Assembly (NCBI GenBank): GCA_012837335.1
Contig: DURM01000027.1
Location: 1 to 59,530, forward strand
DNA length: 59,530 nt
Origin: Bacillota bacterium
GTDB lineage: Bacteria; Bacillota; Limnochordia; Darwinibacteriales; DTU012
Direction of reading: 5' to 3'
The position numbers and the translations under genes are program-made. The notes under the pieces were generated by a model. The model did not search any database. It was not told the DNA's origin and worked only from the letters and a program-made list of their open reading frames with translations. Shown here in pieces: positions 1 to 59,530 of the stretch. Each line of letters begins with the position of its first letter. Positions within the stretch are counted from its first letter, which is position 1.

Positions 1-169
1 GGGCTAGAGCGGTTCGCGCTATCTCAAGATCTCCATGGCCGTAAGCATTGGCCTTTACCACAGCCATCAACTGGCAGTCGGAGCCAATTAACCGCTTCAA
101 TGCTGCTACATTGTGTGCTGCGTTTGCAATACTAATTTCAGCCCAAACCGGTCTTGAGGGCTCTTTCAT
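1..169 (-). CDS. alr: alanine racemase, N-terminal part (cut by window edge)
   Basis: The reverse-strand frame starts at ATG 167-169 and runs off the left edge, leaving 56 residues. It contains AVVKANAYGHG, the PLP-binding motif of alanine racemase, with the Schiff-base lysine at about residue 39. The enzyme interconverts L- and D-alanine in the cytoplasm and supplies D-Ala for peptidoglycan. A GGAG lies about 10 nt upstream. It follows the nnrD/E gene by 29 bp on the same strand, so alr, nnr and acpS look like one operon, an arrangement familiar from Bacillota. The C-terminal barrel and beta domain lie outside the window. Confidence 0.93.
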   Translation of the reverse strand, partial: MKEPSRPVWAEISIANAAHNVAALKRLIGSDCQLMAVVKANAYGHGDLEIARTALA

Positions 170-198
170 ATTTAATTCACTCCAGTCAAAGCTGCCTT

Positions 199-1734
199 TT
201 ACCTAGGCTCAACCTCCAACACGCAGGGAATGGCCGGCAGCAGGTCAGATGCTGTGATGCCACGCTGGCTGTACACCTGGACGACATAATCTCCGGCCCT
301 GCCGTGGAGATAAGCGCCAGCGGCGGCTGCCTGAAAAGCATTCATCCCCTGGGCAAGGAGCCCGCCAATCATGCCAGTCAGCACATCTCCGGTTCCGGCG
401 GTAGCCATGCCGGAATTGCCGGTGCTGTTAATATAAACTTGATTATCCCCCGCTGTGATCGTAGGCGCGCCTTTAAGCACTATATTTACACCTAACTCTT
501 TATGAGTATTCCAAGCAATTTCCAAGCGATTCTGGTTTATTTCCGCCGGCGATAAATCGAGGAGACGCCCGAGTTCACCGGGGTGAGGAGTAAGAATCCA
601 GCTGCGCCGGACCTGTTCCGGCACTGATTTCAGCCACTCTAGATCCAGGTGGTTGATGCCATCGGCATCTAAAACCAGAGGTCCATACCATTTTTCCAGC
701 ACCGCTTCGATTACATCCTTTAGCTCTGAATCAGAACCCAAACCGGGACCGATCACCAGCACATCTTTATTATCAAGGTGTTCCTGCAGTGTTTCAATGC
801 TGACTTTCTTGAAACTGCCGCTGCCTTCATCCGGAATCGGTACAGTAATAACTTCGCTGGGTAAAAACTGCGGCCGAATCGACTCCGGGACTGCTAAGCT
901 TACAAGACCCGCTCCGACCCTAAGAGCTGCCTGACCAGCAAGGTAAGCCGCACCGGTCATCGAGCGGGAGCCAGCTATGATCAAACAGCGGCCAAAGGTT
1001 CCCTTATGTCCCCAAGCCGGACGCGGCGGCAGAAAATCCAGCAGCCGATCATTAGTATAATAGCGTTTGACGTTCACCGACAGGCTTTTGGGAATGCCAA
1101 TATCCACCAACTTAATCTTGCCGCAGTATTCGCGGCCTGGATAAAGCAGTAATCCGGATTTCAGCAGCGCCAGGGTTACCGTCAGATCTGCCTTTACGGC
1201 GTGGGAACTGACTGCCCCGGTTGTGGCATTGACTCCGGTAGGAATATCGACAGCAACAACCGGTTTGCGGCAGTTGTTTACCAGTCTTACTACCTCCAGG
1301 AGCAAACCCTGGATTTCGCCTCCGAATCCGGTGCCTACCAAAGCGTCAATTACTAAATCCGTAAGCGCCAGATTGATCTTCAGCTTTGATAAATTCGCCT
1401 TAGTAACCACGTGAATTTCGCCCTGCAGCTTTTTAAAAATGCGCAGATTAAAGCGGCAGTCTTCGCTTAACTGGTCTTCCTCCGCCAATAAAAAGACCTT
1501 TACCTTAGCGTTCCGGTTTAAAAGGTGGCGGGCGATTACCAAACCATCACCACCGTTATTCCCTTTACCCACCAAGATGATGCAGCGCTTGTCGCTTAAA
1601 TCGCCAAATTCTCGCTCAATCTCTCCAACAACCGCCACACCGGCGTTTTCCATTAGTACCAAACTGGGAATCCCAATCTCTGTGATTGCCCGCCTGTCAA
1701 TGGTCTGCATTTCTTTTGCGGTTACAACTACCAT
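199..1734 (-). CDS. nnrD/nnrE: bifunctional NAD(P)H-hydrate epimerase / ADP-dependent NAD(P)H-hydrate dehydratase
   Basis: This repair enzyme converts damaged NAD(P)H hydrates back to NAD(P)H. The N-terminal ~215 residues are the YjeF_N epimerase (GKGNNGGDGLVIARHL, VDALVGTGFGG, VAVDIPTGV). Residues ~230-500 are the ribokinase-like dehydratase (VIGPGLGS, TPHPGELGRLL, LKGAPTI, GTGDVLTGMIGGLLAQG). The open frame extends 12 codons further upstream, but ATG 1734 is chosen because a GGAGG precedes it and it begins 1 nt past the acpS stop codon. The length of 511 residues is normal for the fusion. Tight coupling to acpS and alr implies constitutive housekeeping expression. Confidence 0.95.
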   Translation of the reverse strand: MVVVTAKEMQTIDRRAITEIGIPSLVLMENAGVAVVGEIEREFGDLSDKRCIILVGKGNNGGDGLVIARHLLNRNAKVKVFLLAEEDQLSEDCRFNLRIFKKLQGEIHVVTKANLSKLKINLALTDLVIDALVGTGFGGEIQGLLLEVVRLVNNCRKPVVAVDIPTGVNATTGAVSSHAVKADLTVTLALLKSGLLLYPGREYCGKIKLVDIGIPKSLSVNVKRYYTNDRLLDFLPPRPAWGHKGTFGRCLIIAGSRSMTGAAYLAGQAALRVGAGLVSLAVPESIRPQFLPSEVITVPIPDEGSGSFKKVSIETLQEHLDNKDVLVIGPGLGSDSELKDVIEAVLEKWYGPLVLDADGINHLDLEWLKSVPEQVRRSWILTPHPGELGRLLDLSPAEINQNRLEIAWNTHKELGVNIVLKGAPTITAGDNQVYINSTGNSGMATAGTGDVLTGMIGGLLAQGMNAFQAAAAGAYLHGRAGDYVVQVYSQRGITASDLLPAIPCVLEVEPR

Positions 1735-1735
1735 G

Positions 1736-2119
1736 TCAGCTTTCCTCCCCCACGCTGAGAGCATAAGCAACAGCGGTGCTGCGGTTGTGAGACAGACTGA
1801 TGTGCACAGCAGCTACCCTCTGCAGCTGGGCAGCCTTTTGTGCCTGTCCCGCTAAAATAACCACAGGCCGGCCGCTCTCTTCATTGAGTATTTCTATATC
1901 AGTAAAGCGCACGCCTTGGCGCAGTCCGCAGCCTAATGCCTTCATCACAGCTTCTTTAGCTGCAAACCGCGCCGCCCAAGACTGCGCTGTTCTAGCCCGG
2001 AGGAGTTCTTGCTCCCGTTTGGTATAAATCCGCTCGATAAATTTCTGCCTGCGAAGAGCTCTGGCAATGCGATCAATTTCAATCATATCAACACCGCAGC
2101 CCTTAATAACTTCTGCCAC
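1736..2119 (-). CDS. acpS: holo-[acyl-carrier-protein] synthase
   Basis: The enzyme transfers 4'-phosphopantetheine from CoA to the conserved serine of acyl carrier protein, activating it for fatty acid synthesis. The 127-residue protein has the family signatures GCGVDMIEIDRI near the N-terminus (Mg-binding Asp) and RFAAKEAVMKALG (catalytic Lys/Glu) in the middle, and its length matches AcpS. The start is GTG with a GGAG about 9 nt upstream. Its stop codon almost touches the nnr start, so the two are translationally coupled. About 100 bp separate it from glmM, with no obvious gene there. Confidence 0.95.
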   Translation of the reverse strand: MAEVIKGCGVDMIEIDRIARALRRQKFIERIYTKREQELLRARTAQSWAARFAAKEAVMKALGCGLRQGVRFTDIEILNEESGRPVVILAGQAQKAAQLQRVAAVHISLSHNRSTAVAYALSVGEES

Positions 2120-2220
2120 CGATATTCACTCCACAGTTACACTCTGAATATATTCATTTTCATTGTTCTTGATCGCAATCGGCAATTCCTTCCCTTGCTC
2201 AGCCGCGATGAATCTGGGGT

Positions 2221-3558
2221 TTATGCTCCCTGTTCCGCTTCAATCACTGCAGAAACTTCGTCAACAACCTGTGCTACCAGATCCTCATCAGGATGCTCGC
2301 CCATGACGCGGATCACCGGCTCGGTACCGGATGGGCGCACAAAGATCCGGCCTTTTTGGCCCAGTTTGGCCTTCGCATTCTCGATCGCCTGCTGAATATT
2401 GGGATTGAGGTCCCAACCAGATTTGCTGGCAACCCGCACATTTTTGAGCACCTGAGGAAATACCTCCATGACTGCCGCCAGCTCCGACAGTTTTTTGCCT
2501 GTTTCCTTTACTACCCCTAAGAGCTTCAGAGTAGTCAGGATCCCGTCACCAGTGGTATTTGATTCAAGGAAAATAATATGCCCTGACTGCTCACCACCTA
2601 GACTCAGCTCCTGCTCCAGCATCGCTTCTAAGACATAGCGGTCCCCGGCTTTCGTAGTTACTACTTGCCCACCGGCTGTTTCCAGCGCTTGAGCCAGACC
2701 GCCATTAGAATAGACAGTGGCCGCAATCTTTTTGTGGGGAAGCTGCTGCTTGCCTAAAAGATGCAGCCCGCAGATAGCTAAGATATGATCGCCATCGACC
2801 TCGTTACCCGCTTCATCAACTGCTAAAACCCGGTCGGCGTCTCCATCGTAGCTAAAGCCGAGATCAGCGCCAACCTCCTTCACATAATCCTGAAGCACTT
2901 TAATATGGGTTGAACCGCAGTTGCAGTTGATATTGGTGCCATCCGGCTGATTATTGATCACTGAAACCTCTGCGCCCAGCGCCTGTAAGACCGCCGGAGC
3001 TACTTGTGACGCGGCTCCGTTAGCGCAGTCAATGGCAATGCGCATTCCGGTCAGGTCGTAATCCACAGTATTGAGTAAGAAGTCTATGTATAATTGCGCA
3101 GCGTTTTTCTGGTGGTATACCTGACCTAAATCAGTTCCAATCGGCCGGAAGGGAACGCCTTCTCTAACCAACCTTTCAATTTCATCTTCAGTTTCGTCAG
3201 ACAGCTTAAAGCCGGTTTCCGCAAAAAACTTAATGCCATTATCCTCAACCGGGTTGTGGGAAGCAGAAATCATAATTCCGGCATCTGCTTTTAAGACTCT
3301 GGTCAGATAAGCAACCGCCGGAGTGGGCACTACACCTAACAGGTAGACATCTGCCCCGACCGAGGTAATCCCGGCAATTAAAGCTGCTTCGAGCATTTCT
3401 CCAGAAATGCGGGTATCCTTTCCGATCAGTATCTTGGGACGCTTCACTTTCTCCGTTAGAACCGTTGCCCCCGCTCTCCCCAACTGCAGTGCCAGCTCAG
3501 GAGTGAGCTCCTGATTGGCCACGCCTCTGACGCCATCGGTGCCAAATAGTCTTTCCAT
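2221..3558 (-). CDS. glmM: phosphoglucosamine mutase
   Basis: GlmM converts glucosamine-6-phosphate to glucosamine-1-phosphate for UDP-GlcNAc and the cell wall. From ATG 3558 (GAGGGGG upstream) the protein is 445 residues and begins MERLFGTDGVRG. The phosphoserine loop ISASHNPVEDNG has its active Ser at about 100. The metal loop DGDADR, the sugar loop GEQSGH and the C-terminal phosphate-binding RPSGTEPVIRVMGE are all present. An open frame continues about 48 codons upstream into the cdaR reading region, but that part is a shadow. Cluster order cdaA-cdaR-glmM is the classic Bacillota arrangement; GlmM is known there to bind and inhibit CdaA. Confidence 0.96.
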   Translation of the reverse strand: MERLFGTDGVRGVANQELTPELALQLGRAGATVLTEKVKRPKILIGKDTRISGEMLEAALIAGITSVGADVYLLGVVPTPAVAYLTRVLKADAGIMISASHNPVEDNGIKFFAETGFKLSDETEDEIERLVREGVPFRPIGTDLGQVYHQKNAAQLYIDFLLNTVDYDLTGMRIAIDCANGAASQVAPAVLQALGAEVSVINNQPDGTNINCNCGSTHIKVLQDYVKEVGADLGFSYDGDADRVLAVDEAGNEVDGDHILAICGLHLLGKQQLPHKKIAATVYSNGGLAQALETAGGQVVTTKAGDRYVLEAMLEQELSLGGEQSGHIIFLESNTTGDGILTTLKLLGVVKETGKKLSELAAVMEVFPQVLKNVRVASKSGWDLNPNIQQAIENAKAKLGQKGRIFVRPSGTEPVIRVMGEHPDEDLVAQVVDEVSAVIEAEQGA

Positions 3559-3577
3559 TGTTAAATTCCCCCTCTGG

Positions 3578-4696
3578 TTACTTGCTGTTTGGCGGCTCGA
3601 TCGGTAAAAGGGGCTCCTGCTGCTCCAATTCGTCCGGGTTAGGCTGTTCGGATTCAGGTGGAACCGGCAGGAGCGGCTGATCCATGTCAGGCTCAGGATC
3701 AAGCTCAGGTTCCGGCTCAGGCTCGCTCTCCGGTACCGCTGCTCTGATTACTAAGATAATCTGAACAGTTCCGCTGCCCTCTACCTGAACGCCGCCGGGC
3801 AGATTTAAGCCCATATTCATATTGTATTCACCGGCGGTAAGACCGGTTAAATTGATTAGCTGCGTTTCCACAACTTGAATCTGATTCACAAAATGGACAG
3901 GAATGCTCACCGTTACACTATCTGGGATCAGGCGCACCTCTGCAATTGCCAGCCCGTCAGCAAGCTCCCCATTAAATCGAGGCACAACGGGAAGGGTCCG
4001 CTTAGTCCTCTGCTCGGCGAGCTTAACCGTGACAAAAACATATTCCGGCTCAACTGTTACTCCATCGATATCGCGACCCGCTGCATCAACCGCCCTGACT
4101 GGAAAACTTCCTTCCAAAAACTGCGTCTGGCTGCCGAGATTGACATACGCCGCTGCAGTTGCGACCCGCTCAATGCGGCTGCGGGGTCCCCGGACAGTCA
4201 CTGTTTCCGGCTCCACGGTATAGTTCTCTACGCTGTAATCGGTGGGGAGTCCCAGCAACCCCACATAAACAGCATAATCATTTGCCAGCATTCTTTCGGT
4301 GGTGATATTAACCCACCTGGGGGTAACACTGACCAGTTCCGCACCTTTAGGGAGACTAACTTCGACCGCATAGGTCCCCTCTCCCTCAATGGCGCTGCTT
4401 AAATCCACAACCGCTCGTGCCGTCTCTTCCACGCGGCTGATAGCAGTGTTAGTACCGCGAATCACAATCCGCACAGGGCCTGGCTGCCCCAGGAGAGCAT
4501 AATCTGCAGGCAGACCGATTACTTCCGGCTGCAGGGTGACTGCGCGCTCGTTGGTAAGCAGGCGACCGTGTCCGCCCGCAAAAAACCACAGAATAATCGC
4601 TAGGAATAAAGCCAAGAACCGATAGTGAAGATCCTCATCCTGAAGAATCTGCCGCAGCCGCTTCAGAAACGCATTTAACCGCTGCTGCCATCTCAT
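3578..4696 (-). CDS. cdaR: YbbR-domain regulator of diadenylate cyclase (CdaR)
   Basis: CdaR is a membrane-anchored extracytoplasmic protein that modulates CdaA. The 372-residue product has one N-terminal membrane segment (around 26-43, FLALFLAIILWFFAGG) followed by repeated YbbR domains to about residue 315 (for example YTVEPETVTVRGPRSRI). It ends in an unusual ~55-residue tail rich in Pro and Glu. ATG 4696 overlaps the cdaA stop codon (ATGA) and has AGGAGG 8 nt upstream; a TTG two codons earlier is less likely. The overlap implies coupled translation and a fixed ratio with CdaA. Confidence 0.92.
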   Translation of the reverse strand: MRWQQRLNAFLKRLRQILQDEDLHYRFLALFLAIILWFFAGGHGRLLTNERAVTLQPEVIGLPADYALLGQPGPVRIVIRGTNTAISRVEETARAVVDLSSAIEGEGTYAVEVSLPKGAELVSVTPRWVNITTERMLANDYAVYVGLLGLPTDYSVENYTVEPETVTVRGPRSRIERVATAAAYVNLGSQTQFLEGSFPVRAVDAAGRDIDGVTVEPEYVFVTVKLAEQRTKRTLPVVPRFNGELADGLAIAEVRLIPDSVTVSIPVHFVNQIQVVETQLINLTGLTAGEYNMNMGLNLPGGVQVEGSGTVQIILVIRAAVPESEPEPEPELDPEPDMDQPLLPVPPESEQPNPDELEQQEPLLPIEPPNSK

Positions 4697-5469
4697 CGCC
4701 AAATCCTCCTCAAGCTCGGCTGCTCATCTTTATGCAGGTAGGCCTGGAGCTGCTCCCGCAATCTGCTTTCTGTTAGGTACCGGCGCAGTCTTCCTCCCAC
4801 CGCTAGCGAAACAGCTCCTGTCTCCTCTGAAACCACTACCACTAAAGCATCTGACTGCTCCGATATCCCCACCGCGGCTCGGTGGCGCGTACCCAGCTGT
4901 GAATCAAGTCTGGTTTCAGTTAGCGGCAGAAAACAAGCAGCTGCCTGAATTCTTTTCCCGCGAAGCACAGCTGCGCCATCATGGAGGGGCGAATTTGGCT
5001 CAAAAATATTGGTCAGCAGCTGCTCTGTTAAAACCGCATCCAATTCAATGCCGGTGTCAATGTATTCCTGCAGACCTGTTTCCCGTTCGATTACAATCAG
5101 TGCTCCAAACCGGCGAGCACCAAGCTTAACTGCAGTCTGAACAATCGTCTCGATGAAGCGATCGATTTCTTCTGCTTCGGATAAACTGGTTTTGGTAAAT
5201 AAACGCCCCTGCCCTAACTGCTCCAGTGTCCGCCGCAGTTCAGGGTAAAAAACAATGGGCAGAGCAACAAAGACAGTAGTGGTTGCCTGTTCCAGCAGCC
5301 AGTTCACAGTTCTGAGCGAAAACGCCTGGGCTGCAACTCCCGCAGCCACAATTACCGCCAGCCCTTTAATCAAAGTCATTGCCCGGGTGCCGCGGATCGC
5401 ATGAATCAGTTTGTAAATCACAAATGCAACCAGCAGTATATCTATGGCATCTAAGATTGTGAACCTCAC
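4693..5469 (-). CDS. cdaA: diadenylate cyclase, membrane-bound (CdaA/DacA)
   Basis: CdaA makes cyclic di-AMP from two ATP; c-di-AMP controls potassium and osmolyte uptake and wall homeostasis in Bacillota. The 258-residue protein has three hydrophobic segments in the first ~75 residues, then the DAC (DisA_N) domain. Both catalytic motifs are present: PLHDGA (DGA at 164-166) and GTRHRAAVGISEQ (RHR at 195-197). The start is GTG with AAGGAG 8 nt upstream, 4 bp after the HAD gene stop. It is the only c-di-AMP synthase visible here, and a c-di-AMP riboswitch lies 32 kb away in the same window. Confidence 0.96.
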   Translation of the reverse strand: MRFTILDAIDILLVAFVIYKLIHAIRGTRAMTLIKGLAVIVAAGVAAQAFSLRTVNWLLEQATTTVFVALPIVFYPELRRTLEQLGQGRLFTKTSLSEAEEIDRFIETIVQTAVKLGARRFGALIVIERETGLQEYIDTGIELDAVLTEQLLTNIFEPNSPLHDGAAVLRGKRIQAAACFLPLTETRLDSQLGTRHRAAVGISEQSDALVVVVSEETGAVSLAVGGRLRRYLTESRLREQLQAYLHKDEQPSLRRIWR

Positions 5470-5473
5470 ATAA

Positions 5474-6136
5474 CTAACTCCTTTTTGCTGAGATGTACGC
5501 TATGGCCTCAGCCAGGGTTTGTCCATCCTGCAGGATGAAGGTGTCCATCCCTACCTCAGCTGCTGGACCGTCATTCTCCGGATCATCGCCAATCATTAAG
5601 CAGTCCCGAGGATCAACGCCGATTTTCTCACTGATTTCCAAATAATAATTCGGATTAGGCTTGCAGTAATGCATGATTTCTCCGTGGGTGATCAGCGCAT
5701 AAGGGAAGTCATCAACCCCGGCCCAGCGCAGCCGCTCGGCAATCGGTTCAAAAGGAAACACCGGGTTTGTCGCTATCACTACTTTATTAGTATAAGCAAA
5801 CGCTGTTTTAACAACCTTCTCCGCGAGGGGATGCTTTTTGGCTAAATACTTAAGCCGCGGAAACTCCTCTATATAATATCGATCAAATAGAGCCATTAAG
5901 CTGGGGTCTAGATTTGTTCTGGGAAAGAATTCATCTGCAAAGACCTCAATATTTGTGCGAGTCGGATCGCTGCTGTTAATCATCGCATAAGTCGAAGCCA
6001 TTAAATGGCGGACAAACTCATCCTGAGGCAGCCACTCGGCAAAGGAAGCGGAAACTCCTTTGAAATAAGCTTCTAAAAGAGTATCAAAGCTTGTTTCTAA
6101 TAGTGTTCCATCCAAATCAAATAACACTGCTTTCAA
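5474..6136 (-). CDS. HAD-superfamily hydrolase (phosphatase-like)
   Basis: The 220-residue protein has the HAD motif I DLDGTLLE at the extreme N-terminus, motif II in VIATNPVF, and motif III/IV CLMIGDDPENDGPAAEVGM near the C-terminus. The cap is an alpha-helical insert after motif I. It is probably a small-molecule phosphatase; the substrate cannot be read from sequence. The start is TTG with AGGAGG 8 nt upstream. It lies 12 bp after the aminotransferase gene and 4 bp before cdaA. A role linked to c-di-AMP or wall precursors is only a guess from this placement. Confidence 0.85.
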   Translation of the reverse strand: MKAVLFDLDGTLLETSFDTLLEAYFKGVSASFAEWLPQDEFVRHLMASTYAMINSSDPTRTNIEVFADEFFPRTNLDPSLMALFDRYYIEEFPRLKYLAKKHPLAEKVVKTAFAYTNKVVIATNPVFPFEPIAERLRWAGVDDFPYALITHGEIMHYCKPNPNYYLEISEKIGVDPRDCLMIGDDPENDGPAAEVGMDTFILQDGQTLAEAIAYISAKRS

Positions 6137-6148
6137 TCTGTTTTCCTC

Positions 6149-7291
6149 CTAGGTTTGGGAATTTAACGCTTCGCTCCAAACTTGCTCAGCTGCAGCAGTC
6201 GCCTTGCCAAAAAGCCCAAGCTTAGTTTCAATCGCCGCTAATGCGGTGAGCATGTCTAAAGGTCCGGCGTAACCCATGTGGCCGATCCGAAAGATTTGCC
6301 CTGATAACCTGCCCTGTCCTCCCGCAAGTTCAACCCCATAGCGGTCTCTTAAGTCGGAAACAAAGGAATTGATATCATCAAAACCGGGTTTCACCGCTGT
6401 CACCGTGGGTGAAGCCCATTTATCCTCAACCAACAGCTCCATTCCTAGAGCTTTAAAGCCTGCCCGCACCATGTCCCGCATTAAGATATGCCGGGCAAAA
6501 ATCTGCGCCAGGCCTTCGGCTTCGATTAGATCCAGAGCTGCTTCCACAGCGTAAAAATTCGGTATGTTTGGGGTATAAGGTGTCTCACTCCGCGCCAGCA
6601 TATCAATATAGGCCTGCAAATTTAAATAGAAGCGCGGACTGGAAACCTGCTTCATCCGCTCCACCGCTCGTTCAGAAAGACTGATAAACGCCAGTCCGGG
6701 CGGAGCCATCAAGCATTTTTGGGATGCAGTGCAGACCACATCAATACCCCACTCATCAGTTTTAAGATCCACTCCGCCGAGGGAGCTGACGGCATCAACA
6801 ATATACAGCGAATCTGAACCGGCAAGCACTGCGCCAATTCCGGCTAGATCATTGATAACACCGGTGGATGACTCGTTATGGGTTGCAAAAACGGCAGTGA
6901 TGCCCGGATGCCTGCTCAGATAATCGGTGACAGCGTCCGGATCCACACCTTCACCCCAGGGAAACTCCAAGACATGCACCTCTGCCTGAAAAGCTCGGCA
7001 GATCTGGGCCCACCGGTCGCCAAATACTCCTACCGACAGCACCAGCACCGGATCCCCGGGATTTATCAAGTTGGACACCGCTGCTTCCATAGCAGACGTG
7101 CCGGATCCGGTCAATCCAAGAACCGTGTTTTTAGTTTGGAAAACTGGTTTAAGACGCTCAAGCACCGCTGTTAATCTTGGTTTAAACTCCGGTCCACGGT
7201 GGTTGGCCATGGGACTGGCTGACGCTGCCGTCACCTGATGCGGTATTGGCGTTGGTCCGGGGATGCGGAGCTGTTTTTGTTCTGAAATCAT
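6149..7291 (-). CDS. class V aminotransferase (alanine-glyoxylate / serine-pyruvate type)
   Basis: This 380-residue PLP enzyme opens with RIPGPTPIPHQV, typical of the alanine-glyoxylate / serine-pyruvate (AGXT/PucG) subgroup. It shows LTGSGTSAMEAAVSNL for cofactor phosphate binding, VDAVSSLGG for the Asp that contacts the pyridine nitrogen, and ASQKCLMAPPGL with the Schiff-base lysine near 191. Candidate activities are glyoxylate:amino acid or (S)-ureidoglycine:glyoxylate transamination, or serine-pyruvate exchange; context does not decide. It heads the minus-strand run that continues into cdaA and is divergent from glnA. Confidence 0.88.
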   Translation of the reverse strand: MISEQKQLRIPGPTPIPHQVTAASASPMANHRGPEFKPRLTAVLERLKPVFQTKNTVLGLTGSGTSAMEAAVSNLINPGDPVLVLSVGVFGDRWAQICRAFQAEVHVLEFPWGEGVDPDAVTDYLSRHPGITAVFATHNESSTGVINDLAGIGAVLAGSDSLYIVDAVSSLGGVDLKTDEWGIDVVCTASQKCLMAPPGLAFISLSERAVERMKQVSSPRFYLNLQAYIDMLARSETPYTPNIPNFYAVEAALDLIEAEGLAQIFARHILMRDMVRAGFKALGMELLVEDKWASPTVTAVKPGFDDINSFVSDLRDRYGVELAGGQGRLSGQIFRIGHMGYAGPLDMLTALAAIETKLGLFGKATAAAEQVWSEALNSQT

Positions 7292-7358
7292 GAGTCTACA
7301 CCTCCAAAATGCCTTATCGCTCTTTTCGCCGTAACCGTTTTTAAATCCTCCACGCTGA

Positions 7359-7388
7359 TTGACAATGCGAGGATCTTAGTGGTATTAT
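7359..7388 (+). promoter_or_regulatory. sigma-A-type promoter of glnA
   Basis: TTGACA (7359-7364), an 18-bp spacer and TATTAT (7383-7388) sit about 40 bp before the glnA start. No clear GlnR-type dyad was recognised around it. Confidence 0.65.
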
Positions 7389-7427
7389 TTCATAAGATTA
7401 ACTATTTCATCAAAGGGATGAACAGCA

Positions 7428-8756
7428 ATGGGTAAAACAAAAGCAGAGATTTTGGCTCTAGCTGACGAACTAAATATTAAATTTATCCGCCTGCAGTTTT
7501 CCGATATCCTAGGCGTGATTAAAAATGTAACGATTCCCATCAGCCAGCTGCCGAAAGCACTGGACAATGAGATTATGTTTGATGGGTCAGCAATTGAAGG
7601 TTATGTGCGCATTGAGGAATCCGATATGAATCTGCGCCCGGATCTGAATACCTTTGCTGTTTTCCCATGGAGCGATCCTGAACTGATGGAAGCCCGTTTG
7701 ATCTGCGATGTTCACTATCCAAACGGGCAGCCTTTTGTGGGCGATCCCCGCTATGTGCTGAAAAAAGTGCTGGCTGAGGCCGAGTGCATGGGCTACCAGG
7801 TAATGGCCGGACCGGAGCTGGAGTTTTTCCTCTTTCAGCTCGATGAAAAAGGCCGCGGCACCACCACTGCTGTGGACAAGGCCAGCTACTTTGATATGGG
7901 ACCTGTTGACAGCGGTGAAACCGCCCGCCGAGATATCATGGTGGCCTTGGAGGAAATGGGTTTTGAAATTGAAGCCTCTCACCATGAAGTAGCGTTCGGC
8001 CAGCATGAAATTGGATTTAAGTATGACCATGCCCTAGCCAGCGCCGATCGCGTAGCAACAGCTAAATTCGTGGCTAAAACCATTGCTCGCCAGCACGGCT
8101 TATTGGCCAGCTTTATGCCAAAACCAATCCACGGCCAAGCGGGATCTGGGATGCATACCCATTTTTCCTTACTGGATCAGAATGGCGAAAATGCTTTCTA
8201 TGATCCGAATGAGCAGTTTCAGCTGAGCAAGACTGCTTTATATTTTATCGGGGGCTTACTGCACCACGCCCCGGGATACACAGCCATAACCAATCCATTG
8301 GTGAACTCTTATAAAAGGCTGACTACCGGTTATGAAGCCCCGGTCTATATTTCCTGGTCGGCTCAGAACCGTTCAGCCCTAGTGCGAGTGCCGGCGAGCC
8401 GCAGAGAAAGCACTAGGGTAGAACTCCGCTCCCCTGACCCATCCTGCAATCCCTACTTGGCCTTTGCGGTAACCATTAAAGCGGGTCTGAACGGAATTAA
8501 AAATCAGATTGAACCACCACCCTCACTGAGCCAGAACATTTACAGCATGAATGATCAGGAGCGAAAAAAAGCTCAAATCACTTCCCTGCCCCCATCGCTG
8601 GAAAATGCGATTCAGGCTTTAAAAGCGGATCAAGTAATTAGAGCCGCCCTCGGCGATCATATCTTTACTCAATTCTTGAGGGCTAAGATGCATGATTGGC
8701 GGGAGTACAACAGCCATGTGCATCAGTGGGAGATTGACAAATATCTGGGGGTGTAA
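7428..8756 (+). CDS. glnA: glutamine synthetase, type I-alpha
   Basis: The enzyme makes glutamine from glutamate, ammonia and ATP in the cytoplasm. The 442-residue protein has DGSAIEGYVRIEESDMNLRPD near the N-terminus, GPELEFFLF and HHEVAFGQHEIGFKY for metal and ATP binding, and AGSGMHTHFSL and SRRESTRVELRSPDPSCNPYL for glutamate binding. Length and the C-terminal NIYSMNDQERKK region match the GSI-alpha group. There is no GSI-beta adenylylation motif, so control is expected through feedback and protein partners, not adenylylation. nadE starts 3 bp downstream, so the two form an operon. Confidence 0.97.
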   Translation: MGKTKAEILALADELNIKFIRLQFSDILGVIKNVTIPISQLPKALDNEIMFDGSAIEGYVRIEESDMNLRPDLNTFAVFPWSDPELMEARLICDVHYPNGQPFVGDPRYVLKKVLAEAECMGYQVMAGPELEFFLFQLDEKGRGTTTAVDKASYFDMGPVDSGETARRDIMVALEEMGFEIEASHHEVAFGQHEIGFKYDHALASADRVATAKFVAKTIARQHGLLASFMPKPIHGQAGSGMHTHFSLLDQNGENAFYDPNEQFQLSKTALYFIGGLLHHAPGYTAITNPLVNSYKRLTTGYEAPVYISWSAQNRSALVRVPASRRESTRVELRSPDPSCNPYLAFAVTIKAGLNGIKNQIEPPPSLSQNIYSMNDQERKKAQITSLPPSLENAIQALKADQVIRAALGDHIFTQFLRAKMHDWREYNSHVHQWEIDKYLGV

Positions 8757-8759
8757 ATA

Positions 8760-9500
8760 ATGTTAGCTCAAGAAATTCCTAAAATTGTTGATTGGCTCCG
8801 GAATCAGGTGGAAGCAGCCGGCGCTAAGGGACTGGTTGTAGGTATCAGCGGAGGTATTGATGCGGCGGTTACCGCTGCATTGATCAAAAAAGCCTATCCG
8901 GACAACTCCCTCGGCATTATCATTCCCATCAAATCCGATCCCCAGGATCTGGTTGACGCCAGATTAGTAGTGGAGACCCTTAAACTCCATGCCTATGAGC
9001 TGGATTTAACACCGGAGCATCAGAGCATGATGGATAAATCATGGCAGGAACTTGAAAATATCTTTCCAGCCGAGCAGCTGCACCGCAGAAACGCCGATGC
9101 CAATTTACGGGCCAGATTACGAATGAGCGCCTTATATGCAGCTGCCAACGCCCTAAACTACATGGTGGTCGGAACAGATAATAAAGCAGAATACTTCACC
9201 GGCTACTTTACCAAGTACGGTGATGGCGCCTGCGATCTGCTGCCCATCGTTGACTTTACAAAATCGGAAGTGCGGGAGCTGGCCAGACTGCTGGGAATTC
9301 CGGATAGAATCATCAATAAAGCTCCCTCCGCGGGATTGTGGGAAGGCCAAACCGATGAGGCGGAAATGGGCACTACCTACACCCACATCGATGCATACCT
9401 AAACGGAAATCCTGTGCCGGAGCGGGATCAGGAAATTATCGAGAGAATGCATCGAGTTTCCGAGCATAAAAGAAAACTGCCGCCGGGATACCGGCGCTAG
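8760..9500 (+). CDS. nadE: NAD+ synthase, ammonia-dependent type
   Basis: The enzyme amidates deamido-NAD with ATP to give NAD+. The 246-residue length matches the short NH3-dependent form without a glutaminase domain. N-type pyrophosphatase features are GISGGIDAAVTAAL at residues 28-41, GTDNKAEYFTGYFTKYGDGACDLLPI, and KAPSAGLWEGQTDEAEMG. The usual SGGxDS motif reads SGGIDA here, with Ala at 35 in place of Ser. The rest of the active-site framework looks intact, so I call it functional. Transcription with glnA joins two amide-nitrogen steps. A terminator follows. Confidence 0.93.
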   Translation: MLAQEIPKIVDWLRNQVEAAGAKGLVVGISGGIDAAVTAALIKKAYPDNSLGIIIPIKSDPQDLVDARLVVETLKLHAYELDLTPEHQSMMDKSWQELENIFPAEQLHRRNADANLRARLRMSALYAAANALNYMVVGTDNKAEYFTGYFTKYGDGACDLLPIVDFTKSEVRELARLLGIPDRIINKAPSAGLWEGQTDEAEMGTTYTHIDAYLNGNPVPERDQEIIERMHRVSEHKRKLPPGYRR

Positions 9501-9515
9501 GAGAAGTGAAAGTTT

Positions 9516-9555
9516 ACGCTGCAGACTGACTGAGTCAGGACGCAGCGTTTTGTTA
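9516..9555 (+). terminator. intrinsic terminator of glnA-nadE
   Basis: ACGCTGC (9516-9522) pairs with GCAGCGT (9542-9548). An inner CTGAC/GTCAG stem lies inside, and TTTTGTTATT follows. Confidence 0.8.
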
Positions 9556-9632
9556 TTAGCAGGTAAAAAATGTTTGCATGCAGAAGAGAATGTAAATGGG
9601 AATACGATTATCATTAAAGGAGGCGTCAGAGC

Positions 9633-12600
9633 ATGAAATCAAAGGCTGAGCTGCATCAATTAACAGTGGAATATACGGAAACACCGCTTGGAATTGATGT
9701 GTCAAATCCTCGGTTTGCATGGCAGATGACCGCACCTGCCCACAGCCGCGGCTACCATCAGACCGCTTATCAAATTATAGTTGACGATGCCGAGGGCAGC
9801 CGGGTTTGGGATTCCGGTAAAGTGGAAAGTGGAATCTCGGTCGGTATACTATATGAAGGCGAAGCGCTGCAGCCCACTACCCGCTACATGTGGACTGTTA
9901 CTGTCTGGGATCAGGAAGGGGCTGCGGTTTCCGCTTCTTCATGGTTTGAAACCGGATTGATGGACCCCTCATACCAGGCCTGGGACGGCGCAGTCTGGAT
10001 CGGCGGCAGTGATGAAGATCTGCCCTTAAATTCCCATGTGCTTTCGGTATTTCGGATTCAATATCAACAGCAGCTGCTGGAAGGCAGCAGTAAAGCAAGT
10101 TTTATCTTCGGCGCCAACGATGCCCGCCTGCTGAACCGGAATATGAATATTTACAACCTCGAAAGTAAAGTTAATGAAAGCTATATCAAGCTGGAGTTGG
10201 ATATTTCTGCACTGGATTCAGGCGGTCAGGCGAAACTTCATGTTTACCGCGCTGGATTTGCTCCTGGCGATGATCCTAGCAGGCCTTTCGCTTCTTTTCC
10301 CATTGCCAAACAGCTCATTAATGACGAAAACAAGTACGCAGCGCACAGCATCGAAATCGAAGGATTAACCGGTCTTATCTCAATTTATATCAACGGCAGA
10401 GATAACTGCCTTGCCAAGGACTTTCAGATCAACCCAATCGGTCGGGGCTACGATTACATTACTTTCCCCATGCTGGCGGATATTGGGTTTGCGGCCGAAC
10501 CTGGCCAGAAAGCGCTGTTTAGCAAGTTAACCATTCGCAATTACCGCAGTCCTTATGCGATTCTTTTCCAGGAGGATTTAAACGGAACGAATTACAGCGG
10601 TATTTTTGCTGATTCAGATCTTAAAATCAAGAATGGCTGCTACTTTGTTGACGGCGGCAGCACCGGTATCTTTGCCACAGCTGATCCCAGCCGCAACTCG
10701 ATGCCGATGCTGCGGACAGAGTTTACTGCCTCACCCCAGGAAATAGATCGAGCCCGCTTATATGTAACGGCTCGGGGAGTTTATGAAATTTACCTGAACG
10801 GTTCTTTGGTCGGCGATTACTACTTTACACCCGACTTTACCCAGTACGATGTAACCCACATGTACCAAACTTATGATGTAACCGATCTGCTTAATCCTGA
10901 AGGTAAGAATGCTCTGGGAGCTCTCCTTGGCGAAGGCTGGTGGAGCGGCTATTTGAGCTATACCAGCAGCAACTGGAACTATTTCGGCGACCGCCAATCA
11001 CTCCTGGCCAAACTGGTAATCCGCTACAAGGACGGAAAAGAAGAGATTATCACCACCAATCCCGAAACCTGGAAGTACTATCATGATGGACCGATTATTT
11101 ACTCCAGTTTTTTCCAGGGAGAGAACTATGATGCCCGGAAAGAAGCAGCAGTTTTTGGCTGGGACACCCCTAATTTCGATGATGCTGGCTGGAAACCGGC
11201 AGTGGAAGTACCCCTTGAAGGAACCGCGTTCTTAGGTAAAATCACTACCGAATATTCCGGTGAATTTGAGTTTAACTATGAAAACCTGAAGCTGGTCGGC
11301 CAAATCGGTGCCAGTCCCCAAGTGTATAAAACCTTGACAGCAGTTAAACTGCACGAACCCCGCCCCGGTGTATATGTCTATGATATGGGCCAAAATATGG
11401 TGGGAATTCCAAGAATCACGATTCCCAACGGCACGGCCGGAGCGGTGGTAACCCTCCGCTATGGTGAGATGCTGTATCCGGATCTCCCCCAGTCGGGAGC
11501 GAATGTGGGCATGGTCATGATGGAAAACTACCGCGCTGCCCATTCCCACGACACCTATATTCGCAAAGGCGGATCAGAGGTTATCCAGCCTCATTTCACC
11601 TTCCACGGCTACCGCTACATCGAGATTACCGGCATCGATAAGCCACTGCCGCTGGAAGCGGTCCAGGGACTGGTGATTACCTCTATTACTGAACTTACTG
11701 CTGAATACCGCACATCAAACGAGCTGGTCAACCGTCTGTGGCAGAATATTGTCTGGTCCAAGCTGGGCAATTTCTTATCAATTCCCACCGACTGTCCCCA
11801 GCGCAATGAGCGGATGGGCTGGAGCGGCGATATCTCGGTTTTCTCCCGCACAGCGGTCTATCTTTCCAATACCGCGGGTTTTCTCGCGCGGCATATGATG
11901 AATATGCGGGATACCCAGGCTGCCAGCGGCCGCTTTGGCGATACGGCTCCGATGTACGGAGAAGGCTTCGGCGGTTTGCTGTGGGGCAGTGCCGGCATCG
12001 TTATTCCTTGGGAAGTCTACCTCCAGTATGGAGATAGACGAATTCTCGAAGATAACTACCAAGCTATGAAATCTTATCTGCACCATCTCGACGCGGCAAC
12101 TGACGAGAACGGCTTAATTACCGACAGCCGCTTAGGCGACTGGCTGGGACCAGAAAACAGCAAAAATGAAAACCATTTTTTAGTTACAGCCTACCATGTT
12201 TATGATTTAGGAATTATGGCTCAAATCGCTGCAATTCTCGGCCGGAAAGAAGATGCGGCAGAGTTTCAGCACAAGTATCAACAGCGCAAGGCGTTTTTCA
12301 ACAAGCATTTTGTCAATGAAGACTACCGTACCACCCGTTTTGACGGAAAAACCTTAATCGATACCCAATCATCCTACGCAGTAGGATTAGCGCTGGGAGT
12401 ATTTAGCGACGATGCGCTGCCTTATGCCCGTAAGTATCTCTTAGAAGCAGTAGCAAGGGAGAATGTGGATGATGAGGGTGAACTGCGGCCGCCGTATACC
12501 TTAATGACAGGCTTTATCGGCACAGCCTGGATCAGCACTGCTTTATCTGAATCCGGCTGGGACGAAGCCGCCTACCGCCTGCTGCAGCAGACCGAATATC

Positions 12601-13103
12601 CATCCTGGCTCTATCCGGTCATCCATGGAGCCACAACGATCTGGGAGCGGCTTGATGGCTTCACCGAAGAGAAGGGGTTCGCCGGCCACAACTGGATGAA
12701 TTCCTTTAACCACTACTCTTTCGGAGCAGTCGGCCAGTGGCTGATGAGCCATTCATTAGGAATCCAGAGAGATCCGGACAATCCCGGCTTTAAACACTTC
12801 ATTCTGCAGCCGACACCCGATCCAGATCGCAGGATGACCTTTGCAGAAGGCAGCTATGATTCGGTCTATGGCCGCATTGAAAGCGCTTGGAAATATGAAA
12901 ACGACAGCCTTATTCTCGAAGTTGAGGTTCCAGCTAACACCACTGCCACTATCTACATCCCAGCTGCGGATCCAAACTCGATTCGAGAACAGGATCAAGC
13001 TGCAGCGCTGAGCGCCGGAGTTGAGTTTATCGAGTATAAAAACAAAAAAGCAGTGTACCGCCTCCAGGCAGGAAGCTACCGCTTTACTGCACCACTTTCC
13101 TAA
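9633..13103 (+). CDS. alpha-L-rhamnosidase, GH78
   Basis: This 1156-residue protein removes terminal alpha-L-rhamnose from oligosaccharides or glycosides. The N-terminus carries the bacterial rhamnosidase beta domains (TPLGIDVSNPRFAWQM, then YMWTVTVWDQEG). Residues ~150-310 look like an inserted carbohydrate-binding beta-sandwich. A second beta domain (LYVTARGVYEIYLNG, LLGEGWWSGYL) precedes the (alpha/alpha)6 catalytic domain. Catalytic signatures are DCPQRNERMGWSGD (general acid) and TTIWERLDGF (general base region). There is no signal peptide, so it should act in the cytoplasm on imported sugar. AAAGGAGG lies 9 nt before the ATG. It is monocistronic between two terminators. Confidence 0.95.
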   Translation: MKSKAELHQLTVEYTETPLGIDVSNPRFAWQMTAPAHSRGYHQTAYQIIVDDAEGSRVWDSGKVESGISVGILYEGEALQPTTRYMWTVTVWDQEGAAVSASSWFETGLMDPSYQAWDGAVWIGGSDEDLPLNSHVLSVFRIQYQQQLLEGSSKASFIFGANDARLLNRNMNIYNLESKVNESYIKLELDISALDSGGQAKLHVYRAGFAPGDDPSRPFASFPIAKQLINDENKYAAHSIEIEGLTGLISIYINGRDNCLAKDFQINPIGRGYDYITFPMLADIGFAAEPGQKALFSKLTIRNYRSPYAILFQEDLNGTNYSGIFADSDLKIKNGCYFVDGGSTGIFATADPSRNSMPMLRTEFTASPQEIDRARLYVTARGVYEIYLNGSLVGDYYFTPDFTQYDVTHMYQTYDVTDLLNPEGKNALGALLGEGWWSGYLSYTSSNWNYFGDRQSLLAKLVIRYKDGKEEIITTNPETWKYYHDGPIIYSSFFQGENYDARKEAAVFGWDTPNFDDAGWKPAVEVPLEGTAFLGKITTEYSGEFEFNYENLKLVGQIGASPQVYKTLTAVKLHEPRPGVYVYDMGQNMVGIPRITIPNGTAGAVVTLRYGEMLYPDLPQSGANVGMVMMENYRAAHSHDTYIRKGGSEVIQPHFTFHGYRYIEITGIDKPLPLEAVQGLVITSITELTAEYRTSNELVNRLWQNIVWSKLGNFLSIPTDCPQRNERMGWSGDISVFSRTAVYLSNTAGFLARHMMNMRDTQAASGRFGDTAPMYGEGFGGLLWGSAGIVIPWEVYLQYGDRRILEDNYQAMKSYLHHLDAATDENGLITDSRLGDWLGPENSKNENHFLVTAYHVYDLGIMAQIAAILGRKEDAAEFQHKYQQRKAFFNKHFVNEDYRTTRFDGKTLIDTQSSYAVGLALGVFSDDALPYARKYLLEAVARENVDDEGELRPPYTLMTGFIGTAWISTALSESGWDEAAYRLLQQTEYPSWLYPVIHGATTIWERLDGFTEEKGFAGHNWMNSFNHYSFGAVGQWLMSHSLGIQRDPDNPGFKHFILQPTPDPDRRMTFAEGSYDSVYGRIESAWKYENDSLILEVEVPANTTATIYIPAADPNSIREQDQAAALSAGVEFIEYKNKKAVYRLQAGSYRFTAPLS

Positions 13104-13113
13104 TAATAAAATT

Positions 13114-13140
13114 GGGCTGATGCAAATGCATCAGCCCTTT
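13114..13140. terminator. bidirectional terminator between GH78 and the 138-residue gene
   Basis: An 11-bp perfect stem (GGGCTGATGCA / TGCATCAGCCC) is followed by TTT on the plus strand and by AATTTTATTATT on the minus strand. It lies between convergent genes. Confidence 0.75.
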
Positions 13141-13148
13141 GTATGCTG

Positions 13149-13565
13149 TTAGCGCCGACTGAGTTTGGCGAAGCGTTCCGCTAAAGCAGAAAATTCTTTC
13201 GGAGAGCGGACAGTGGCGAAGTCATCCACCATAATGCCCTGCTTTTCCATTAAATGCATCAAGAAGCGCACTGCTCTGCCGGAGTTGAGTTTATGAGGCA
13301 CAATAGCTACGCCATACTTGCCCTCTAAGCGGGTGCAGCGCTTCATGAGATTATCGATTGCAACAGGAATAACCGGCCGCCATAAGCCCTTAAAATTGGT
13401 CAAGACCACAACCAGCTCATATTGAGCCGTGCTGATTGGTGCTCCTGCGCCGTGGCTCGGGTCGATGAGGTTTACCTGAAACTTTTGGTTTTGGAGCGCG
13501 CCCTGCAGCTGCCTTGCCCATTCTGTCATTTTGGGTTCGTCTTGATGTAAAATTAAAGTTCGCAC
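13149..13565 (-). CDS. uncharacterised 138-residue protein, flavodoxin-like fold suspected
   Basis: I do not recognise a named family. The sequence starts RTLILHQDEPKM, alternates hydrophobic strands and helices (YELVVVLTNFKG, KYGVAIVPHKLNSGRAV), and ends KEFSALAERFAKLSRR. This pattern resembles flavodoxin/NADPH-reductase-like or NAD-binding alpha/beta proteins, but no FMN phosphate loop is evident. The start is GTG with AGGAGG about 10 nt upstream. It sits 14 bp downstream of prs, so it is co-transcribed with PRPP synthase. No signal peptide or membrane segment is visible. Function unknown. Confidence 0.75.
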   Translation of the reverse strand: MRTLILHQDEPKMTEWARQLQGALQNQKFQVNLIDPSHGAGAPISTAQYELVVVLTNFKGLWRPVIPVAIDNLMKRCTRLEGKYGVAIVPHKLNSGRAVRFLMHLMEKQGIMVDDFATVRSPKEFSALAERFAKLSRR

Positions 13566-13579
13566 GCTTTCGTTCCCTC

Positions 13580-14524
13580 CTACTCTTTTTCAAACACTGT
13601 GCTGACTGATCTGCCGTGATGAATGCAGTAAATAGCTTCCCCCACTAAGTTAGCTATACTTAATACTGTGATTTTATGATTGCGCTTAGCTTCCGGAACC
13701 GGAACGCTGTTCGTTACCACTAATTCATCAATTTTTGAAGCCAAAATCCGCTGTGGTGCCATACCGGATAAAATCGGATGGGTTACTGCCGCATAAATCT
13801 TAACCGCGCCAAACCGCGCTAACGTATCGGCAGCTGAAACTAAAGAAGCTCCCGAACTGATTTCATCATCGATCAGCAGGCAGCGTTTCCCCTCCACGTC
13901 ACCAATAATATGCTCCACCGCAACACTATCCTGATTATCTAGGCGCCGCTTGTCAATAATGGCCATCGGCGCGTTAAGCCGTCTGGCAAACTGCCGCGCC
14001 ATTTTTGCTCTTCCCGCGTCAGGGGCTACCACTACTAAATCAGGCAGCTGTTTTGTAGAAAAATAGCCGGCTAAAATTGGCACAGCGGTTAAATGATCTA
14101 CCGGAACGGAAAAAAAGCCCTGAATCTGCGGAGAGTGGAGATCTAAAGCTAGAATCCGATCTACACCTGCCACCTGCAGCAGATCCGCCACCAGACGAGC
14201 TGTAATGGCAATGCGGGGCTGGTCCTTTTTATCAGAGCGACCGTATGGGAAATACGTTGTTACGGCTGTCAACCGCCGCACTGACGCCCGCTTTAACGCA
14301 TCGATCATGATCAGCAGTTCTACTAAGCCGTCATTAACCGGCTGGCATGATGGCTGAACCACGAAAACATCAGCATCACGAACACTTTCGTTGATTTTGA
14401 CAAAGGAGTTGTCGTTGGTGAACTTGAAAATCTCCGACTGGCCCAAGGATACACCCAACACACTGCAGATCTCTGCGGCAAGCTCGGGATGAGCTCTGCC
14501 GGTAAAGATCTTCAACTGATCCAT
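13580..14524 (-). CDS. prs: ribose-phosphate pyrophosphokinase
   Basis: This enzyme makes PRPP from ribose-5-phosphate and ATP for nucleotide, His, Trp and NAD synthesis. The 314-residue protein shows IFTGRAHPELAAEI at the N-terminus, ESVRDADVFVVQPS, TAVTTYFPYGRSDKK with the flexible-loop residues, LALDLHSPQIQGFF, VVAPDAGRAKMARQFA, and LLIDDEISSGASLVSAADTL as the PRPP/ribose-phosphate loop. It differs from the commonest Prs (FTNDNSFV where many have F-x-x-GE), so it belongs to a divergent Prs subgroup. A TATAAT-like box lies upstream after the previous terminator, so prs probably has its own promoter. Confidence 0.93.
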   Translation of the reverse strand: MDQLKIFTGRAHPELAAEICSVLGVSLGQSEIFKFTNDNSFVKINESVRDADVFVVQPSCQPVNDGLVELLIMIDALKRASVRRLTAVTTYFPYGRSDKKDQPRIAITARLVADLLQVAGVDRILALDLHSPQIQGFFSVPVDHLTAVPILAGYFSTKQLPDLVVVAPDAGRAKMARQFARRLNAPMAIIDKRRLDNQDSVAVEHIIGDVEGKRCLLIDDEISSGASLVSAADTLARFGAVKIYAAVTHPILSGMAPQRILASKIDELVVTNSVPVPEAKRNHKITVLSIANLVGEAIYCIHHGRSVSTVFEKE

Positions 14525-14612
14525 TATTGATCATCCTCTGCCATTTCTTCACTACAAACATTCGTGATTGTGCTTATTTTTCCTCCATTATATTTGATTT
14601 TTCAGGATATAT

Positions 14613-14651
14613 AAAAACGATGGGTCTTTAAACCATCTGTTAGACCCATCG
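14613..14651 (-). terminator. intrinsic terminator of the ADP-dependent kinase gene
   Basis: On the minus strand CGATGGGTCT and AGACCCATCG form a perfect 10-bp stem followed by TTTTTATA. It lies just after the kinase stop codon and separates that gene from prs. Confidence 0.85.
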
Positions 14652-14660
14652 CAGACAATC

Positions 14661-16091
14661 TTATTTGTTGGCCAGGATACTCGAATACTCGCTGGCATAG
14701 CAGGAAGACGAAATAGTGTCTCCCATGCCGACCGTGCTGACCGGATTCGGTACAACATGCGCCGGAATCACCAGCACATAGCAGTCGCCGTGATCCCAGA
14801 TCCCTTCTTCAACGAAGTTTTCTGGAATATCCAGTCCCAGTTCTTTAGCTTCTTGATAGAACATTCTTAACTGCCGCAGCCCTATATCAGATAGACCGAA
14901 CTCAGCAGCTTCAGGCACCTGTGCCTTCTTCACGTAGCCACCATACTTGGCTTTGATGGCATTGACCGAAGAACCAAACAGGCAGCATTCCCGCACAACC
15001 TGTGGATCAACCGGATACGGCTTTTTCAAGAGTACTACGTAGTAGCCAAGATTGTGGACATGAATCCGGGAGAAATTAAGCCGCTCCATCAGCTTATGGG
15101 CCCCTTTGTAAAGTGAGAAAGCCCGCTCGTTATTATCAATATCTTCAAATTCTGCCTGGTAACCGAAGCCCAAGAGAACGCGGCGGATTTCATTTTCATT
15201 AATTCCGAATGACTGGAACTCCTGGCTGATGGTCGTTAAAACCTGCTTCTCCGCTTCTTGATCATTCATCGGCACATATTCGTAGTGGAGATGCATATCG
15301 GGGTTGCCTCTTTTCAGCTGGCGGATGCTGTTGATTACCTCATCCAAATACTCCTGGAGAGCCGGCTGCTCGCTAGGCGCATAATGATAGCCAGCCATAA
15401 AAGCAACATCGATCTTGCTGCCCAGCTCCGGCAGGTGCTCATGGATATCACCGGTGAAACCCATAACAACTCCCGGCGGACGGGTAGCTAGAATCACCCG
15501 GTTAGCCCGAGGAGTTAAAACTTTCTCACCGCCAAAGTCAAATTCGATACCTTTAGCGTACTCGAAGATCCAGTTAATTTTCAGCTCATCATCGGGACGA
15601 TAAGCTTCATGCACCGGAACAAGCTTTAATTCTTCATCAAAAACGGGGTAAAGAATTTCAGGGAAAAACATGGATGCCTGCTTTTTGGAAAGCAGAGAAG
15701 TGTATACCAAACATTTAGCCTTTAAAGCAGCCATTTGATTAGCGATAATACCGGCTTGACCGCCCATTAATTCTTGACGGTCGGCAAACACCTGGTCTAA
15801 CCAATCAAGCAGATCTAAATTTTCTAAGATTATATAGCATGATTTACCCTTTCCGAGCGCATCTTTCAGCACGGCTACAAATTCATTTTTAGTAGTGATG
15901 GTCTCAATTGTGTCAACAGAGAGACGGTTGACCGCATTCAAGGATACATCCGGATCGGAAAGAAGGCTGGCAATATTACTGCCACTGCAGTGTACAACTG
16001 CATCAACGTTGGTGTTAAAGCCGGCAAAAATGCTGCTCTGGATATTTTTATTTACAGCATTTTCTACCCGCTGCTGCCAAATTTTTTCCAT
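14661..16091 (-). CDS. ADP-dependent sugar kinase (ADP-glucokinase / phosphofructokinase family)
   Basis: The 476-residue protein matches the ADPGK/ADP-PFK family of the ribokinase superfamily. Features are FAGFNTNVDAVVHCSG at the N-terminus (sugar-binding Asn/Asp), ELMGGQAGIIANQMAALKAKCLVY (the GGQAG ring), DFGGEKVLTPRANRVILATRPPG, and NPVSTVGMGDTISSS at the C-terminus with the catalytic GxGD Asp. Family members use ADP instead of ATP as phosphoryl donor and are best known from Thermococcales and methanogens. The exact substrate (glucose or fructose-6-phosphate) cannot be set from sequence. It has an ATG start with GGAGG, and its own terminator downstream. Confidence 0.86.
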   Translation of the reverse strand: MEKIWQQRVENAVNKNIQSSIFAGFNTNVDAVVHCSGSNIASLLSDPDVSLNAVNRLSVDTIETITTKNEFVAVLKDALGKGKSCYIILENLDLLDWLDQVFADRQELMGGQAGIIANQMAALKAKCLVYTSLLSKKQASMFFPEILYPVFDEELKLVPVHEAYRPDDELKINWIFEYAKGIEFDFGGEKVLTPRANRVILATRPPGVVMGFTGDIHEHLPELGSKIDVAFMAGYHYAPSEQPALQEYLDEVINSIRQLKRGNPDMHLHYEYVPMNDQEAEKQVLTTISQEFQSFGINENEIRRVLLGFGYQAEFEDIDNNERAFSLYKGAHKLMERLNFSRIHVHNLGYYVVLLKKPYPVDPQVVRECCLFGSSVNAIKAKYGGYVKKAQVPEAAEFGLSDIGLRQLRMFYQEAKELGLDIPENFVEEGIWDHGDCYVLVIPAHVVPNPVSTVGMGDTISSSCYASEYSSILANK

Positions 16092-16143
16092 GCAATTACC
16101 TCCGTAATATCATGATAAACACCCACAATATAATAACACATAT

Positions 16144-17151
16144 TTAATACTTAGACAACCAATTCACAAACTCGACCTTAACATAAGGGGAATTTGCTGC
16201 CGCAAGCAGGCTTTGGTAATCAAGGGTGAAAGCTGCCGCGCTGCCCACCTCGAGATTCACCCCAGATTGGTAATCGGCTGCAATATGGTCACTGCTGATC
16301 CCGACAATGGTTAGACCAGGATCAAGGGGAGCAATACTGCCACGACCGATTTCCTCCGATCCCGCTGCTAAAATTACTCTGCCAGCTTGGCGCTTAACCT
16401 CGATCACTTCTACTTCCAGGCGGCACACATCCTGATAACAGCCGGGCAGCGGCTGTTTGGTCAGAATATCCCAGCCAAAATAGATGCTCTCCCCGATTCG
16501 CCAGTGATTGACAGCCCTAAGTCCTTGGTGCCAGCTGCCAGCAGCAACCAAATGGAGACTGCTGCTGTTGCATCCCGACAGATACTTGATCATGCCATTA
16601 TTAACTCGATTGTACAGGTCAATTAATGCCTCCATGTTCTCAACCGTGGGCACTGCCATTCCCAGGCAGGCTAAATTAGTGCCGATTCCATAAATCTTAA
16701 GATGGTCGAGACTTAAGGTAAAATTGACCAGCATCTCCAGTTCTTCCGGCAGGACACCTTCGCGGCCATCACCTAGGTCAACCATCAGAATCACTTGGTG
16801 AGTTCTGCCCTGGCGCCCGGCTTCCTGGTTTAAAGCCTGAAGCACTTGCTTGTCACTGTTTAGGCTGATATCTGCGAGGCTGACAACCTCCTCAATCTCT
16901 GACAGTCCCGGAGACCGCAGCAGCAGAAACTGGCTGTCTATTCCAGCCTGTTTCATTCTCATAATATTCCTCAGCCGCGAATCGGCTAACCCCGAGGCCC
17001 CGCCCGCCAGCACAGCCCGAGCGCAGTTAGGATCACCGCCTACTACCTTAGTTACTGCAAACATAGTACCGCCAAGGCTGGCAATCTGCTGATTGATAAC
17101 CTTGGCGTTATGCTCCAACTTTGCTAAATTTATCACTAATTTTGGGAACAC
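16144..17151 (-). CDS. alanine/ornithine racemase-family PLP enzyme
   Basis: This 335-residue fold-type III PLP enzyme is separate from the partial alr at the window start. The N-terminus reads FPKLVINLAKLEHNAKVIN, with MFAVTKVVGGDPNCARAVL holding the PLP lysine at about 34 and ESIYFGWDIL near the phosphate site. The layout and TKVVGG motif fit the ornithine/alanine racemase (Orr/YhfX) group better than canonical Alr. Possible substrates are ornithine, lysine or another amino acid. The start is GTG 17151 with AGGAG 8 nt upstream. It lies between the methyltransferase gene and the ADP-kinase gene in one direction. Confidence 0.82.
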   Translation of the reverse strand: MFPKLVINLAKLEHNAKVINQQIASLGGTMFAVTKVVGGDPNCARAVLAGGASGLADSRLRNIMRMKQAGIDSQFLLLRSPGLSEIEEVVSLADISLNSDKQVLQALNQEAGRQGRTHQVILMVDLGDGREGVLPEELEMLVNFTLSLDHLKIYGIGTNLACLGMAVPTVENMEALIDLYNRVNNGMIKYLSGCNSSSLHLVAAGSWHQGLRAVNHWRIGESIYFGWDILTKQPLPGCYQDVCRLEVEVIEVKRQAGRVILAAGSEEIGRGSIAPLDPGLTIVGISSDHIAADYQSGVNLEVGSAAAFTLDYQSLLAAANSPYVKVEFVNWLSKY

Positions 17152-17194
17152 CCGAACCGCTCCTACAGCGAATTAACCTTTCCCTCGGGAAAGG

Positions 17195-17794
17195 TCAATT
17201 CTTAATACTCTTCAGCACCCGATAGCCGGCCTTTAAACTCACTGCCGCCGCGTTGCCGAACACTTCCTGCATTTTTTTCTCCATACTTTTAGCACCCTGC
17301 TTGGTGCGGATCACCAGCATCAATCCACCGCCTGGCTTTAAATGCTTATAGGCATGTTCCACCATAGGGTAGATCACCTTTTTTCCAGCCCGGATCGGTG
17401 GATTGGTGATGATCCAGTCGTATACATCAGTAACAGCAGCAAAGCCGTCACTCTGCCAAACCCGGACATGATCAATGTTGTTCAGGGCTGCATTCTGCTT
17501 AGCCAGATCCACTGCTCGCTCATTGATATCAATCATATCGACCTGCCCAGTGGGACCGGCCAGATAGGCTGCCGCAATTCCCAGCGGTCCATAGCCGCAG
17601 CCTAAATCCAACACCCGATCACCGGGTTTAACCTCCAGCGCGGAGATCAAGATCATCGTTCCGGCGTCAACACCATTTTTGGAAAAGACTCCGGCATCGG
17701 TTTTAAATACAAATTCCTGCCCGAAAAAATTTGCTGTGATCTCAGCGATGTCGTGTTTAGATTGAGGATTAGAAGTAAAATAATGCTCAGTCAT
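17195..17794 (-). CDS. class I SAM-dependent methyltransferase, RsmC-like
   Basis: The 199-residue protein begins TEHYFTSNPQSKHD, as in the small RsmC-like (YbxB) group. It contains motif I VLDLGCGYGPLGIAAA, DMIDINERAVDLAKQN, and the catalytic NPPIRAGKKV that marks guanine-N2/adenine-N6 RNA methyltransferases. It probably modifies 16S rRNA. ATG 17794 lies inside the end of the upstream TPR gene (8-bp overlap), implying translational coupling; a TTG four codons earlier is the alternative. Confidence 0.87.
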   Translation of the reverse strand: MTEHYFTSNPQSKHDIAEITANFFGQEFVFKTDAGVFSKNGVDAGTMILISALEVKPGDRVLDLGCGYGPLGIAAAYLAGPTGQVDMIDINERAVDLAKQNAALNNIDHVRVWQSDGFAAVTDVYDWIITNPPIRAGKKVIYPMVEHAYKHLKPGGGLMLVIRTKQGAKSMEKKMQEVFGNAAAVSLKAGYRVLKSIKN

Positions 17795-19043
17795 TTTGCT
17801 CTCCAACTGCTAATTCTAGTAATCTCTGCTCATATAGTTCGACTTCCGCTTGATTGCCGAGGGCTTGATAAACCAAAATCAAGTGCTGATAGATCTCCGG
17901 AAGCTCCCTTTCATCTGCGTTTTCCGAGGCCTGCAGCAGGTAGTGCAGTGCTTTGTCATAATCATGAACCAAATAATACCCGTATCCTAATGTGTCTAAG
18001 AAACTGGCCTGCGGATCTAAAGTTACTGCCTTATATGCCAGATTAATTGCTTCAGTCATGTTTGTTTTATTGAGCATATATGTATAGGCCAAATTATTGA
18101 GGGCAGCCGGATGATCCGGTTCGAGCATTAACCACTGCTGGTAGCTTTCAACCGCACCTAAGTAATTGCCTACTGCTCCATAGCTTCTGGCAAGGTTAAC
18201 ATAGGCGGGAGTGTAGTAGGGATCAATATTAAGCAGCTGCCGATAATACTTGATGATTTGGTCGTGCTCTCCCTGCTCCACTGCCAGCTGTCCTTGAACT
18301 AAAACATGATCAAGCTGCTCCAGCTCGTTAAGATTGAGGGGCTGCTCATTCACACGCCAGTTAGCAAAAGTAAGGATGATTCTGGACTGGTCATCGCTTA
18401 CTTCCAGTTCTCTCGGAAACCAATTGCCATCCGCTTTGCCTATTCTGATGGTGCCTTCCCAGTTTTCCTGCTTAACTGCCAGGGTAAAAAACTCTACTCC
18501 CTGCTTGTGCTCGGCATCTACCTGATACTGTCTGAGAGAGAGGATATTGGTTCCACTTTCATCGGTAATGCGGAGGGGAATGTTAGTTTCCCGGTCAAAC
18601 CAGTAGGTACTGAGCTCCAGGCACTGATAGCGGGATACAGCTCGCCCACCAACCATTTCGTCTCCTAAATAAGTAACGGCTTTGGTATTAGCTTCAATTA
18701 ACTGCCCAAATAAAGCTTGAAAAACGGAAAACGGCTGCACCGGCTCATATTTATACTCTACATGGCCCGATGTCGTTATCACTTCGGTAAGTTCGTGGTA
18801 TCCATTAACCCGCTGCCACTGACTGACCGGAGCAGTAACTCGAAGGCTGAATTTATCTGGCAGAGTTACCGTAAACACTCCCGTCACGACCTGCTCTTCA
18901 TCACCGGTAAGATAACGCCAGGTCAAGTCAGCGCTGGCTGTGTGATAACTGACAAAGGAAGAAACCTGCGCCTGTCCCACGCTCACCAAACTGATGATCA
19001 ATCCACTGACTAAAACAAAGAGAAGGCTGGTTTTAGTAGCCAT
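17787..19043 (-). CDS. secreted LolA/MucB-like protein with C-terminal TPR repeats
   Basis: The 418-residue protein has a signal peptide (LLFVLVSGLIISLVSVGQAQ). Residues ~25-220 form a beta-rich region (DLTWRYLTGDEEQVVTGVFTV, KYEPVQPFSVFQALFGQL) resembling LolA/outer-membrane lipoprotein-sorting or MucB/RseB folds, as in Bacillota germination and sporulation-type proteins. Residues ~240-410 hold about four TPRs (YYTPAYVNLARSYGAVGNYL, HPAALNNLAYTYMLNK, SFLDTLGYGYYLVHDYDKAL). It probably sits outside the membrane as a binding scaffold. The start is ATG 19043 (or a GTG 15 bp earlier), overlapping the deoC end. Confidence 0.75.
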   Translation of the reverse strand: MATKTSLLFVLVSGLIISLVSVGQAQVSSFVSYHTASADLTWRYLTGDEEQVVTGVFTVTLPDKFSLRVTAPVSQWQRVNGYHELTEVITTSGHVEYKYEPVQPFSVFQALFGQLIEANTKAVTYLGDEMVGGRAVSRYQCLELSTYWFDRETNIPLRITDESGTNILSLRQYQVDAEHKQGVEFFTLAVKQENWEGTIRIGKADGNWFPRELEVSDDQSRIILTFANWRVNEQPLNLNELEQLDHVLVQGQLAVEQGEHDQIIKYYRQLLNIDPYYTPAYVNLARSYGAVGNYLGAVESYQQWLMLEPDHPAALNNLAYTYMLNKTNMTEAINLAYKAVTLDPQASFLDTLGYGYYLVHDYDKALHYLLQASENADERELPEIYQHLILVYQALGNQAEVELYEQRLLELAVGEQND

Positions 19044-19815
19044 TGGGGTCACCTTCACTCAGATTGACTATGGCGATACCGGAGCTGGTGCCAATTCGAT
19101 TCGCACCTGCCTGCAGGAAAGCCAGCGCACTGTCGGCGCTGCGGACTCCTCCGGCGGCTTTAACACCGCACTCTAAGCCTACCGCCTGCCGCATCAGACT
19201 GACCGCCTTGGTTGTGGCGCCGCCTCCGGCAAAACCGGTAGCGGTCTTGACAAAGTCTGCGCCAGCAGCTTTTACCAGGAGAGAACCTTTCACAATCTCG
19301 GCATCAGTTAGATAGGGGGTTTCCAAAATCACTTTGAGAACTCGAGACCCGGCAGCTTCCTTAACCGCAGCCACATCCTGATACACAGCATAATAATCTC
19401 CGGTTTTCAGCGCTCCAATGGGAAGCACCATGTCCAGCTCCTCCGCTCCGTGAGCCAGCGCATCGCGCGCTTCAAAAACCTTGGACAAAGTGGTATTCTG
19501 CCCTAAGGGAAAACCGACTACCGTGCAGACCTTAATTGAGCTATCAGCTAGTATTTCTGCTGCTAAGGACACATAGCGCGGATGGATGCAGACCGATGCA
19601 AAGTTATAGGGCCGAGCTCGCTCTAATTCCTGCCTGATCTGCTCCTCGCCTACTTCAGGTTTTAACAGCGTATGATCGATGTATACTGCCAGATCAGAAT
19701 CTAGCTCCGGCTGATAATCAACTGGGACCACATCCGGTATTTCAACAGCCCTGGTCTGTTTGCTTAAAACCATGTTCAGTTCGACAACCTGCTCATTAAA
19801 CCACTGCAAATTCAT
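19033..19815 (-). CDS. deoC: deoxyribose-phosphate aldolase
   Basis: DeoC cleaves 2-deoxyribose-5-phosphate to glyceraldehyde-3-phosphate and acetaldehyde. After a ~45-residue N-terminal extension the core begins AVYIDHTLLKPEV. It has VCTVVGFPLGQNTT, EELDMVLPIGALK, LKVILETPYL with the Schiff-base Lys, DFVKTATGF and VKAAGGVRSADSA with the activating Lys. ATG 19815 is preferred because AGGGGG lies 7 nt upstream; ATGs at 19821 and 19839 are worse placed. The N-terminal extension is longer than in B. subtilis DeoC. The stop codon lies inside the next gene. Confidence 0.94.
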   Translation of the reverse strand: MNLQWFNEQVVELNMVLSKQTRAVEIPDVVPVDYQPELDSDLAVYIDHTLLKPEVGEEQIRQELERARPYNFASVCIHPRYVSLAAEILADSSIKVCTVVGFPLGQNTTLSKVFEARDALAHGAEELDMVLPIGALKTGDYYAVYQDVAAVKEAAGSRVLKVILETPYLTDAEIVKGSLLVKAAGADFVKTATGFAGGGATTKAVSLMRQAVGLECGVKAAGGVRSADSALAFLQAGANRIGTSSGIAIVNLSEGDPNGY

Positions 19816-19857
19816 ATTCATTCCCCCTGGGGTTATCATTTCGGCAGTTCCCTAATA

Positions 19858-20418
19858 TTATCCTTTTTTGCCAGCATCCGGACAGATTACTAAATCCACC
19901 TTTTGATCCCAAGGAAAAACAGGAAGATCCTCTCTCAGAAAAGGCGGGTAGCACATTCCTACCTTGCAGCCTCGAACCTGCGGCAGAAATCGATCATAAT
20001 AGCCTCCGCCGTATCCGATCCGATATCCCTGGGAATTAAAAGCTAAAGCCGGCACCACGATTAAATCAATCAAGGCAGGATCGAGCACTTCATCACTTAT
20101 CGGCTCGTAAATACCCCAAAAGCTTGGCTCCAGATCCTCAGAACCGTACACTTCAACCGCAAACATCTCTTTTGGGTACTTCCGGACTTTTGGTACAGCA
20201 GTCCGCTTGCCATCTTCCCACGCCCGCCTCAGCAGAGGCCAGGTATCAATTTCACTCCCAAACGAAAGATAAACCATGATTACTTCTGCATCCTGGTATT
20301 GGGGCAGCTGCCAAAACCGGTGGTGAAGCTCCTGGTTCCACATCTGCACCAAATCAGGATCTAACCCATCCCTCTGCTTTTTTAGCAGTTCCCTTAAAAC
20401 CGGTTTCTCCATCATCAC
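19858..20418 (-). CDS. 5-formyltetrahydrofolate cyclo-ligase
   Basis: The enzyme converts 5-formyl-THF plus ATP to 5,10-methenyl-THF, recycling a stored folate. The 186-residue protein has RELLKKQRDGL near the N-terminus, VYLSFGSEIDT, TAVPKVRKYPKEM, DLIVVPALAFNSQGYRIGYGGGYYDRFL (the family signature) and VDLVICPDAG. The GTG at 20418 has GGAGGAG 8 nt upstream; ATG at 20415 or 20412 is possible. It starts 5 bp after the M16 peptidase stop and belongs to the same minus-strand operon. Confidence 0.93.
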   Translation of the reverse strand: MMMEKPVLRELLKKQRDGLDPDLVQMWNQELHHRFWQLPQYQDAEVIMVYLSFGSEIDTWPLLRRAWEDGKRTAVPKVRKYPKEMFAVEVYGSEDLEPSFWGIYEPISDEVLDPALIDLIVVPALAFNSQGYRIGYGGGYYDRFLPQVRGCKVGMCYPPFLREDLPVFPWDQKVDLVICPDAGKKG

Positions 20419-20423
20419 AACAT

Positions 20424-21698
20424 CTACTCCTCCGGCAGCAGTATTGATACTGCGCTCCGCTCCAGATCTAATTCTTCCTGCAGAAACCGATTCACATCGG
20501 CAGCAGTAATCCCATCCAGCACCTCCGGCACATCCAGCAGGCTGGTGCCATTAAAAAGATGGGAGGTAAAGCTGTTGGCCAAATAATCCAGCGAATTAAA
20601 AGCTGCTAAATAACTGCCTAACGCGTGCCGCTTCATTCTTGCAATCAGCTCATCATCAAGCTGCTTCCGCTTAAGCTCCGTGATTGCCTCTCTTAATGCT
20701 GCATCAAGTTTTTCCGGATCGTCGGTTTCACCGCCGATTACCGAAAAAGCATAGCTGGGCGAAGCCTGGAAGCTCGCTCCAAAAGAATCATCGATTAACC
20801 CACTGTTGTAGAGGCGCTCAAAGACCGGCGAGCTCTTAGCAGCAATGCTTCTCCAGATCATGTTGACCGCAAACTGCTGCTGCAGAAGTTCCCGTCCACT
20901 GCCGCGCGCTCTGCCTTTTAAACCGAGGTAATACCGGGGTTGGGAAATGCTCATCCGCTGTTCAATGCGGGGCTTGTGGATTGAATCCGGTTCTTCCGGA
21001 AAAATCCGCCTAATTTCCTGCTTTTCAAACTGCCAGCTCTCCATTTGAGCCGCAACAAGCTCCATCACCCGCTGGGGATCCAAATCTCCCACAACCACCA
21101 GAGCCATGTTCTCCGGTTGGTAAAATAGGCGGTAGCAGTCCAACAGCTGCTCCACAGTAATCTCCTGGATTGACTCGACAGTCCCGCCCACATCGAGGCG
21201 GATGGGATGCTTGTGGTACAGGGCGTTAAGCAAATTGCGATAAATTCGCCGGCCGGGGTTATCATCGTACATGCGGAGCTCCTGCTCAATAATGCCCCGC
21301 TCCTTCTCCACGTTCTCCTCCGTGAGATAGGGGTTCTGCACAAAGCGCAACAGCTCGGTCAGGGCTTCATCAAAATACTCGATGGTGGAAAAAAGATAGG
21401 CTGTTATGTTATAACCAGTATAGGCGTTAACGCTGGCTCCAAACTGGGCAAAGCGCTCAAAGACATGGCTTTCTTCTTCTTCAAAAAGTTTGTGCTCCAA
21501 GAAATGAGCAATTCCCGCCGGAACCCTGACTGCGCCTCTGCCGTCTACCTCAAACTCTGAATCCAAGGAACCGTAGTTGGTTGCAAAAACAGCATACTTC
21601 TTTTGATACCCCGGTTTCCGCATAATATAAACCGGCAATCCATTGGCTGTGGTCTGATGATACAAAGGCTCATTCGTGATGGTTTTAATCAGCTGCAT
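20424..21698 (-). CDS. M16 zinc peptidase, catalytic (YmfH-like)
   Basis: The 424-residue protein is an insulinase/processing-peptidase family member. The inverted zinc motif HFLEH is at residues 65-69, and the third ligand Glu lies in EKERGIIEQELRMYDDNP about 75 residues later. The C-terminal half (QPRYYLGLKGRARG, SSPVFERLYNSGLIDDSFGASF) is the substrate-clamp half. It lies immediately after its paralog, whose stop overlaps this start. In B. subtilis the equivalent ymfF/ymfH pair is predicted cytoplasmic. Likely a heterodimeric peptidase for small peptides; substrate unknown. Confidence 0.9.
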   Translation of the reverse strand: MQLIKTITNEPLYHQTTANGLPVYIMRKPGYQKKYAVFATNYGSLDSEFEVDGRGAVRVPAGIAHFLEHKLFEEEESHVFERFAQFGASVNAYTGYNITAYLFSTIEYFDEALTELLRFVQNPYLTEENVEKERGIIEQELRMYDDNPGRRIYRNLLNALYHKHPIRLDVGGTVESIQEITVEQLLDCYRLFYQPENMALVVVGDLDPQRVMELVAAQMESWQFEKQEIRRIFPEEPDSIHKPRIEQRMSISQPRYYLGLKGRARGSGRELLQQQFAVNMIWRSIAAKSSPVFERLYNSGLIDDSFGASFQASPSYAFSVIGGETDDPEKLDAALREAITELKRKQLDDELIARMKRHALGSYLAAFNSLDYLANSFTSHLFNGTSLLDVPEVLDGITAADVNRFLQEELDLERSAVSILLPEE

Positions 21699-22972
21699 CA
21701 GTTGTCCCCCTTTGGTCCCGATAAAAAGTAGATCGTATCCGGCCTTATACCCTGTGCTGCCTGCTGCACCTGCTCTTTGGTAACCGCGGCAATCCGATCC
21801 ATAACCGTCTCCGGAGTCCGCAGCTCATTATTTACTATTCCGATCAAGTTCCGGTCAATAATCGAGCTGGGGTTATCCACCATGGATTTGATCCCGCTGA
21901 TCAGGCCAATTTTTGTCATGGTCAACTCTTCATCGGTTATCTTGCCCGCCTGGATCTCTTCAATCTGCTCGCGGATAATATCGACTGCCTGCCGGTAAGC
22001 CTGAGGCGCAATTCCCGCCGTGATGGTGACTAAACCCTTGGTTCCCTCTAAACTGGATCCCACATAGTAGGCCAAGCTTGCCTTCTCCCGCACATTCAAG
22101 AACAGCTTGGAATGAGGATAGACACCCAGCACACCATTGGCTACCATCAAAGCGTAATAGTCCGGCGACCGATAGCGCTGGTCGGTGCGGCAGCACATTA
22201 CCAGCACTGCCTGCTGCACATCTCTGGTTTCTTGAATTTCCTGCACTGAAATATCCTTTTTAACTGTAACACTGGACAGCTCCTGCGCTTTGGTCCGCTT
22301 CCACGGCCAGGCTTTAATCATGTCTGGTATTTGATCAAGATTAGGACCTACAGCAAAGATGTCAATCGGATTGGAAGCTAAAGTTTTGCGGTAATGCTGA
22401 TAGACAAAATCCGGATCAAGGGCATCAATCTGCTCCCGCTCACCGTATTTATACAGGCCGAAAGGCTCGTCCTTACACATAATCTTAACAGCCCGCCAGA
22501 TCGCATAGGCGCGCTTGTCGTTGATCAAGCCATCAACCATTCGACCTAAATTGATCTTTTCCTGTTCAAAGTAATCATCCTTGAAGCGTCCATTTTCCAC
22601 CAAAGGATCGGTAATCAGCTCACCAAGAGCTGCCAGTCCTTCGACCAGCACCTGCTCCCCATTGGGAATCAGGTTAGGAGCAGCCATATCGAAGTAGAAC
22701 TCCATAATCTGGCGCTCTCCGATTTTGGACACATCTGCTCCTAAAGCCGAGCCATAAAGATTTTCCATTTTCTGCGCCAAAGCCAGTCTGGTTGGATGGG
22801 CTTGGGTTCCCTGTACCAGGAGCATGGGTATCAGCGCATTCGCAGCCGCTGTTTCAGCCTGCAAGCTGTCCTGAATAAACACCTTGACCGTTACAGTTGT
22901 AAATTTATCGGTTTCATATAAATATAGATTGATTCCGTCAGCAATTTGATGCCGGACAAAATCCACAAGCAT
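21698..22972 (-). CDS. M16 peptidase-like protein, non-catalytic partner (YmfF-like)
   Basis: The 424-residue protein has the M16 fold but no HxxEH motif: the matching N-terminal region reads ALIPMLLVQGTQAHPTRLALAQKMENLYGSALG. The C-terminal half keeps M16 features (GVYPHSKLFLNVREKASLAYYVGSSLEG, MVDNPSSIIDRNLIGIV). Non-catalytic M16 subunits pair with a catalytic one. Equal length, adjacency and a one-base overlap with the active gene support a heterodimer. It starts 19 bp after addA stops, so all these genes may be co-transcribed. Confidence 0.88.
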   Translation of the reverse strand: MLVDFVRHQIADGINLYLYETDKFTTVTVKVFIQDSLQAETAAANALIPMLLVQGTQAHPTRLALAQKMENLYGSALGADVSKIGERQIMEFYFDMAAPNLIPNGEQVLVEGLAALGELITDPLVENGRFKDDYFEQEKINLGRMVDGLINDKRAYAIWRAVKIMCKDEPFGLYKYGEREQIDALDPDFVYQHYRKTLASNPIDIFAVGPNLDQIPDMIKAWPWKRTKAQELSSVTVKKDISVQEIQETRDVQQAVLVMCCRTDQRYRSPDYYALMVANGVLGVYPHSKLFLNVREKASLAYYVGSSLEGTKGLVTITAGIAPQAYRQAVDIIREQIEEIQAGKITDEELTMTKIGLISGIKSMVDNPSSIIDRNLIGIVNNELRTPETVMDRIAAVTKEQVQQAAQGIRPDTIYFLSGPKGDN

Positions 22973-22991
22973 CCCTCCGTGACATTAATTC

Positions 22992-25900
22992 CTACTTGTT
23001 TGGTAGTTTGCCCATTCCGGCAGTTATTTCTGCAAAGCTGATTCGTGTTTGTTCCAGCTGCCTGCAGTCATAAGGGCAGTGAGCACAGTTTTCTGCGGCC
23101 GGGAAGGCCTCTGCCTCTAATCTCTCGCTCTTTTGAATGCGGCAGCAGGCATCAAGCAGCCACCGCTCCGTTGCGGCTGTATCTAAAGAATCCGCTGAAA
23201 TCCAGTGGATGCGATCCGGGAATAAAAAATACAATCCCGCTCCAATTACCGCCTGTCCGGTCAGCTTTTCCAAAGCCCAGGCGTAAATCCGCAGCTGCAT
23301 CCCATAAGAAGCAGCTGTTTCCTCTACTTGGTCCGGTGCGATATGATTTGTTTTTAGATCCATAATCTTAAGTCCGCTGTCAGTATAGATAACCTGGTCG
23401 ATCATCCCGGTAATCAAGAATTGATCCAAGGGCACCGCAAACTCAACCTCATGGTCAACTTTCATGCGCTGGCTTTCCTGGAAATAATCGCTGTTGAGAT
23501 AGCGGTCAACAATCTCCTCCAGTTCCTGCCGCTCGGATTGACTGACAGTAATTCCCTCCATAGCTATCGCCCAATCGAGCAGCTGATTCGGATCAGGATC
23601 GGTGTGGAGATGCTCACAAACCCGGTGGACAATGTTCCCCCGCTGCAGCGGATCTAAACCGCTGGAAACAGTGGTACTCGGTCCAAAAGCCCCCAATTCC
23701 GGCACCCGCAGCAGATAGCGGTAGTAGTAGCGGCGAGGACAGAGCGAATAGATCATCAGGGATGTCGCGGAAAAACTGGCGGCCGTGTAATGCTCAGGCA
23801 CTGCCGCTGAGCTTACGGTTTTGGCAATCGGCGCTTCGGCGGCAGCTGCTGTTTCCTCAGCCAACTCCAGCGGGGCATCAAGGTCAGGTACTAGCTGGAA
23901 TAGATGCGGCTCTATCTGCTCTAATCCTAACAACAGCCACTCCCACCAAGAACCTAGTTGTTCTAAAGGCTTGCCCAGATTATAATCTTCTTCGGTACCA
24001 ATCCCGCAGAGCACCAGCTGTTCTTCAGCCCGCGTCACCGCTACATAGAGAAGACGCTTGGCCTCGGCAACGGCTTCTTCTCTTAATACTGCCTTGATCT
24101 GCTGGTGGAGACTAGTATCTTTAATAGTCATTCCCCAATCCAGATGATAATGGAGCCTGCCCCGCTCAGTCCTTACAGCCTGGCCGGCGAGATCCGGAAG
24201 AATCACAACCGGGAACTCCAAACCCTTGGAGCCATGGATGGTCATAATTGTAACCACATCGGCAGTCTCGCTGTCAAGGCGGGCTTCGCCCTCCCGCCCC
24301 TGCTGCTCAATCAGCTGATCAATATAATGCAGCTGTTCCTTAAAGGAAACATAGCTTTTAGCCCACAGCTGCCAGCTGGTCTCCTGCAGTTTTCTGATAT
24401 TAGCCAGCCGCTGCTCTCCCATGGGCAGTGCCAAAGTATGGGCGCAGAAGTCTGTCGCAGTTAAAAGCTTGTCCAAAAACTCCGGAGCAGGCAGCATCGC
24501 TAACTCTCGCTGCAGCTCAGGATAGAGCCGATGAGCATCCTCAATTTTGCCTAAATCTTCAGGTTCAATTAGTTCGAGTCTGCCGTTACGATACCAGTAC
24601 AGTGCTTCATCTGAAACTGCAAAAAATGGAGAGCGCAGAACACAAACCATACTTACTTCATCCGCTGAATCCTGCAGCCACTTAATAAAGCTGATAATGT
24701 CCTGAATTTCGGGTTTTTGGTAAAATCCCCGCCCTGACAAGTTTACAAAAGGTATCTGATATCTGTGCAGCTCGCGCTCATAAATTCCCACATGGGTCGT
24801 GGTGCTGAACAAAAGAGTAATATCGCGATAGCTGTAATCTCCCTCGGATACCAGCTTCCGGATATACCGGGCAATCTGCTCTGCTTCCACTGCCCGGGAT
24901 TCAATCAGAGTTTCACTTATCGGTGTTTGGATAAGGCTTACCAGCGGTGTATTTGTTCGATCCCGCTTGGGATTTGCCGCTGCGAAGTTCATGCCGCCTG
25001 CGGCAAAAACCTGCTCAAAAAACTGATTTGAGAAAGCAATCAGCTCTGGGCGGGAGCGGAAATTATCGCCTAGAGTTATTTCTCTGCCCCCGTTGGCAGC
25101 AATCTCCTGCTGCAGTTCCATAAAGACTTCTACTTGCGCACCGCGGAAGCGGTAGATCGACTGCTTCGGATCTCCCACAACAAACAGCTTTGTATTGGGA
25201 TTGTCGGTAAGCCGGGCGATAATCCGCTTCTGCACCGGGTTGATATCCTGGGCTTCATCAACCATCACATGGCGGAACTGATAAATTTGATCAATCTCTG
25301 AGCTGGATAAAAGCTTCTCAGCAAGCCGCTCTAGATCGTTATAATCTAGTATGCCCAGCTCTTTCTTGCGCCGCTGATATTCCTGATCAACAGCGGTTAA
25401 CAGCGCTCCTAGTTTCAGGAGAATCTGATTTGCTTCCAAATCATAAAGCCGCTGTCCCAGTAAACTGCAGAGCTCCCGCAGTTCCTGAACTTCAGCTTTG
25501 AGATCTTTAGCCCAGCTGCCGCCAAACAGGCGGGCTAATTCCGCCAGCAGCTCCTGCTCACTCCGGACTGGTTCCGCTAGATTTGCCCTGTAGTCGCTGA
25601 ACAGCCTCCTAATCTCAGCGGTTGTTTTCTGCTTGCTCTCAGACAGCTTAATCTCCGCCAAACCTTCCAACCAAGCGGGTATCCGCATCAAAAGTTCGCC
25701 GCGGAGGAAAACAATCTCAGAATTCAGTTCATCTGACTGATCCTGATAAGCAAAACTGCGCTCACCCTTGCTGACAATCCGCTCATAGATTTCCACCAGA
25801 TCGTCGATAAACGCGCTTGTCTGGCGGTAGCTCTCAGCTAAAGCAGATATTTCCGAATCCTGATCTGCCCGGGCAGATGCAACCTGCTCCTCAACAACCT

Positions 25901-26282
25901 GGTAGAGCAAGCCCCGGCTTTCCCACTCCTCTGCCATCCGAAACCGCGGATCAACTTCTGCCTGACGGGGATGATCCGCCACCAGCCGCTGGCAGAATGA
26001 GTGAATAGTAGAGATCCGGGCTTGATTAAACTCATTCAGCAGGCTTGGGGGCAGATTAGAAGCAGCAATACCCGCCCGGATCCGCTCTTTCATTTCCAAA
26101 GCTGCTTTGCGGGTAAAGGTAATTGCTAAAATTTCACTGATCTTAACACCCTGGCTCAGCAGATAGAGATAGCGCTCCACTAAAACCCTAGTTTTACCCG
26201 AACCGGCGCCTGCAGTTACCGCGGCATGCCGGTCAATCGTCATGATTGCTTCCCGCTGCTGTTCTGTTGGTGTATGAGCCAT
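22992..26282 (-). CDS. addA: ATP-dependent helicase/nuclease subunit A
   Basis: AddA drives double-strand-break end resection for RecA with AddB. The 1096-residue protein has UvrD/Rep-type motifs: Walker A TAGAGSGKT with Lys 30, LAITFTRKAALEMKERI, VDEAQDINPVQ, VVGDPKQSIYRFRGA, MTIHGSKGLEFPVV and LLYVAVTRAEEQL. The C-terminus has the PD-(D/E)XK nuclease (LQRGNIVHRVCEH, LKIMDLKTNHIA). It is shorter than B. subtilis AddA (about 1230). Cys in YSLCPRR (about 862) plus C1066, C1069 and C1073 look like an iron-sulfur staple. It follows addB by 4 bp. Confidence 0.95.
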   Translation of the reverse strand: MAHTPTEQQREAIMTIDRHAAVTAGAGSGKTRVLVERYLYLLSQGVKISEILAITFTRKAALEMKERIRAGIAASNLPPSLLNEFNQARISTIHSFCQRLVADHPRQAEVDPRFRMAEEWESRGLLYQVVEEQVASARADQDSEISALAESYRQTSAFIDDLVEIYERIVSKGERSFAYQDQSDELNSEIVFLRGELLMRIPAWLEGLAEIKLSESKQKTTAEIRRLFSDYRANLAEPVRSEQELLAELARLFGGSWAKDLKAEVQELRELCSLLGQRLYDLEANQILLKLGALLTAVDQEYQRRKKELGILDYNDLERLAEKLLSSSEIDQIYQFRHVMVDEAQDINPVQKRIIARLTDNPNTKLFVVGDPKQSIYRFRGAQVEVFMELQQEIAANGGREITLGDNFRSRPELIAFSNQFFEQVFAAGGMNFAAANPKRDRTNTPLVSLIQTPISETLIESRAVEAEQIARYIRKLVSEGDYSYRDITLLFSTTTHVGIYERELHRYQIPFVNLSGRGFYQKPEIQDIISFIKWLQDSADEVSMVCVLRSPFFAVSDEALYWYRNGRLELIEPEDLGKIEDAHRLYPELQRELAMLPAPEFLDKLLTATDFCAHTLALPMGEQRLANIRKLQETSWQLWAKSYVSFKEQLHYIDQLIEQQGREGEARLDSETADVVTIMTIHGSKGLEFPVVILPDLAGQAVRTERGRLHYHLDWGMTIKDTSLHQQIKAVLREEAVAEAKRLLYVAVTRAEEQLVLCGIGTEEDYNLGKPLEQLGSWWEWLLLGLEQIEPHLFQLVPDLDAPLELAEETAAAAEAPIAKTVSSAAVPEHYTAASFSATSLMIYSLCPRRYYYRYLLRVPELGAFGPSTTVSSGLDPLQRGNIVHRVCEHLHTDPDPNQLLDWAIAMEGITVSQSERQELEEIVDRYLNSDYFQESQRMKVDHEVEFAVPLDQFLITGMIDQVIYTDSGLKIMDLKTNHIAPDQVEETAASYGMQLRIYAWALEKLTGQAVIGAGLYFLFPDRIHWISADSLDTAATERWLLDACCRIQKSERLEAEAFPAAENCAHCPYDCRQLEQTRISFAEITAGMGKLPNK

Positions 26283-26286
26283 AGCC

Positions 26287-28704
26287 CTACTCCTTTCGAC
26301 AAATTGCCCGATAGGGACAGAAACTGCAGACCCGATCGTTCACCGGCGCAACCGGAAAATATCCGCTGAGAATTTGCTCTAAGTACTTGCGCAGAGTCTT
26401 TTTAAACTCTTCGACCAGCTGATCCCATTCATCATCGGGAGTGATTCCCGAGTTGCGCCTAGTCAATCCCAATTTACGGTGGGTGCTGTCCCGCCACAGT
26501 CCTGTCCGAGAGCCAGTACGAATACTGTAGAAAGCGATGCCGTGGGCTTGTCCAGCAACCAATTCACCAGATGCCAGCAGGTAAACCTGAAGCTGGAGGT
26601 TTTCGCCTTTGATCACATCACGAACCGTAGGATTGGCACCTGTTTTGTAGTCATAAATTACAAAACCGCCGTCAGCATTGACATCAATGCGGTCAACAAT
26701 TCCATTCAGCTTAATACTGCCAAAATCTGTAGTAATTATCAAATCAGAAAAGCGTTTTTCCAGATGAGTTGGGTAATAACCAGTCGATTCCACCAGCTCC
26801 ACATCTTTTCTGTTAAAAGCAGTTACCATATCCAGGATCCGCCGCGTTAACGGCTGGTTGGCAGCTTTGAACTGTTCAGCCAGAATCTCGTCAATCGGGA
26901 TCTGCCCTTTCTTTTCCCAATAAATCCGCAGCGTTTCGTGGATCAGATTCCCCTCTTCCAGCGGGGTTATTTCATCGCTCAGCATTTCCTCTTCTTCCAA
27001 ACTATAAAGCTCACTGCAGAGAAAGCGGAACGGACAGCTGGCATAAATATTAAGCCTGGATACCGAAAGCGATTGATGCTTGTATTTGGCAGCAATATGA
27101 TTCAGTATTTCAGAATCAGTAAGCATGCCGCTGCCCAAGCAAATGCTCTTGGGAGCCGGCAGAACAGCCTGGCTGTCGATATGGACAAACTGCTCCGGAA
27201 ACACTTGAGAAGCGATGTTCATTCGAGCAGTGTGGTCTTCCTCTGAAAACGAAAGCTGCAGGTTCTCAGTGGATCGAAGCAGATGCTGATAAAGCTCCAA
27301 ATCGCGGCTGGGCAGAGTCTGCCGGCTCAGCCAGTCCCGCTTAGGGGGTCTGGGAAAATTGGACTCGGTGATTCCAACCAAAAACAAGGTATGGTATCCC
27401 ATCCCGACAGCCTGCGCTAAAGAGCTGACCATAATCTTCTGCAGAAAACTGCGGGGCTGCGGCAGAGCATAGCCTTGGGCGGCGCTGGTCCACATTTGGA
27501 TAAACTGGGCTAGATTTACCGGCTGCTTAATCAAAGCTAAATCGGCCCCGATCTGCTGCAGTCCATGGTAGGACTGATGGAGCACAGCCCACTGCTGATG
27601 GTCAAGGGCGGGCCACTTATGCAGGGGAAAATGGACAAATACCTGTTCAAGACGCTGGAGATAATGTCGAACGGGATAGGAACCCGCTCCGGTCTTGAGC
27701 GATTCTAAAATCTGAAATACCTGCTGCCAGCCGGAGTATTCCTGTAGATATGCCTGCCACTGCTGTTTGGAGCGCAGGTTAGGTGGAGCCAGCTTCAGCG
27801 CCCGATGTTCCTGCTGATCAAGGGCAAAAGGAAGACCCCATCCCGGCGCTGTCAGCTGTTCCAAATCAGATTTCATCCAAACCGGCTGCATCAGCCGCAG
27901 CAGTGCCTGAACAGCTTTTCCCATAGGTGTATCGGCAAGCGCCACTGCCGGACGCTGCCAGGGAACTTTATACTCCTCAAAAATCGGAATGATCACCGCC
28001 AGGTAGGTTTCCAAGTCCGGCGAGATGACCGCTATTCTCTCTGGCTCCACTCCCTGCCTTAACAGCTCAACAATTGACTCAGCAATGTGCTCAATCTCCT
28101 CCACCGGTTTTCTAGCTGCCACAGCAGAAACTGCCGCTTCACTCGCGCTAAACTGGCAGTGATTCACTTTTTTACCTCGGCACACCGTCTCAATCAGGCG
28201 CTGTTCCAGCTTTGTCAGCTCACCCAAATAGTACAGATCAATCTGATCCACTTCCTGGTTCAAGCTGGACTGAGGCCAGTACTTCACTGCCTCCTCAAGC
28301 TGCTGCGCTTGATCCAAGACACCTAGAGCAGCCAACTTCTCACGATACAACGTGAACAGCAGGATCAGCTCACTTTGTTCACGCTCAGTAAACATATCCA
28401 TGCTGACCTCACCCGAACTGTACCGATAAAACAACCTGTGTAAATCAGCAATAAAACCGGGAAAATTAACCATACCCACAAAATACTCGAGCATGCTTTC
28501 GGCCTCCCAGACCGCTTCCCACACAGCGATTTGCTCCAAAAATAGGCTGTCGCGGTAGGGATGGCCCTGCTCTTTTAACAGGTGGGCAACAAGCTCCTTA
28601 ATAGAAAATGGCAGCAAATCGCTGTGCGCATGCAGAGCGGATTGGCGCCATTTTCTTGATAACTGCTGATGTGGAACAAGCGATAAAACTGCCACCGTCT
28701 TCAC
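26287..28704 (-). CDS. addB: ATP-dependent nuclease subunit B (AddB/RexB-like, short)
   Basis: AddB is the second nuclease subunit of AddAB and scans for Chi. The product is about 805 residues against ~1160 in B. subtilis. It has YASCPFRFLCSELYSL and the final CSFCPYRAIC, which make the AddB-type Cys staple, and a PD-(D/E)XK core (LEEGNLIHETLRIYW, GGFVIYDYKTGANP). The N-terminus begins directly with VAVLSLVPHQQ, equivalent to the strand after Walker A, so no GxGKT loop is encoded. GTG 28704 overlaps the stop of the upstream HAD gene (GTGA); a TTG 21 bp earlier or a GTG 9 bp later are alternatives. Confidence 0.88.
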   Translation of the reverse strand: MKTVAVLSLVPHQQLSRKWRQSALHAHSDLLPFSIKELVAHLLKEQGHPYRDSLFLEQIAVWEAVWEAESMLEYFVGMVNFPGFIADLHRLFYRYSSGEVSMDMFTEREQSELILLFTLYREKLAALGVLDQAQQLEEAVKYWPQSSLNQEVDQIDLYYLGELTKLEQRLIETVCRGKKVNHCQFSASEAAVSAVAARKPVEEIEHIAESIVELLRQGVEPERIAVISPDLETYLAVIIPIFEEYKVPWQRPAVALADTPMGKAVQALLRLMQPVWMKSDLEQLTAPGWGLPFALDQQEHRALKLAPPNLRSKQQWQAYLQEYSGWQQVFQILESLKTGAGSYPVRHYLQRLEQVFVHFPLHKWPALDHQQWAVLHQSYHGLQQIGADLALIKQPVNLAQFIQMWTSAAQGYALPQPRSFLQKIMVSSLAQAVGMGYHTLFLVGITESNFPRPPKRDWLSRQTLPSRDLELYQHLLRSTENLQLSFSEEDHTARMNIASQVFPEQFVHIDSQAVLPAPKSICLGSGMLTDSEILNHIAAKYKHQSLSVSRLNIYASCPFRFLCSELYSLEEEEMLSDEITPLEEGNLIHETLRIYWEKKGQIPIDEILAEQFKAANQPLTRRILDMVTAFNRKDVELVESTGYYPTHLEKRFSDLIITTDFGSIKLNGIVDRIDVNADGGFVIYDYKTGANPTVRDVIKGENLQLQVYLLASGELVAGQAHGIAFYSIRTGSRTGLWRDSTHRKLGLTRRNSGITPDDEWDQLVEEFKKTLRKYLEQILSGYFPVAPVNDRVCSFCPYRAICRKE

Positions 28705-29534
28705 TCCATTTCTCTTGGCAGACAAAACTGCTGCAGAACATGGGCAACCCCATCTTCATCATTTGTCGGTGCAATATAATCAGCTGCCTGCTTAACCGGT
28801 ACTGGGGCATTACCCATGGCAGCGCCAAGCCCGGCAGCTTCAATTAAAGCAAGATCATTATAATCATCACCAATTGCTAAAACACGGCTGAAATCTAAAT
28901 CAAGCTGCTTGAGGATGTACTCAACTCCCGATTTTTTCGAGCAGTCCCGGCAGATAAAATCTACTCCAATATAGTTATCTGACCGGTAAACAATGAGATT
29001 GGCAGCTGAGCCGTAGCGTTCCTGCCAGTCGTCAAGCAGCGGATTCAGCTGATAATCTTGACCTAATACCGCGATCTTGATGGGATTTGATTTCAAATCA
29101 AGCTTGCTGACAAGCTCAACTTGATCATCGATAAATGTCAGAAATTCCGTTCGATGCTGGGAGAACTGTTCTAACAGCAAACCCATCTCACCCTGATCCT
29201 CACCGCGGTAGACTAAAAACGGGATGCTGAGGTGCAACAGCTCGTCTATTACTTGATTTGCCGCTGACAGCGAAATCCCTTGTTTGGAAACAACTGCGCC
29301 TGATTCCGGGTTCACTACCACAGCTCCATTGTGGGCAACAACGGGTATATCAATCTCTAGAGTTCGGGCCCATGGCAGGGTGCGGCAGATCCGCCGCCCG
29401 GTGGCCAGAGTCACTTTTATTCCCCGAGCTTTAACAGCTGCAATACTGCGTCTAACCGTTACTGGAAGCTCACCGTCTGTAGACAGCATTGTCCCGTCAA
29501 GATCTAGTACCGCTAATTGATACTGCATCTGCAT
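28701..29534 (-). CDS. Cof-type HAD-IIB phosphatase
   Basis: The 277-residue protein has motif I LDLDGTMLSTDGELP, motif II LATGRRICR, a Cof-type cap, and motif III/IV VLAIGDDYNDLALIEAAGLGAAMGNAP, followed by AADYIAPTNDEDGVAHVL. This is the Cof/YidA sugar-phosphate or nucleotide-cofactor phosphatase family; the substrate cannot be predicted. The ATG at 29534 has GGAGGGG 6 nt upstream. It is the first gene of the minus-strand run leading into addB (4-bp overlap) and is divergent from the transaldolase gene. Confidence 0.93.
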   Translation of the reverse strand: MQMQYQLAVLDLDGTMLSTDGELPVTVRRSIAAVKARGIKVTLATGRRICRTLPWARTLEIDIPVVAHNGAVVVNPESGAVVSKQGISLSAANQVIDELLHLSIPFLVYRGEDQGEMGLLLEQFSQHRTEFLTFIDDQVELVSKLDLKSNPIKIAVLGQDYQLNPLLDDWQERYGSAANLIVYRSDNYIGVDFICRDCSKKSGVEYILKQLDLDFSRVLAIGDDYNDLALIEAAGLGAAMGNAPVPVKQAADYIAPTNDEDGVAHVLQQFCLPREME

Positions 29535-29622
29535 TTATATCCCCTCCAGTCCCTCTATTTTACCGTATTTAATGTTAATTTCCTAGTTCCGAAGATTTAA
29601 CTAAAAGCTAACCCAAATCACG

Positions 29623-29651
29623 TTGCCTTTTGTCCCAAATTGTGTGATACT
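29623..29651 (+). promoter_or_regulatory. promoter of the transaldolase-like gene
   Basis: TTGCCT, a 17-bp spacer and GATACT with an extended TG dinucleotide lie about 30 bp before the GTG start. Confidence 0.55.
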
Positions 29652-29682
29652 GTTCACAGGCATGCCAAAGGAGGTTTGCGTC

Positions 29683-30366
29683 GTGATTTATATGTTGGAC
29701 ACGGCAAATGTAAAAGAAATCGAACGGCTTTACGATCTGTATCCCATTGATGGGGTAACTACCAATCCATCGATCATTGCTGCTGAACAGAAGCCGCTCC
29801 GCGCTCAACTGCTGGAAATCCGCAGTGTGATCGGCGAAGATGCAATGCTGCATGTGCAGCCGATCAGCAACAAGGCAGAAGACATCGTTGCCGAAGCTTT
29901 GGAGTATAGGGATCTGGTCAAAGGCAATTTTTATGCAAAGGTACCAGTAACTCCCCAAGGAATTAAAGCAATGCAGATGCTGAAGAACATCGGTATTAGA
30001 GTCACAGCAACAGCTATCTTCACTCAACAGCAGGCACTGATTGCCGCCAAAGCGGGAGCAGATTTTGTTGCTCCATACGTTAACCGCCTTGACAACATCT
30101 CATCAGATGGTATTGGGGTAGTTGCTGACATCATGAAGTTTATCAATGCATATGGATATCCTACCAAGGTACTGGCAGCTAGCTTTAAGAACGTTGAACA
30201 AGTTCACAGAGTAAGTCTCCTCGGTTCCCATTCGGCAACTATTGCTCCGGAACTGTTTGAAGCTCTGCTGTATCACCCGTTAACCGAACGAGCTGTTTGG
30301 GATTTTTACCACGACGGAGTTCCATATTACGATGAGCTTTTAATTGGCGAAGAATCTGCAGAGTAA
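29683..30366 (+). CDS. transaldolase-like / fructose-6-phosphate aldolase family protein
   Basis: The 227-residue protein belongs to the short TalC/FSA family of class I aldolases. It has YMLDTANVKEIERLYDLYPIDGVTTNPSII at the N-terminus, NFYAKVPVTPQGIKAM with the Schiff-base Lys at about 86, VTATAIFTQQQALIAAKAGADFVAPYVNRLDN, and VLAASFKNVEQV. It acts in the pentose phosphate pathway or in fructose-6-phosphate cleavage. GTG 29683 is chosen because AAGGAGG lies 8 nt upstream; the frame is open 20 codons earlier, but that stretch contains the promoter. It is a single-gene unit with its own terminator. Confidence 0.92.
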   Translation: MIYMLDTANVKEIERLYDLYPIDGVTTNPSIIAAEQKPLRAQLLEIRSVIGEDAMLHVQPISNKAEDIVAEALEYRDLVKGNFYAKVPVTPQGIKAMQMLKNIGIRVTATAIFTQQQALIAAKAGADFVAPYVNRLDNISSDGIGVVADIMKFINAYGYPTKVLAASFKNVEQVHRVSLLGSHSATIAPELFEALLYHPLTERAVWDFYHDGVPYYDELLIGEESAE

Positions 30367-30369
30367 TTC

Positions 30370-30404
30370 AAAAACCTCTCATGCTAAGCATCGAGAGGTT
30401 TTTT
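30370..30404. terminator. bidirectional terminator overlapping the rnz stop codon
   Basis: AAAACCTCTC (30371-30380) and GAGAGGTTTT (30393-30402) form the stem, followed by T residues on both strands. The right arm and loop are inside the last codons of rnz. Confidence 0.85.
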
Positions 30405-31316
30405 ATATATCGGAACGCTAAAATGGTCAGAAGCAATCAGGGTGTTGGGAAAAATTCTCTTTGCTTCCCCCTGCAGCTGCTCAGATTCTCTTCGGTAGCG
30501 GGAACTGACATGGGTAAGGATTAACTGGCCAACTTCAGCCCGCTTAGCAACTTCCGCTGCTTGAGCAGTAGTAGCATGAAAATAAGCATAAGCTTTTTCG
30601 CCGGAATCGGCAGCAAAGGTTGCTTCATGAACCAATACATCTGCACCCGCTGCCAAATCCACTGCCGCCTGGCAGTAGCGGCTGTCGCCGATAATTACCA
30701 GTTTTCTCCCCGGCTGAGGCGGTCCGATAAAATCCCGACCCTCAAGAATCTCACCGTTCGGCAGGATAACGGTTTCGCCGTTTTTTAATCTGCCGTAAAT
30801 TGGACCGGAGGGAATATTCAGAGCTTTAAGTTTTTCCACCAGCAGCCTGCCCGGTCGGTCCGGTTCCTCGATCCGGTATCCATACGATGGCAGCACATGC
30901 TCAACTTTGCCCACTTTAATAGTATATACCCCGATCTCCAGTTCCGAGCCATCCTTGATCTCATAAATCTCTAACGGATAGGTAAGATTTGAACCGCTTA
31001 AGCGCAGCGCAGTCATGATAAACTCCCGCAGGCCTTTCGGCCCAAAAACCGCAAGAGGCTGTTCTTGGGCTGTAAACGAGCGGCTGCTGATCAGACCCGG
31101 AAGCCCAAAAATGTGATCTCCGTGCAGATGGGTTATGAAAATATTAGTAATCGTCCGCAGATTATACGGCGAGCGGAGTATCTGATGCTGAGTTCCTTCG
31201 CCGCAGTCAAACAGCCACAGCTCTTGACTCTGCTCATTAGGCCGCAGAATTATCCCGGCAGTATTGCGGTGGAGAGCAGGCCTACCTGCTCCGGTACCGA
31301 GAAAATATAGGTTCAA
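30384..31316 (-). CDS. rnz: ribonuclease Z
   Basis: RNase Z cuts the 3' trailer from tRNA precursors lacking CCA. The 310-residue metallo-beta-lactamase protein opens MNLYFLGTGAGRPALHRNTAGI. It has the zinc motif THLHGDHIFGLPGL, IGDSRYCQAAVDLAAGADVLVHEATF, YFHATTAQAAEVAKRAEVGQLILTHVSSRY and a C-terminal ASDHFSVPIY. Length and motifs match the short bacterial RNase Z. It lies 14 bp downstream of the MutS-like gene. Its stop codon lies within a terminator stem shared with the convergent transaldolase gene. Confidence 0.95.
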   Translation of the reverse strand: MNLYFLGTGAGRPALHRNTAGIILRPNEQSQELWLFDCGEGTQHQILRSPYNLRTITNIFITHLHGDHIFGLPGLISSRSFTAQEQPLAVFGPKGLREFIMTALRLSGSNLTYPLEIYEIKDGSELEIGVYTIKVGKVEHVLPSYGYRIEEPDRPGRLLVEKLKALNIPSGPIYGRLKNGETVILPNGEILEGRDFIGPPQPGRKLVIIGDSRYCQAAVDLAAGADVLVHEATFAADSGEKAYAYFHATTAQAAEVAKRAEVGQLILTHVSSRYRRESEQLQGEAKRIFPNTLIASDHFSVPIYKKPLDA

Positions 31317-31330
31317 AACATCAACCCTTT

Positions 31331-32965
31331 CTAACTTTCCAATTGGCGAATGCTGCGTCTTCTATTTTCTAAAATCTGCTCTAATGTTATCCCGTACTGC
31401 TCTGCGATGCTGCGGGCATAGCTCAAGCCATCAGGTTTAATGCGGCTGATCTTAAAAGTCCGCTCGGCAGACTCTGAATCAACTTCCGCAACTAGAGTGT
31501 CGATCTTTGATTTTAGATTCCCATGGGCATTGAGCTCATCTACTCGCATAGCTAAATCATGAAGATGAGTGGCAAAGATACCCCTGGCGCCAATTAGGGC
31601 CAAGCCTTGCAGCACTTCCCCAGCTATGTATCCTGCCTCAACTGCGCTGGTACTTGAGATCGCTTCATCCATCAGCACCATGCTGTATTCGGAAATCACA
31701 GCCAGAATCTGGCGGAGATTATCGCACTCCTCGCCCAGCCGCCCCTTACCAACAGCAGCACCGGTTGATGGGAAATGAATCAAAAGATTATCAACAGGGC
31801 TCAGTTTCGCCGCACGCGCCGGTACATAAAATCCCAGCTGAAACAGGGCTTGGACGATCCCCACTGCATACGTAACGGCCGTTTTTCCGCCCTGGTTGGC
31901 TCCGGTAAGGATATAAATCATGCCGTCCTCATCGAAGCTAAAATTATTAAATACCATTTGCCGCGCGTTTTCTTTACCCAAACTGACTGCAATATGGGGA
32001 TTATAAATAGCTCTAACGTTAAACTCTTTATCCTCCCGGGGACATACTTCAGGTTTGCACACCGGCATTCCCAAGTTCCGCATTCTTTGGGCAAACTCCA
32101 CCGCACCCAGCAGCAGGCGGATCTCTCTTGCTAAATTGACAAGATAATCAGTATTTTGAGCGAGATACCTTCTGATTAGCGGACGCCAAGTTCTGACAGC
32201 AGAGCGAAAGATAATATCAATCGCATTATTGATAGCTGAATTAAAGGCAGTTGAGCGCTGGTCAGCCCGGTTGTGGCCGTAAGGAACAAGCGGTGTGAGA
32301 CAGCGGAAACCATCATCGGTGCGATCCAGCCGCAGGATTCGGTCAACAATGTCTCCAGAGCGGAAAAACTCGGAATTAACCGCCACCACACCGGCTTCCA
32401 CCGCATTAAGCTGAGCATCCAAATTAACACCGATAGTCACACTCCTGATACTTCTAGTTTGTTCCATCAGTGCCCGGGAGTTGCTCTTTAATTGCTGGTA
32501 TTCTTCGCTGTTATACACTTCTTTAATAATTGCTGACAAACTCTTAAGCCCATCGGATTGCACCGCAGCTGCTTCAACCGCATTATACAATAAATCCACA
32601 CAATCTGTATATAATTCGATTTCGGAGATACTGTACAAACTTGAGGTTACATCCGATGTCCTGCTTTTATCGGCCCTAAGCTGCGCAATTGTTTCAATCT
32701 TGGGCAGAACTTGTTCCAAAGCCTCGCACAGCTTGGGATTATTAATCAAATCTTCTACTACATCGAGACGGTACTGGATTACATCTGCATCAGTGGTTAA
32801 CAGATCAGCAAACTGTTTATGCTCATCCACCCACGGCATGGTCCCCTTCACCGGAATTCTGATCAAACGATCCACACCCAGCTTATGATAAAAAGACAGA
32901 TCTGTTGGGGAATTCCCCTGCTGCTTGGTATATCCTCGGGGATACAGCAAACTAAAGGTATCCAT
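31331..32965 (-). CDS. MutS-family ATPase without mismatch-recognition domain (paralog 1)
   Basis: The 544-residue protein has the MutS C-terminal ABC ATPase: Walker A YILTGANQGGKTAVTYAVG near 355, the ordered segment HFPSTGAAVGKGRLGEECDNLRQIL, Walker B SMVLMDEAISSTSAVEAG, and FATHLHDLAMRVDEL. The preceding ~330 residues are helical, like MutS core/clamp domains. The DNA-mismatch domain I and the MutS2 Smr nuclease tail are absent. It may remodel branched DNA or recombination intermediates, but no member of this short group has a role I can name. Two related genes lie at 40.7-43.8 kb. ATG with GGAGG. Confidence 0.82.
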   Translation of the reverse strand: MDTFSLLYPRGYTKQQGNSPTDLSFYHKLGVDRLIRIPVKGTMPWVDEHKQFADLLTTDADVIQYRLDVVEDLINNPKLCEALEQVLPKIETIAQLRADKSRTSDVTSSLYSISEIELYTDCVDLLYNAVEAAAVQSDGLKSLSAIIKEVYNSEEYQQLKSNSRALMEQTRSIRSVTIGVNLDAQLNAVEAGVVAVNSEFFRSGDIVDRILRLDRTDDGFRCLTPLVPYGHNRADQRSTAFNSAINNAIDIIFRSAVRTWRPLIRRYLAQNTDYLVNLAREIRLLLGAVEFAQRMRNLGMPVCKPEVCPREDKEFNVRAIYNPHIAVSLGKENARQMVFNNFSFDEDGMIYILTGANQGGKTAVTYAVGIVQALFQLGFYVPARAAKLSPVDNLLIHFPSTGAAVGKGRLGEECDNLRQILAVISEYSMVLMDEAISSTSAVEAGYIAGEVLQGLALIGARGIFATHLHDLAMRVDELNAHGNLKSKIDTLVAEVDSESAERTFKISRIKPDGLSYARSIAEQYGITLEQILENRRRSIRQLES

Positions 32966-32987
32966 CTAAATACCTCCATAATAGATT

Positions 32988-33320
32988 TTATAAAATCACA
33001 TCCACCAGATAGTAAAAGCCAAGACGGAGCGGCTTACCCAGCGCAAGGAAGACCAGAACCATAACACTTGCGATTAGATAAAGCATAAAGGTAGAGTAGC
33101 GGTGAGCGCGCCACACCGATGATAGTTCGTATAAAAAGTAAGCTGACATCAAGTACAGCGGAATACTGACATAAACAAACACGTTAAACGAGAAAAAGGC
33201 TGCGATAAACAAGATCGCCAAAACTCTACCCAGCCGCCTAAACAGCCAGCGTCTAGGCGTTAAGATCAAGAGCGGCTGATCTACAACCGCATCCTTGGGA
33301 TTGATATAATACTCGCGCAT
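32988..33320 (-). CDS. small integral membrane protein, three predicted helices
   Basis: The family is not recognised. The 110-residue protein has a polar N-terminus (MREYYINPKDAVVDQP) with a basic stretch RRWLFRRLGR, then hydrophobic segments at about 34-55 (LAILFIAAFFSFNVFVYVSI), 55-70 and 80-95 (FMLYLIASVMVLVFLALG). Positive-inside weighting suggests a cytoplasmic N-terminus. It lies 31 bp after the DUF3298 gene and 22 bp before the MutS-like gene, so it is probably in one transcript. Function unknown. Confidence 0.75.
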   Translation of the reverse strand: MREYYINPKDAVVDQPLLILTPRRWLFRRLGRVLAILFIAAFFSFNVFVYVSIPLYLMSAYFLYELSSVWRAHRYSTFMLYLIASVMVLVFLALGKPLRLGFYYLVDVIL

Positions 33321-33351
33321 AACCTCACCGCCTTACTCTTGACCAAAAACC

Positions 33352-34029
33352 TCAGTCAAACAAATGCCACGGAATTACAAATTCGCAGATACCCGTTGCA
33401 TAAGGAGCGATATCGTACTGCTGATAAAATATCACCAGTCCGGCATCGGTTATGTAAAAATCCTCCTCATTAATAAAAGCTACTGGCAGCTGATCCTGAA
33501 AATACCACTCCGGATTTTCCGCAATCTGCCGATTGATTTCAGCGAGAATTATCTCCAGAGCATTTTCATGGAGAACCACGTCTTCAAGTTTCAGCGGTTT
33601 GTTCGCGTTTAAGTCCAGGTTGATGGACTTCTGCACTGTGCCGCCGTGGGCTCCGCCGGTATACTGATAAAAAAGCCAAATTAATGAGAGCAGCTGATCC
33701 TGGTTGTATTTCATCTCAAACTCCGTAATACATTGATAGGGGAAAAATGGAAAAACCCGCCCGGACTCTTCCCACGCTGCTCTACCTTCAACAGCCATCT
33801 CCTTAATGTACTTGGCAAACTGAAGGTGCTCCAAACGCCAAGAAGTGTTGAGATACTCTTCATACAGCCAATCGCTCAGTCCGTTTACTCGGGGTATGGA
33901 TAGATTAATCGAGACGTCCTCGAAGTCGGCTGTGATAATCTCAGCACCAATACTGGTTACTTCAGCCGAGACAGAGCTTATAGCAAGCAAGCACAACAGA
34001 CATATCACCAAGGCACAGCGTTTAATCAC
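33352..34029 (-). CDS. secreted DUF3298/DUF4163 protein (RsiV-like extracellular domain)
   Basis: The 225-residue protein has a signal peptide (RCALVICLLCLLAISSVSAE) and a mature DUF4163/DUF3298 module: VNGLSDWLYEEYLN, FEMKYNQDQLLSLIWLFYQYTGGAHGGT, LEDVVLHENALEIILAEINRQI, and the closing DIAPYATGICEFVIPWHL. In RsiV-type anti-sigma factors this module binds lysozyme outside the cell. Here there is no cytoplasmic anti-sigma part, so it is a free-standing sensor, inhibitor or enzyme-binding domain; the role is unknown. The start is GTG with AGGAG upstream. Confidence 0.83.
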   Translation of the reverse strand: MIKRCALVICLLCLLAISSVSAEVTSIGAEIITADFEDVSINLSIPRVNGLSDWLYEEYLNTSWRLEHLQFAKYIKEMAVEGRAAWEESGRVFPFFPYQCITEFEMKYNQDQLLSLIWLFYQYTGGAHGGTVQKSINLDLNANKPLKLEDVVLHENALEIILAEINRQIAENPEWYFQDQLPVAFINEEDFYITDAGLVIFYQQYDIAPYATGICEFVIPWHLFD

Positions 34030-34156
34030 GACAGCACGCTCCTATTCTATTATTTCTATTTGAAACCATTCAAGGTTTGAGCGATTTCTTCCTGCCCTTT
34101 TACAAATTACCGTCAATTATCAATTCCAGTTTCCAAAACATATTCTAGCCGCTTGT

Positions 34157-36829
34157 TTATTTGCGGGCAAACTCAAGCTGTACAAAGTCATAGATAATTC
34201 CCCGATGCAGTGCCCTGTTACCAGTAACAGACAGCGTAATTCTATTTTCACCTGCCCGCAGCAGTTCTGAGTCAAACTCAAAGCGGTGCTCGCTGTAAAT
34301 CCCCCGGATAGAACTGCGGTAGATTGCATTATCATTCGGCCTGGAAATCAGCCCAAGGGTCTCTCCATTCAGCTCAACCAGGAGGTTGTTCTCTGTTGAT
34401 GCGGCTATTCCGATCGTTAAGCATCCCTTCCCTTCAGGAACATCTTCCATGGCAAAGACAATCTCCCAAGGTTCTGCCGCTCTCTCCAGTGATTCGCTTA
34501 GAATGGTAATTGGCTGAACATAGTTCCAATCCCGTGTGAAATCGCTTTTTCCAATCTCGTAGACCACTCCATCAGGAAAATAGCGGGCATAATCCAGCCA
34601 CAAGCCCCAGTGGCGGTAGTCGCCGCCGGGAATAAAGAACTCAGCGCCGCTTCGGTCAGGGATACCGATCCGCCACAACAAATCTCCATTTACTGGTGTA
34701 GTCCAAACTATCTCACCTAAATCAACTGCAAGCGGACTCGGCACTTGCACTCTATCCAAGCGGAACTCACCAACTACTCCGGGAGCATATGCCCATAACG
34801 TGTATTCTCCGATTCGCACATGGGGAATTGTAAAATAACCTTCACCATCAGCTTTTGTATAAAATAGGTAACCGGTACCCTGGTGCTGCCAGTGGGGTGA
34901 GCTGCCGCCAAGGATAACCCAAGCATCTGCTGCACCGCTGCCATCAGCAAGGACTAATCGTCCTGATACCTCAGCCCGCTCAAGGGGATACAGCTCTTCG
35001 TCAACCCATTGATAAGGCCACTGCTGCCGCTCCGAATAAGCTCTGGTCTTAGCGTCGATCCACATCTCGGCTAGATTTTCGCCGCGATTGATATAGATAA
35101 AATATGGTCCGTAGATTTTCTCCCATCCACTCCCTGCCGGCAGCAGCTGTCCTCCGGCACCAAAATGGCCAGACTGCATAATCTGAAGCAGCACATTGTC
35201 ATAGTGAACGGTTCTGTTCTGCTTAAATGGCCCTCCATTGTAGTATTCTTTGCCAGCAGATATCATCCACAGCCCAAGCGAGTCACCCATGATGCCGTGG
35301 AGTTCATGCTCGCCTTCAAATACCTGCCAGTTATATTTAGTGTAAACGCTGCCATCTCCCAAGCGGATAGTGGCATCCTGGACTTCTTCGCCAGCAGCCA
35401 CAAGTTCATCGGTTGGCATTCTGCCCATCTTGGTATCAGCAACTGCCATATAGCGAAGTTTATTGGCATCGAAGCGAACCACATGGCGGGCCTGTCCAAA
35501 CTCAACCGGATAATCCCCGTAATGTCCATAGGTTACATAAAAGTAAAATCCACTGTCGCCTCGTTTAAGTATATAATTGAGTGTTACATCAAGGGGCTGC
35601 TGAGATGATGCTTTTTTTATAAACGCAGTGTGGACGATATCTTCATCGCTGCGAACTATTTCAAAGCGCTCCGGACTCGGCCACCAGGTACCGCCGGGTG
35701 TAGTAATGGTATCGTAATAAATTCGGCCTCCAGATCCGAGCAGCTCAGCGCCAAAACCAGTGAGACTGGAAACAACCCCGGTGTTTTTATTAATCACGAG
35801 CTTAACAATGCCATTATCAATGATAACAGCGGTGGTGGATTCACTTATTGATACGGGCTGACTAAAATCTAAGCGGGGTTCAGCTGGAGGTGGCTCTCCC
35901 AAAGCAAAAGCGGCTGCCTGGGCCACATACCAATCCGGATCATCAAGACTGCGGCTCAGCACTTCCTGAACTTTTGGTTCATGGCCTGCGGCGCGGCCAA
36001 GGGCAGTAAGTGCAAAAGTGCGCACTTCCGGATCAGCCGACTCTACCAGCGGAAGCAGGACCGGAACAGCGTCTGCGCCAGCTTTGATCAGGTAGTCATT
36101 AGCCAGCCAAAAGACCCGCTCAAAATGCTTGATAGTATAAGAAGATAAAGCCATCGCCCAGTATTCCAGAGGTACCGCTTCCGGATCGACATGATGGAGA
36201 GTTTCTAAAATCGTATGACGGATAAGGGGATCCTCACTGCTGTCACGAAGCAGCTCAACCAGGACAGTGGTGCTGTCGGCAGCGTCGGGTCCCATCTCCT
36301 TAAGCATCCACAAGGCAATCTGGCGGTGGAGTTGATCCGTGCTGTTAACCAGCTGTTCTGATAAGTATTGGGCTAGATCCGAAACTCCCACACCTAACTG
36401 CCGCAGCGCTTCATACGCCGATGCTCTACTGCGGTAGTGCTTGGTAAACAGAAGAGTCTGAATCCGCTCAACAGCACCATCATGAACCGTCAAAGCGCGA
36501 ATCGCCGCATCCCTGACCACTGTTTCCGAATCAGATAAGGCCTCAATCAGATAGTCCAGTGTCTGCGCAGATTCAATGCGGCCGAGGAGATTAACGATCT
36601 TCAAGCGGTTCAAAAGATTCCCTTCCCGTCTAAAGCGTTCTCCTAAAGGCTGAACTGCAGACTCGCCTATTTGCGCCAAGCTGTTCGCTGCCGCGCTGCT
36701 GACTGCAAAATTCTGGTCCAGGAGCTGCTTTATTAAATCATTAACATCGTCCGACGCTGCTTGGACCAAAACAGCTGACACCAAGAGCAAAATACTCATG
36801 AACACTGCTGCTGATAAGTGTTGCTTCAA
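34157..36829 (-). CDS. secreted HEAT-repeat / PL4 rhamnogalacturonan lyase-like fusion
   Basis: The protein is about 890 residues. A signal peptide (VFMSILLLVSAVLVQAA) is followed by about seven HEAT/PBS-lyase-type repeats at 30-315 (for example TLDYLIEALSDSETVVRDAAIRAL). A beta-sandwich domain of the PL4 rhamnogalacturonan endolyase type spans ~325-610, an FnIII-like domain ~615-695 (EVSGRLVLADG) and a CBM-like domain ~700-892 (LLWRIGIPDRSGAEF). VYTKYNW (Lys ~500) and MQSGHFG (His ~557) sit where RGL4 has its catalytic Lys and His, with similar spacing. TTG 36829 has GGAGGG 6 nt upstream; ATG 36835 touches that site. It would cleave pectic rhamnogalacturonan I outside the cell. Confidence 0.82.
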   Translation of the reverse strand: MKQHLSAAVFMSILLLVSAVLVQAASDDVNDLIKQLLDQNFAVSSAAANSLAQIGESAVQPLGERFRREGNLLNRLKIVNLLGRIESAQTLDYLIEALSDSETVVRDAAIRALTVHDGAVERIQTLLFTKHYRSRASAYEALRQLGVGVSDLAQYLSEQLVNSTDQLHRQIALWMLKEMGPDAADSTTVLVELLRDSSEDPLIRHTILETLHHVDPEAVPLEYWAMALSSYTIKHFERVFWLANDYLIKAGADAVPVLLPLVESADPEVRTFALTALGRAAGHEPKVQEVLSRSLDDPDWYVAQAAAFALGEPPPAEPRLDFSQPVSISESTTAVIIDNGIVKLVINKNTGVVSSLTGFGAELLGSGGRIYYDTITTPGGTWWPSPERFEIVRSDEDIVHTAFIKKASSQQPLDVTLNYILKRGDSGFYFYVTYGHYGDYPVEFGQARHVVRFDANKLRYMAVADTKMGRMPTDELVAAGEEVQDATIRLGDGSVYTKYNWQVFEGEHELHGIMGDSLGLWMISAGKEYYNGGPFKQNRTVHYDNVLLQIMQSGHFGAGGQLLPAGSGWEKIYGPYFIYINRGENLAEMWIDAKTRAYSERQQWPYQWVDEELYPLERAEVSGRLVLADGSGAADAWVILGGSSPHWQHQGTGYLFYTKADGEGYFTIPHVRIGEYTLWAYAPGVVGEFRLDRVQVPSPLAVDLGEIVWTTPVNGDLLWRIGIPDRSGAEFFIPGGDYRHWGLWLDYARYFPDGVVYEIGKSDFTRDWNYVQPITILSESLERAAEPWEIVFAMEDVPEGKGCLTIGIAASTENNLLVELNGETLGLISRPNDNAIYRSSIRGIYSEHRFEFDSELLRAGENRITLSVTGNRALHRGIIYDFVQLEFARK

Positions 36830-36997
36830 TTCCATCCCTCCAGGTAAATATCTCTTACTATTGGTATTCTAAGCTTTACATGCGAGTCCTTTCAGATAGC
36901 AGGAGATCTTTACCCGCAGTGAGTTTTGTGATAAGATATGAATGGCAATCCAAATGAAGCTTAAAGCAAAAAAAATGAGCCTTTTTATTAAAAACAG

Positions 36998-37032
36998 CAA
37001 AAAAACGGCGCTGGATTCCGCATTCGGCAGCG
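36998..37032 (-). terminator. possible minus-strand terminator in the intergenic region
   Basis: Reading the minus strand, CGCTG pairs with CAGCG around an inner CCG/CGG hairpin, and TTTTTTT follows. It lies upstream of the HEAT-PL4 gene and would stop read-through from the right. The rest of 36836-37070 is AT-rich with no gene I can see. Confidence 0.4.
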
Positions 37033-37070
37033 TTATCAAGTTAAGTTGATTTTTTGCCAGTTTTATCCAG

Positions 37071-37099
37071 TTGACTTTGCTTCAAGGTAATTATATTAT
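37071..37099 (+). promoter_or_regulatory. sigma-A promoter of the c-di-AMP riboswitch transcript
   Basis: TTGACT (37071-37076), a 17-bp spacer and TATTAT (37094-37099) lie about 20 bp before the riboswitch. Confidence 0.8.
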
Positions 37100-37120
37100 T
37101 GTACATGAAGTAAATATAAA

Positions 37121-37238
37121 ACTCCTAATTGCTTAAGTCTAGCGGGGGAACCAACTTTTTGGGGTGAATCCTGCCAGCAGGAGGGGCAACTTGGGTGCCC
37201 TAACCCGTCAGCTAACCTCGTAGGAGTCCACCAAGCGT
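37121..37238 (+). ncRNA. cyclic di-AMP riboswitch (ydaO/yuaA class)
   Basis: The element carries the hallmark conserved blocks of the ydaO class in order: GCTTAAG, GCGGGGGAACCAAC, TTTTTGGGGTGAATC, a variable GC-rich hairpin (CCTGCCAGCAGG), GGGTGCCCTAACCCGTCAGC and TAACCTCGTAGG. ACTCC/GGAGT and GCTT/AAGC can close the outer stem. In characterised members c-di-AMP binding turns expression off through termination. Here a terminator follows directly and the only downstream gene is a 30-codon ORF. The identification is by memory of the consensus, not by a covariance search. Confidence 0.92.
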
Positions 37239-37275
37239 ATGTTGACTAACGTAATAGTCGGGCATGCGTTTTTTT
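37234..37275 (+). terminator. riboswitch expression-platform terminator
   Basis: CGTATGTTGACTA pairs with TAGTC-GGGCATGCG (one bulged G, some G-U pairs), followed by seven T residues at 37269-37275. Its 5' arm touches the 3' end of the riboswitch outer stem, so the two structures can compete. Confidence 0.82.
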
Positions 37276-37326
37276 GTTTCCAAAATTAGGGTCAAGTAGT
37301 TAGAAGTAGTTAGGAGAGTGATAGTA

Positions 37327-37419
37327 ATGTTGTTTCCAGTTAAATTGTCCAACAAAGTTAGATTTTTAGCCGCAGTCTTGTTTGGGTTGTTTATTTTAGT
37401 CATGCTTCGTTTCTCATAA
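37327..37419 (+). CDS. 30-residue single-pass membrane peptide under the c-di-AMP riboswitch
   Basis: The frame ATG 37327 to TAA 37417-37419 encodes 30 residues, too short for most gene finders. It begins MLFPVKLSNKVR and continues with a hydrophobic helix (FLAAVLFGLFILVMLRFS) to the end. AGGAG lies 10 nt upstream. It is the only ORF between the riboswitch terminator and a perfect inverted repeat. A cytoplasmic basic N-terminus and one helix fit a small regulatory subunit of a transporter. The start also resembles the N-terminus of KtrB/TrkH-type potassium channels, so a truncated remnant of a potassium transporter gene is an alternative. No homolog is assigned. Confidence 0.55.
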   Translation: MLFPVKLSNKVRFLAAVLFGLFILVMLRFS

Positions 37420-37434
37420 AGCTTCCTTAAGGTC

Positions 37435-37472
37435 CAACTATGCCAATAGCGCTGGCGCTATTGGCATAGTTG
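37435..37472. repeat. perfect long inverted repeat, probable convergent terminator
   Basis: CAACTATGCCAATAGCGC and its exact complement flank a two-base centre. Neither side has a good T-tract, so termination is likely but not certain. It separates the plus-strand small ORF from the convergent Nif3-like gene. Confidence 0.6.
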
Positions 37473-37484
37473 CGTTTATGGGAC

Positions 37485-37793
37485 TTATCGATCAAGTTTG
37501 ATCACAGTATAAGCCGGTTCTTCGTATGGATGGACCTTGATTAGTTCCGCGATCACTTCTTCGATGATGTCAGCGGTGCAGATCATCTCCACTTTATATT
37601 CCGGTACTTTCTCAACTTGGCCAACCTTCCCGATGTGGGGATCAGCTCCCTGCAGGGGCCGAAACTGCCCCTCGCCCAGCACCTGCCAGCAGCAGCAGTC
37701 GTAGTTTTCATATCTGCCCGCGCCTTTGGCAAATAGGGCTGCCTTAACCTCCTCTACATTCTCTACAGGAACATAAAAGGCTAATTGATACAT
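37485..37793 (-). CDS. stand-alone Nif3/YqfO middle-domain-like protein
   Basis: The 102-residue protein begins MYQLAFYVPVENVEEVKAALFAKGAGRYENYDCCCWQ and ends IKVHPYEEPAYTVIKL. These are the hallmarks of the CutA1/PII-like domain inserted in Nif3-family (YqfO) proteins and also found alone. The HPYEEPAY motif is diagnostic. The domain trimerises and may bind metal or nucleotides; its function is not settled. It is the last gene of the ABC-F / DUF1858 operon (5-bp gap). Confidence 0.85.
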   Translation of the reverse strand: MYQLAFYVPVENVEEVKAALFAKGAGRYENYDCCCWQVLGEGQFRPLQGADPHIGKVGQVEKVPEYKVEMICTADIIEEVIAELIKVHPYEEPAYTVIKLDR

Positions 37794-37798
37794 CCTAT

Positions 37799-38026
37799 CT
37801 ACTCCTTTATCTCATAACCTTTTTCCCGAAACACCGTTTTAATTTCCTCCAGCGGGATCCGCTTCATGGCTGCGCCTTTAGGTATGGTCATGACGCGGCC
37901 AGCGGTTTTCAGCATAGCTGGATTGGCAATGCTGTCAAAACCAAGTTCCTTCATGATCTCTACAACTTCTGGATGCTCCCGACTGAGTTCATAAACACTT
38001 TTCGAGAAGTCAATAATCTTGACCAT
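37799..38026 (-). CDS. DUF1858-domain small protein
   Basis: The 75-residue protein shows the DUF1858 pattern: IDFSKSVYELSREHPEVVEIMKELGFDSIANPAMLKTAGRVMTIPKGA, then a short helix. DUF1858 is often linked to DUF438/hemerythrin and Ric-type di-iron or redox proteins in anaerobes. Its start codon ATG 38026 lies 17 bp inside the end of the ABC-F gene in another frame, so translation is coupled. It carries no Cys and no membrane segment. Molecular role unknown. Confidence 0.87.
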   Translation of the reverse strand: MVKIIDFSKSVYELSREHPEVVEIMKELGFDSIANPAMLKTAGRVMTIPKGAAMKRIPLEEIKTVFREKGYEIKE

Positions 38027-39935
38027 GGCAATCCTCCTGTCCGTTGGAACTTACAAGAGTTCCCCACTCACTGTAAAGAGTGTCAATCTTCTGCAGCAGC
38101 TGACCATACTCTTCGTATTCTTCCACACTGGTTTCAGCATTGAAAGATTTTTCCATTTCAGCTGCCTTCTCCTCCAGCTCAGCAATTTTTCTTTCCAGTG
38201 CTTGGGGATCGGCTGATTGAGCTGGAACAGATGGATGGCTTCTCCGAACTCGCTGCTGCTTTGCTTTACTATCGATCTTCTCCAATTCCTGCTCCATATC
38301 GGCGGCTGCTTTTAAATTGCGATAGACTTCGTAGTTACCGTCATAGGTGGTGATAGTGCCAGCGTCGATTTCTAAAATCTTGGTACAGCAGTTGGTTAAG
38401 AACTGGCGATCGTGCGTAACCGCAATTATCGTGCCTTGAAACGCCTGCAGCGCCTGCTCCACCGCCTCCCGCGCTTCCATATCCAAATGGTTGGTCGGTT
38501 CGTCGAGAATCAAACAATCCCGATCTTCCAGCATTACGCAGGCAAGATAAAGGCGAGCCCGCTCTCCTCCACTTAAGACCTCAATCCGCTTATCCACGTC
38601 TTCGCCGTAAAACTGGAAGCGGGCAAGATGATCTCTAGCATCCGGCTCGGAGAGTTTTCTTTGGCTTAAGATCAGCTCGAGAATGGTCTGCCTTTCGTCA
38701 TCAAACAGTATTTCTTGACCCATATACGAGTACTTGACCCACTGTCCCAAAACCAGTGTTCCAGAATAGTCCTGATCTTTACCGATCAGCATATTGATCA
38801 AGGTTGTTTTGCCTGATCCATTAGCACCGACGATGCCTACCCTTTCGCCGCCCCTGATTTGAAAGCCAGCATCCGCAAAAAGCACCACATCGCCAAATGA
38901 TTTCCTCAGATTCTCGGCCCACGCAATCTTTTTGCTCACATGCCTAACCTGTTTAAACGTTAGTTTCGGACCGCTCCTAGTGGCAAGATGCTCCTGGGTT
39001 CTCAGTTTCTGCAGGCTTTCACCAAGCTCTGTTTTGAGCCTCTTTACCTGCTTTTCTCTACTCTTAGCAGCTTTAATCTTTCCCCTACTTTTTAAACCCT
39101 GAATAGTTCGGTTCATATTTTTTACTGTCCAGCGCAGAGTTTTCTGCTGATTAAACAAATATTCCTGGAGCTGCTCTTTATGCTTGAGGTAGCTGCTGTA
39201 GTTGCCACTGCGCGCAGTGATTTTTCCGTTATCCAGCTCCGCAGTTCGCGTCGCCACCCGATCGAGGAAGTACCTGTCATGGGAAACCAGCAGCACACCT
39301 CCTTGAAATTTGCGTAAGAACTGCTCAAACCACTCTATAGCTCGAATATCCAAATGATTAGTGGGTTCATCTAACAGCAGCAGATCCGGTGACCCCAGCA
39401 GTATTTGCGCCACCGCCACCCGCATCCGCTCTCCACCGCTGAGTTTATTAAGAGGAGTGTTAAGGGCTTCCATTTTTAAGCCGAGATGATACAAGTGCTT
39501 CTTGATATTCGTCTCGATGTTATAACCGTCGACTGCTTCGTACTGCGCTTGAAGTCTGGCATAGCGATTCAGCAGTCTTTGGTAAGCTTCTTCATCCGCC
39601 TGGACAACCGCCATCTGCTGTTCAAGCTTTCTTAGCTCCTGCTCTAAGCGGGACACCTGCTCATAATAAGCTGAAGTTTTTCCTTCCGATCCAGCTCCTG
39701 CTATATCCTGCAGATCCTGGGAAAGATAGCCAATCTTTGTACTCCGGGCAGTTGTCACACTGCCGCTGTCAGCAGTTTCTAACCCCATGGCTATTTTCAA
39801 AAGCGTGGATTTGCCTGCCCCATTAGGACCAATAAGGGCTACCCGCTCACCTTTTTCAATCCGCAAACTGACATTGTCCAACACTATTTTATTCCGAAAT
39901 GATTTGGAAACACGATCAATAATCAATAAACTCAT
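38010..39935 (-). CDS. ABC-F family ATPase (YdiF/Uup-like, ribosome-associated)
   Basis: The 641-residue protein has two ABC domains in one chain and no membrane segments. NBD1 has GPNGAGKST, KLSGGERMRVAVA and LLLLDEPTNHLD; NBD2 has GANGSGKTT, VLSGGERARLYLA and CLILDEPTNHLD. The P-site tRNA-interaction linker (TIQGLKSRGKIKAAKSREKQVKRLK) lies between them, and the C-terminus is a basic segment plus coiled coil (PQALERKIAELEEKAAEMEK). ABC-F proteins act on stalled ribosomes or give antibiotic protection. Length and tail match the YdiF subgroup more than classic resistance ABC-Fs. A leader-peptide attenuator upstream suggests induction by translation stress. AGGAGG lies 9 nt before the ATG. Confidence 0.92.
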   Translation of the reverse strand: MSLLIIDRVSKSFRNKIVLDNVSLRIEKGERVALIGPNGAGKSTLLKIAMGLETADSGSVTTARSTKIGYLSQDLQDIAGAGSEGKTSAYYEQVSRLEQELRKLEQQMAVVQADEEAYQRLLNRYARLQAQYEAVDGYNIETNIKKHLYHLGLKMEALNTPLNKLSGGERMRVAVAQILLGSPDLLLLDEPTNHLDIRAIEWFEQFLRKFQGGVLLVSHDRYFLDRVATRTAELDNGKITARSGNYSSYLKHKEQLQEYLFNQQKTLRWTVKNMNRTIQGLKSRGKIKAAKSREKQVKRLKTELGESLQKLRTQEHLATRSGPKLTFKQVRHVSKKIAWAENLRKSFGDVVLFADAGFQIRGGERVGIVGANGSGKTTLINMLIGKDQDYSGTLVLGQWVKYSYMGQEILFDDERQTILELILSQRKLSEPDARDHLARFQFYGEDVDKRIEVLSGGERARLYLACVMLEDRDCLILDEPTNHLDMEAREAVEQALQAFQGTIIAVTHDRQFLTNCCTKILEIDAGTITTYDGNYEVYRNLKAAADMEQELEKIDSKAKQQRVRRSHPSVPAQSADPQALERKIAELEEKAAEMEKSFNAETSVEEYEEYGQLLQKIDTLYSEWGTLVSSNGQEDCHGQDY

Positions 39936-39981
39936 GATAAAAGGCCTCCTACCTGCTAGCTCTCAATTAGTGTCATGCAAT

Positions 39982-40017
39982 AAAAAAAGCTGCAGACAAA
40001 CCGACTGTCTACAGCCC
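39982..40017 (-). terminator. attenuator terminator in the ABC-F leader
   Basis: On the minus strand GCTGTAGACA (40015-40006) pairs with TGTCTGCAGC (39998-39989), ten pairs with one G-U, followed by seven T residues. It is about 50 nt before the ABC-F start codon, so transcription would stop before the gene unless the hairpin is prevented. Confidence 0.85.
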
Positions 40018-40213
40018 TATTACAAAAATAGAGATAGCTAGATTATTAAAGGCAGATCCTGATACATTTTTAGCACACCAAAGAAACCTGTGAAAAGCCA
40101 ATTTCATAGGTACAACAAATCCTTCTGGCTTCTGCTTAAAATGTATCGGCTGCTGGGTTAAGCTCTAGACAAAGCCGATTTCTCTGATGGATTGTTAGTT
40201 CTTATCTAGAGCT
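40018..40213 (-). promoter_or_regulatory. structured ABC-F leader with mutually exclusive stems (attenuator)
   Basis: Three arms matter. Arm A, AGCTCTAGA (40213-40205), forms the last codons of the leader peptide. Arm B, TTTGTCTAGAGCTT (40173-40160), is perfectly complementary to A over nine bases. Arm B also nearly copies the 3' arm of the terminator, TTTGTCTGCAGCTT (12 of 14 identical), so it can pair with the terminator 5' arm GCTGTAGACA (9 of 10). A ribosome stalled at the leader stop codon would block A, free B and form an antiterminator. A further perfect 10-bp repeat (GATACATTTT, 40138-40147 with 40061-40070) folds the middle of the leader. Confidence 0.75.
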
Positions 40214-40258
40214 CAGGCCGAGGCCACCAGCAGTAACATTCGAATCATACACAAACAT
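40202..40258 (-). CDS. 18-residue leader peptide of the ABC-F operon
   Basis: The frame reads MFVYDSNVTAGGLGLSSR then TAA. AGGAGG lies 7 nt before the ATG, stronger than most sites here. It lies about 40 nt after a good promoter and overlaps arm A of the attenuator. Size and place match leader peptides that sense ribosome-targeting drugs or tRNA shortage in front of ABC-F and similar resistance genes. No run of a single amino acid is present, so stalling by a drug or by the nascent peptide is more likely than amino-acid starvation sensing. Confidence 0.72.
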   Translation of the reverse strand: MFVYDSNVTAGGLGLSSR

Positions 40259-40301
40259 GGTATGTCCTCCTGCACTGCGTGTAATGAGTTTTACAAAATG
40301 G

Positions 40302-40330
40302 ATTATACCACAGTTGTAACATAAACACAA
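40302..40330 (-). promoter_or_regulatory. promoter of the ABC-F operon
   Basis: On the minus strand TTGTGT (40330-40325), a 17-bp spacer and an extended TGG-TATAAT (40307-40302) are about 40 nt upstream of the leader-peptide start. Confidence 0.8.
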
Positions 40331-40379
40331 TCTAATTAAGAAAGTATTAATAATCACTCCACCTGCATCAAGTCAGCAC

Positions 40380-40523
40380 TCAACTGCATTTCCACCCTAC
40401 AAGGATCGGTCTAATGTTATCCGGTGCAAGAACTTCACATAAATATCCTACAAGCAGTAGACGTCTTCTATGAACATCTTTCTCCTGCTCTAGTCTACTC
40501 AAGATCTGTGCTCTGGATTGCAT
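40380..40523 (-). pseudogene. remnant of a nucleotidyltransferase-like gene (truncated)
   Basis: A 47-codon frame from ATG 40523 (GGAGGT about 9 nt upstream) reads helical sequence SRLEQEKDVHRRRLLLVGYL and then APDNIRPILVGW and stops. If one G is removed from the GGG at the end, the frame continues LVGGNAVE, the strand-loop of nucleotidyltransferase-fold proteins (LVGGxAVEFYT), before another stop. The remainder of such a domain is missing. I read it as a decayed gene; an intact 47-residue protein is the alternative. Confidence 0.45.
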
Positions 40524-40692
40524 TGAGCCGCCACCTCCGAGGACCTAGCCTTTCGTATTCTTTCGATGCCAGTGCCTTTTCTTTTCTCAAAAGAGCATGC
40601 TGAATTAAAAGCCGAAGTTCTTCGGGATCCCGCGGTTTTCGGCGAACACTGCGTTTTTCCCGAATAAGTGCCAGATCCTGCTTGCACTCCTC
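40495..40692 (-). pseudogene. coding-like frame without a start codon, 3' of the second tandem MutS-like gene
   Basis: Immediately downstream of the MutS-like stop codon, one frame stays open for 65 codons to TAG 40495-40497 with protein-like content (DLALIREKRSVRRKPRDPEE, LRKEKALASKEYERLGPRRW). It is charged and helical, unlike chance translation. No ATG, GTG or TTG precedes it; the frame is open back to a TAA near 40743. It could be the lost C-terminus of the MutS-like gene after a frameshift, or a small gene that lost its start. It overlaps the nucleotidyltransferase remnant. Confidence 0.4.
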
Positions 40693-42245
40693 TATTCGAC
40701 TTTGTTTCGAGCACTGCTGGTTAACTGCATTGGTACTAGTTTATAGCGTGTTTCCGGATCTGAACTTGTTTTCAGAAACAGCACGTTATTATCCGAGGCC
40801 GAAAACCGCTCATAAAGCTCCAGCAGATGTGTTACAAAGATCCACTTCACCTTTGCGGTTGAGATTACATCAAGGATATCATAAACTGCGGGAGCTGCTT
40901 CGGCAAAGGCTGTGGTCTGAAAAGTTTCGTTAAATAGAACCAAAGAATAAGGCTCCAGCTGCCTGATAATCTCCGCAACCTCCATAACCTCAGTTTCAAA
41001 CCTTCCTGCCGAGTCGCCGACAGCAAGGCTGTCTTCACCGGAAAACTGGGCAAGGATCTTGCGGCGGATACTGGTTATCGCTGTTCTGCTGGCTGTGGGA
41101 AGTCCGGCTTGAGCAAGAAGTTGAGCGGTACCGATTGCCCGCAGAAATGTAGTTTTACCGCTGCTGTTGTCTCCCTGCACCAGCAGACCAATTCGATCGC
41201 CGGATAAGTGGATGTCGTTTGGAACAACATTCCTAACGGCAAATTTACCGGTATAATCTCTAACCAGCAGAAAGAGATCGTAAAGTTCAAAGCATTCAAA
41301 GACATCCTCATCTGCGGGCATAATCTTAGGAAAACAGTAGGGTACCCCTAACCGATCGTACACCCGTTTTAATCTTAAAGCAAACCGGTACAACCACAGC
41401 TCATCGGCAAGATTGACAAAATCAGAATAAATCTTGCGGGCGATAATTACAAACAGGCCACTTATTTCCTTCATAGCTTCATTTATCAATGTTACCAGCT
41501 CTACCCGGATGGTTTTGTCAATCGTGATCTGGACACCAGCTTCTGATTCGGGCTGTTCTTCACTGCGGCCAAAAAGCGTTCGGAACAGTGACTGCCGCTT
41601 CTCATTCTCATCTTGATGGAGTTTCAGTTTGATTAAGTGAGACGCCGCTCCATACAGATTCTCACTGATATCCACACTGATTTCGCAGCCCTTGTCAATC
41701 ATGGGAGCGACTTCAGAAAACTCCTGCGCCAGCTCTCTTAAGCGGATATACTCCTGATCATTTAGTCTTGTTTCGCAGAACCCTTTAATCTTAATAAGGC
41801 CTTTCGACTTGATAGGATATTTGTTTAAAACTTCAAGCAGTTCTTCTGGAAATGCGGCAATTTTACCGCAGTATAATGCGTTAGTTTCTAAAGCAGCTAT
41901 TGTGTCCCGAATGAAATCAAGATTGTTGGATTCGGCCTGCATGCGGCTGCCTTTACTCCGCATTCCTGCCATGAGCCGATCCCACTCAGGTTTAACAAGA
42001 GTATAATTCCTGCAGATTTCGGTCAGTTCCCGAAACAAGTCCGGGTTGGTGTAAAAATCTTGGCAGATATCTTGACGGTAAATAAGGTTATCTGGGTTCT
42101 GCAGCGGCTGTTCCAGGACGCTGAGAACATAATCACAGACCTCTTTACTGAGGCAGAGGGTAGTAACGATTTGATCCAGATTAAGGTCTTTCAGACAGTT
42201 AACCTTAGGTCCGGTTTCCGGTTCCTGATACAGCAGACTCAGCAC
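40692..42245 (-). CDS. MutS-family ATPase without mismatch-recognition domain (paralog 3)
   Basis: The 517-residue protein has a long helical N-terminal part, then the MutS-type ATPase: LVQGDNSSGKTTFLRAIG (Walker A near 366), QFSGEDSLAVGDSAGRFETEVMEVAEII, SLVLFNETFQTTAFAEAA (Walker B, Asp replaced by Asn before the catalytic Glu) and WIFVTHLLELYERF. It is more divergent than its neighbour and lacks domain I and the MutS2 Smr domain. GTG 42245 overlaps the stop of the preceding paralog, with GGGAGG 7 nt upstream, so the pair is translated together and may form a heterodimer. Confidence 0.8.
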   Translation of the reverse strand: MLSLLYQEPETGPKVNCLKDLNLDQIVTTLCLSKEVCDYVLSVLEQPLQNPDNLIYRQDICQDFYTNPDLFRELTEICRNYTLVKPEWDRLMAGMRSKGSRMQAESNNLDFIRDTIAALETNALYCGKIAAFPEELLEVLNKYPIKSKGLIKIKGFCETRLNDQEYIRLRELAQEFSEVAPMIDKGCEISVDISENLYGAASHLIKLKLHQDENEKRQSLFRTLFGRSEEQPESEAGVQITIDKTIRVELVTLINEAMKEISGLFVIIARKIYSDFVNLADELWLYRFALRLKRVYDRLGVPYCFPKIMPADEDVFECFELYDLFLLVRDYTGKFAVRNVVPNDIHLSGDRIGLLVQGDNSSGKTTFLRAIGTAQLLAQAGLPTASRTAITSIRRKILAQFSGEDSLAVGDSAGRFETEVMEVAEIIRQLEPYSLVLFNETFQTTAFAEAAPAVYDILDVISTAKVKWIFVTHLLELYERFSASDNNVLFLKTSSDPETRYKLVPMQLTSSARNKVE

Positions 42246-43768
42246 TCAACCACCTCCCTCAGCCGTTTCACGAGCTGTGAGCGGGTAAGGCCGTACTTTT
42301 CCAAAATACTCTGGGCATAGGATTGGGCGGCTGTTTCTTCCGCGACGATTTTAAAAGTACGGGTATTGGCCGCATCATCCAAAACTACAGCCGTCAGTCG
42401 GCCGATCTTTGAGTTAACCTGCAGAGGTTTTATCCTATCATAAATCCGGTGATGGTGGGTAATCAGCAGCCCGTAAGCGCCGGCTGCGCACAGCTTAGAT
42501 ATCAGTTCAACACACAAGTCAACTGCGATCTCTTCACTGGTGCTGGAAAAAGTTTCATTGAGGAGCACCAGCGTATCTTCGTTTACTGCGTTAAGGATCG
42601 CTGTAATCTGATCCTGTTCATCTTTCAGCCGACCACCCCGGACACCACTTTCATCCGCGGGAAACTGGGTAAACAACTGCTGAAATGGGTACATCTCTCC
42701 ATCTACCGCAGGAACATATGCACCGGCAGAAAAGAGGATTTGGCAAATTGCCACAGTCCGCAGATAAGCGGTTTTCCCGCCGCTGTTGGCACCGGTAACT
42801 AGGTAAAAACCCTTTGCTTCACTAAAAGAAATATCATTAGGAATAATTCCGGACTGCATTTTCAGAAGCAGGCTCAAGTCATATGCATCAGTGAGCGAAA
42901 CCTGCTTGTGCTCAGCAATTTTTGGCATAAATAGCGGAATCTGCTGTCGGCGAAGTACCGAAAAAAATGAATGTAAATCACGGTAAAAAGCGATCTGGCT
43001 GCTGTAAGCAAAAATTTTCGGTGTGATAACCGCTCCGTACTGATTGTGAAAAGATTCCAGCTCCGCAAACAGCTCGGGATGAAGCTTAGCTAAACCAAGG
43101 ATGAATTCCCCACTCAAGCGGCCCTCGCTGTGGTTGCGCCTAGTTCTCCGTTCAATTCCGAACTTCGCTGCAATCTGCTCCAATTCAAAAGCTAGATGGT
43201 TATCCTCACCTTGATAAAGAGCAGCTGACAGGGGCACACCGTCCGGGGTTCTGATATTTATTCGCACAGAACCAATGGCCTGCAAACCAGATCGAAGTTT
43301 TTTAACACTGTTTTTCACAGCCACAAACTCAACTGACCCCTGCAGCTTAAGGTAAGTTTCGATAAACTCTTTGAGAACCGCGGCTTTGGCACTAGAGTAG
43401 ATAACTCGATCGCAGATCTGATCGACAAATTCGCAGTATGTCTCGGCCAGTGCTAAGGAGGCAGCCGCTTGATAAACCGGATTTGACTGCTGGTGATAGG
43501 CATCGTACCTGTACTCCAAGTCCTGCACTATCCGCTTTAAAGAAGAGAAATAAGCTCTCACCTCTTCTTTTTCCAGCTCCAGAAACAGCTCCTGACGCTT
43601 CATGATTCCCTCAGCCGATAAAGGTCGGCTGAGAACAGCCAGAATATTGCTGACTTGTTTCTCAGTAAAAAACTTATGGAGCAGCGCCTCAAAATCGATA
43701 TCAGCAAAAACCTGCTCCGGTATTCTGCCTACAACCCATCTGTTTCCCAACAGATCGTAAGGTGCCAT
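42239..43768 (-). CDS. MutS-family ATPase without mismatch-recognition domain (paralog 2)
   Basis: The 509-residue protein resembles paralogs 1 and 3. The helical lever/clamp region is followed by FYLVTGANSGGKTAYLRTVAICQ (Walker A), QFPADESGVRGGRLKDEQDQITAIL, LVLLNETFSSTSEEIA (Asn-Glu Walker B) and LLITHHHRIYDRI. It ends with the typical MutS tail AQSYAQSILEKYGLTRSQLVKRL. No mismatch domain or nuclease domain is seen. ATG 43768 has AAGGGAGG 8-9 nt upstream. It lies 34 bp after the GH106 gene, so it is possibly in the same transcript. Confidence 0.83.
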   Translation of the reverse strand: MAPYDLLGNRWVVGRIPEQVFADIDFEALLHKFFTEKQVSNILAVLSRPLSAEGIMKRQELFLELEKEEVRAYFSSLKRIVQDLEYRYDAYHQQSNPVYQAAASLALAETYCEFVDQICDRVIYSSAKAAVLKEFIETYLKLQGSVEFVAVKNSVKKLRSGLQAIGSVRINIRTPDGVPLSAALYQGEDNHLAFELEQIAAKFGIERRTRRNHSEGRLSGEFILGLAKLHPELFAELESFHNQYGAVITPKIFAYSSQIAFYRDLHSFFSVLRRQQIPLFMPKIAEHKQVSLTDAYDLSLLLKMQSGIIPNDISFSEAKGFYLVTGANSGGKTAYLRTVAICQILFSAGAYVPAVDGEMYPFQQLFTQFPADESGVRGGRLKDEQDQITAILNAVNEDTLVLLNETFSSTSEEIAVDLCVELISKLCAAGAYGLLITHHHRIYDRIKPLQVNSKIGRLTAVVLDDAANTRTFKIVAEETAAQSYAQSILEKYGLTRSQLVKRLREVVEC

Positions 43769-43802
43769 ATCCGACCGCCTCCCTTCTGCATCCTGACCAT
43801 CA

Positions 43803-46800
43803 TCACTCGTATCTGCCGATAATCGGATGGCTCAGCACTCCCATTTTCCAGAGTAGATACGTATCTGTCCACTGACTGCCTGATGTTCGGTATGAGTCGG
43901 GCCCATACCATCTGAACTCATCATTGGCATTGTGAAGAGTGCCAAAGGAGTTATAGCGGTTGCCGTAAACAACTATCTCCAGCTGATGCCTGCCTTTAGA
44001 GAGCGTACCTAACTCCAGCCGATGGGGCGCGTAGGCGATCAGCCCTTTCCGCTCGCCGTTTAAGTTTACAGCGATCACTGGCGCTGAGAAATGGGGAAGC
44101 TCCAGCACCGCCTTATCAATCTTTTCTTCCAGAACTAGCTCGCAGCAGTATGTAACATTGCCTGCGTAGAACGGCAGTCCCTGGGGCACCCAATCACCAA
44201 AAGCGAGCTGCTGAGGTAATTCTTCAATTTCCGCGTGTGCGCCCCTAACCCGAACGCCAAAATCACCTAATAGATAGCACCACTCAACATTAGTTCTGCG
44301 GCCAAAGGGTATTTCAATCAAAAGCTCATTGCTGCCGGCATGCAGGTCTGGGATTGCGAATGTCTTGATGGCCTTGTCGGTAAAGAAACCATCAACCTTG
44401 ACATCAACCGGCTGGCCGTTTAGGTAAATTTGCGCGTTTTCCGGATCTTCCATCGCCAGCTTCGCACCGGATACCGGAATTTGCGAGTTAATTGTATAGC
44501 GCAGCCTTAAGAGATGATCGCAGGATTCTCCTTCTGCAAGCGTCCAAGGCTGTCTGAGGCGATCCATCCGCAGCGGGTAGCCAAGCTGTTTGCGAAACTT
44601 ATTGTCAATCCGGAGGATCTCTTCTACCGGTTGAAACTCGCCGTCATCAAAGGCGTATTCCGCCCGATCCAAAAGCAGCACATTGGGTTCGGCAAGCTTA
44701 TATTGAACCGGATCGGTCAGTTTCATCAGTGGTTTAAAACTAGGAGCAGAAGACATCTCTAACCCCAGCTGCGGCGCACCGGGCTCCAGCTGCAGCAGCA
44801 GACTATCTTCCGCATATAAGTCTCGAATTATGACCGTGTGTTCTCCCTCAATTTCTGCCGGACAGGAGTAAATTTGTCCAGTAATAGTATCGTAGATCTT
44901 CGGATTATAATGTCCCTTGATCCTGATGTGGTAGCGCTCAGGCCGATCAACCAAATTGCGCTTGCGGTTCACATGGCACAAAAACAACCATTTACAGCCG
45001 TTATCTTCCCGGATCTGGTGAAAAAGATTATCCGCGAGTTTGCCGTTTCTCACCCGCACTTCTACCTTCCGCTCAGAATCCAAAGCTGAAAGCAGGGCAT
45101 ATCGATCAAAAGGAATTGTCTCACAAGCTGCGGCTAGTTCGTGCGCTCGCTGGGACGGAAGGGCATCGACAAGTTCAGGCACACTGCCCATGAAAATGAC
45201 CCGTCCACCGGCTCTGCGAAATGCTTCCAGTCTGGCTAGAGTGGTCGATCTTATGGTACGGCAGTCCGGCACAATGACCGTGCTGTACTGCATCTCGCCT
45301 ACCTGGAGAGGATTGGCAGCTTGGGGACATAAGTCAGGCAGCAGTGATTCGGAAATAAAGTCAAAATCCAGCAGTCCATAGAGCAGCCATGAAATGAGGT
45401 TTTGGTAGTTCTTATCCAATTGATCCCGCAGTTCACCGGTCTGGTCATTTGGACCCCAGGCAATCCACATTGATTCAACCGGATGGATCACCCCAATGCT
45501 GATATCCGGTTTTCCTCTAGTTAAAGCAGTATTTAAGCGGGCAAAGTGGTTTTCCACAAACGGATACTCCCTGTACCACGGCGACTGATAGTGAATGGAA
45601 GCTGGCCAGTCCCGTTTAGCCTCACCAGCCATCGACATTAAGGACAGATGAGGCACCCGGACAGTTACCCCCAATGCCGCCTGCCAATCTCCCTGCAGTT
45701 TATGGCCTTTAAAATCATGGTACCAATGGGTAACACCATAAAGCTCACTCAGGACTCCTTCCCGCCCGTATTGATGGGCAGCGCTGGCAGCCTGCTTTAC
45801 AGTGGAAAATTCCTTCGCATCGCAGAGAATGTCCACACCGGGAAGTTGGAAACTGCGGTAGTTCCGCATTGCCTCCCCAAGTGCTAAAACCTGAGAGTAA
45901 AGCGTTGCCTCCGACATAAAGTGTCCGGTTAAAGCAAGATTGCGCTCTTCGCACCACTTGCCCAATGTATCGGAAAAAGCTGCGGCAAACCGCTCTGTTA
46001 AATGGTCATGATAGCGGTAGCGGGCTTGAGAAATCTTTCCATCCGGCAGTTCCCAAAACAGCTCTGGCAGCACATCCAATAGATCCACTCCGTAAGCGGT
46101 GTAATAGGTGTCCGGCAGATCATCCGTAAACGACATGGTGGCATCTCTTTCTGCTTCAGCAAACCTCAGCACTGACTTGCGGGAAATTTGGGGCTCATCG
46201 GTAAAGATTGCCGGAACAGATTTGCCGAATTCACTGCCGAGCACTTCATAGTAACGCTCATGGGTAACTCTGATAAACTCCTCAATCGCTTCTTTGTTTA
46301 ACACATCAACATAAGTCTGATCATTGTACCAGGGGTCTTCGGGAGAGAGGCGCACATACGCATGCCAGACATCTCCGACATCCACCTGCTCACAGCGTTT
46401 AATCCGCCGATAGGAGCCAAGATAGCCGTTAGTAAGGACGATACAGTATGAAGCCAGATAATAACCTATCGGCTTTTCTCCCGCCTCGATGCGCCGATCA
46501 AACTGCTCTTTGTTAGGTTCAAAATCAGGATAGTCCTTTTTTGATAACAGCAGGTGCCTCGCTCGGTAGCGCAGATTCTTGGTTACCAAGCCACCCGCTG
46601 CCCCTGATGGGTAGCGATCCTCATCATACAGCCAGCACAGCATCTCTTCTTCAATCGCCTTTTCGCTGCAGAGCTTAATATATTCCATAAACTCGTCACT
46701 GAGATAGGGAGTCTCTAAACCGGTTCTCACATGCATGTGAAACCCGCCAAATCCCATCTCTTTGAAGATTTCGATCTGTTCCAGCAGGGTATCCCGATCC

Positions 46801-46904
46801 AGTTTGGTATTCCAAGCCCAAAAAGGAGTTCCCCGATATTCACTGGTAGGATTTAAAAACAGCGACTCATCTAAACGCACTGCTTTGCTCTTTTTATATA
46901 ACAC
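43803..46904 (-). CDS. GH106-type alpha-L-rhamnosidase-like glycoside hydrolase
   Basis: The 1033-residue protein carries GH106 hallmarks near the N-terminus: TPFWAWNTKLDRDTLLEQI, MGFGGFHMHVRTGLETPYLS and WLYDEDRYPSGAAGGLVT. The barrel continues with IFTDEPQISRKS and LALTGHFMSEATLYSQVLALGE. The C-terminal half has beta-sandwich domains (AQIYLNGQPVDVKVDGFF, ELLIEIPFGRRTNVEW). The family removes alpha-L-rhamnose from pectic side chains or rhamnogalacturonan. There is no signal peptide, so it should be cytoplasmic. The start is GTG with GGAGGG 6 nt upstream. It begins a minus-strand unit that includes two MutS-like genes. Confidence 0.86.
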   Translation of the reverse strand: MLYKKSKAVRLDESLFLNPTSEYRGTPFWAWNTKLDRDTLLEQIEIFKEMGFGGFHMHVRTGLETPYLSDEFMEYIKLCSEKAIEEEMLCWLYDEDRYPSGAAGGLVTKNLRYRARHLLLSKKDYPDFEPNKEQFDRRIEAGEKPIGYYLASYCIVLTNGYLGSYRRIKRCEQVDVGDVWHAYVRLSPEDPWYNDQTYVDVLNKEAIEEFIRVTHERYYEVLGSEFGKSVPAIFTDEPQISRKSVLRFAEAERDATMSFTDDLPDTYYTAYGVDLLDVLPELFWELPDGKISQARYRYHDHLTERFAAAFSDTLGKWCEERNLALTGHFMSEATLYSQVLALGEAMRNYRSFQLPGVDILCDAKEFSTVKQAASAAHQYGREGVLSELYGVTHWYHDFKGHKLQGDWQAALGVTVRVPHLSLMSMAGEAKRDWPASIHYQSPWYREYPFVENHFARLNTALTRGKPDISIGVIHPVESMWIAWGPNDQTGELRDQLDKNYQNLISWLLYGLLDFDFISESLLPDLCPQAANPLQVGEMQYSTVIVPDCRTIRSTTLARLEAFRRAGGRVIFMGSVPELVDALPSQRAHELAAACETIPFDRYALLSALDSERKVEVRVRNGKLADNLFHQIREDNGCKWLFLCHVNRKRNLVDRPERYHIRIKGHYNPKIYDTITGQIYSCPAEIEGEHTVIIRDLYAEDSLLLQLEPGAPQLGLEMSSAPSFKPLMKLTDPVQYKLAEPNVLLLDRAEYAFDDGEFQPVEEILRIDNKFRKQLGYPLRMDRLRQPWTLAEGESCDHLLRLRYTINSQIPVSGAKLAMEDPENAQIYLNGQPVDVKVDGFFTDKAIKTFAIPDLHAGSNELLIEIPFGRRTNVEWCYLLGDFGVRVRGAHAEIEELPQQLAFGDWVPQGLPFYAGNVTYCCELVLEEKIDKAVLELPHFSAPVIAVNLNGERKGLIAYAPHRLELGTLSKGRHQLEIVVYGNRYNSFGTLHNANDEFRWYGPDSYRTSGSQWTDTYLLWKMGVLSHPIIGRYE

Positions 46905-47295
46905 GTCATTCCCTCCTGCGGCTGTTAGTTAAGCCTCCTGTCAAGTTATATATTCTGGAATTTTTACCCTGTTCCTTCTTAACTGCCTGTAAACACCATT
47001 ACTAAAATTTTACATCTATCCACCCTGATGTTTTAGTAAATATATATCTGCTCGGTAAGTTTTGTTTGTCTGCCAAAAGAGGAGTTTCGTGCTTTTTGTA
47101 AATAATTAGCAGGATTTTCACATTTAGCAGTGAATGTTAATATATGTTACTTTCATTTGAAAGCCGGCTGCGCTGCTCTGCCTGACAGCCGGACAATAGC
47201 ATGCCAATTATCAAAACGGGGAGGGATGCTGTTCACCTTAATGTTTAGTTAGTTTTTGGGTAAAAATAAAAAAATTACTATGGAGGGAACAAACT
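46905..47295. other. divergent regulatory region between GH106 and the small secreted protein
   Basis: About 390 bp, AT-rich, with no convincing gene. TTCACA (47117-47122) with TATATG 18 bp downstream is a weak plus-strand promoter candidate, and TTCAC/GTGAA flank it as a short dyad. If transcription starts there, the leader of about 140 nt contains a CCGGCTG/CAGCCGG hairpin (47164-47192). No known riboswitch consensus was recognised. A GGGGAGGG followed by an eight-codon ORF at about 47227 is noted without confidence. Confidence 0.4.
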
Positions 47296-47826
47296 ATGAA
47301 GAGAGTTCTTATCGCTGTTTTTGCACTTGTTTTGGTTTTCAGCGCAGCAGCTGCAGCCTCTGACAATGTAATCAGAATTAATTTCCAGGACCGCGATACA
47401 CCGGTTCCGGAAGGCTGGTATCCAGACTATCATGAACTGTTCGGTCCAAAAGAAAACGGCTTGGTTTATGGATGGAGTAAAGCCGAAACCATGACCCGCA
47501 ACAGAGGCTACACTGACAACGTTCTGCTGGCAACCATGACCCATATGCGCAACAGCGAAGTGTGGGAAATCGAACTGGAAAACGGTCTGTGGGACGTAGA
47601 AGTGTGCATCGGCGACGCTTGGACCTCTACTTACAAACTGCAGGTTGAAGACGTAGTATTCTGGGACAACTTAACCCTCGAAAACCGCGAATGGGTAATT
47701 AAGTCCAAGACTATCGAAGTTACCGACGGACGCCTCACCCTCTCCCCCATGGATAATGAGAAATGGGGCACTAGAATCTGCTACATCATCATTAAGCCAA
47801 CTGGCGCAGAGCGTCTGCCAGAATAA
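47296..47826 (+). CDS. small secreted malectin/CBM-like carbohydrate-binding protein
   Basis: The 176-residue protein has a clear signal peptide (RVLIAVFALVLVFSAAAAAS). The rest is one beta-sandwich domain: IRINFQDRDTPVPEGWYPD, GLVYGWSKAETMTRNRGY, EVWEIELENGLWDVEVCIGD, TIEVTDGRLTLSP. This pattern (INFQ at the start, VYGW, WEIEVPNGxYxV, DGRLTL) is the malectin-like N-terminal module of pectin-active enzymes and rhamnogalacturonan acetylesterases, here as a free protein with no catalytic domain. It probably binds polysaccharide at the cell surface. GGAGGG lies 8 nt before the ATG. It forms a single-gene unit with a terminator. Confidence 0.85.
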   Translation: MKRVLIAVFALVLVFSAAAAASDNVIRINFQDRDTPVPEGWYPDYHELFGPKENGLVYGWSKAETMTRNRGYTDNVLLATMTHMRNSEVWEIELENGLWDVEVCIGDAWTSTYKLQVEDVVFWDNLTLENREWVIKSKTIEVTDGRLTLSPMDNEKWGTRICYIIIKPTGAERLPE

Positions 47827-47842
47827 TAAAAGCTAATAATTA

Positions 47843-47875
47843 GACCGTTAGTGCCAAAACTGGCGCTAACGGTCT
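47843..47875. terminator. terminator between the secreted protein gene and GH29
   Basis: GACCGTTAGTGCCA and TGGCGCTAACGGTC form a 14-bp stem with one G-U and an AAAC loop, followed by TTTT on the plus strand. It lies between convergent genes. Confidence 0.85.
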
Positions 47876-47880
47876 TTTAA

Positions 47881-49338
47881 TCATTTTCGGTAGGAAATCT
47901 TAATCACATTGGCGTGGTTCGAAGGCATCGGTCCTTTTAAGATAATCTCTAAATGCTCGCTGTTCTGATTCCAGTCTAAATCTGGTGCACCGCCCAAAAC
48001 GCCGATTGATTCTATCACCTGGGATCCTAATCCTGTTCCCTGCCGTAAACTAGTAATCTGAATCGGTATCTGCTCAGGTTTACCCAGCATAATCACATAA
48101 AGAACATTATCCTTAGTGGTAAAGCGCAGATCATCCGCGGAGAACTCTACCTCACCCTGGTCATCAAAGACTCCTTTTTGAGTCTGCGCCTCGATCTGAG
48201 AAACATCAAAATCATGGTCCTTGACATTGATTCCTTCACCGTGCACGGCAAACGGTCTGGTCCCGTAGATCGCTTCGCCGAAATCCGCCAGCCATCTGCC
48301 CACTTCTTTCAGCTCAGCGACTGCTTCGTCAGCAAAACTGCCATCGGCTTTTGGACCGACATTCAGCAGCAGATTGCCGTTTTTACTGACCACATCGCAT
48401 AACTGGTGAATAATCTTGGCTGCCGGTTTATAGCGGGCTCCCTGCACATAACACCAGGTGCGCAGAGCTTCCAGGCGGTCGTCAGTCTGCCACGGAAAGC
48501 TTTGGACAGCAGCGAAGCGTCCGCATTCGATATCAACAATACCGACCCCGTCAGGGAAGTCTTCCTGTTTATAGCTGATAATCCTATCACTTCTGCTGTT
48601 CCGGTTATAGTAATAGTCCACCAGCTGATGCTTATACTGCTCAGCAATGATATTGGCCCGGCTGTCAAAGTAAATTAAATCAGGATCATATCCGTCGATC
48701 ACTTCAATTACCTTCTCCATCCAGACCCGGTTAAACTCATCATCCGGGAGCCGCCAAGGAATGTAGCGGTTTGCTTCCAGAGGCAGCGCTTTGCCGTAAT
48801 AGATTTCGTTTTCCGGATTGTAAACATCAGCGTTAGGATCGCTGGACATAAACCAGCCCCACAGCCACTGGTGGTGGAAAGTAGCAATAAAGTTTAAGCC
48901 CTGCCTGCGGATCGCCTTTTCCAGCTCCCCAACTACATCCCGCTTCGGACCGTAGTTAACAGCATTGACAGGATTAACCTTGCTGTCCCACAGGGAGAAG
49001 TTATCGGCATGTTCGGTAACAACTCCGCCGTATTTGGCACCGGCTGTAACCATCAGCTCCGCCCAATAATCAGGGTCAAACTTCTCCCCCTTGAAAAGGG
49101 GATAAAAATCTTTATAGCCAAACTGGCTCAGCTTGCCATATGTCTCCACATGAAAGCGGTTTTGAGAAAGCCCTTTAGCGTACATATTCCGGGAATACCA
49201 CTCGTTTTCAAAGGCGGGGACGCAGTACGGTCCCCAGTGAAAAAACATCCCGAATTTCGCATCTCGAAACCAGTTAGGCGCTTGGCGCAGATACGGCTGC
49301 CAATTCATGGCAAAAGGTTTAATCTGTGCATGATTCAT
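47881..49338 (-). CDS. GH29 alpha-L-fucosidase-like hydrolase
   Basis: The 485-residue protein has the GH29 barrel: APNWFRDAKFGMFFHWGPYCVPAFENEWYSRNMY at 21-53, KYGGVVTEHADNFSLWDSKV around 103-121, and the nucleophile region YDPDLIYFDSRANI with Asp 225. It then shows GNLLLNVGPKADGSF and WLADFGEAIYGTRPF, which are nearly universal in GH29, and a C-terminal beta domain. The nucleophile motif is YFDS instead of the usual WFDG, so the precise specificity may differ. No signal peptide. It is the last gene of the GH42 / GH127-like / GH29 unit (19-bp gap). Confidence 0.9.
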   Translation of the reverse strand: MNHAQIKPFAMNWQPYLRQAPNWFRDAKFGMFFHWGPYCVPAFENEWYSRNMYAKGLSQNRFHVETYGKLSQFGYKDFYPLFKGEKFDPDYWAELMVTAGAKYGGVVTEHADNFSLWDSKVNPVNAVNYGPKRDVVGELEKAIRRQGLNFIATFHHQWLWGWFMSSDPNADVYNPENEIYYGKALPLEANRYIPWRLPDDEFNRVWMEKVIEVIDGYDPDLIYFDSRANIIAEQYKHQLVDYYYNRNSRSDRIISYKQEDFPDGVGIVDIECGRFAAVQSFPWQTDDRLEALRTWCYVQGARYKPAAKIIHQLCDVVSKNGNLLLNVGPKADGSFADEAVAELKEVGRWLADFGEAIYGTRPFAVHGEGINVKDHDFDVSQIEAQTQKGVFDDQGEVEFSADDLRFTTKDNVLYVIMLGKPEQIPIQITSLRQGTGLGSQVIESIGVLGGAPDLDWNQNSEHLEIILKGPMPSNHANVIKISYRK

Positions 49339-49357
49339 GCTGCTTACCTCGCTTGTT

Positions 49358-51109
49358 CTAGATGTATTGGTTTCCTTTTTCCCTGGTTATCGTTTTCTCT
49401 GTCATCTCGGCGGCAGACAGAATTCTGCGTCGGTTGTACAGCGGATAATAAGTCCCCGGAGGATCGATGTGAACCACATCATCGCCCCGCCACTTAACGT
49501 TGTACACTAAGCCGGAAGCGGTTTCCACCGTACTCCGCTCAGTAAGCGGGAAAGTAATTGTAATTTTCTCACCGGTGGCTGCCGCACCGAGATTAACAAA
49601 GGTCTGTTTAAGCCATGATAATCTGCGTCCGTTGTTAACATCGGTCTCCCCACCGCGCTCCCGCTCAACTTTGACCGCTCCAAAAGGAGTCCACTCCGGA
49701 ATTCTCACTAACAGCTCCGGAATGTCCTGGTTAATATAGAGCTCAACTTTTCCTTCATGGGGCATATGAGCGTGCACATCCAGCCAGGGGGTTGCCCGGT
49801 TGAGCAGCATATTCACACTGACACGGCCTGCTGTTTCAGTAACAATGTTGCTCCAGCCGAGATACAGCCCTCTCGTTCCTGCGCCAAGACAGCAGGTCTG
49901 AACATCCATGATATGGCCTCTGCCCCATTCTCCGTCGTAAACAAAGTCATTAGGGGCTGCGTAGCCAGAGAAGGCACCTCTCAGCCTCTGAGCAACTTTA
50001 TAATAAGTTCTCCGTTTGGGAATGTCATTTTCCTTGTGATCCAGTTCCTCAATCCAATCAATTTCCAAGAGCTGGGATTCGGTCAAATGGTTGCGCAGGA
50101 AGCGCTCCACCTTACCCCAATACTCGTAATAACCCGAGTGAGCAAGAATAATACCGCAGTGGATCGCATCCACCAAGGTGCAGGTTTCATGCTCATATTT
50201 CTGGTCGTGCATATCTCCCGGCGTCCACCCAAACGCAGTAAACTGGGTAAGCGCCCAATCGTAGCTCTTCTTAACATAAGCGAGAATTGCCGCATCCCGG
50301 GTATGGTAAGCAAATGCTGCCAGCGAAGCAAGAGTGCCCATCCGAGTGTGGAAGTGTCCGCTCCGGTATTCTAGAGCTCCATTAAAACTGCCATCAGCGT
50401 TAAACACACCGCTGCGGTACATAATGTTGCCGACAAAGTTTTCAGCCAGCTGATAGGCATCTCTACTGCCCGTCAGCCGGTGGTAGCGGTATAAGGGTCC
50501 GATCTGCCGGCCCCAGAAGGAAGCGGGATCAACTGCCAAGCGAGTGTGAACCGCGTCAAATGAAGGCCAGCCCGTTTCGGTGTATTCTGAAGCAGGGTAG
50601 TACCAGCCCTGGCGCTCCTTGCGGGCAATCCGCTTTAAAGCGGCGCAGAGACGGTCTGCAGTTTCTTTTACTTTTTCATCTTCAGTGGCTGCCAGCCAGG
50701 TAGTTAACCCTAACAGCACAGCCCGCTGGTCAATCATGCTGGCACTTTCCTTAAACTCCGCTTGATGCTCTTCGATGGTGGACTGGCGGAAAGTATTGCG
50801 CCGGTAGCTGAGGCCGTCTTTCCGGAAGAAACTCATTAAATTGCGGCGGTAATAGCCTTCAATCTCAGTTCCGTAATCGCTGCCGGACATGGTCCGGGCA
50901 AGCACAATAGCATCAACTAAGCGTCCATGGCTGGAACCGAAATCCCAGTTGCCATGGGTCATATAGGCTGGTCTAGCCTTGAAATTGCCGTTAAAAAACG
51001 GTATATATTCATAATCTTCGTCAGCAACCCCAATTAATGCATTGAGGGCAATTTCTGCCCTTTCTTCCAACAGCAGTGTATCAGGCAGTGTCTGCTTGAC
51101 CCTATTCAA
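49358..51109 (-). CDS. GH127-like (alpha/alpha)6-barrel glycoside hydrolase candidate
   Basis: The protein is about 583 residues. The N-terminal two thirds is helical with toroid features (GNWDFGSSHGRLVDAIVLA, DPASFWGRQIGPLYRYHRLTG, KYEHETCTLVDAIHCGIILA). The C-terminal third is beta-rich. VQTCCLGAGTRGLYLGWSNI, VSVNMLLNRATPW and PELLVRIPEWTPFG recall the GH127/GH146 beta-L-arabinofuranosidase plan. The match is to layout and a few motifs, so activity is uncertain. Translation starts at TTG 51109 (GGAG 9 nt upstream) or TTG 51118, inside the GH42 gene end. No signal peptide. Confidence 0.68.
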   Translation of the reverse strand: MNRVKQTLPDTLLLEERAEIALNALIGVADEDYEYIPFFNGNFKARPAYMTHGNWDFGSSHGRLVDAIVLARTMSGSDYGTEIEGYYRRNLMSFFRKDGLSYRRNTFRQSTIEEHQAEFKESASMIDQRAVLLGLTTWLAATEDEKVKETADRLCAALKRIARKERQGWYYPASEYTETGWPSFDAVHTRLAVDPASFWGRQIGPLYRYHRLTGSRDAYQLAENFVGNIMYRSGVFNADGSFNGALEYRSGHFHTRMGTLASLAAFAYHTRDAAILAYVKKSYDWALTQFTAFGWTPGDMHDQKYEHETCTLVDAIHCGIILAHSGYYEYWGKVERFLRNHLTESQLLEIDWIEELDHKENDIPKRRTYYKVAQRLRGAFSGYAAPNDFVYDGEWGRGHIMDVQTCCLGAGTRGLYLGWSNIVTETAGRVSVNMLLNRATPWLDVHAHMPHEGKVELYINQDIPELLVRIPEWTPFGAVKVERERGGETDVNNGRRLSWLKQTFVNLGAAATGEKITITFPLTERSTVETASGLVYNVKWRGDDVVHIDPPGTYYPLYNRRRILSAAEMTEKTITREKGNQYI

Positions 51110-53129
51110 TCCGATCAACTCCTTCTAAAATCAGCACATCTTTTGCTTCCAGTTCGACCTGTCCAGTTAAGGTTCTTCCGGTAATCAGATCTTGATAGGT
51201 TTTATCGGTTAAATCAATGGTTACTGCGCTGTCGTTGTGGTTAAGCACGAATGTAAAAATCCGCTCGCCTTTATAACGCTGGGTAACTTCCACTCCCTGC
51301 GGCACATCCAAGCAGGCTTTAATGCCCTTCTGCTCACAGATGTACTTGATCAATCCGTTGAGAAAGTCCTGCTCTGGATCAGTGGCCACATAGTACGCTG
51401 TGCCTTCTCCGTACTGATTCCGGGTTAAGCAGGGATATCCAGCGTAAAAGTCACTTTCATATTCAGCCAGCGCTTCCGCACCCTGCAGATGGAGGATATC
51501 GCAGATCAATCCGCACTCATAGCGCTCTGCTAATTCTCCCAGAGGCTCTTTCATAACAACTGCATTGCGCATATGGGGCAGCAGAGCATCGACTTCTTCT
51601 ACCCAGATGCCGAGAATCTCTTTCAGTTCACCGGGATAGCCCCCTAGAATCACATGGTCGTTTTCATCGACAATGCCACTGAAGAACGAAGTAACAAAAG
51701 TACCGCCCTTTTCCACAAACCGGCCGATGTTTTCAGCTGTACCCGGCTTGGTCATATAGAGAAGCGGTGCAATTACCAGATCGTATTTGCTTAAGTCAGA
51801 ATCCGGTTTCACAATGTCCACAGGAATATTCAGATTGTATAAAGCACTGTAGTATTTTTCGACCTGCTCAAAATACTTCAAGTCGCGGCTTGGTCCACTG
51901 GACTGCTCCACAGCCCACCAGTTATCCCAATCAAAGATGATTGCAGTTCGAGCTTCCGTGCGGGCATCAAGGATGCTGTCTCCTAAGTTTTTCAGCTCAG
52001 CCCCCAGCTGGGCAACTTCCCTAAAGACCCGGGTGTTCTCATGACCGACGTGGGAAATTACGGCACCGTGAAGTTTTTCGACGCCGGCTTTGGATTGGCG
52101 CATCTGGAAAAACATGACGGTGTCCGCTCCATGAGCAAGAGCCTGGTAGCTTAAGAGGCGCATCACACCAGGCCGCTTGAGGATATTATAAGCCTGCCAA
52201 TTTTGGTTGCTGGGAGTCTGCTCTGCTAAGATGTAAGACTCGCCCTCTCTCAGTCCCCGCATCAAATCGTGCTTAAGGGCAACTGTGCTCATGGCGTGCT
52301 GAGGCTGGGGATAGTTATCCCAGGAAATGATGTCCACATATTTGCCGAACTTAAACTGATCCAGCTTCTTAATGAAACCAGAGATGTTGGTAGTGACAAT
52401 TAAATCCGGGGTAACCTCTTTAATGACATTGTACTCATTGAGGAAGCAGGCAATATTTGAATCAGTCATAAACCTCAGGTAATCCAAGGCTACCGGCTGA
52501 TACCATTTGTTGTCATCATTCAGTTCGGAAGGAACCATAATCTCATCCCAATTGTAAATGGTATGCCCCCAGAAGCTGAGATTCCACCGTTTGTTAACTT
52601 CCTCGATGGTTTTGTAGCGCTCTTGAGTCCATTTGCGAAACTCCTCCGCGCAGTTTTCGCAGTAGCAGTATGTACCGTATTCATTAGCCACTCGCCACCA
52701 TAACAGCGCCGGATGGTCTTTATATCTTTCTGCCAGCTTGCGAGCCAGCTCCGCAGCAAACTTGCGGTAGACTTTGCTGTTGGGACAGAAATTAACCCGC
52801 TTACCGTGCGTCCGCTTCCGACCGTATACGTCTACCGGCAGAATCTCCGGATACTTAACCGACATCCAAGCCGGCTGCGCTGCCGTGGATGTGGCAATGC
52901 AGGCATAGATCCCATTCTCCGCCAGCAGATCCAGGATTTTATCCAGCCACTCAAAATCATAGTGATCTTCAGCTGGCTGAAGTTTCGCCCAGCTGAAGAC
53001 CGGGACTGTCACCACATTAATTCCTGCCTGCTTAAACAGGCGTATATCTTCATGCCAGACTTCTTCTGGCCATTGATCTGGGTTCCAATCTCCGCCATAG
53101 TAAACTGCTTTTAATTTTGGATTAATCAT
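51102..53129 (-). CDS. GH42 beta-galactosidase
   Basis: The 675-residue protein is a GH42 enzyme releasing beta-D-galactose (some members prefer alpha-L-arabinopyranose). It starts YYGGDWNPDQWPEEVWHEDIRLFKQAGINVVT. The acid/base is Glu 150 in RVANEYG and the nucleophile is Glu 303 in ILAEQTPSNQNW. Cys 115, 155, 157 and 160 match the structural zinc site of many GH42 members. The trimerisation (glutaminase-like) domain and a C-terminal beta domain follow. No signal peptide. It heads the unit GH42, GH127-like, GH29; galactan side chains of rhamnogalacturonan I are a plausible source of substrate. Confidence 0.95.
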   Translation of the reverse strand: MINPKLKAVYYGGDWNPDQWPEEVWHEDIRLFKQAGINVVTVPVFSWAKLQPAEDHYDFEWLDKILDLLAENGIYACIATSTAAQPAWMSVKYPEILPVDVYGRKRTHGKRVNFCPNSKVYRKFAAELARKLAERYKDHPALLWWRVANEYGTYCYCENCAEEFRKWTQERYKTIEEVNKRWNLSFWGHTIYNWDEIMVPSELNDDNKWYQPVALDYLRFMTDSNIACFLNEYNVIKEVTPDLIVTTNISGFIKKLDQFKFGKYVDIISWDNYPQPQHAMSTVALKHDLMRGLREGESYILAEQTPSNQNWQAYNILKRPGVMRLLSYQALAHGADTVMFFQMRQSKAGVEKLHGAVISHVGHENTRVFREVAQLGAELKNLGDSILDARTEARTAIIFDWDNWWAVEQSSGPSRDLKYFEQVEKYYSALYNLNIPVDIVKPDSDLSKYDLVIAPLLYMTKPGTAENIGRFVEKGGTFVTSFFSGIVDENDHVILGGYPGELKEILGIWVEEVDALLPHMRNAVVMKEPLGELAERYECGLICDILHLQGAEALAEYESDFYAGYPCLTRNQYGEGTAYYVATDPEQDFLNGLIKYICEQKGIKACLDVPQGVEVTQRYKGERIFTFVLNHNDSAVTIDLTDKTYQDLITGRTLTGQVELEAKDVLILEGVDRIE

Positions 53130-53227
53130 CTGCTGTGCCCCTTTCTGTGATTTATTTTAACTGGTTGTAAGCAAACTCGCCCTGTATTGGTTAGACATTC
53201 AAAAAGATAATCCTTCTGCAATATTTT

Positions 53228-55453
53228 TTATCTGAGTTTTACAAGAGCATCAGCTTCACCAAGGGGTTTACTGTAAAGATAACCCTGCATCACATCGCAG
53301 CCGCTGGCTGCAAGATACTCACGCTGCTCCTCATGCTCCACACCTTCAGCCACGACTTTCAGTCCCAATTTGTGGCACATGGCGATCAGATCCTGGATAA
53401 TCTGCTTCTGTCCATTTTTTACAAGAATTTTATCAATAAAACTTTTATCGATTTTGATGCAGTCAATTGGCAGATCTTCGATTCTTGCTAGAGACGAATA
53501 GCCGGTACCGAAATCATCTAGGGCAATCGTAATGCCCAGACTTCTGAGAGAGCAGAGTTTTGAACGAATATCGTCAAGATCCTCAATAATCATCGACTCA
53601 GTAATCTCCAGCTGGAGGTTGCTCGGTTCGATGCCCGATGCCTCGATGATTTCTTGCACCTGCTGGGCAAAATCCGGCTGGTAGAGCTCAACTACCGAAA
53701 TATTGACGGCCGTATGGAGTTCAGGATAACCGGCTTCTCTCAACTTATTAATGAAATCACAAGCCTCTGTAATGGCCCATAATCCGAAAGGAATGATAAG
53801 ATCTTGACGTTCAGCGATTGGAATAAACTCTCCCGGAGATACCGGGCCGAAAGTGGGGGAATTCATCCTGGCCAGAGCCTCAAAACCGCAGATCTGTCCG
53901 GATGACAGGCAAACTTTAGGTTGATACAAGAGATACAAAGTATCAGTAGTGGGGTTAGCTAAAAACTCTGCCATTTCCGCCGCAATAATTTCCTGGCGGT
54001 GCAGCAAAGTTTCCATCTGTTTGTCGTAAAAGGCATATGCATTAGCCGGATCATTCTCCGCATGCATCAGCGCAACCGATGCTTGCGTAAAGAGCTTGTC
54101 AGCAGAACTAAAAGAACCGTTTAACTCTACAATTCCTACATAAATCTTCAGCTGCCGCTCCACAAAATTGGGACTGTCCTCTAAAACTCGGGTGACGCTC
54201 TCTGCCAAAGATGCCAGCGCATCCCGGCTCGGGTAATCCCGCACATAGATCAGAAGGCGGTTAGCTGTAAATCTAAACAGCTGGCAGCCGGGGCACTCCA
54301 AATTCTGCACCTTTTCTGCTAGGGTTTTAATAACTTGATCACCAATATTAAAACCGTAAGTAGAGTTGACCTCACTTAAATTGCTGCCGTGAATCATGAG
54401 AATTGCTCTCGATTTCTCCTCAGGCCAAGTCAAATCGTCCCGGAGCACTTCTTCCAGATAAGCTTTGTTGGGCAGTCCGGTTAAAGAATCTTGATAAGCA
54501 GTGATCATCAGCTTTTTGTTGTGCCGGAAGTTGCTGAGCATGATGTAAATCAAACCTAAGAAAAGCCCGGCAGTTACCAGTGCTCCTAACAGCTCAGTTG
54601 TGCGGGCAATCGCAGTAATATCCGCGGTCAGCTTACCGACATTAAGTGTGCCCACATGTTCATCTCCAACGTAGATTGGCACGTAAACTTCATAAAATTC
54701 ACCCTGGGGACTGGTGAGATTCATGGTTGAATAGGTGTCTCCGGCTTGGATGGCTGCGCGGATATCTGGATCCTCAACCACCTCGCCGATCTCATGCATG
54801 CCATTGCCGGCTACAATCTTAAATTCATTGTCAATCATGCAGACATGATCCACCAGCTCAAAACTGGCAATTTCCTCAATTATGCGGGGTATCTCAAATG
54901 AGGCTAAAAGATTTTCTACTATGCCGGCTCTAATACCAAGCTGAACAAACCGCCCATCGGCTAGTTTCACATAGCCGTATTTGTAATACTCACCGGATTC
55001 AGTATCAGCTCGAATTTCTTCAATCAGAGCAGTTTCGCTGCTGGTCATGAATTCATAGACCGGATGGCCGGGCAGCGCCTGCCAGCCGAGGTATGCCTCA
55101 CGGGTAGAGTAAATAATCTCACCCTCGGGGCTGAAAACATAAATCTCATCAACCTCAAGCAGATCCGCAAGCTCAATTAGGGACTCATTGGTAATCTGTT
55201 CCGCGTACCTGGCAGCGGTTCTGCTGGCGCTGAGCAGCCGCTTTTCCAGAGTTTCATTAATAATTCCATAGGCCTCGGCGGTTTTCGTGAGGCTGTGGGA
55301 GTAAACACGGGTGTAGTTGATATACTCCTGCTCCATCTTTTCGAGGAAATAGTTCCTAATCGAACTGACCAGAAAATACTCGGAAATAAAAAACACGACC
55401 GTAACAAGCAAAACTGCAATGACATAAGGACGCAGCCTGATAGTTTTTTTCAT
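53228..55453 (-). CDS. membrane sensor with degenerate GGDEF and intact EAL domain (c-di-GMP phosphodiesterase)
   Basis: The 741-residue protein has a transmembrane helix at 12-32, an extracytoplasmic double-Cache-like sensor (IYVFSPEGEIIYSTREAY, YEVYVPIYVGDEHVGTLNVG) and a second helix near 285-307. The GGDEF domain (DSLTGLPNKAYLEEVL) lacks the GGDEF signature, reading FRFTANRLLIYV there. The EAL domain from ~490 is complete: FEALARMNS, AVNISVVEL, LQLEITESMI, ALDDFGTGYSSLARI, CIKIDKSFI, VAEGVEHEEQ, DVMQGYLYSKPL. It should hydrolyse c-di-GMP in response to an external ligand. It lies between the GH42 unit and a terminator after the exporter genes. Confidence 0.92.
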   Translation of the reverse strand: MKKTIRLRPYVIAVLLVTVVFFISEYFLVSSIRNYFLEKMEQEYINYTRVYSHSLTKTAEAYGIINETLEKRLLSASRTAARYAEQITNESLIELADLLEVDEIYVFSPEGEIIYSTREAYLGWQALPGHPVYEFMTSSETALIEEIRADTESGEYYKYGYVKLADGRFVQLGIRAGIVENLLASFEIPRIIEEIASFELVDHVCMIDNEFKIVAGNGMHEIGEVVEDPDIRAAIQAGDTYSTMNLTSPQGEFYEVYVPIYVGDEHVGTLNVGKLTADITAIARTTELLGALVTAGLFLGLIYIMLSNFRHNKKLMITAYQDSLTGLPNKAYLEEVLRDDLTWPEEKSRAILMIHGSNLSEVNSTYGFNIGDQVIKTLAEKVQNLECPGCQLFRFTANRLLIYVRDYPSRDALASLAESVTRVLEDSPNFVERQLKIYVGIVELNGSFSSADKLFTQASVALMHAENDPANAYAFYDKQMETLLHRQEIIAAEMAEFLANPTTDTLYLLYQPKVCLSSGQICGFEALARMNSPTFGPVSPGEFIPIAERQDLIIPFGLWAITEACDFINKLREAGYPELHTAVNISVVELYQPDFAQQVQEIIEASGIEPSNLQLEITESMIIEDLDDIRSKLCSLRSLGITIALDDFGTGYSSLARIEDLPIDCIKIDKSFIDKILVKNGQKQIIQDLIAMCHKLGLKVVAEGVEHEEQREYLAASGCDVMQGYLYSKPLGEADALVKLR

Positions 55454-55564
55454 GTGCCACTACCTCCATCGCGCTGAGCGATCGTGAGAGATCGAAAGAA
55501 CCATAAAAAAACTGATAGGATTCCAGTTATGGAAACATTTCTTTATATGCTGTTAAATCTCCTT

Positions 55565-55598
55565 TTTAAAAAAATAAACCTGCGGAACCTCCGCAGGT
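55565..55598 (-). terminator. intrinsic terminator of the ABC exporter pair
   Basis: On the minus strand ACCTGCGGA and TCCGCAGGT form a 9-bp stem with a tight loop, followed by TTTATTTTTTT. It lies 20 bp after the second exporter gene stop. Confidence 0.88.
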
Positions 55599-55617
55599 AG
55601 AGATTTAAACATAGTGA

Positions 55618-57438
55618 TCAGGCCGTGTACCACTGGGCTTGGGCTGCGTACATTTCAGCGTACAATCCGCCTTTCTGCATCAGCTCGGCATGGGTGCCTT
55701 CTTCAACAATCCTGCCCTCATGGAAGACCAAGATGCGGTCAGCAAGCTTAGTTGCTCCTAAACGATGGGAAATCATAATTGCGGTCCGATCTCCCGTCAG
55801 TTCTTTGAAGTCATGGTAGAATTTCGCTTCCGAGATGGGATCCAGTGCCGCTGTCTGCTCATCTAAAACCATCACCTTAGCTTCCTGCCTGGTAATTGCT
55901 CTGGCAAAGCCCAGCTTCTGCCACTGGCCGCCGGACAAATCGGTGCGTCCTTCTTCTAAGGTTCCCAAAAAGGTATTGTATTTTTGATCCATTTCCTGAA
56001 TAAACGAATCAGCATCAGCACGCTTAGCTGCGGTAATTATCTCACTCTCAGTCAGCTCCCGATACATATCGCCGATGCGGATATTATCTGCAACTGTAAG
56101 CTGATAGCGGCCAAAATCCTGAAACACAAAAGATGTGGCGCGCCGCATCAAACCCAGCGATTCCGCCAAGTCTCTTCCGGCAAAAGTAATCCTGCCTTTC
56201 TGCGGACGGTACAACCCGCACAACAAGGCTACAAAAGTGCTCTTCCCTGAGCCATTTTCACCGACAATTGCTACTTTCTCTCCCTGCTTGATGGTGACAT
56301 TGATGTCTTTTAATACCAGGCGCTCAGTGTTGGGATAATGGAAAGACACATTTTCAAACACGATATCTGCGTGCTTTGGCAGCGGCTCTTCTTCACCTGT
56401 GAGGTTTTCGCTGTCCAGCTCTAACAGTTCGAAATAATCTTTAATATACTTGCCTGTGGTGGATAACCCCAGCAGCTCATAGAAGATGGAGCGCATGATG
56501 CCCTGCAGATTGCGCGCTGCGCCGTAAATTAGGACAAAAGAACCGATGCCCACGCCTGATGCCGGATCAAACATTTGGCGGCAGATCAGCCACAGAGCAA
56601 TGCCCAGCGTAGTGTATCCGCAGATATTAGACAGCAAATTGAAAACATAGTATTTGCGGATAAATTTATAACGGTGGTTGCGGAGTTTCAAGGACAGATC
56701 TGCCCATTTCTCCATTAGATAGCCAGAGTACTGCCCAACCCGCATTTCGCGTATTCCATCCCGTTTTACAAAGAGATTGTAAACATACCACTGCTGCCGT
56801 AACTCCGGAGCTTCCCACTGCGCTTGATAATACCCTTCTTCATTTTGCAGGCGCATCAAGATGATTGCCGGGATTGTACCGGAAATTATCACTACTGCAA
56901 TCCGCCAATCTTCTGCTAGCACCAGCGCTCCGACAGAGGTGAGAGTAATCAGACTGGTGATTAAGCCCAAGCTGCTGTAAATCACCTGGGAAATCCGGTT
57001 GGGCAGTTCCTTGGATACCCACTCCAGCTTGTTGTACACCTCCGGAGTATCCATGTATTCATACCGCAGTGATGAGATTTTATTCAGCATCTGATCTATC
57101 ATGTGGTTATTGACCCGCGCCGGAATTGTCCGGTTAGCATAAGCTTCCAAAATTCCCAACAGCCAGGAGAGCAGCCACAATCCTCCCCAAAGGGCCAATG
57201 CTTTAATCACTTTTTTCAAGATCGCTTGGGATGGGGAAACAACCAAAAGCTCTGCCTGGCTGAAAAACTCTTTCTGGAGACTAAGCAGGGCTGACGGAAA
57301 TAAAGCAGTTACTAAACCAACCGCCAAAAACAGCAGTTCTTTCTTCTTGCAGGCCTGCAGGATCAGCCGAAAACTGGTTACAATGGTACGGACAATGCCA
57401 ACTCCCTTATTACCATTCGTTTGCTCTTTCAAAGCCAT
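55618..57438 (-). CDS. ABC exporter half-transporter, second subunit
   Basis: The 606-residue protein has an N-terminal six-helix exporter domain (LLFLAVGLVTALFPSALLSL and others, ~30-330) followed by an ABC ATPase: GENGSGKSTFVALLCG, TSFVFQDFGRYQLTV (Q loop), DLSGGQWQKLGFARAI, VMVLDEQTAALDP (Gln after the catalytic Glu in place of Pro) and IMISHRLG. ATG 57438 lies within the end of the first exporter gene (28-bp overlap), showing translational coupling and likely heterodimer formation. It belongs to the peptide/lipid/multidrug exporter class; cargo unknown. Confidence 0.88.
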   Translation of the reverse strand: MALKEQTNGNKGVGIVRTIVTSFRLILQACKKKELLFLAVGLVTALFPSALLSLQKEFFSQAELLVVSPSQAILKKVIKALALWGGLWLLSWLLGILEAYANRTIPARVNNHMIDQMLNKISSLRYEYMDTPEVYNKLEWVSKELPNRISQVIYSSLGLITSLITLTSVGALVLAEDWRIAVVIISGTIPAIILMRLQNEEGYYQAQWEAPELRQQWYVYNLFVKRDGIREMRVGQYSGYLMEKWADLSLKLRNHRYKFIRKYYVFNLLSNICGYTTLGIALWLICRQMFDPASGVGIGSFVLIYGAARNLQGIMRSIFYELLGLSTTGKYIKDYFELLELDSENLTGEEEPLPKHADIVFENVSFHYPNTERLVLKDINVTIKQGEKVAIVGENGSGKSTFVALLCGLYRPQKGRITFAGRDLAESLGLMRRATSFVFQDFGRYQLTVADNIRIGDMYRELTESEIITAAKRADADSFIQEMDQKYNTFLGTLEEGRTDLSGGQWQKLGFARAITRQEAKVMVLDEQTAALDPISEAKFYHDFKELTGDRTAIMISHRLGATKLADRILVFHEGRIVEEGTHAELMQKGGLYAEMYAAQAQWYTA

Positions 57439-59290
57439 TGAAAGCCACACTCCCTTCGTACCATTCGGCCTGGGCTCTGAACATCTCGGCATAATGCCGT
57501 CCGGCCTTGATCAGTTCTTCATGAGTGCCCATATCCACAAGCTCTCCATCTTTGAGAACGATAATCTTATCCGCTAATCTGGCAAATCCTAAGCGGTGGG
57601 ATACTAACACAGCTGTTCTGCCGCCAAGGGAATTCTTGATTTCCAGAAACTGCTCCATTTCCGCGACAGGATCCAGCTTGGCAGCGGGCTCGTCAAGAAT
57701 CAGGATATCTTTATCGCTGACATGAGCCCGGGCAACCCCAATCCGCTGCCACTCACCTCCAGACAGCTCCAGTCCGTCCTCCTCATACTGGCGGCCTAAG
57801 AATGTGTCGAGGCCTTTCGGTTGGGCCTGAATCAGCTTGTCAGCCTGGCCTTTTCGCGCCGCTTCCATCAGCACTGCGTCATTGTGCAGCTGCTTGATAT
57901 CTCCAAAGGCGATGTTCTCGCGGATAGTGAAGTGATACTGCTTAAAATCCTGAAACACCGCGCCCATTTTGCTGTACAGGTATTCTTGAGTGAGTTCCTG
58001 GTAGGGCAGACCTTCAAAGTAAATTCTGCCCTTATTTGGGGTATAGAGACCAAGGAGCAGCTTAATCAGAGTAGTCTTACCTGCTCCGTTATCACCCACA
58101 AGGGCAACGGTTTCGCCCCTGTTAACGCTGAAACTGATATTTCTCAGCACTGTTTTTTCCGGTACATAGCCAAAAGTTACATTTTCCAACCGGAAAACGG
58201 TGACGGGTTCTTTTGGCTTAATCTCCTTGTGCTCCCGCGTCGGCAGACCTGTTTCATCAAACACCATTTCAAATACTTCCTTCTGATTGGCCAGCACCGG
58301 CATATAACCGACGGTGTAGAGGTAGTGGCTGACCAGGCTTTGAACCGTTCCAAAGAGCTGATCATTTAACTGCCAGATGATGACCAATCCGCCGAGCAGA
58401 ATTTTACCGCGCCAGACCAACCACACTCCCACACCTAAGATTAAAAGTGTAAACAATAGGTACATCAAAGCTAAAATATTGCGCACCCGATTTGACTTTA
58501 TCTCCAATTCAATTTCCATACCGGTCAATTTTTCAACCAATACGCGCCAGCGGCTGCGGAAAAACTCGCTCAACTTCATCGCCCGAATTTCTTTTCCGAT
58601 TTCCCGTCCGGTCAGCAGTCCCGAATAATACTGCTGCTTGCGCCGCTCCATTTTGGCTACTGACCAGAAGTCATAATACTGCTGGAACACTCGACCGACC
58701 AGCACTAGCGAGACGACTGCCTGGATGCTCCCAATGACTAAAAGAATCCAAGAGGTTGAAAAAGCAAACCAAAGCAGGCCAATCGTGCCCACGAATGAGC
58801 CAATCATGCTGGTGGTACCGCCGATAAAATAGGCTAGACGGTTGCAGGTTACTCCTACCTGAGAAATCTGATCCGAGAACTCTTTGTTATCAAACTTGTA
58901 TAAAGGAATCGTATTGACAAAGGCAGCATATTTCCGCTGCATGGCGATGGAATAGCGCGTCTGCATGGTGTACTTAATAATATTAGGAATGATATTGTAC
59001 GAGCTCTGCAGAATCCACAGGGCGCAGAGCAGCGCAACTCTCCAAGTGACCTTCTTAAAATCGCTGGTTTCAACACCGATCGTAATCGAATTGACAACTT
59101 CCTGGGTAACCCTAAGCAGATAGACCGGAATCAGAGCTCCAAGGATATTCATTACAGTCCAGAAAATAAAGTTGCTCTTATCAATCTCCCAGCCCTGCTG
59201 GTACGCCCATTTGGCTACTTCCCACTGATCAAAGATTTTTAACCGTTTTAATATCCTGACAATCCTTCCTTCACTGACAACTTGGCTCAT
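57410..59290 (-). CDS. ABC exporter half-transporter, first subunit
   Basis: The 626-residue protein is an exporter-type half transporter. The membrane domain spans roughly 35-330 (FWTVMNILGALIPVYLLRV, IGTIGLLWFAFSTSWILLVIGSI). The ATPase has GDNGAGKTTLIKLLLG, GAVFQDFKQYHFTI, ELSGGEWQRIGVARAH, ILILDEPAAKLDP and AVLVSHRLGF. ATG 59290 has AAGGAG 7 nt upstream. It is similar in design to subunit 2, so the two form an operon encoding a heterodimer. An upstream promoter-like TTGACA and a strong 5'-UTR hairpin precede it. Confidence 0.88.
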   Translation of the reverse strand: MSQVVSEGRIVRILKRLKIFDQWEVAKWAYQQGWEIDKSNFIFWTVMNILGALIPVYLLRVTQEVVNSITIGVETSDFKKVTWRVALLCALWILQSSYNIIPNIIKYTMQTRYSIAMQRKYAAFVNTIPLYKFDNKEFSDQISQVGVTCNRLAYFIGGTTSMIGSFVGTIGLLWFAFSTSWILLVIGSIQAVVSLVLVGRVFQQYYDFWSVAKMERRKQQYYSGLLTGREIGKEIRAMKLSEFFRSRWRVLVEKLTGMEIELEIKSNRVRNILALMYLLFTLLILGVGVWLVWRGKILLGGLVIIWQLNDQLFGTVQSLVSHYLYTVGYMPVLANQKEVFEMVFDETGLPTREHKEIKPKEPVTVFRLENVTFGYVPEKTVLRNISFSVNRGETVALVGDNGAGKTTLIKLLLGLYTPNKGRIYFEGLPYQELTQEYLYSKMGAVFQDFKQYHFTIRENIAFGDIKQLHNDAVLMEAARKGQADKLIQAQPKGLDTFLGRQYEEDGLELSGGEWQRIGVARAHVSDKDILILDEPAAKLDPVAEMEQFLEIKNSLGGRTAVLVSHRLGFARLADKIIVLKDGELVDMGTHEELIKAGRHYAEMFRAQAEWYEGSVAFNGFERANEW

Positions 59291-59340
59291 ATCTCCACTC
59301 CTTTACCCTTGGGCTGTGGTCATTGATAATTATGTGAGCA

Positions 59341-59371
59341 GGGACTGAATTGAGCAGCTCAACCCAGTCCC
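59341..59371 (-). promoter_or_regulatory. strong hairpin in the 5' leader of the exporter operon
   Basis: GGGACTGGGTTGAG and CTCAATTCAGTCCC (minus strand) pair over 14 bp with two G-U and a three-base loop. No T-tract follows, so it is not a clear terminator. It may be an operator, an mRNA stabiliser or part of a larger leader. Confidence 0.5.
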
Positions 59372-59389
59372 CGGATCAAACCTCATTAA

Positions 59390-59419
59390 TATAGTTGCAC
59401 AAACCTCGGTATTTGTCAA
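59390..59419 (-). promoter_or_regulatory. candidate promoter of the exporter operon
   Basis: TTGACA (59419-59414) is consensus on the minus strand. ACTATA at 18-bp spacing (59395-59390) or the overlapping TATATT at 20 bp would be the -10 element. Confidence 0.5.
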
Positions 59420-59455
59420 GCTAGTTGTCGCTATCCCCAATAAATTCCATTGTAG

Positions 59456-59530
59456 TTATGATGCTTTACTCTCTTTAGGTTTCGATTCATCTTTCGAGCG
59501 TTCGGGATTGAGCCAAACCTTGTCGGGTAA
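59456..59530 (-). CDS. C-terminal end of an unidentified gene (cut by window edge)
   Basis: The last 24 codons of a minus-strand frame enter from the right edge and read LPDKVWLNPERSKDESKPK, ending in a hydrophilic Lys/Glu/Ser tail and TAA. Reading frame choice rests on the stop position and protein-like content only. About 165 bp separate it from the exporter gene. Function cannot be inferred. Confidence 0.5.
   Translation of the reverse strand, partial: LPDKVWLNPERSKDESKPKESKAS

Follow-up and report, generated by a model that had tools for sequence, protein, structure and literature searches.

Targets of c-di-AMP riboswitches include KimA, KtrAB, osmolyte transporters and wall hydrolases, and most known outputs of this class are large proteins with a role in ion or osmolyte transport or in remodelling of the cell wall. 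Small membrane proteins such as KdpF and CydX, which are about 30 amino acids in length and carry one membrane helix, act as accessory proteins. In Bacillus thuringiensis, a c-di-AMP riboswitch is located upstream of kdpFABC, and measurements there show the OFF switch for which the class is known, with c-di-AMP favouring termination and its level dropping under low K+ (PMC6488665). A c-di-AMP OFF switch has likewise been measured in Dehalobacter (PMC9337991).

Here we describe a locus in a 59,530-nucleotide stretch of bacterial DNA (‘the window’, by which we mean this entire stretch) where a member of the same riboswitch class precedes a single 30-codon open reading frame (ORF). On the basis of its sequence and that of its relatives, we judge that the best overall explanation is probably a dedicated, monocistronic gene for a c-di-AMP-controlled small membrane protein. 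The riboswitch class itself is already known, and what is new, as far as searchable papers show, is its 30-residue peptide target; within the same bounds, a stand-alone conserved membrane peptide of this size that serves as the sole target of a riboswitch of this class is undescribed. Our search of the open-licence literature, to which the founding gene tables (Nelson et al. 2013) do not belong, returned no paper on a micropeptide controlled by a c-di-AMP riboswitch. A conserved one-gene unit of this kind would bring micropeptides into c-di-AMP signalling, and the riboswitch clearly predicts the timing of peptide production.

Architecture of the riboswitch locus

The sole Rfam match in the window is a full-length hit to RF00379, the c-di-AMP (ydaO/yuaA) riboswitch aptamer, at positions 37112–37242 (+), and its score of 94.3 bits (E = 5.5e-21) against a gathering score of 38 places the RNA in this class. 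Upstream of the aptamer is a sigma-70-type promoter, TTGACT-17-TATTAT (37071–37099, +), that agrees with the consensus at 10 of 12 positions, although chance alone would yield about 1.5 such sites within that kilobase; comparable −35/−10 pairs are present at the same place in G001, G002, G004 and G005. The expression platform is an intrinsic terminator, as expected of the RF00379 class, and consists of a hairpin that overlaps the tail of the aptamer (37233–37272, +; −17.2 kcal/mol, z = −2.5) and is followed by seven U residues. A hairpin and U run of the same type are found in all eight homologous units.

The ORF begins with an ATG at position 37327 and ends with a TAA at 37417–37419 (+), and its product, MLFPVKLSNKVRFLAAVLFGLFILVMLRFS, contains one predicted membrane helix. 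It is preceded by a Shine–Dalgarno (SD) sequence, AGGAG (37312–37316, +). Every copy of the micropeptide gene has an SD sequence ahead of its ATG, and this element and its surroundings, TTAGGAGNNTGAT, are retained across all copies in family f1. Downstream of the ORF is a perfect 17-bp inverted repeat (37435–37451/37456–37472, +; −28 kcal/mol, z = −5.7), beyond which a convergent ORF of 102 amino acids is located at 37485–37793 (−). The repeat probably serves as the end of transcription between the convergent genes, and relatives carry a different hairpin in its place. A first-pass annotation, made from the nucleotide sequence of the window, had described this same arrangement. The ydaO-class aptamer was confirmed by the covariance model; the promoter, terminator, ribosome binding site and single-helix ORF were found as described by consensus scan, folding, sequence and helix prediction, respectively; and the inverted repeat and convergent gene were also present.

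Three congeners carry an extra hairpin between the riboswitch terminator and the SD sequence, at approximately 1448–1471 of L007 (G004) and at the matching place in L009 (G003) and L006 (G002), and this hairpin is absent from the window. We also considered a candidate antiterminator, in which the aptamer core GUCAGC (37207–37212) would pair with GUUGAC in the left arm of the terminator (37241–37246) in the window, G001 and G005. The hexamer is present in only 9 of the 64 riboswitches that carry the GUCAGC core, a share that does not exceed the chance expectation of 15%, and therefore we do not claim this pairing.

Conservation of the riboswitch–peptide pair

Genomes were searched with the 30 residues alone as the query, and thus blind to the riboswitch, among 61 genomes comprising the window’s own and 60 relatives. 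Matches were confined to the genus, where all five genomes carry the peptide, and to a single genome from a second genus in the same family, in which it occurs on two contigs with near-identical flanks that are probably strain variants. Matches outside the window range in E-value from 8e-11 to 0.08, and every one of them, strong or weak, lies directly downstream of an RF00379 match. We also read the sequences that follow c-di-AMP riboswitches, 80 of them in the order and a further 61 in the class. This revealed a divergent homolog, MNTYYKLSTKARIFIVIVFALLLVLIERIS, behind another RF00379 riboswitch in a genome of a second family (G011, f4; L061). A profile built without this copy ranks it first among the remaining downstream frames (E = 0.012; 1063 frames), and its profile score was equalled by 1 of 5000 shuffles. 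When the micropeptides are compared with one another, between 0 and 1 of 1000 shuffles score as high.

No similar peptide was found beside the 61 c-di-AMP riboswitches read elsewhere in the class, and weak profile matches from the rest of the order and from a 398-genome sample of the phylum have no adjacent c-di-AMP riboswitch. A search of genome contigs recovered the micropeptide only in records of G001 and G002, and viral contigs gave no match. Profile searches of Pfam, NCBIfam and PDB assign it to no family. The evidence base is made up of seven independent loci, all of them from draft genomes of one order.

The ORF is under purifying selection. Nei–Gojobori counts for the G000–G001 pair give 11 synonymous changes over 21 sites and 6 non-synonymous changes over 66 sites (dN/dS = 0.11; Fisher test, 7e-5), and the ratios are 0.13 for G003–G004 (Fisher test, 5e-5) and 0.14 for G000–G002. 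These values of 0.11–0.14 describe the closer pairs only, as dS is saturated, and hence uninformative, in distant ones.

The gene beyond the unit varies. It is a CutA1/P-II-like ORF in G000 and G001 (weak Pfam matches), a NUDIX-type ORF in G002 and a lipoprotein-like ORF in G003 and G004 (the latter two types named from sequence motifs only), and another, different ORF in G005. Because the flanking genes differ between lineages, the micropeptide unit is a gene in its own right that has been passed down within the lineage. The convergent 102-aa ORF of the window (37485–37793, −) is the one with weak matches to CutA1 and P-II, whose type of fold is shared by PstA/DarA, a receptor for c-di-AMP. 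Since such a neighbour occurs only in G000 and G001, its presence is probably a coincidence.

The first-pass annotation had proposed a dedicated c-di-AMP-controlled micropeptide and had pointed to relatives and to synonymous change as the places to look. The recurrence of the riboswitch–ORF pair in all congeneric genomes, in a second genus and in a second family, together with the strongly synonymous pattern of change, supports that proposal. From these comparisons, we consider it very likely that the ORF encodes a translated membrane micropeptide that is repressed by c-di-AMP.

Predicted mode of action and alternative readings

Because OFF-switch behaviour is known for this riboswitch class, the peptide is expected to be made when c-di-AMP falls. 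At high c-di-AMP, as when K+ is plentiful and there is no hyperosmotic stress, the aptamer would be bound and the terminator would form. A drop in c-di-AMP, caused by low K+ or osmotic stress, would permit readthrough and hence production of the peptide. A membrane helix is predicted for residues 9–29, and hydropathy places two or three basic residues ahead of a hydrophobic stretch at approximately residues 13–27, which suggests that the peptide would insert as one helix with its Lys/Arg-rich N-terminus in the cytoplasm.

We hypothesize that the peptide binds to a larger membrane protein involved in K+ or osmotic homeostasis or in c-di-AMP synthesis and tunes its activity. By analogy with other small membrane proteins, the likeliest role would be to regulate a membrane partner or to serve as its accessory subunit, and we lean towards this assignment with some reservation, whereas any one named partner would be an unlikely choice at best. 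No transporter strictly co-occurs with the peptide. TrkH is missing in G004 and CPA2 is missing in G003, G004 and G005, and thus neither is a required partner. CdaA, the c-di-AMP synthase, is the only tested candidate present in every peptide-bearing genome, but every genome of the order that lacks the peptide has it as well, and therefore its co-occurrence is not distinctive. The DAC domain of CdaA is encoded in the window at 4789–5130 (−), about 32 kb from the riboswitch. In G000, G002 and G004, cdaA and the micropeptide share a contig at a distance of roughly 27–32 kb, which shows a common chromosome position rather than a function. No partner gene is adjacent to the peptide gene except for a 112-aa ORF in G011.

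The peptide might instead act on the membrane by itself in the manner of small hydrophobic type I toxin peptides, so that a drop in c-di-AMP would reduce membrane potential or growth. Its size, single hydrophobic helix and basic flanks are all compatible with such an activity. However, we regard this reading as improbable, given that the peptide has no match in Pfam or NCBIfam, that its mode of control is a riboswitch and that its copy is conserved in place rather than scattered. A simple consensus scan also failed to reveal a clear promoter running antisense over the ORF; the only promoter-like site on the minus strand, at 37141–37113, is at chance level and would be read away from the ORF.

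It is less probable still that the transcript works as RNA, either as a c-di-AMP-controlled small RNA or as an antisense to the convergent gene, with the ORF being incidental. The unit is monocistronic and has a strong 3′ hairpin opposite the convergent gene, and antisense-acting ydaO riboswitches have been predicted in other systems (PMC9943018). The strongly synonymous character of change in the ORF, the SD sequence ahead of the ATG in all copies and the inconstancy of the convergent gene between lineages argue against this reading, and both roles are disfavoured.

The first-pass annotation had also raised a rival to its own proposal, namely a switch left behind after the loss of a K+ transporter gene. 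In this reading the riboswitch formerly controlled KtrB/TrkH or kdpFABC, of which only the first 30 codons are left. In G006, a genome of the same family, the single c-di-AMP riboswitch is indeed followed by KtrB, and in B. thuringiensis the riboswitch is followed first by kdpF (PMC6488665). Nevertheless, this reading is largely refuted, has the least probability of those considered here, and was rejected. The claimed resemblance of the ORF’s N-terminus to KtrB/TrkH was not supported, as Smith–Waterman scores of the peptides against the N-termini of KtrB, TrkH and CPA2 are matched by 108 to 948 of 1000 shuffles (185 to 948 for KtrB and TrkH alone). None of the relatives carries, at the corresponding position, a full-length transporter with matching first codons. 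The peptide has no match in Pfam; none of six members matches the KdpF profile at E-values up to 10 or is linked to kdpABC, and KdpA is absent from 37 of 37 genomes of the order (positive controls included). Moreover, trkH or ktrB is located elsewhere in six of the seven peptide genomes (G000, where the copy is interrupted by the contig end, G001, G002, G003, G005 and G011), and seven genomes maintain this ORF, complete with a stop codon and a terminator, under purifying selection.

Small-protein targets in the order and among known systems

The 80 riboswitches of the order were sorted by their first recognisable product, which is a CPA2 antiporter in 20 cases, KtrB in 1, another product in 4 and a small protein in 55. 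The small proteins are an HPRQK family (17), Veg-like proteins with or without a preceding 109-aa ORF (17), zinc-ribbon proteins (13) and the micropeptide (8). Since 55 of 80 riboswitches precede small-protein genes, the window’s case belongs to a broader pattern. Beyond the reach of the first-pass annotation, the ORF proves to be one among several families of small proteins encoded behind these switches in the order.

The HPRQK proteins (47–59 amino acids; motif E-x-H-P-R-Q-K; no predicted membrane helix) are a second, undescribed stand-alone small-protein family, with no counterpart in Pfam or NCBIfam. Among 73 genomes of the class, 17 copies were found, all 17 behind a c-di-AMP riboswitch, in 17 genomes of family f3 (L055 1716–1880; also L029, L035, L036, L045, L053, L066, L070, L100 and others). 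This family and the micropeptide never share a genome.

Small zinc-ribbon proteins (about 48–67 amino acids; CxxC...CxxC) are in many genomes encoded immediately after c-di-AMP riboswitches, as the first gene, both in the order (L048, L051, L075, L076, L078, L087, L088, L089, L090) and in other families of the class (L150, L162, L165, L166, L167). A recurrent riboswitch operon encodes an undescribed 109–112-aa protein and a Veg-like protein, in the order zinc ribbon, approximately 109-aa ORF, Veg-like (L033, L040, L044, L077) or 109-aa ORF, Veg-like (L030, L060), and L061 has the micropeptide followed by a 112-aa ORF. Veg-like genes also lie directly behind c-di-AMP riboswitches, for a total of 21 cases in the order, and our literature search found no paper tying veg to a c-di-AMP riboswitch. 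Other genomes have relatives of the 112-aa ORF that follows the micropeptide in G011, and there they come after a zinc-ribbon gene, as if the leading position of the operon were open to various small proteins. A recurrent target in families f6 and f10 of the class is a secreted ABC solute-binding-like protein (AKTLVIGxDDDLxTLDPADFSHRQTExMLRQIYEGLS; L108–L113, L115, L116, L119).

Given that most c-di-AMP switches in the order precede small genes, these riboswitches offer a handle for small regulatory proteins that are missed by annotation. We tentatively put forward the broader idea, which we hold as possible rather than probable, that c-di-AMP in this order signals mainly through riboswitch-controlled small proteins (the 30-aa membrane peptide and the HPRQK, zinc-ribbon and Veg-type proteins) and not mainly by transporter switching. 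The 30-aa peptide might then be a dedicated effector with a membrane target, possibly providing feedback on CdaA or K+ transport.

The micropeptide resembles KdpF and CydX in its length of approximately 30 amino acids and its one helix, which is predicted in the micropeptide, but it differs from them in lacking both detectable similarity in Pfam or PDB and an adjacent partner other than the G011 ORF. The kdpFABC locus of B. thuringiensis shares with the window the riboswitch class and a transcriptional OFF platform, which is predicted in the window, and its first gene, kdpF, codes for a small membrane protein. However, kdpF heads the operon of a whole K+ pump, whereas the peptide gene in the window stands alone, is not KdpF-like and occurs in an order without KdpA. 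Finally, KimA, KtrAB, the osmolyte transporters and the wall hydrolases are controlled by the same sensor, and presumably show the same response to low c-di-AMP as the window’s peptide, but these targets are full-size transporters or enzymes, whereas the target in the window is a peptide of 30 amino acids.
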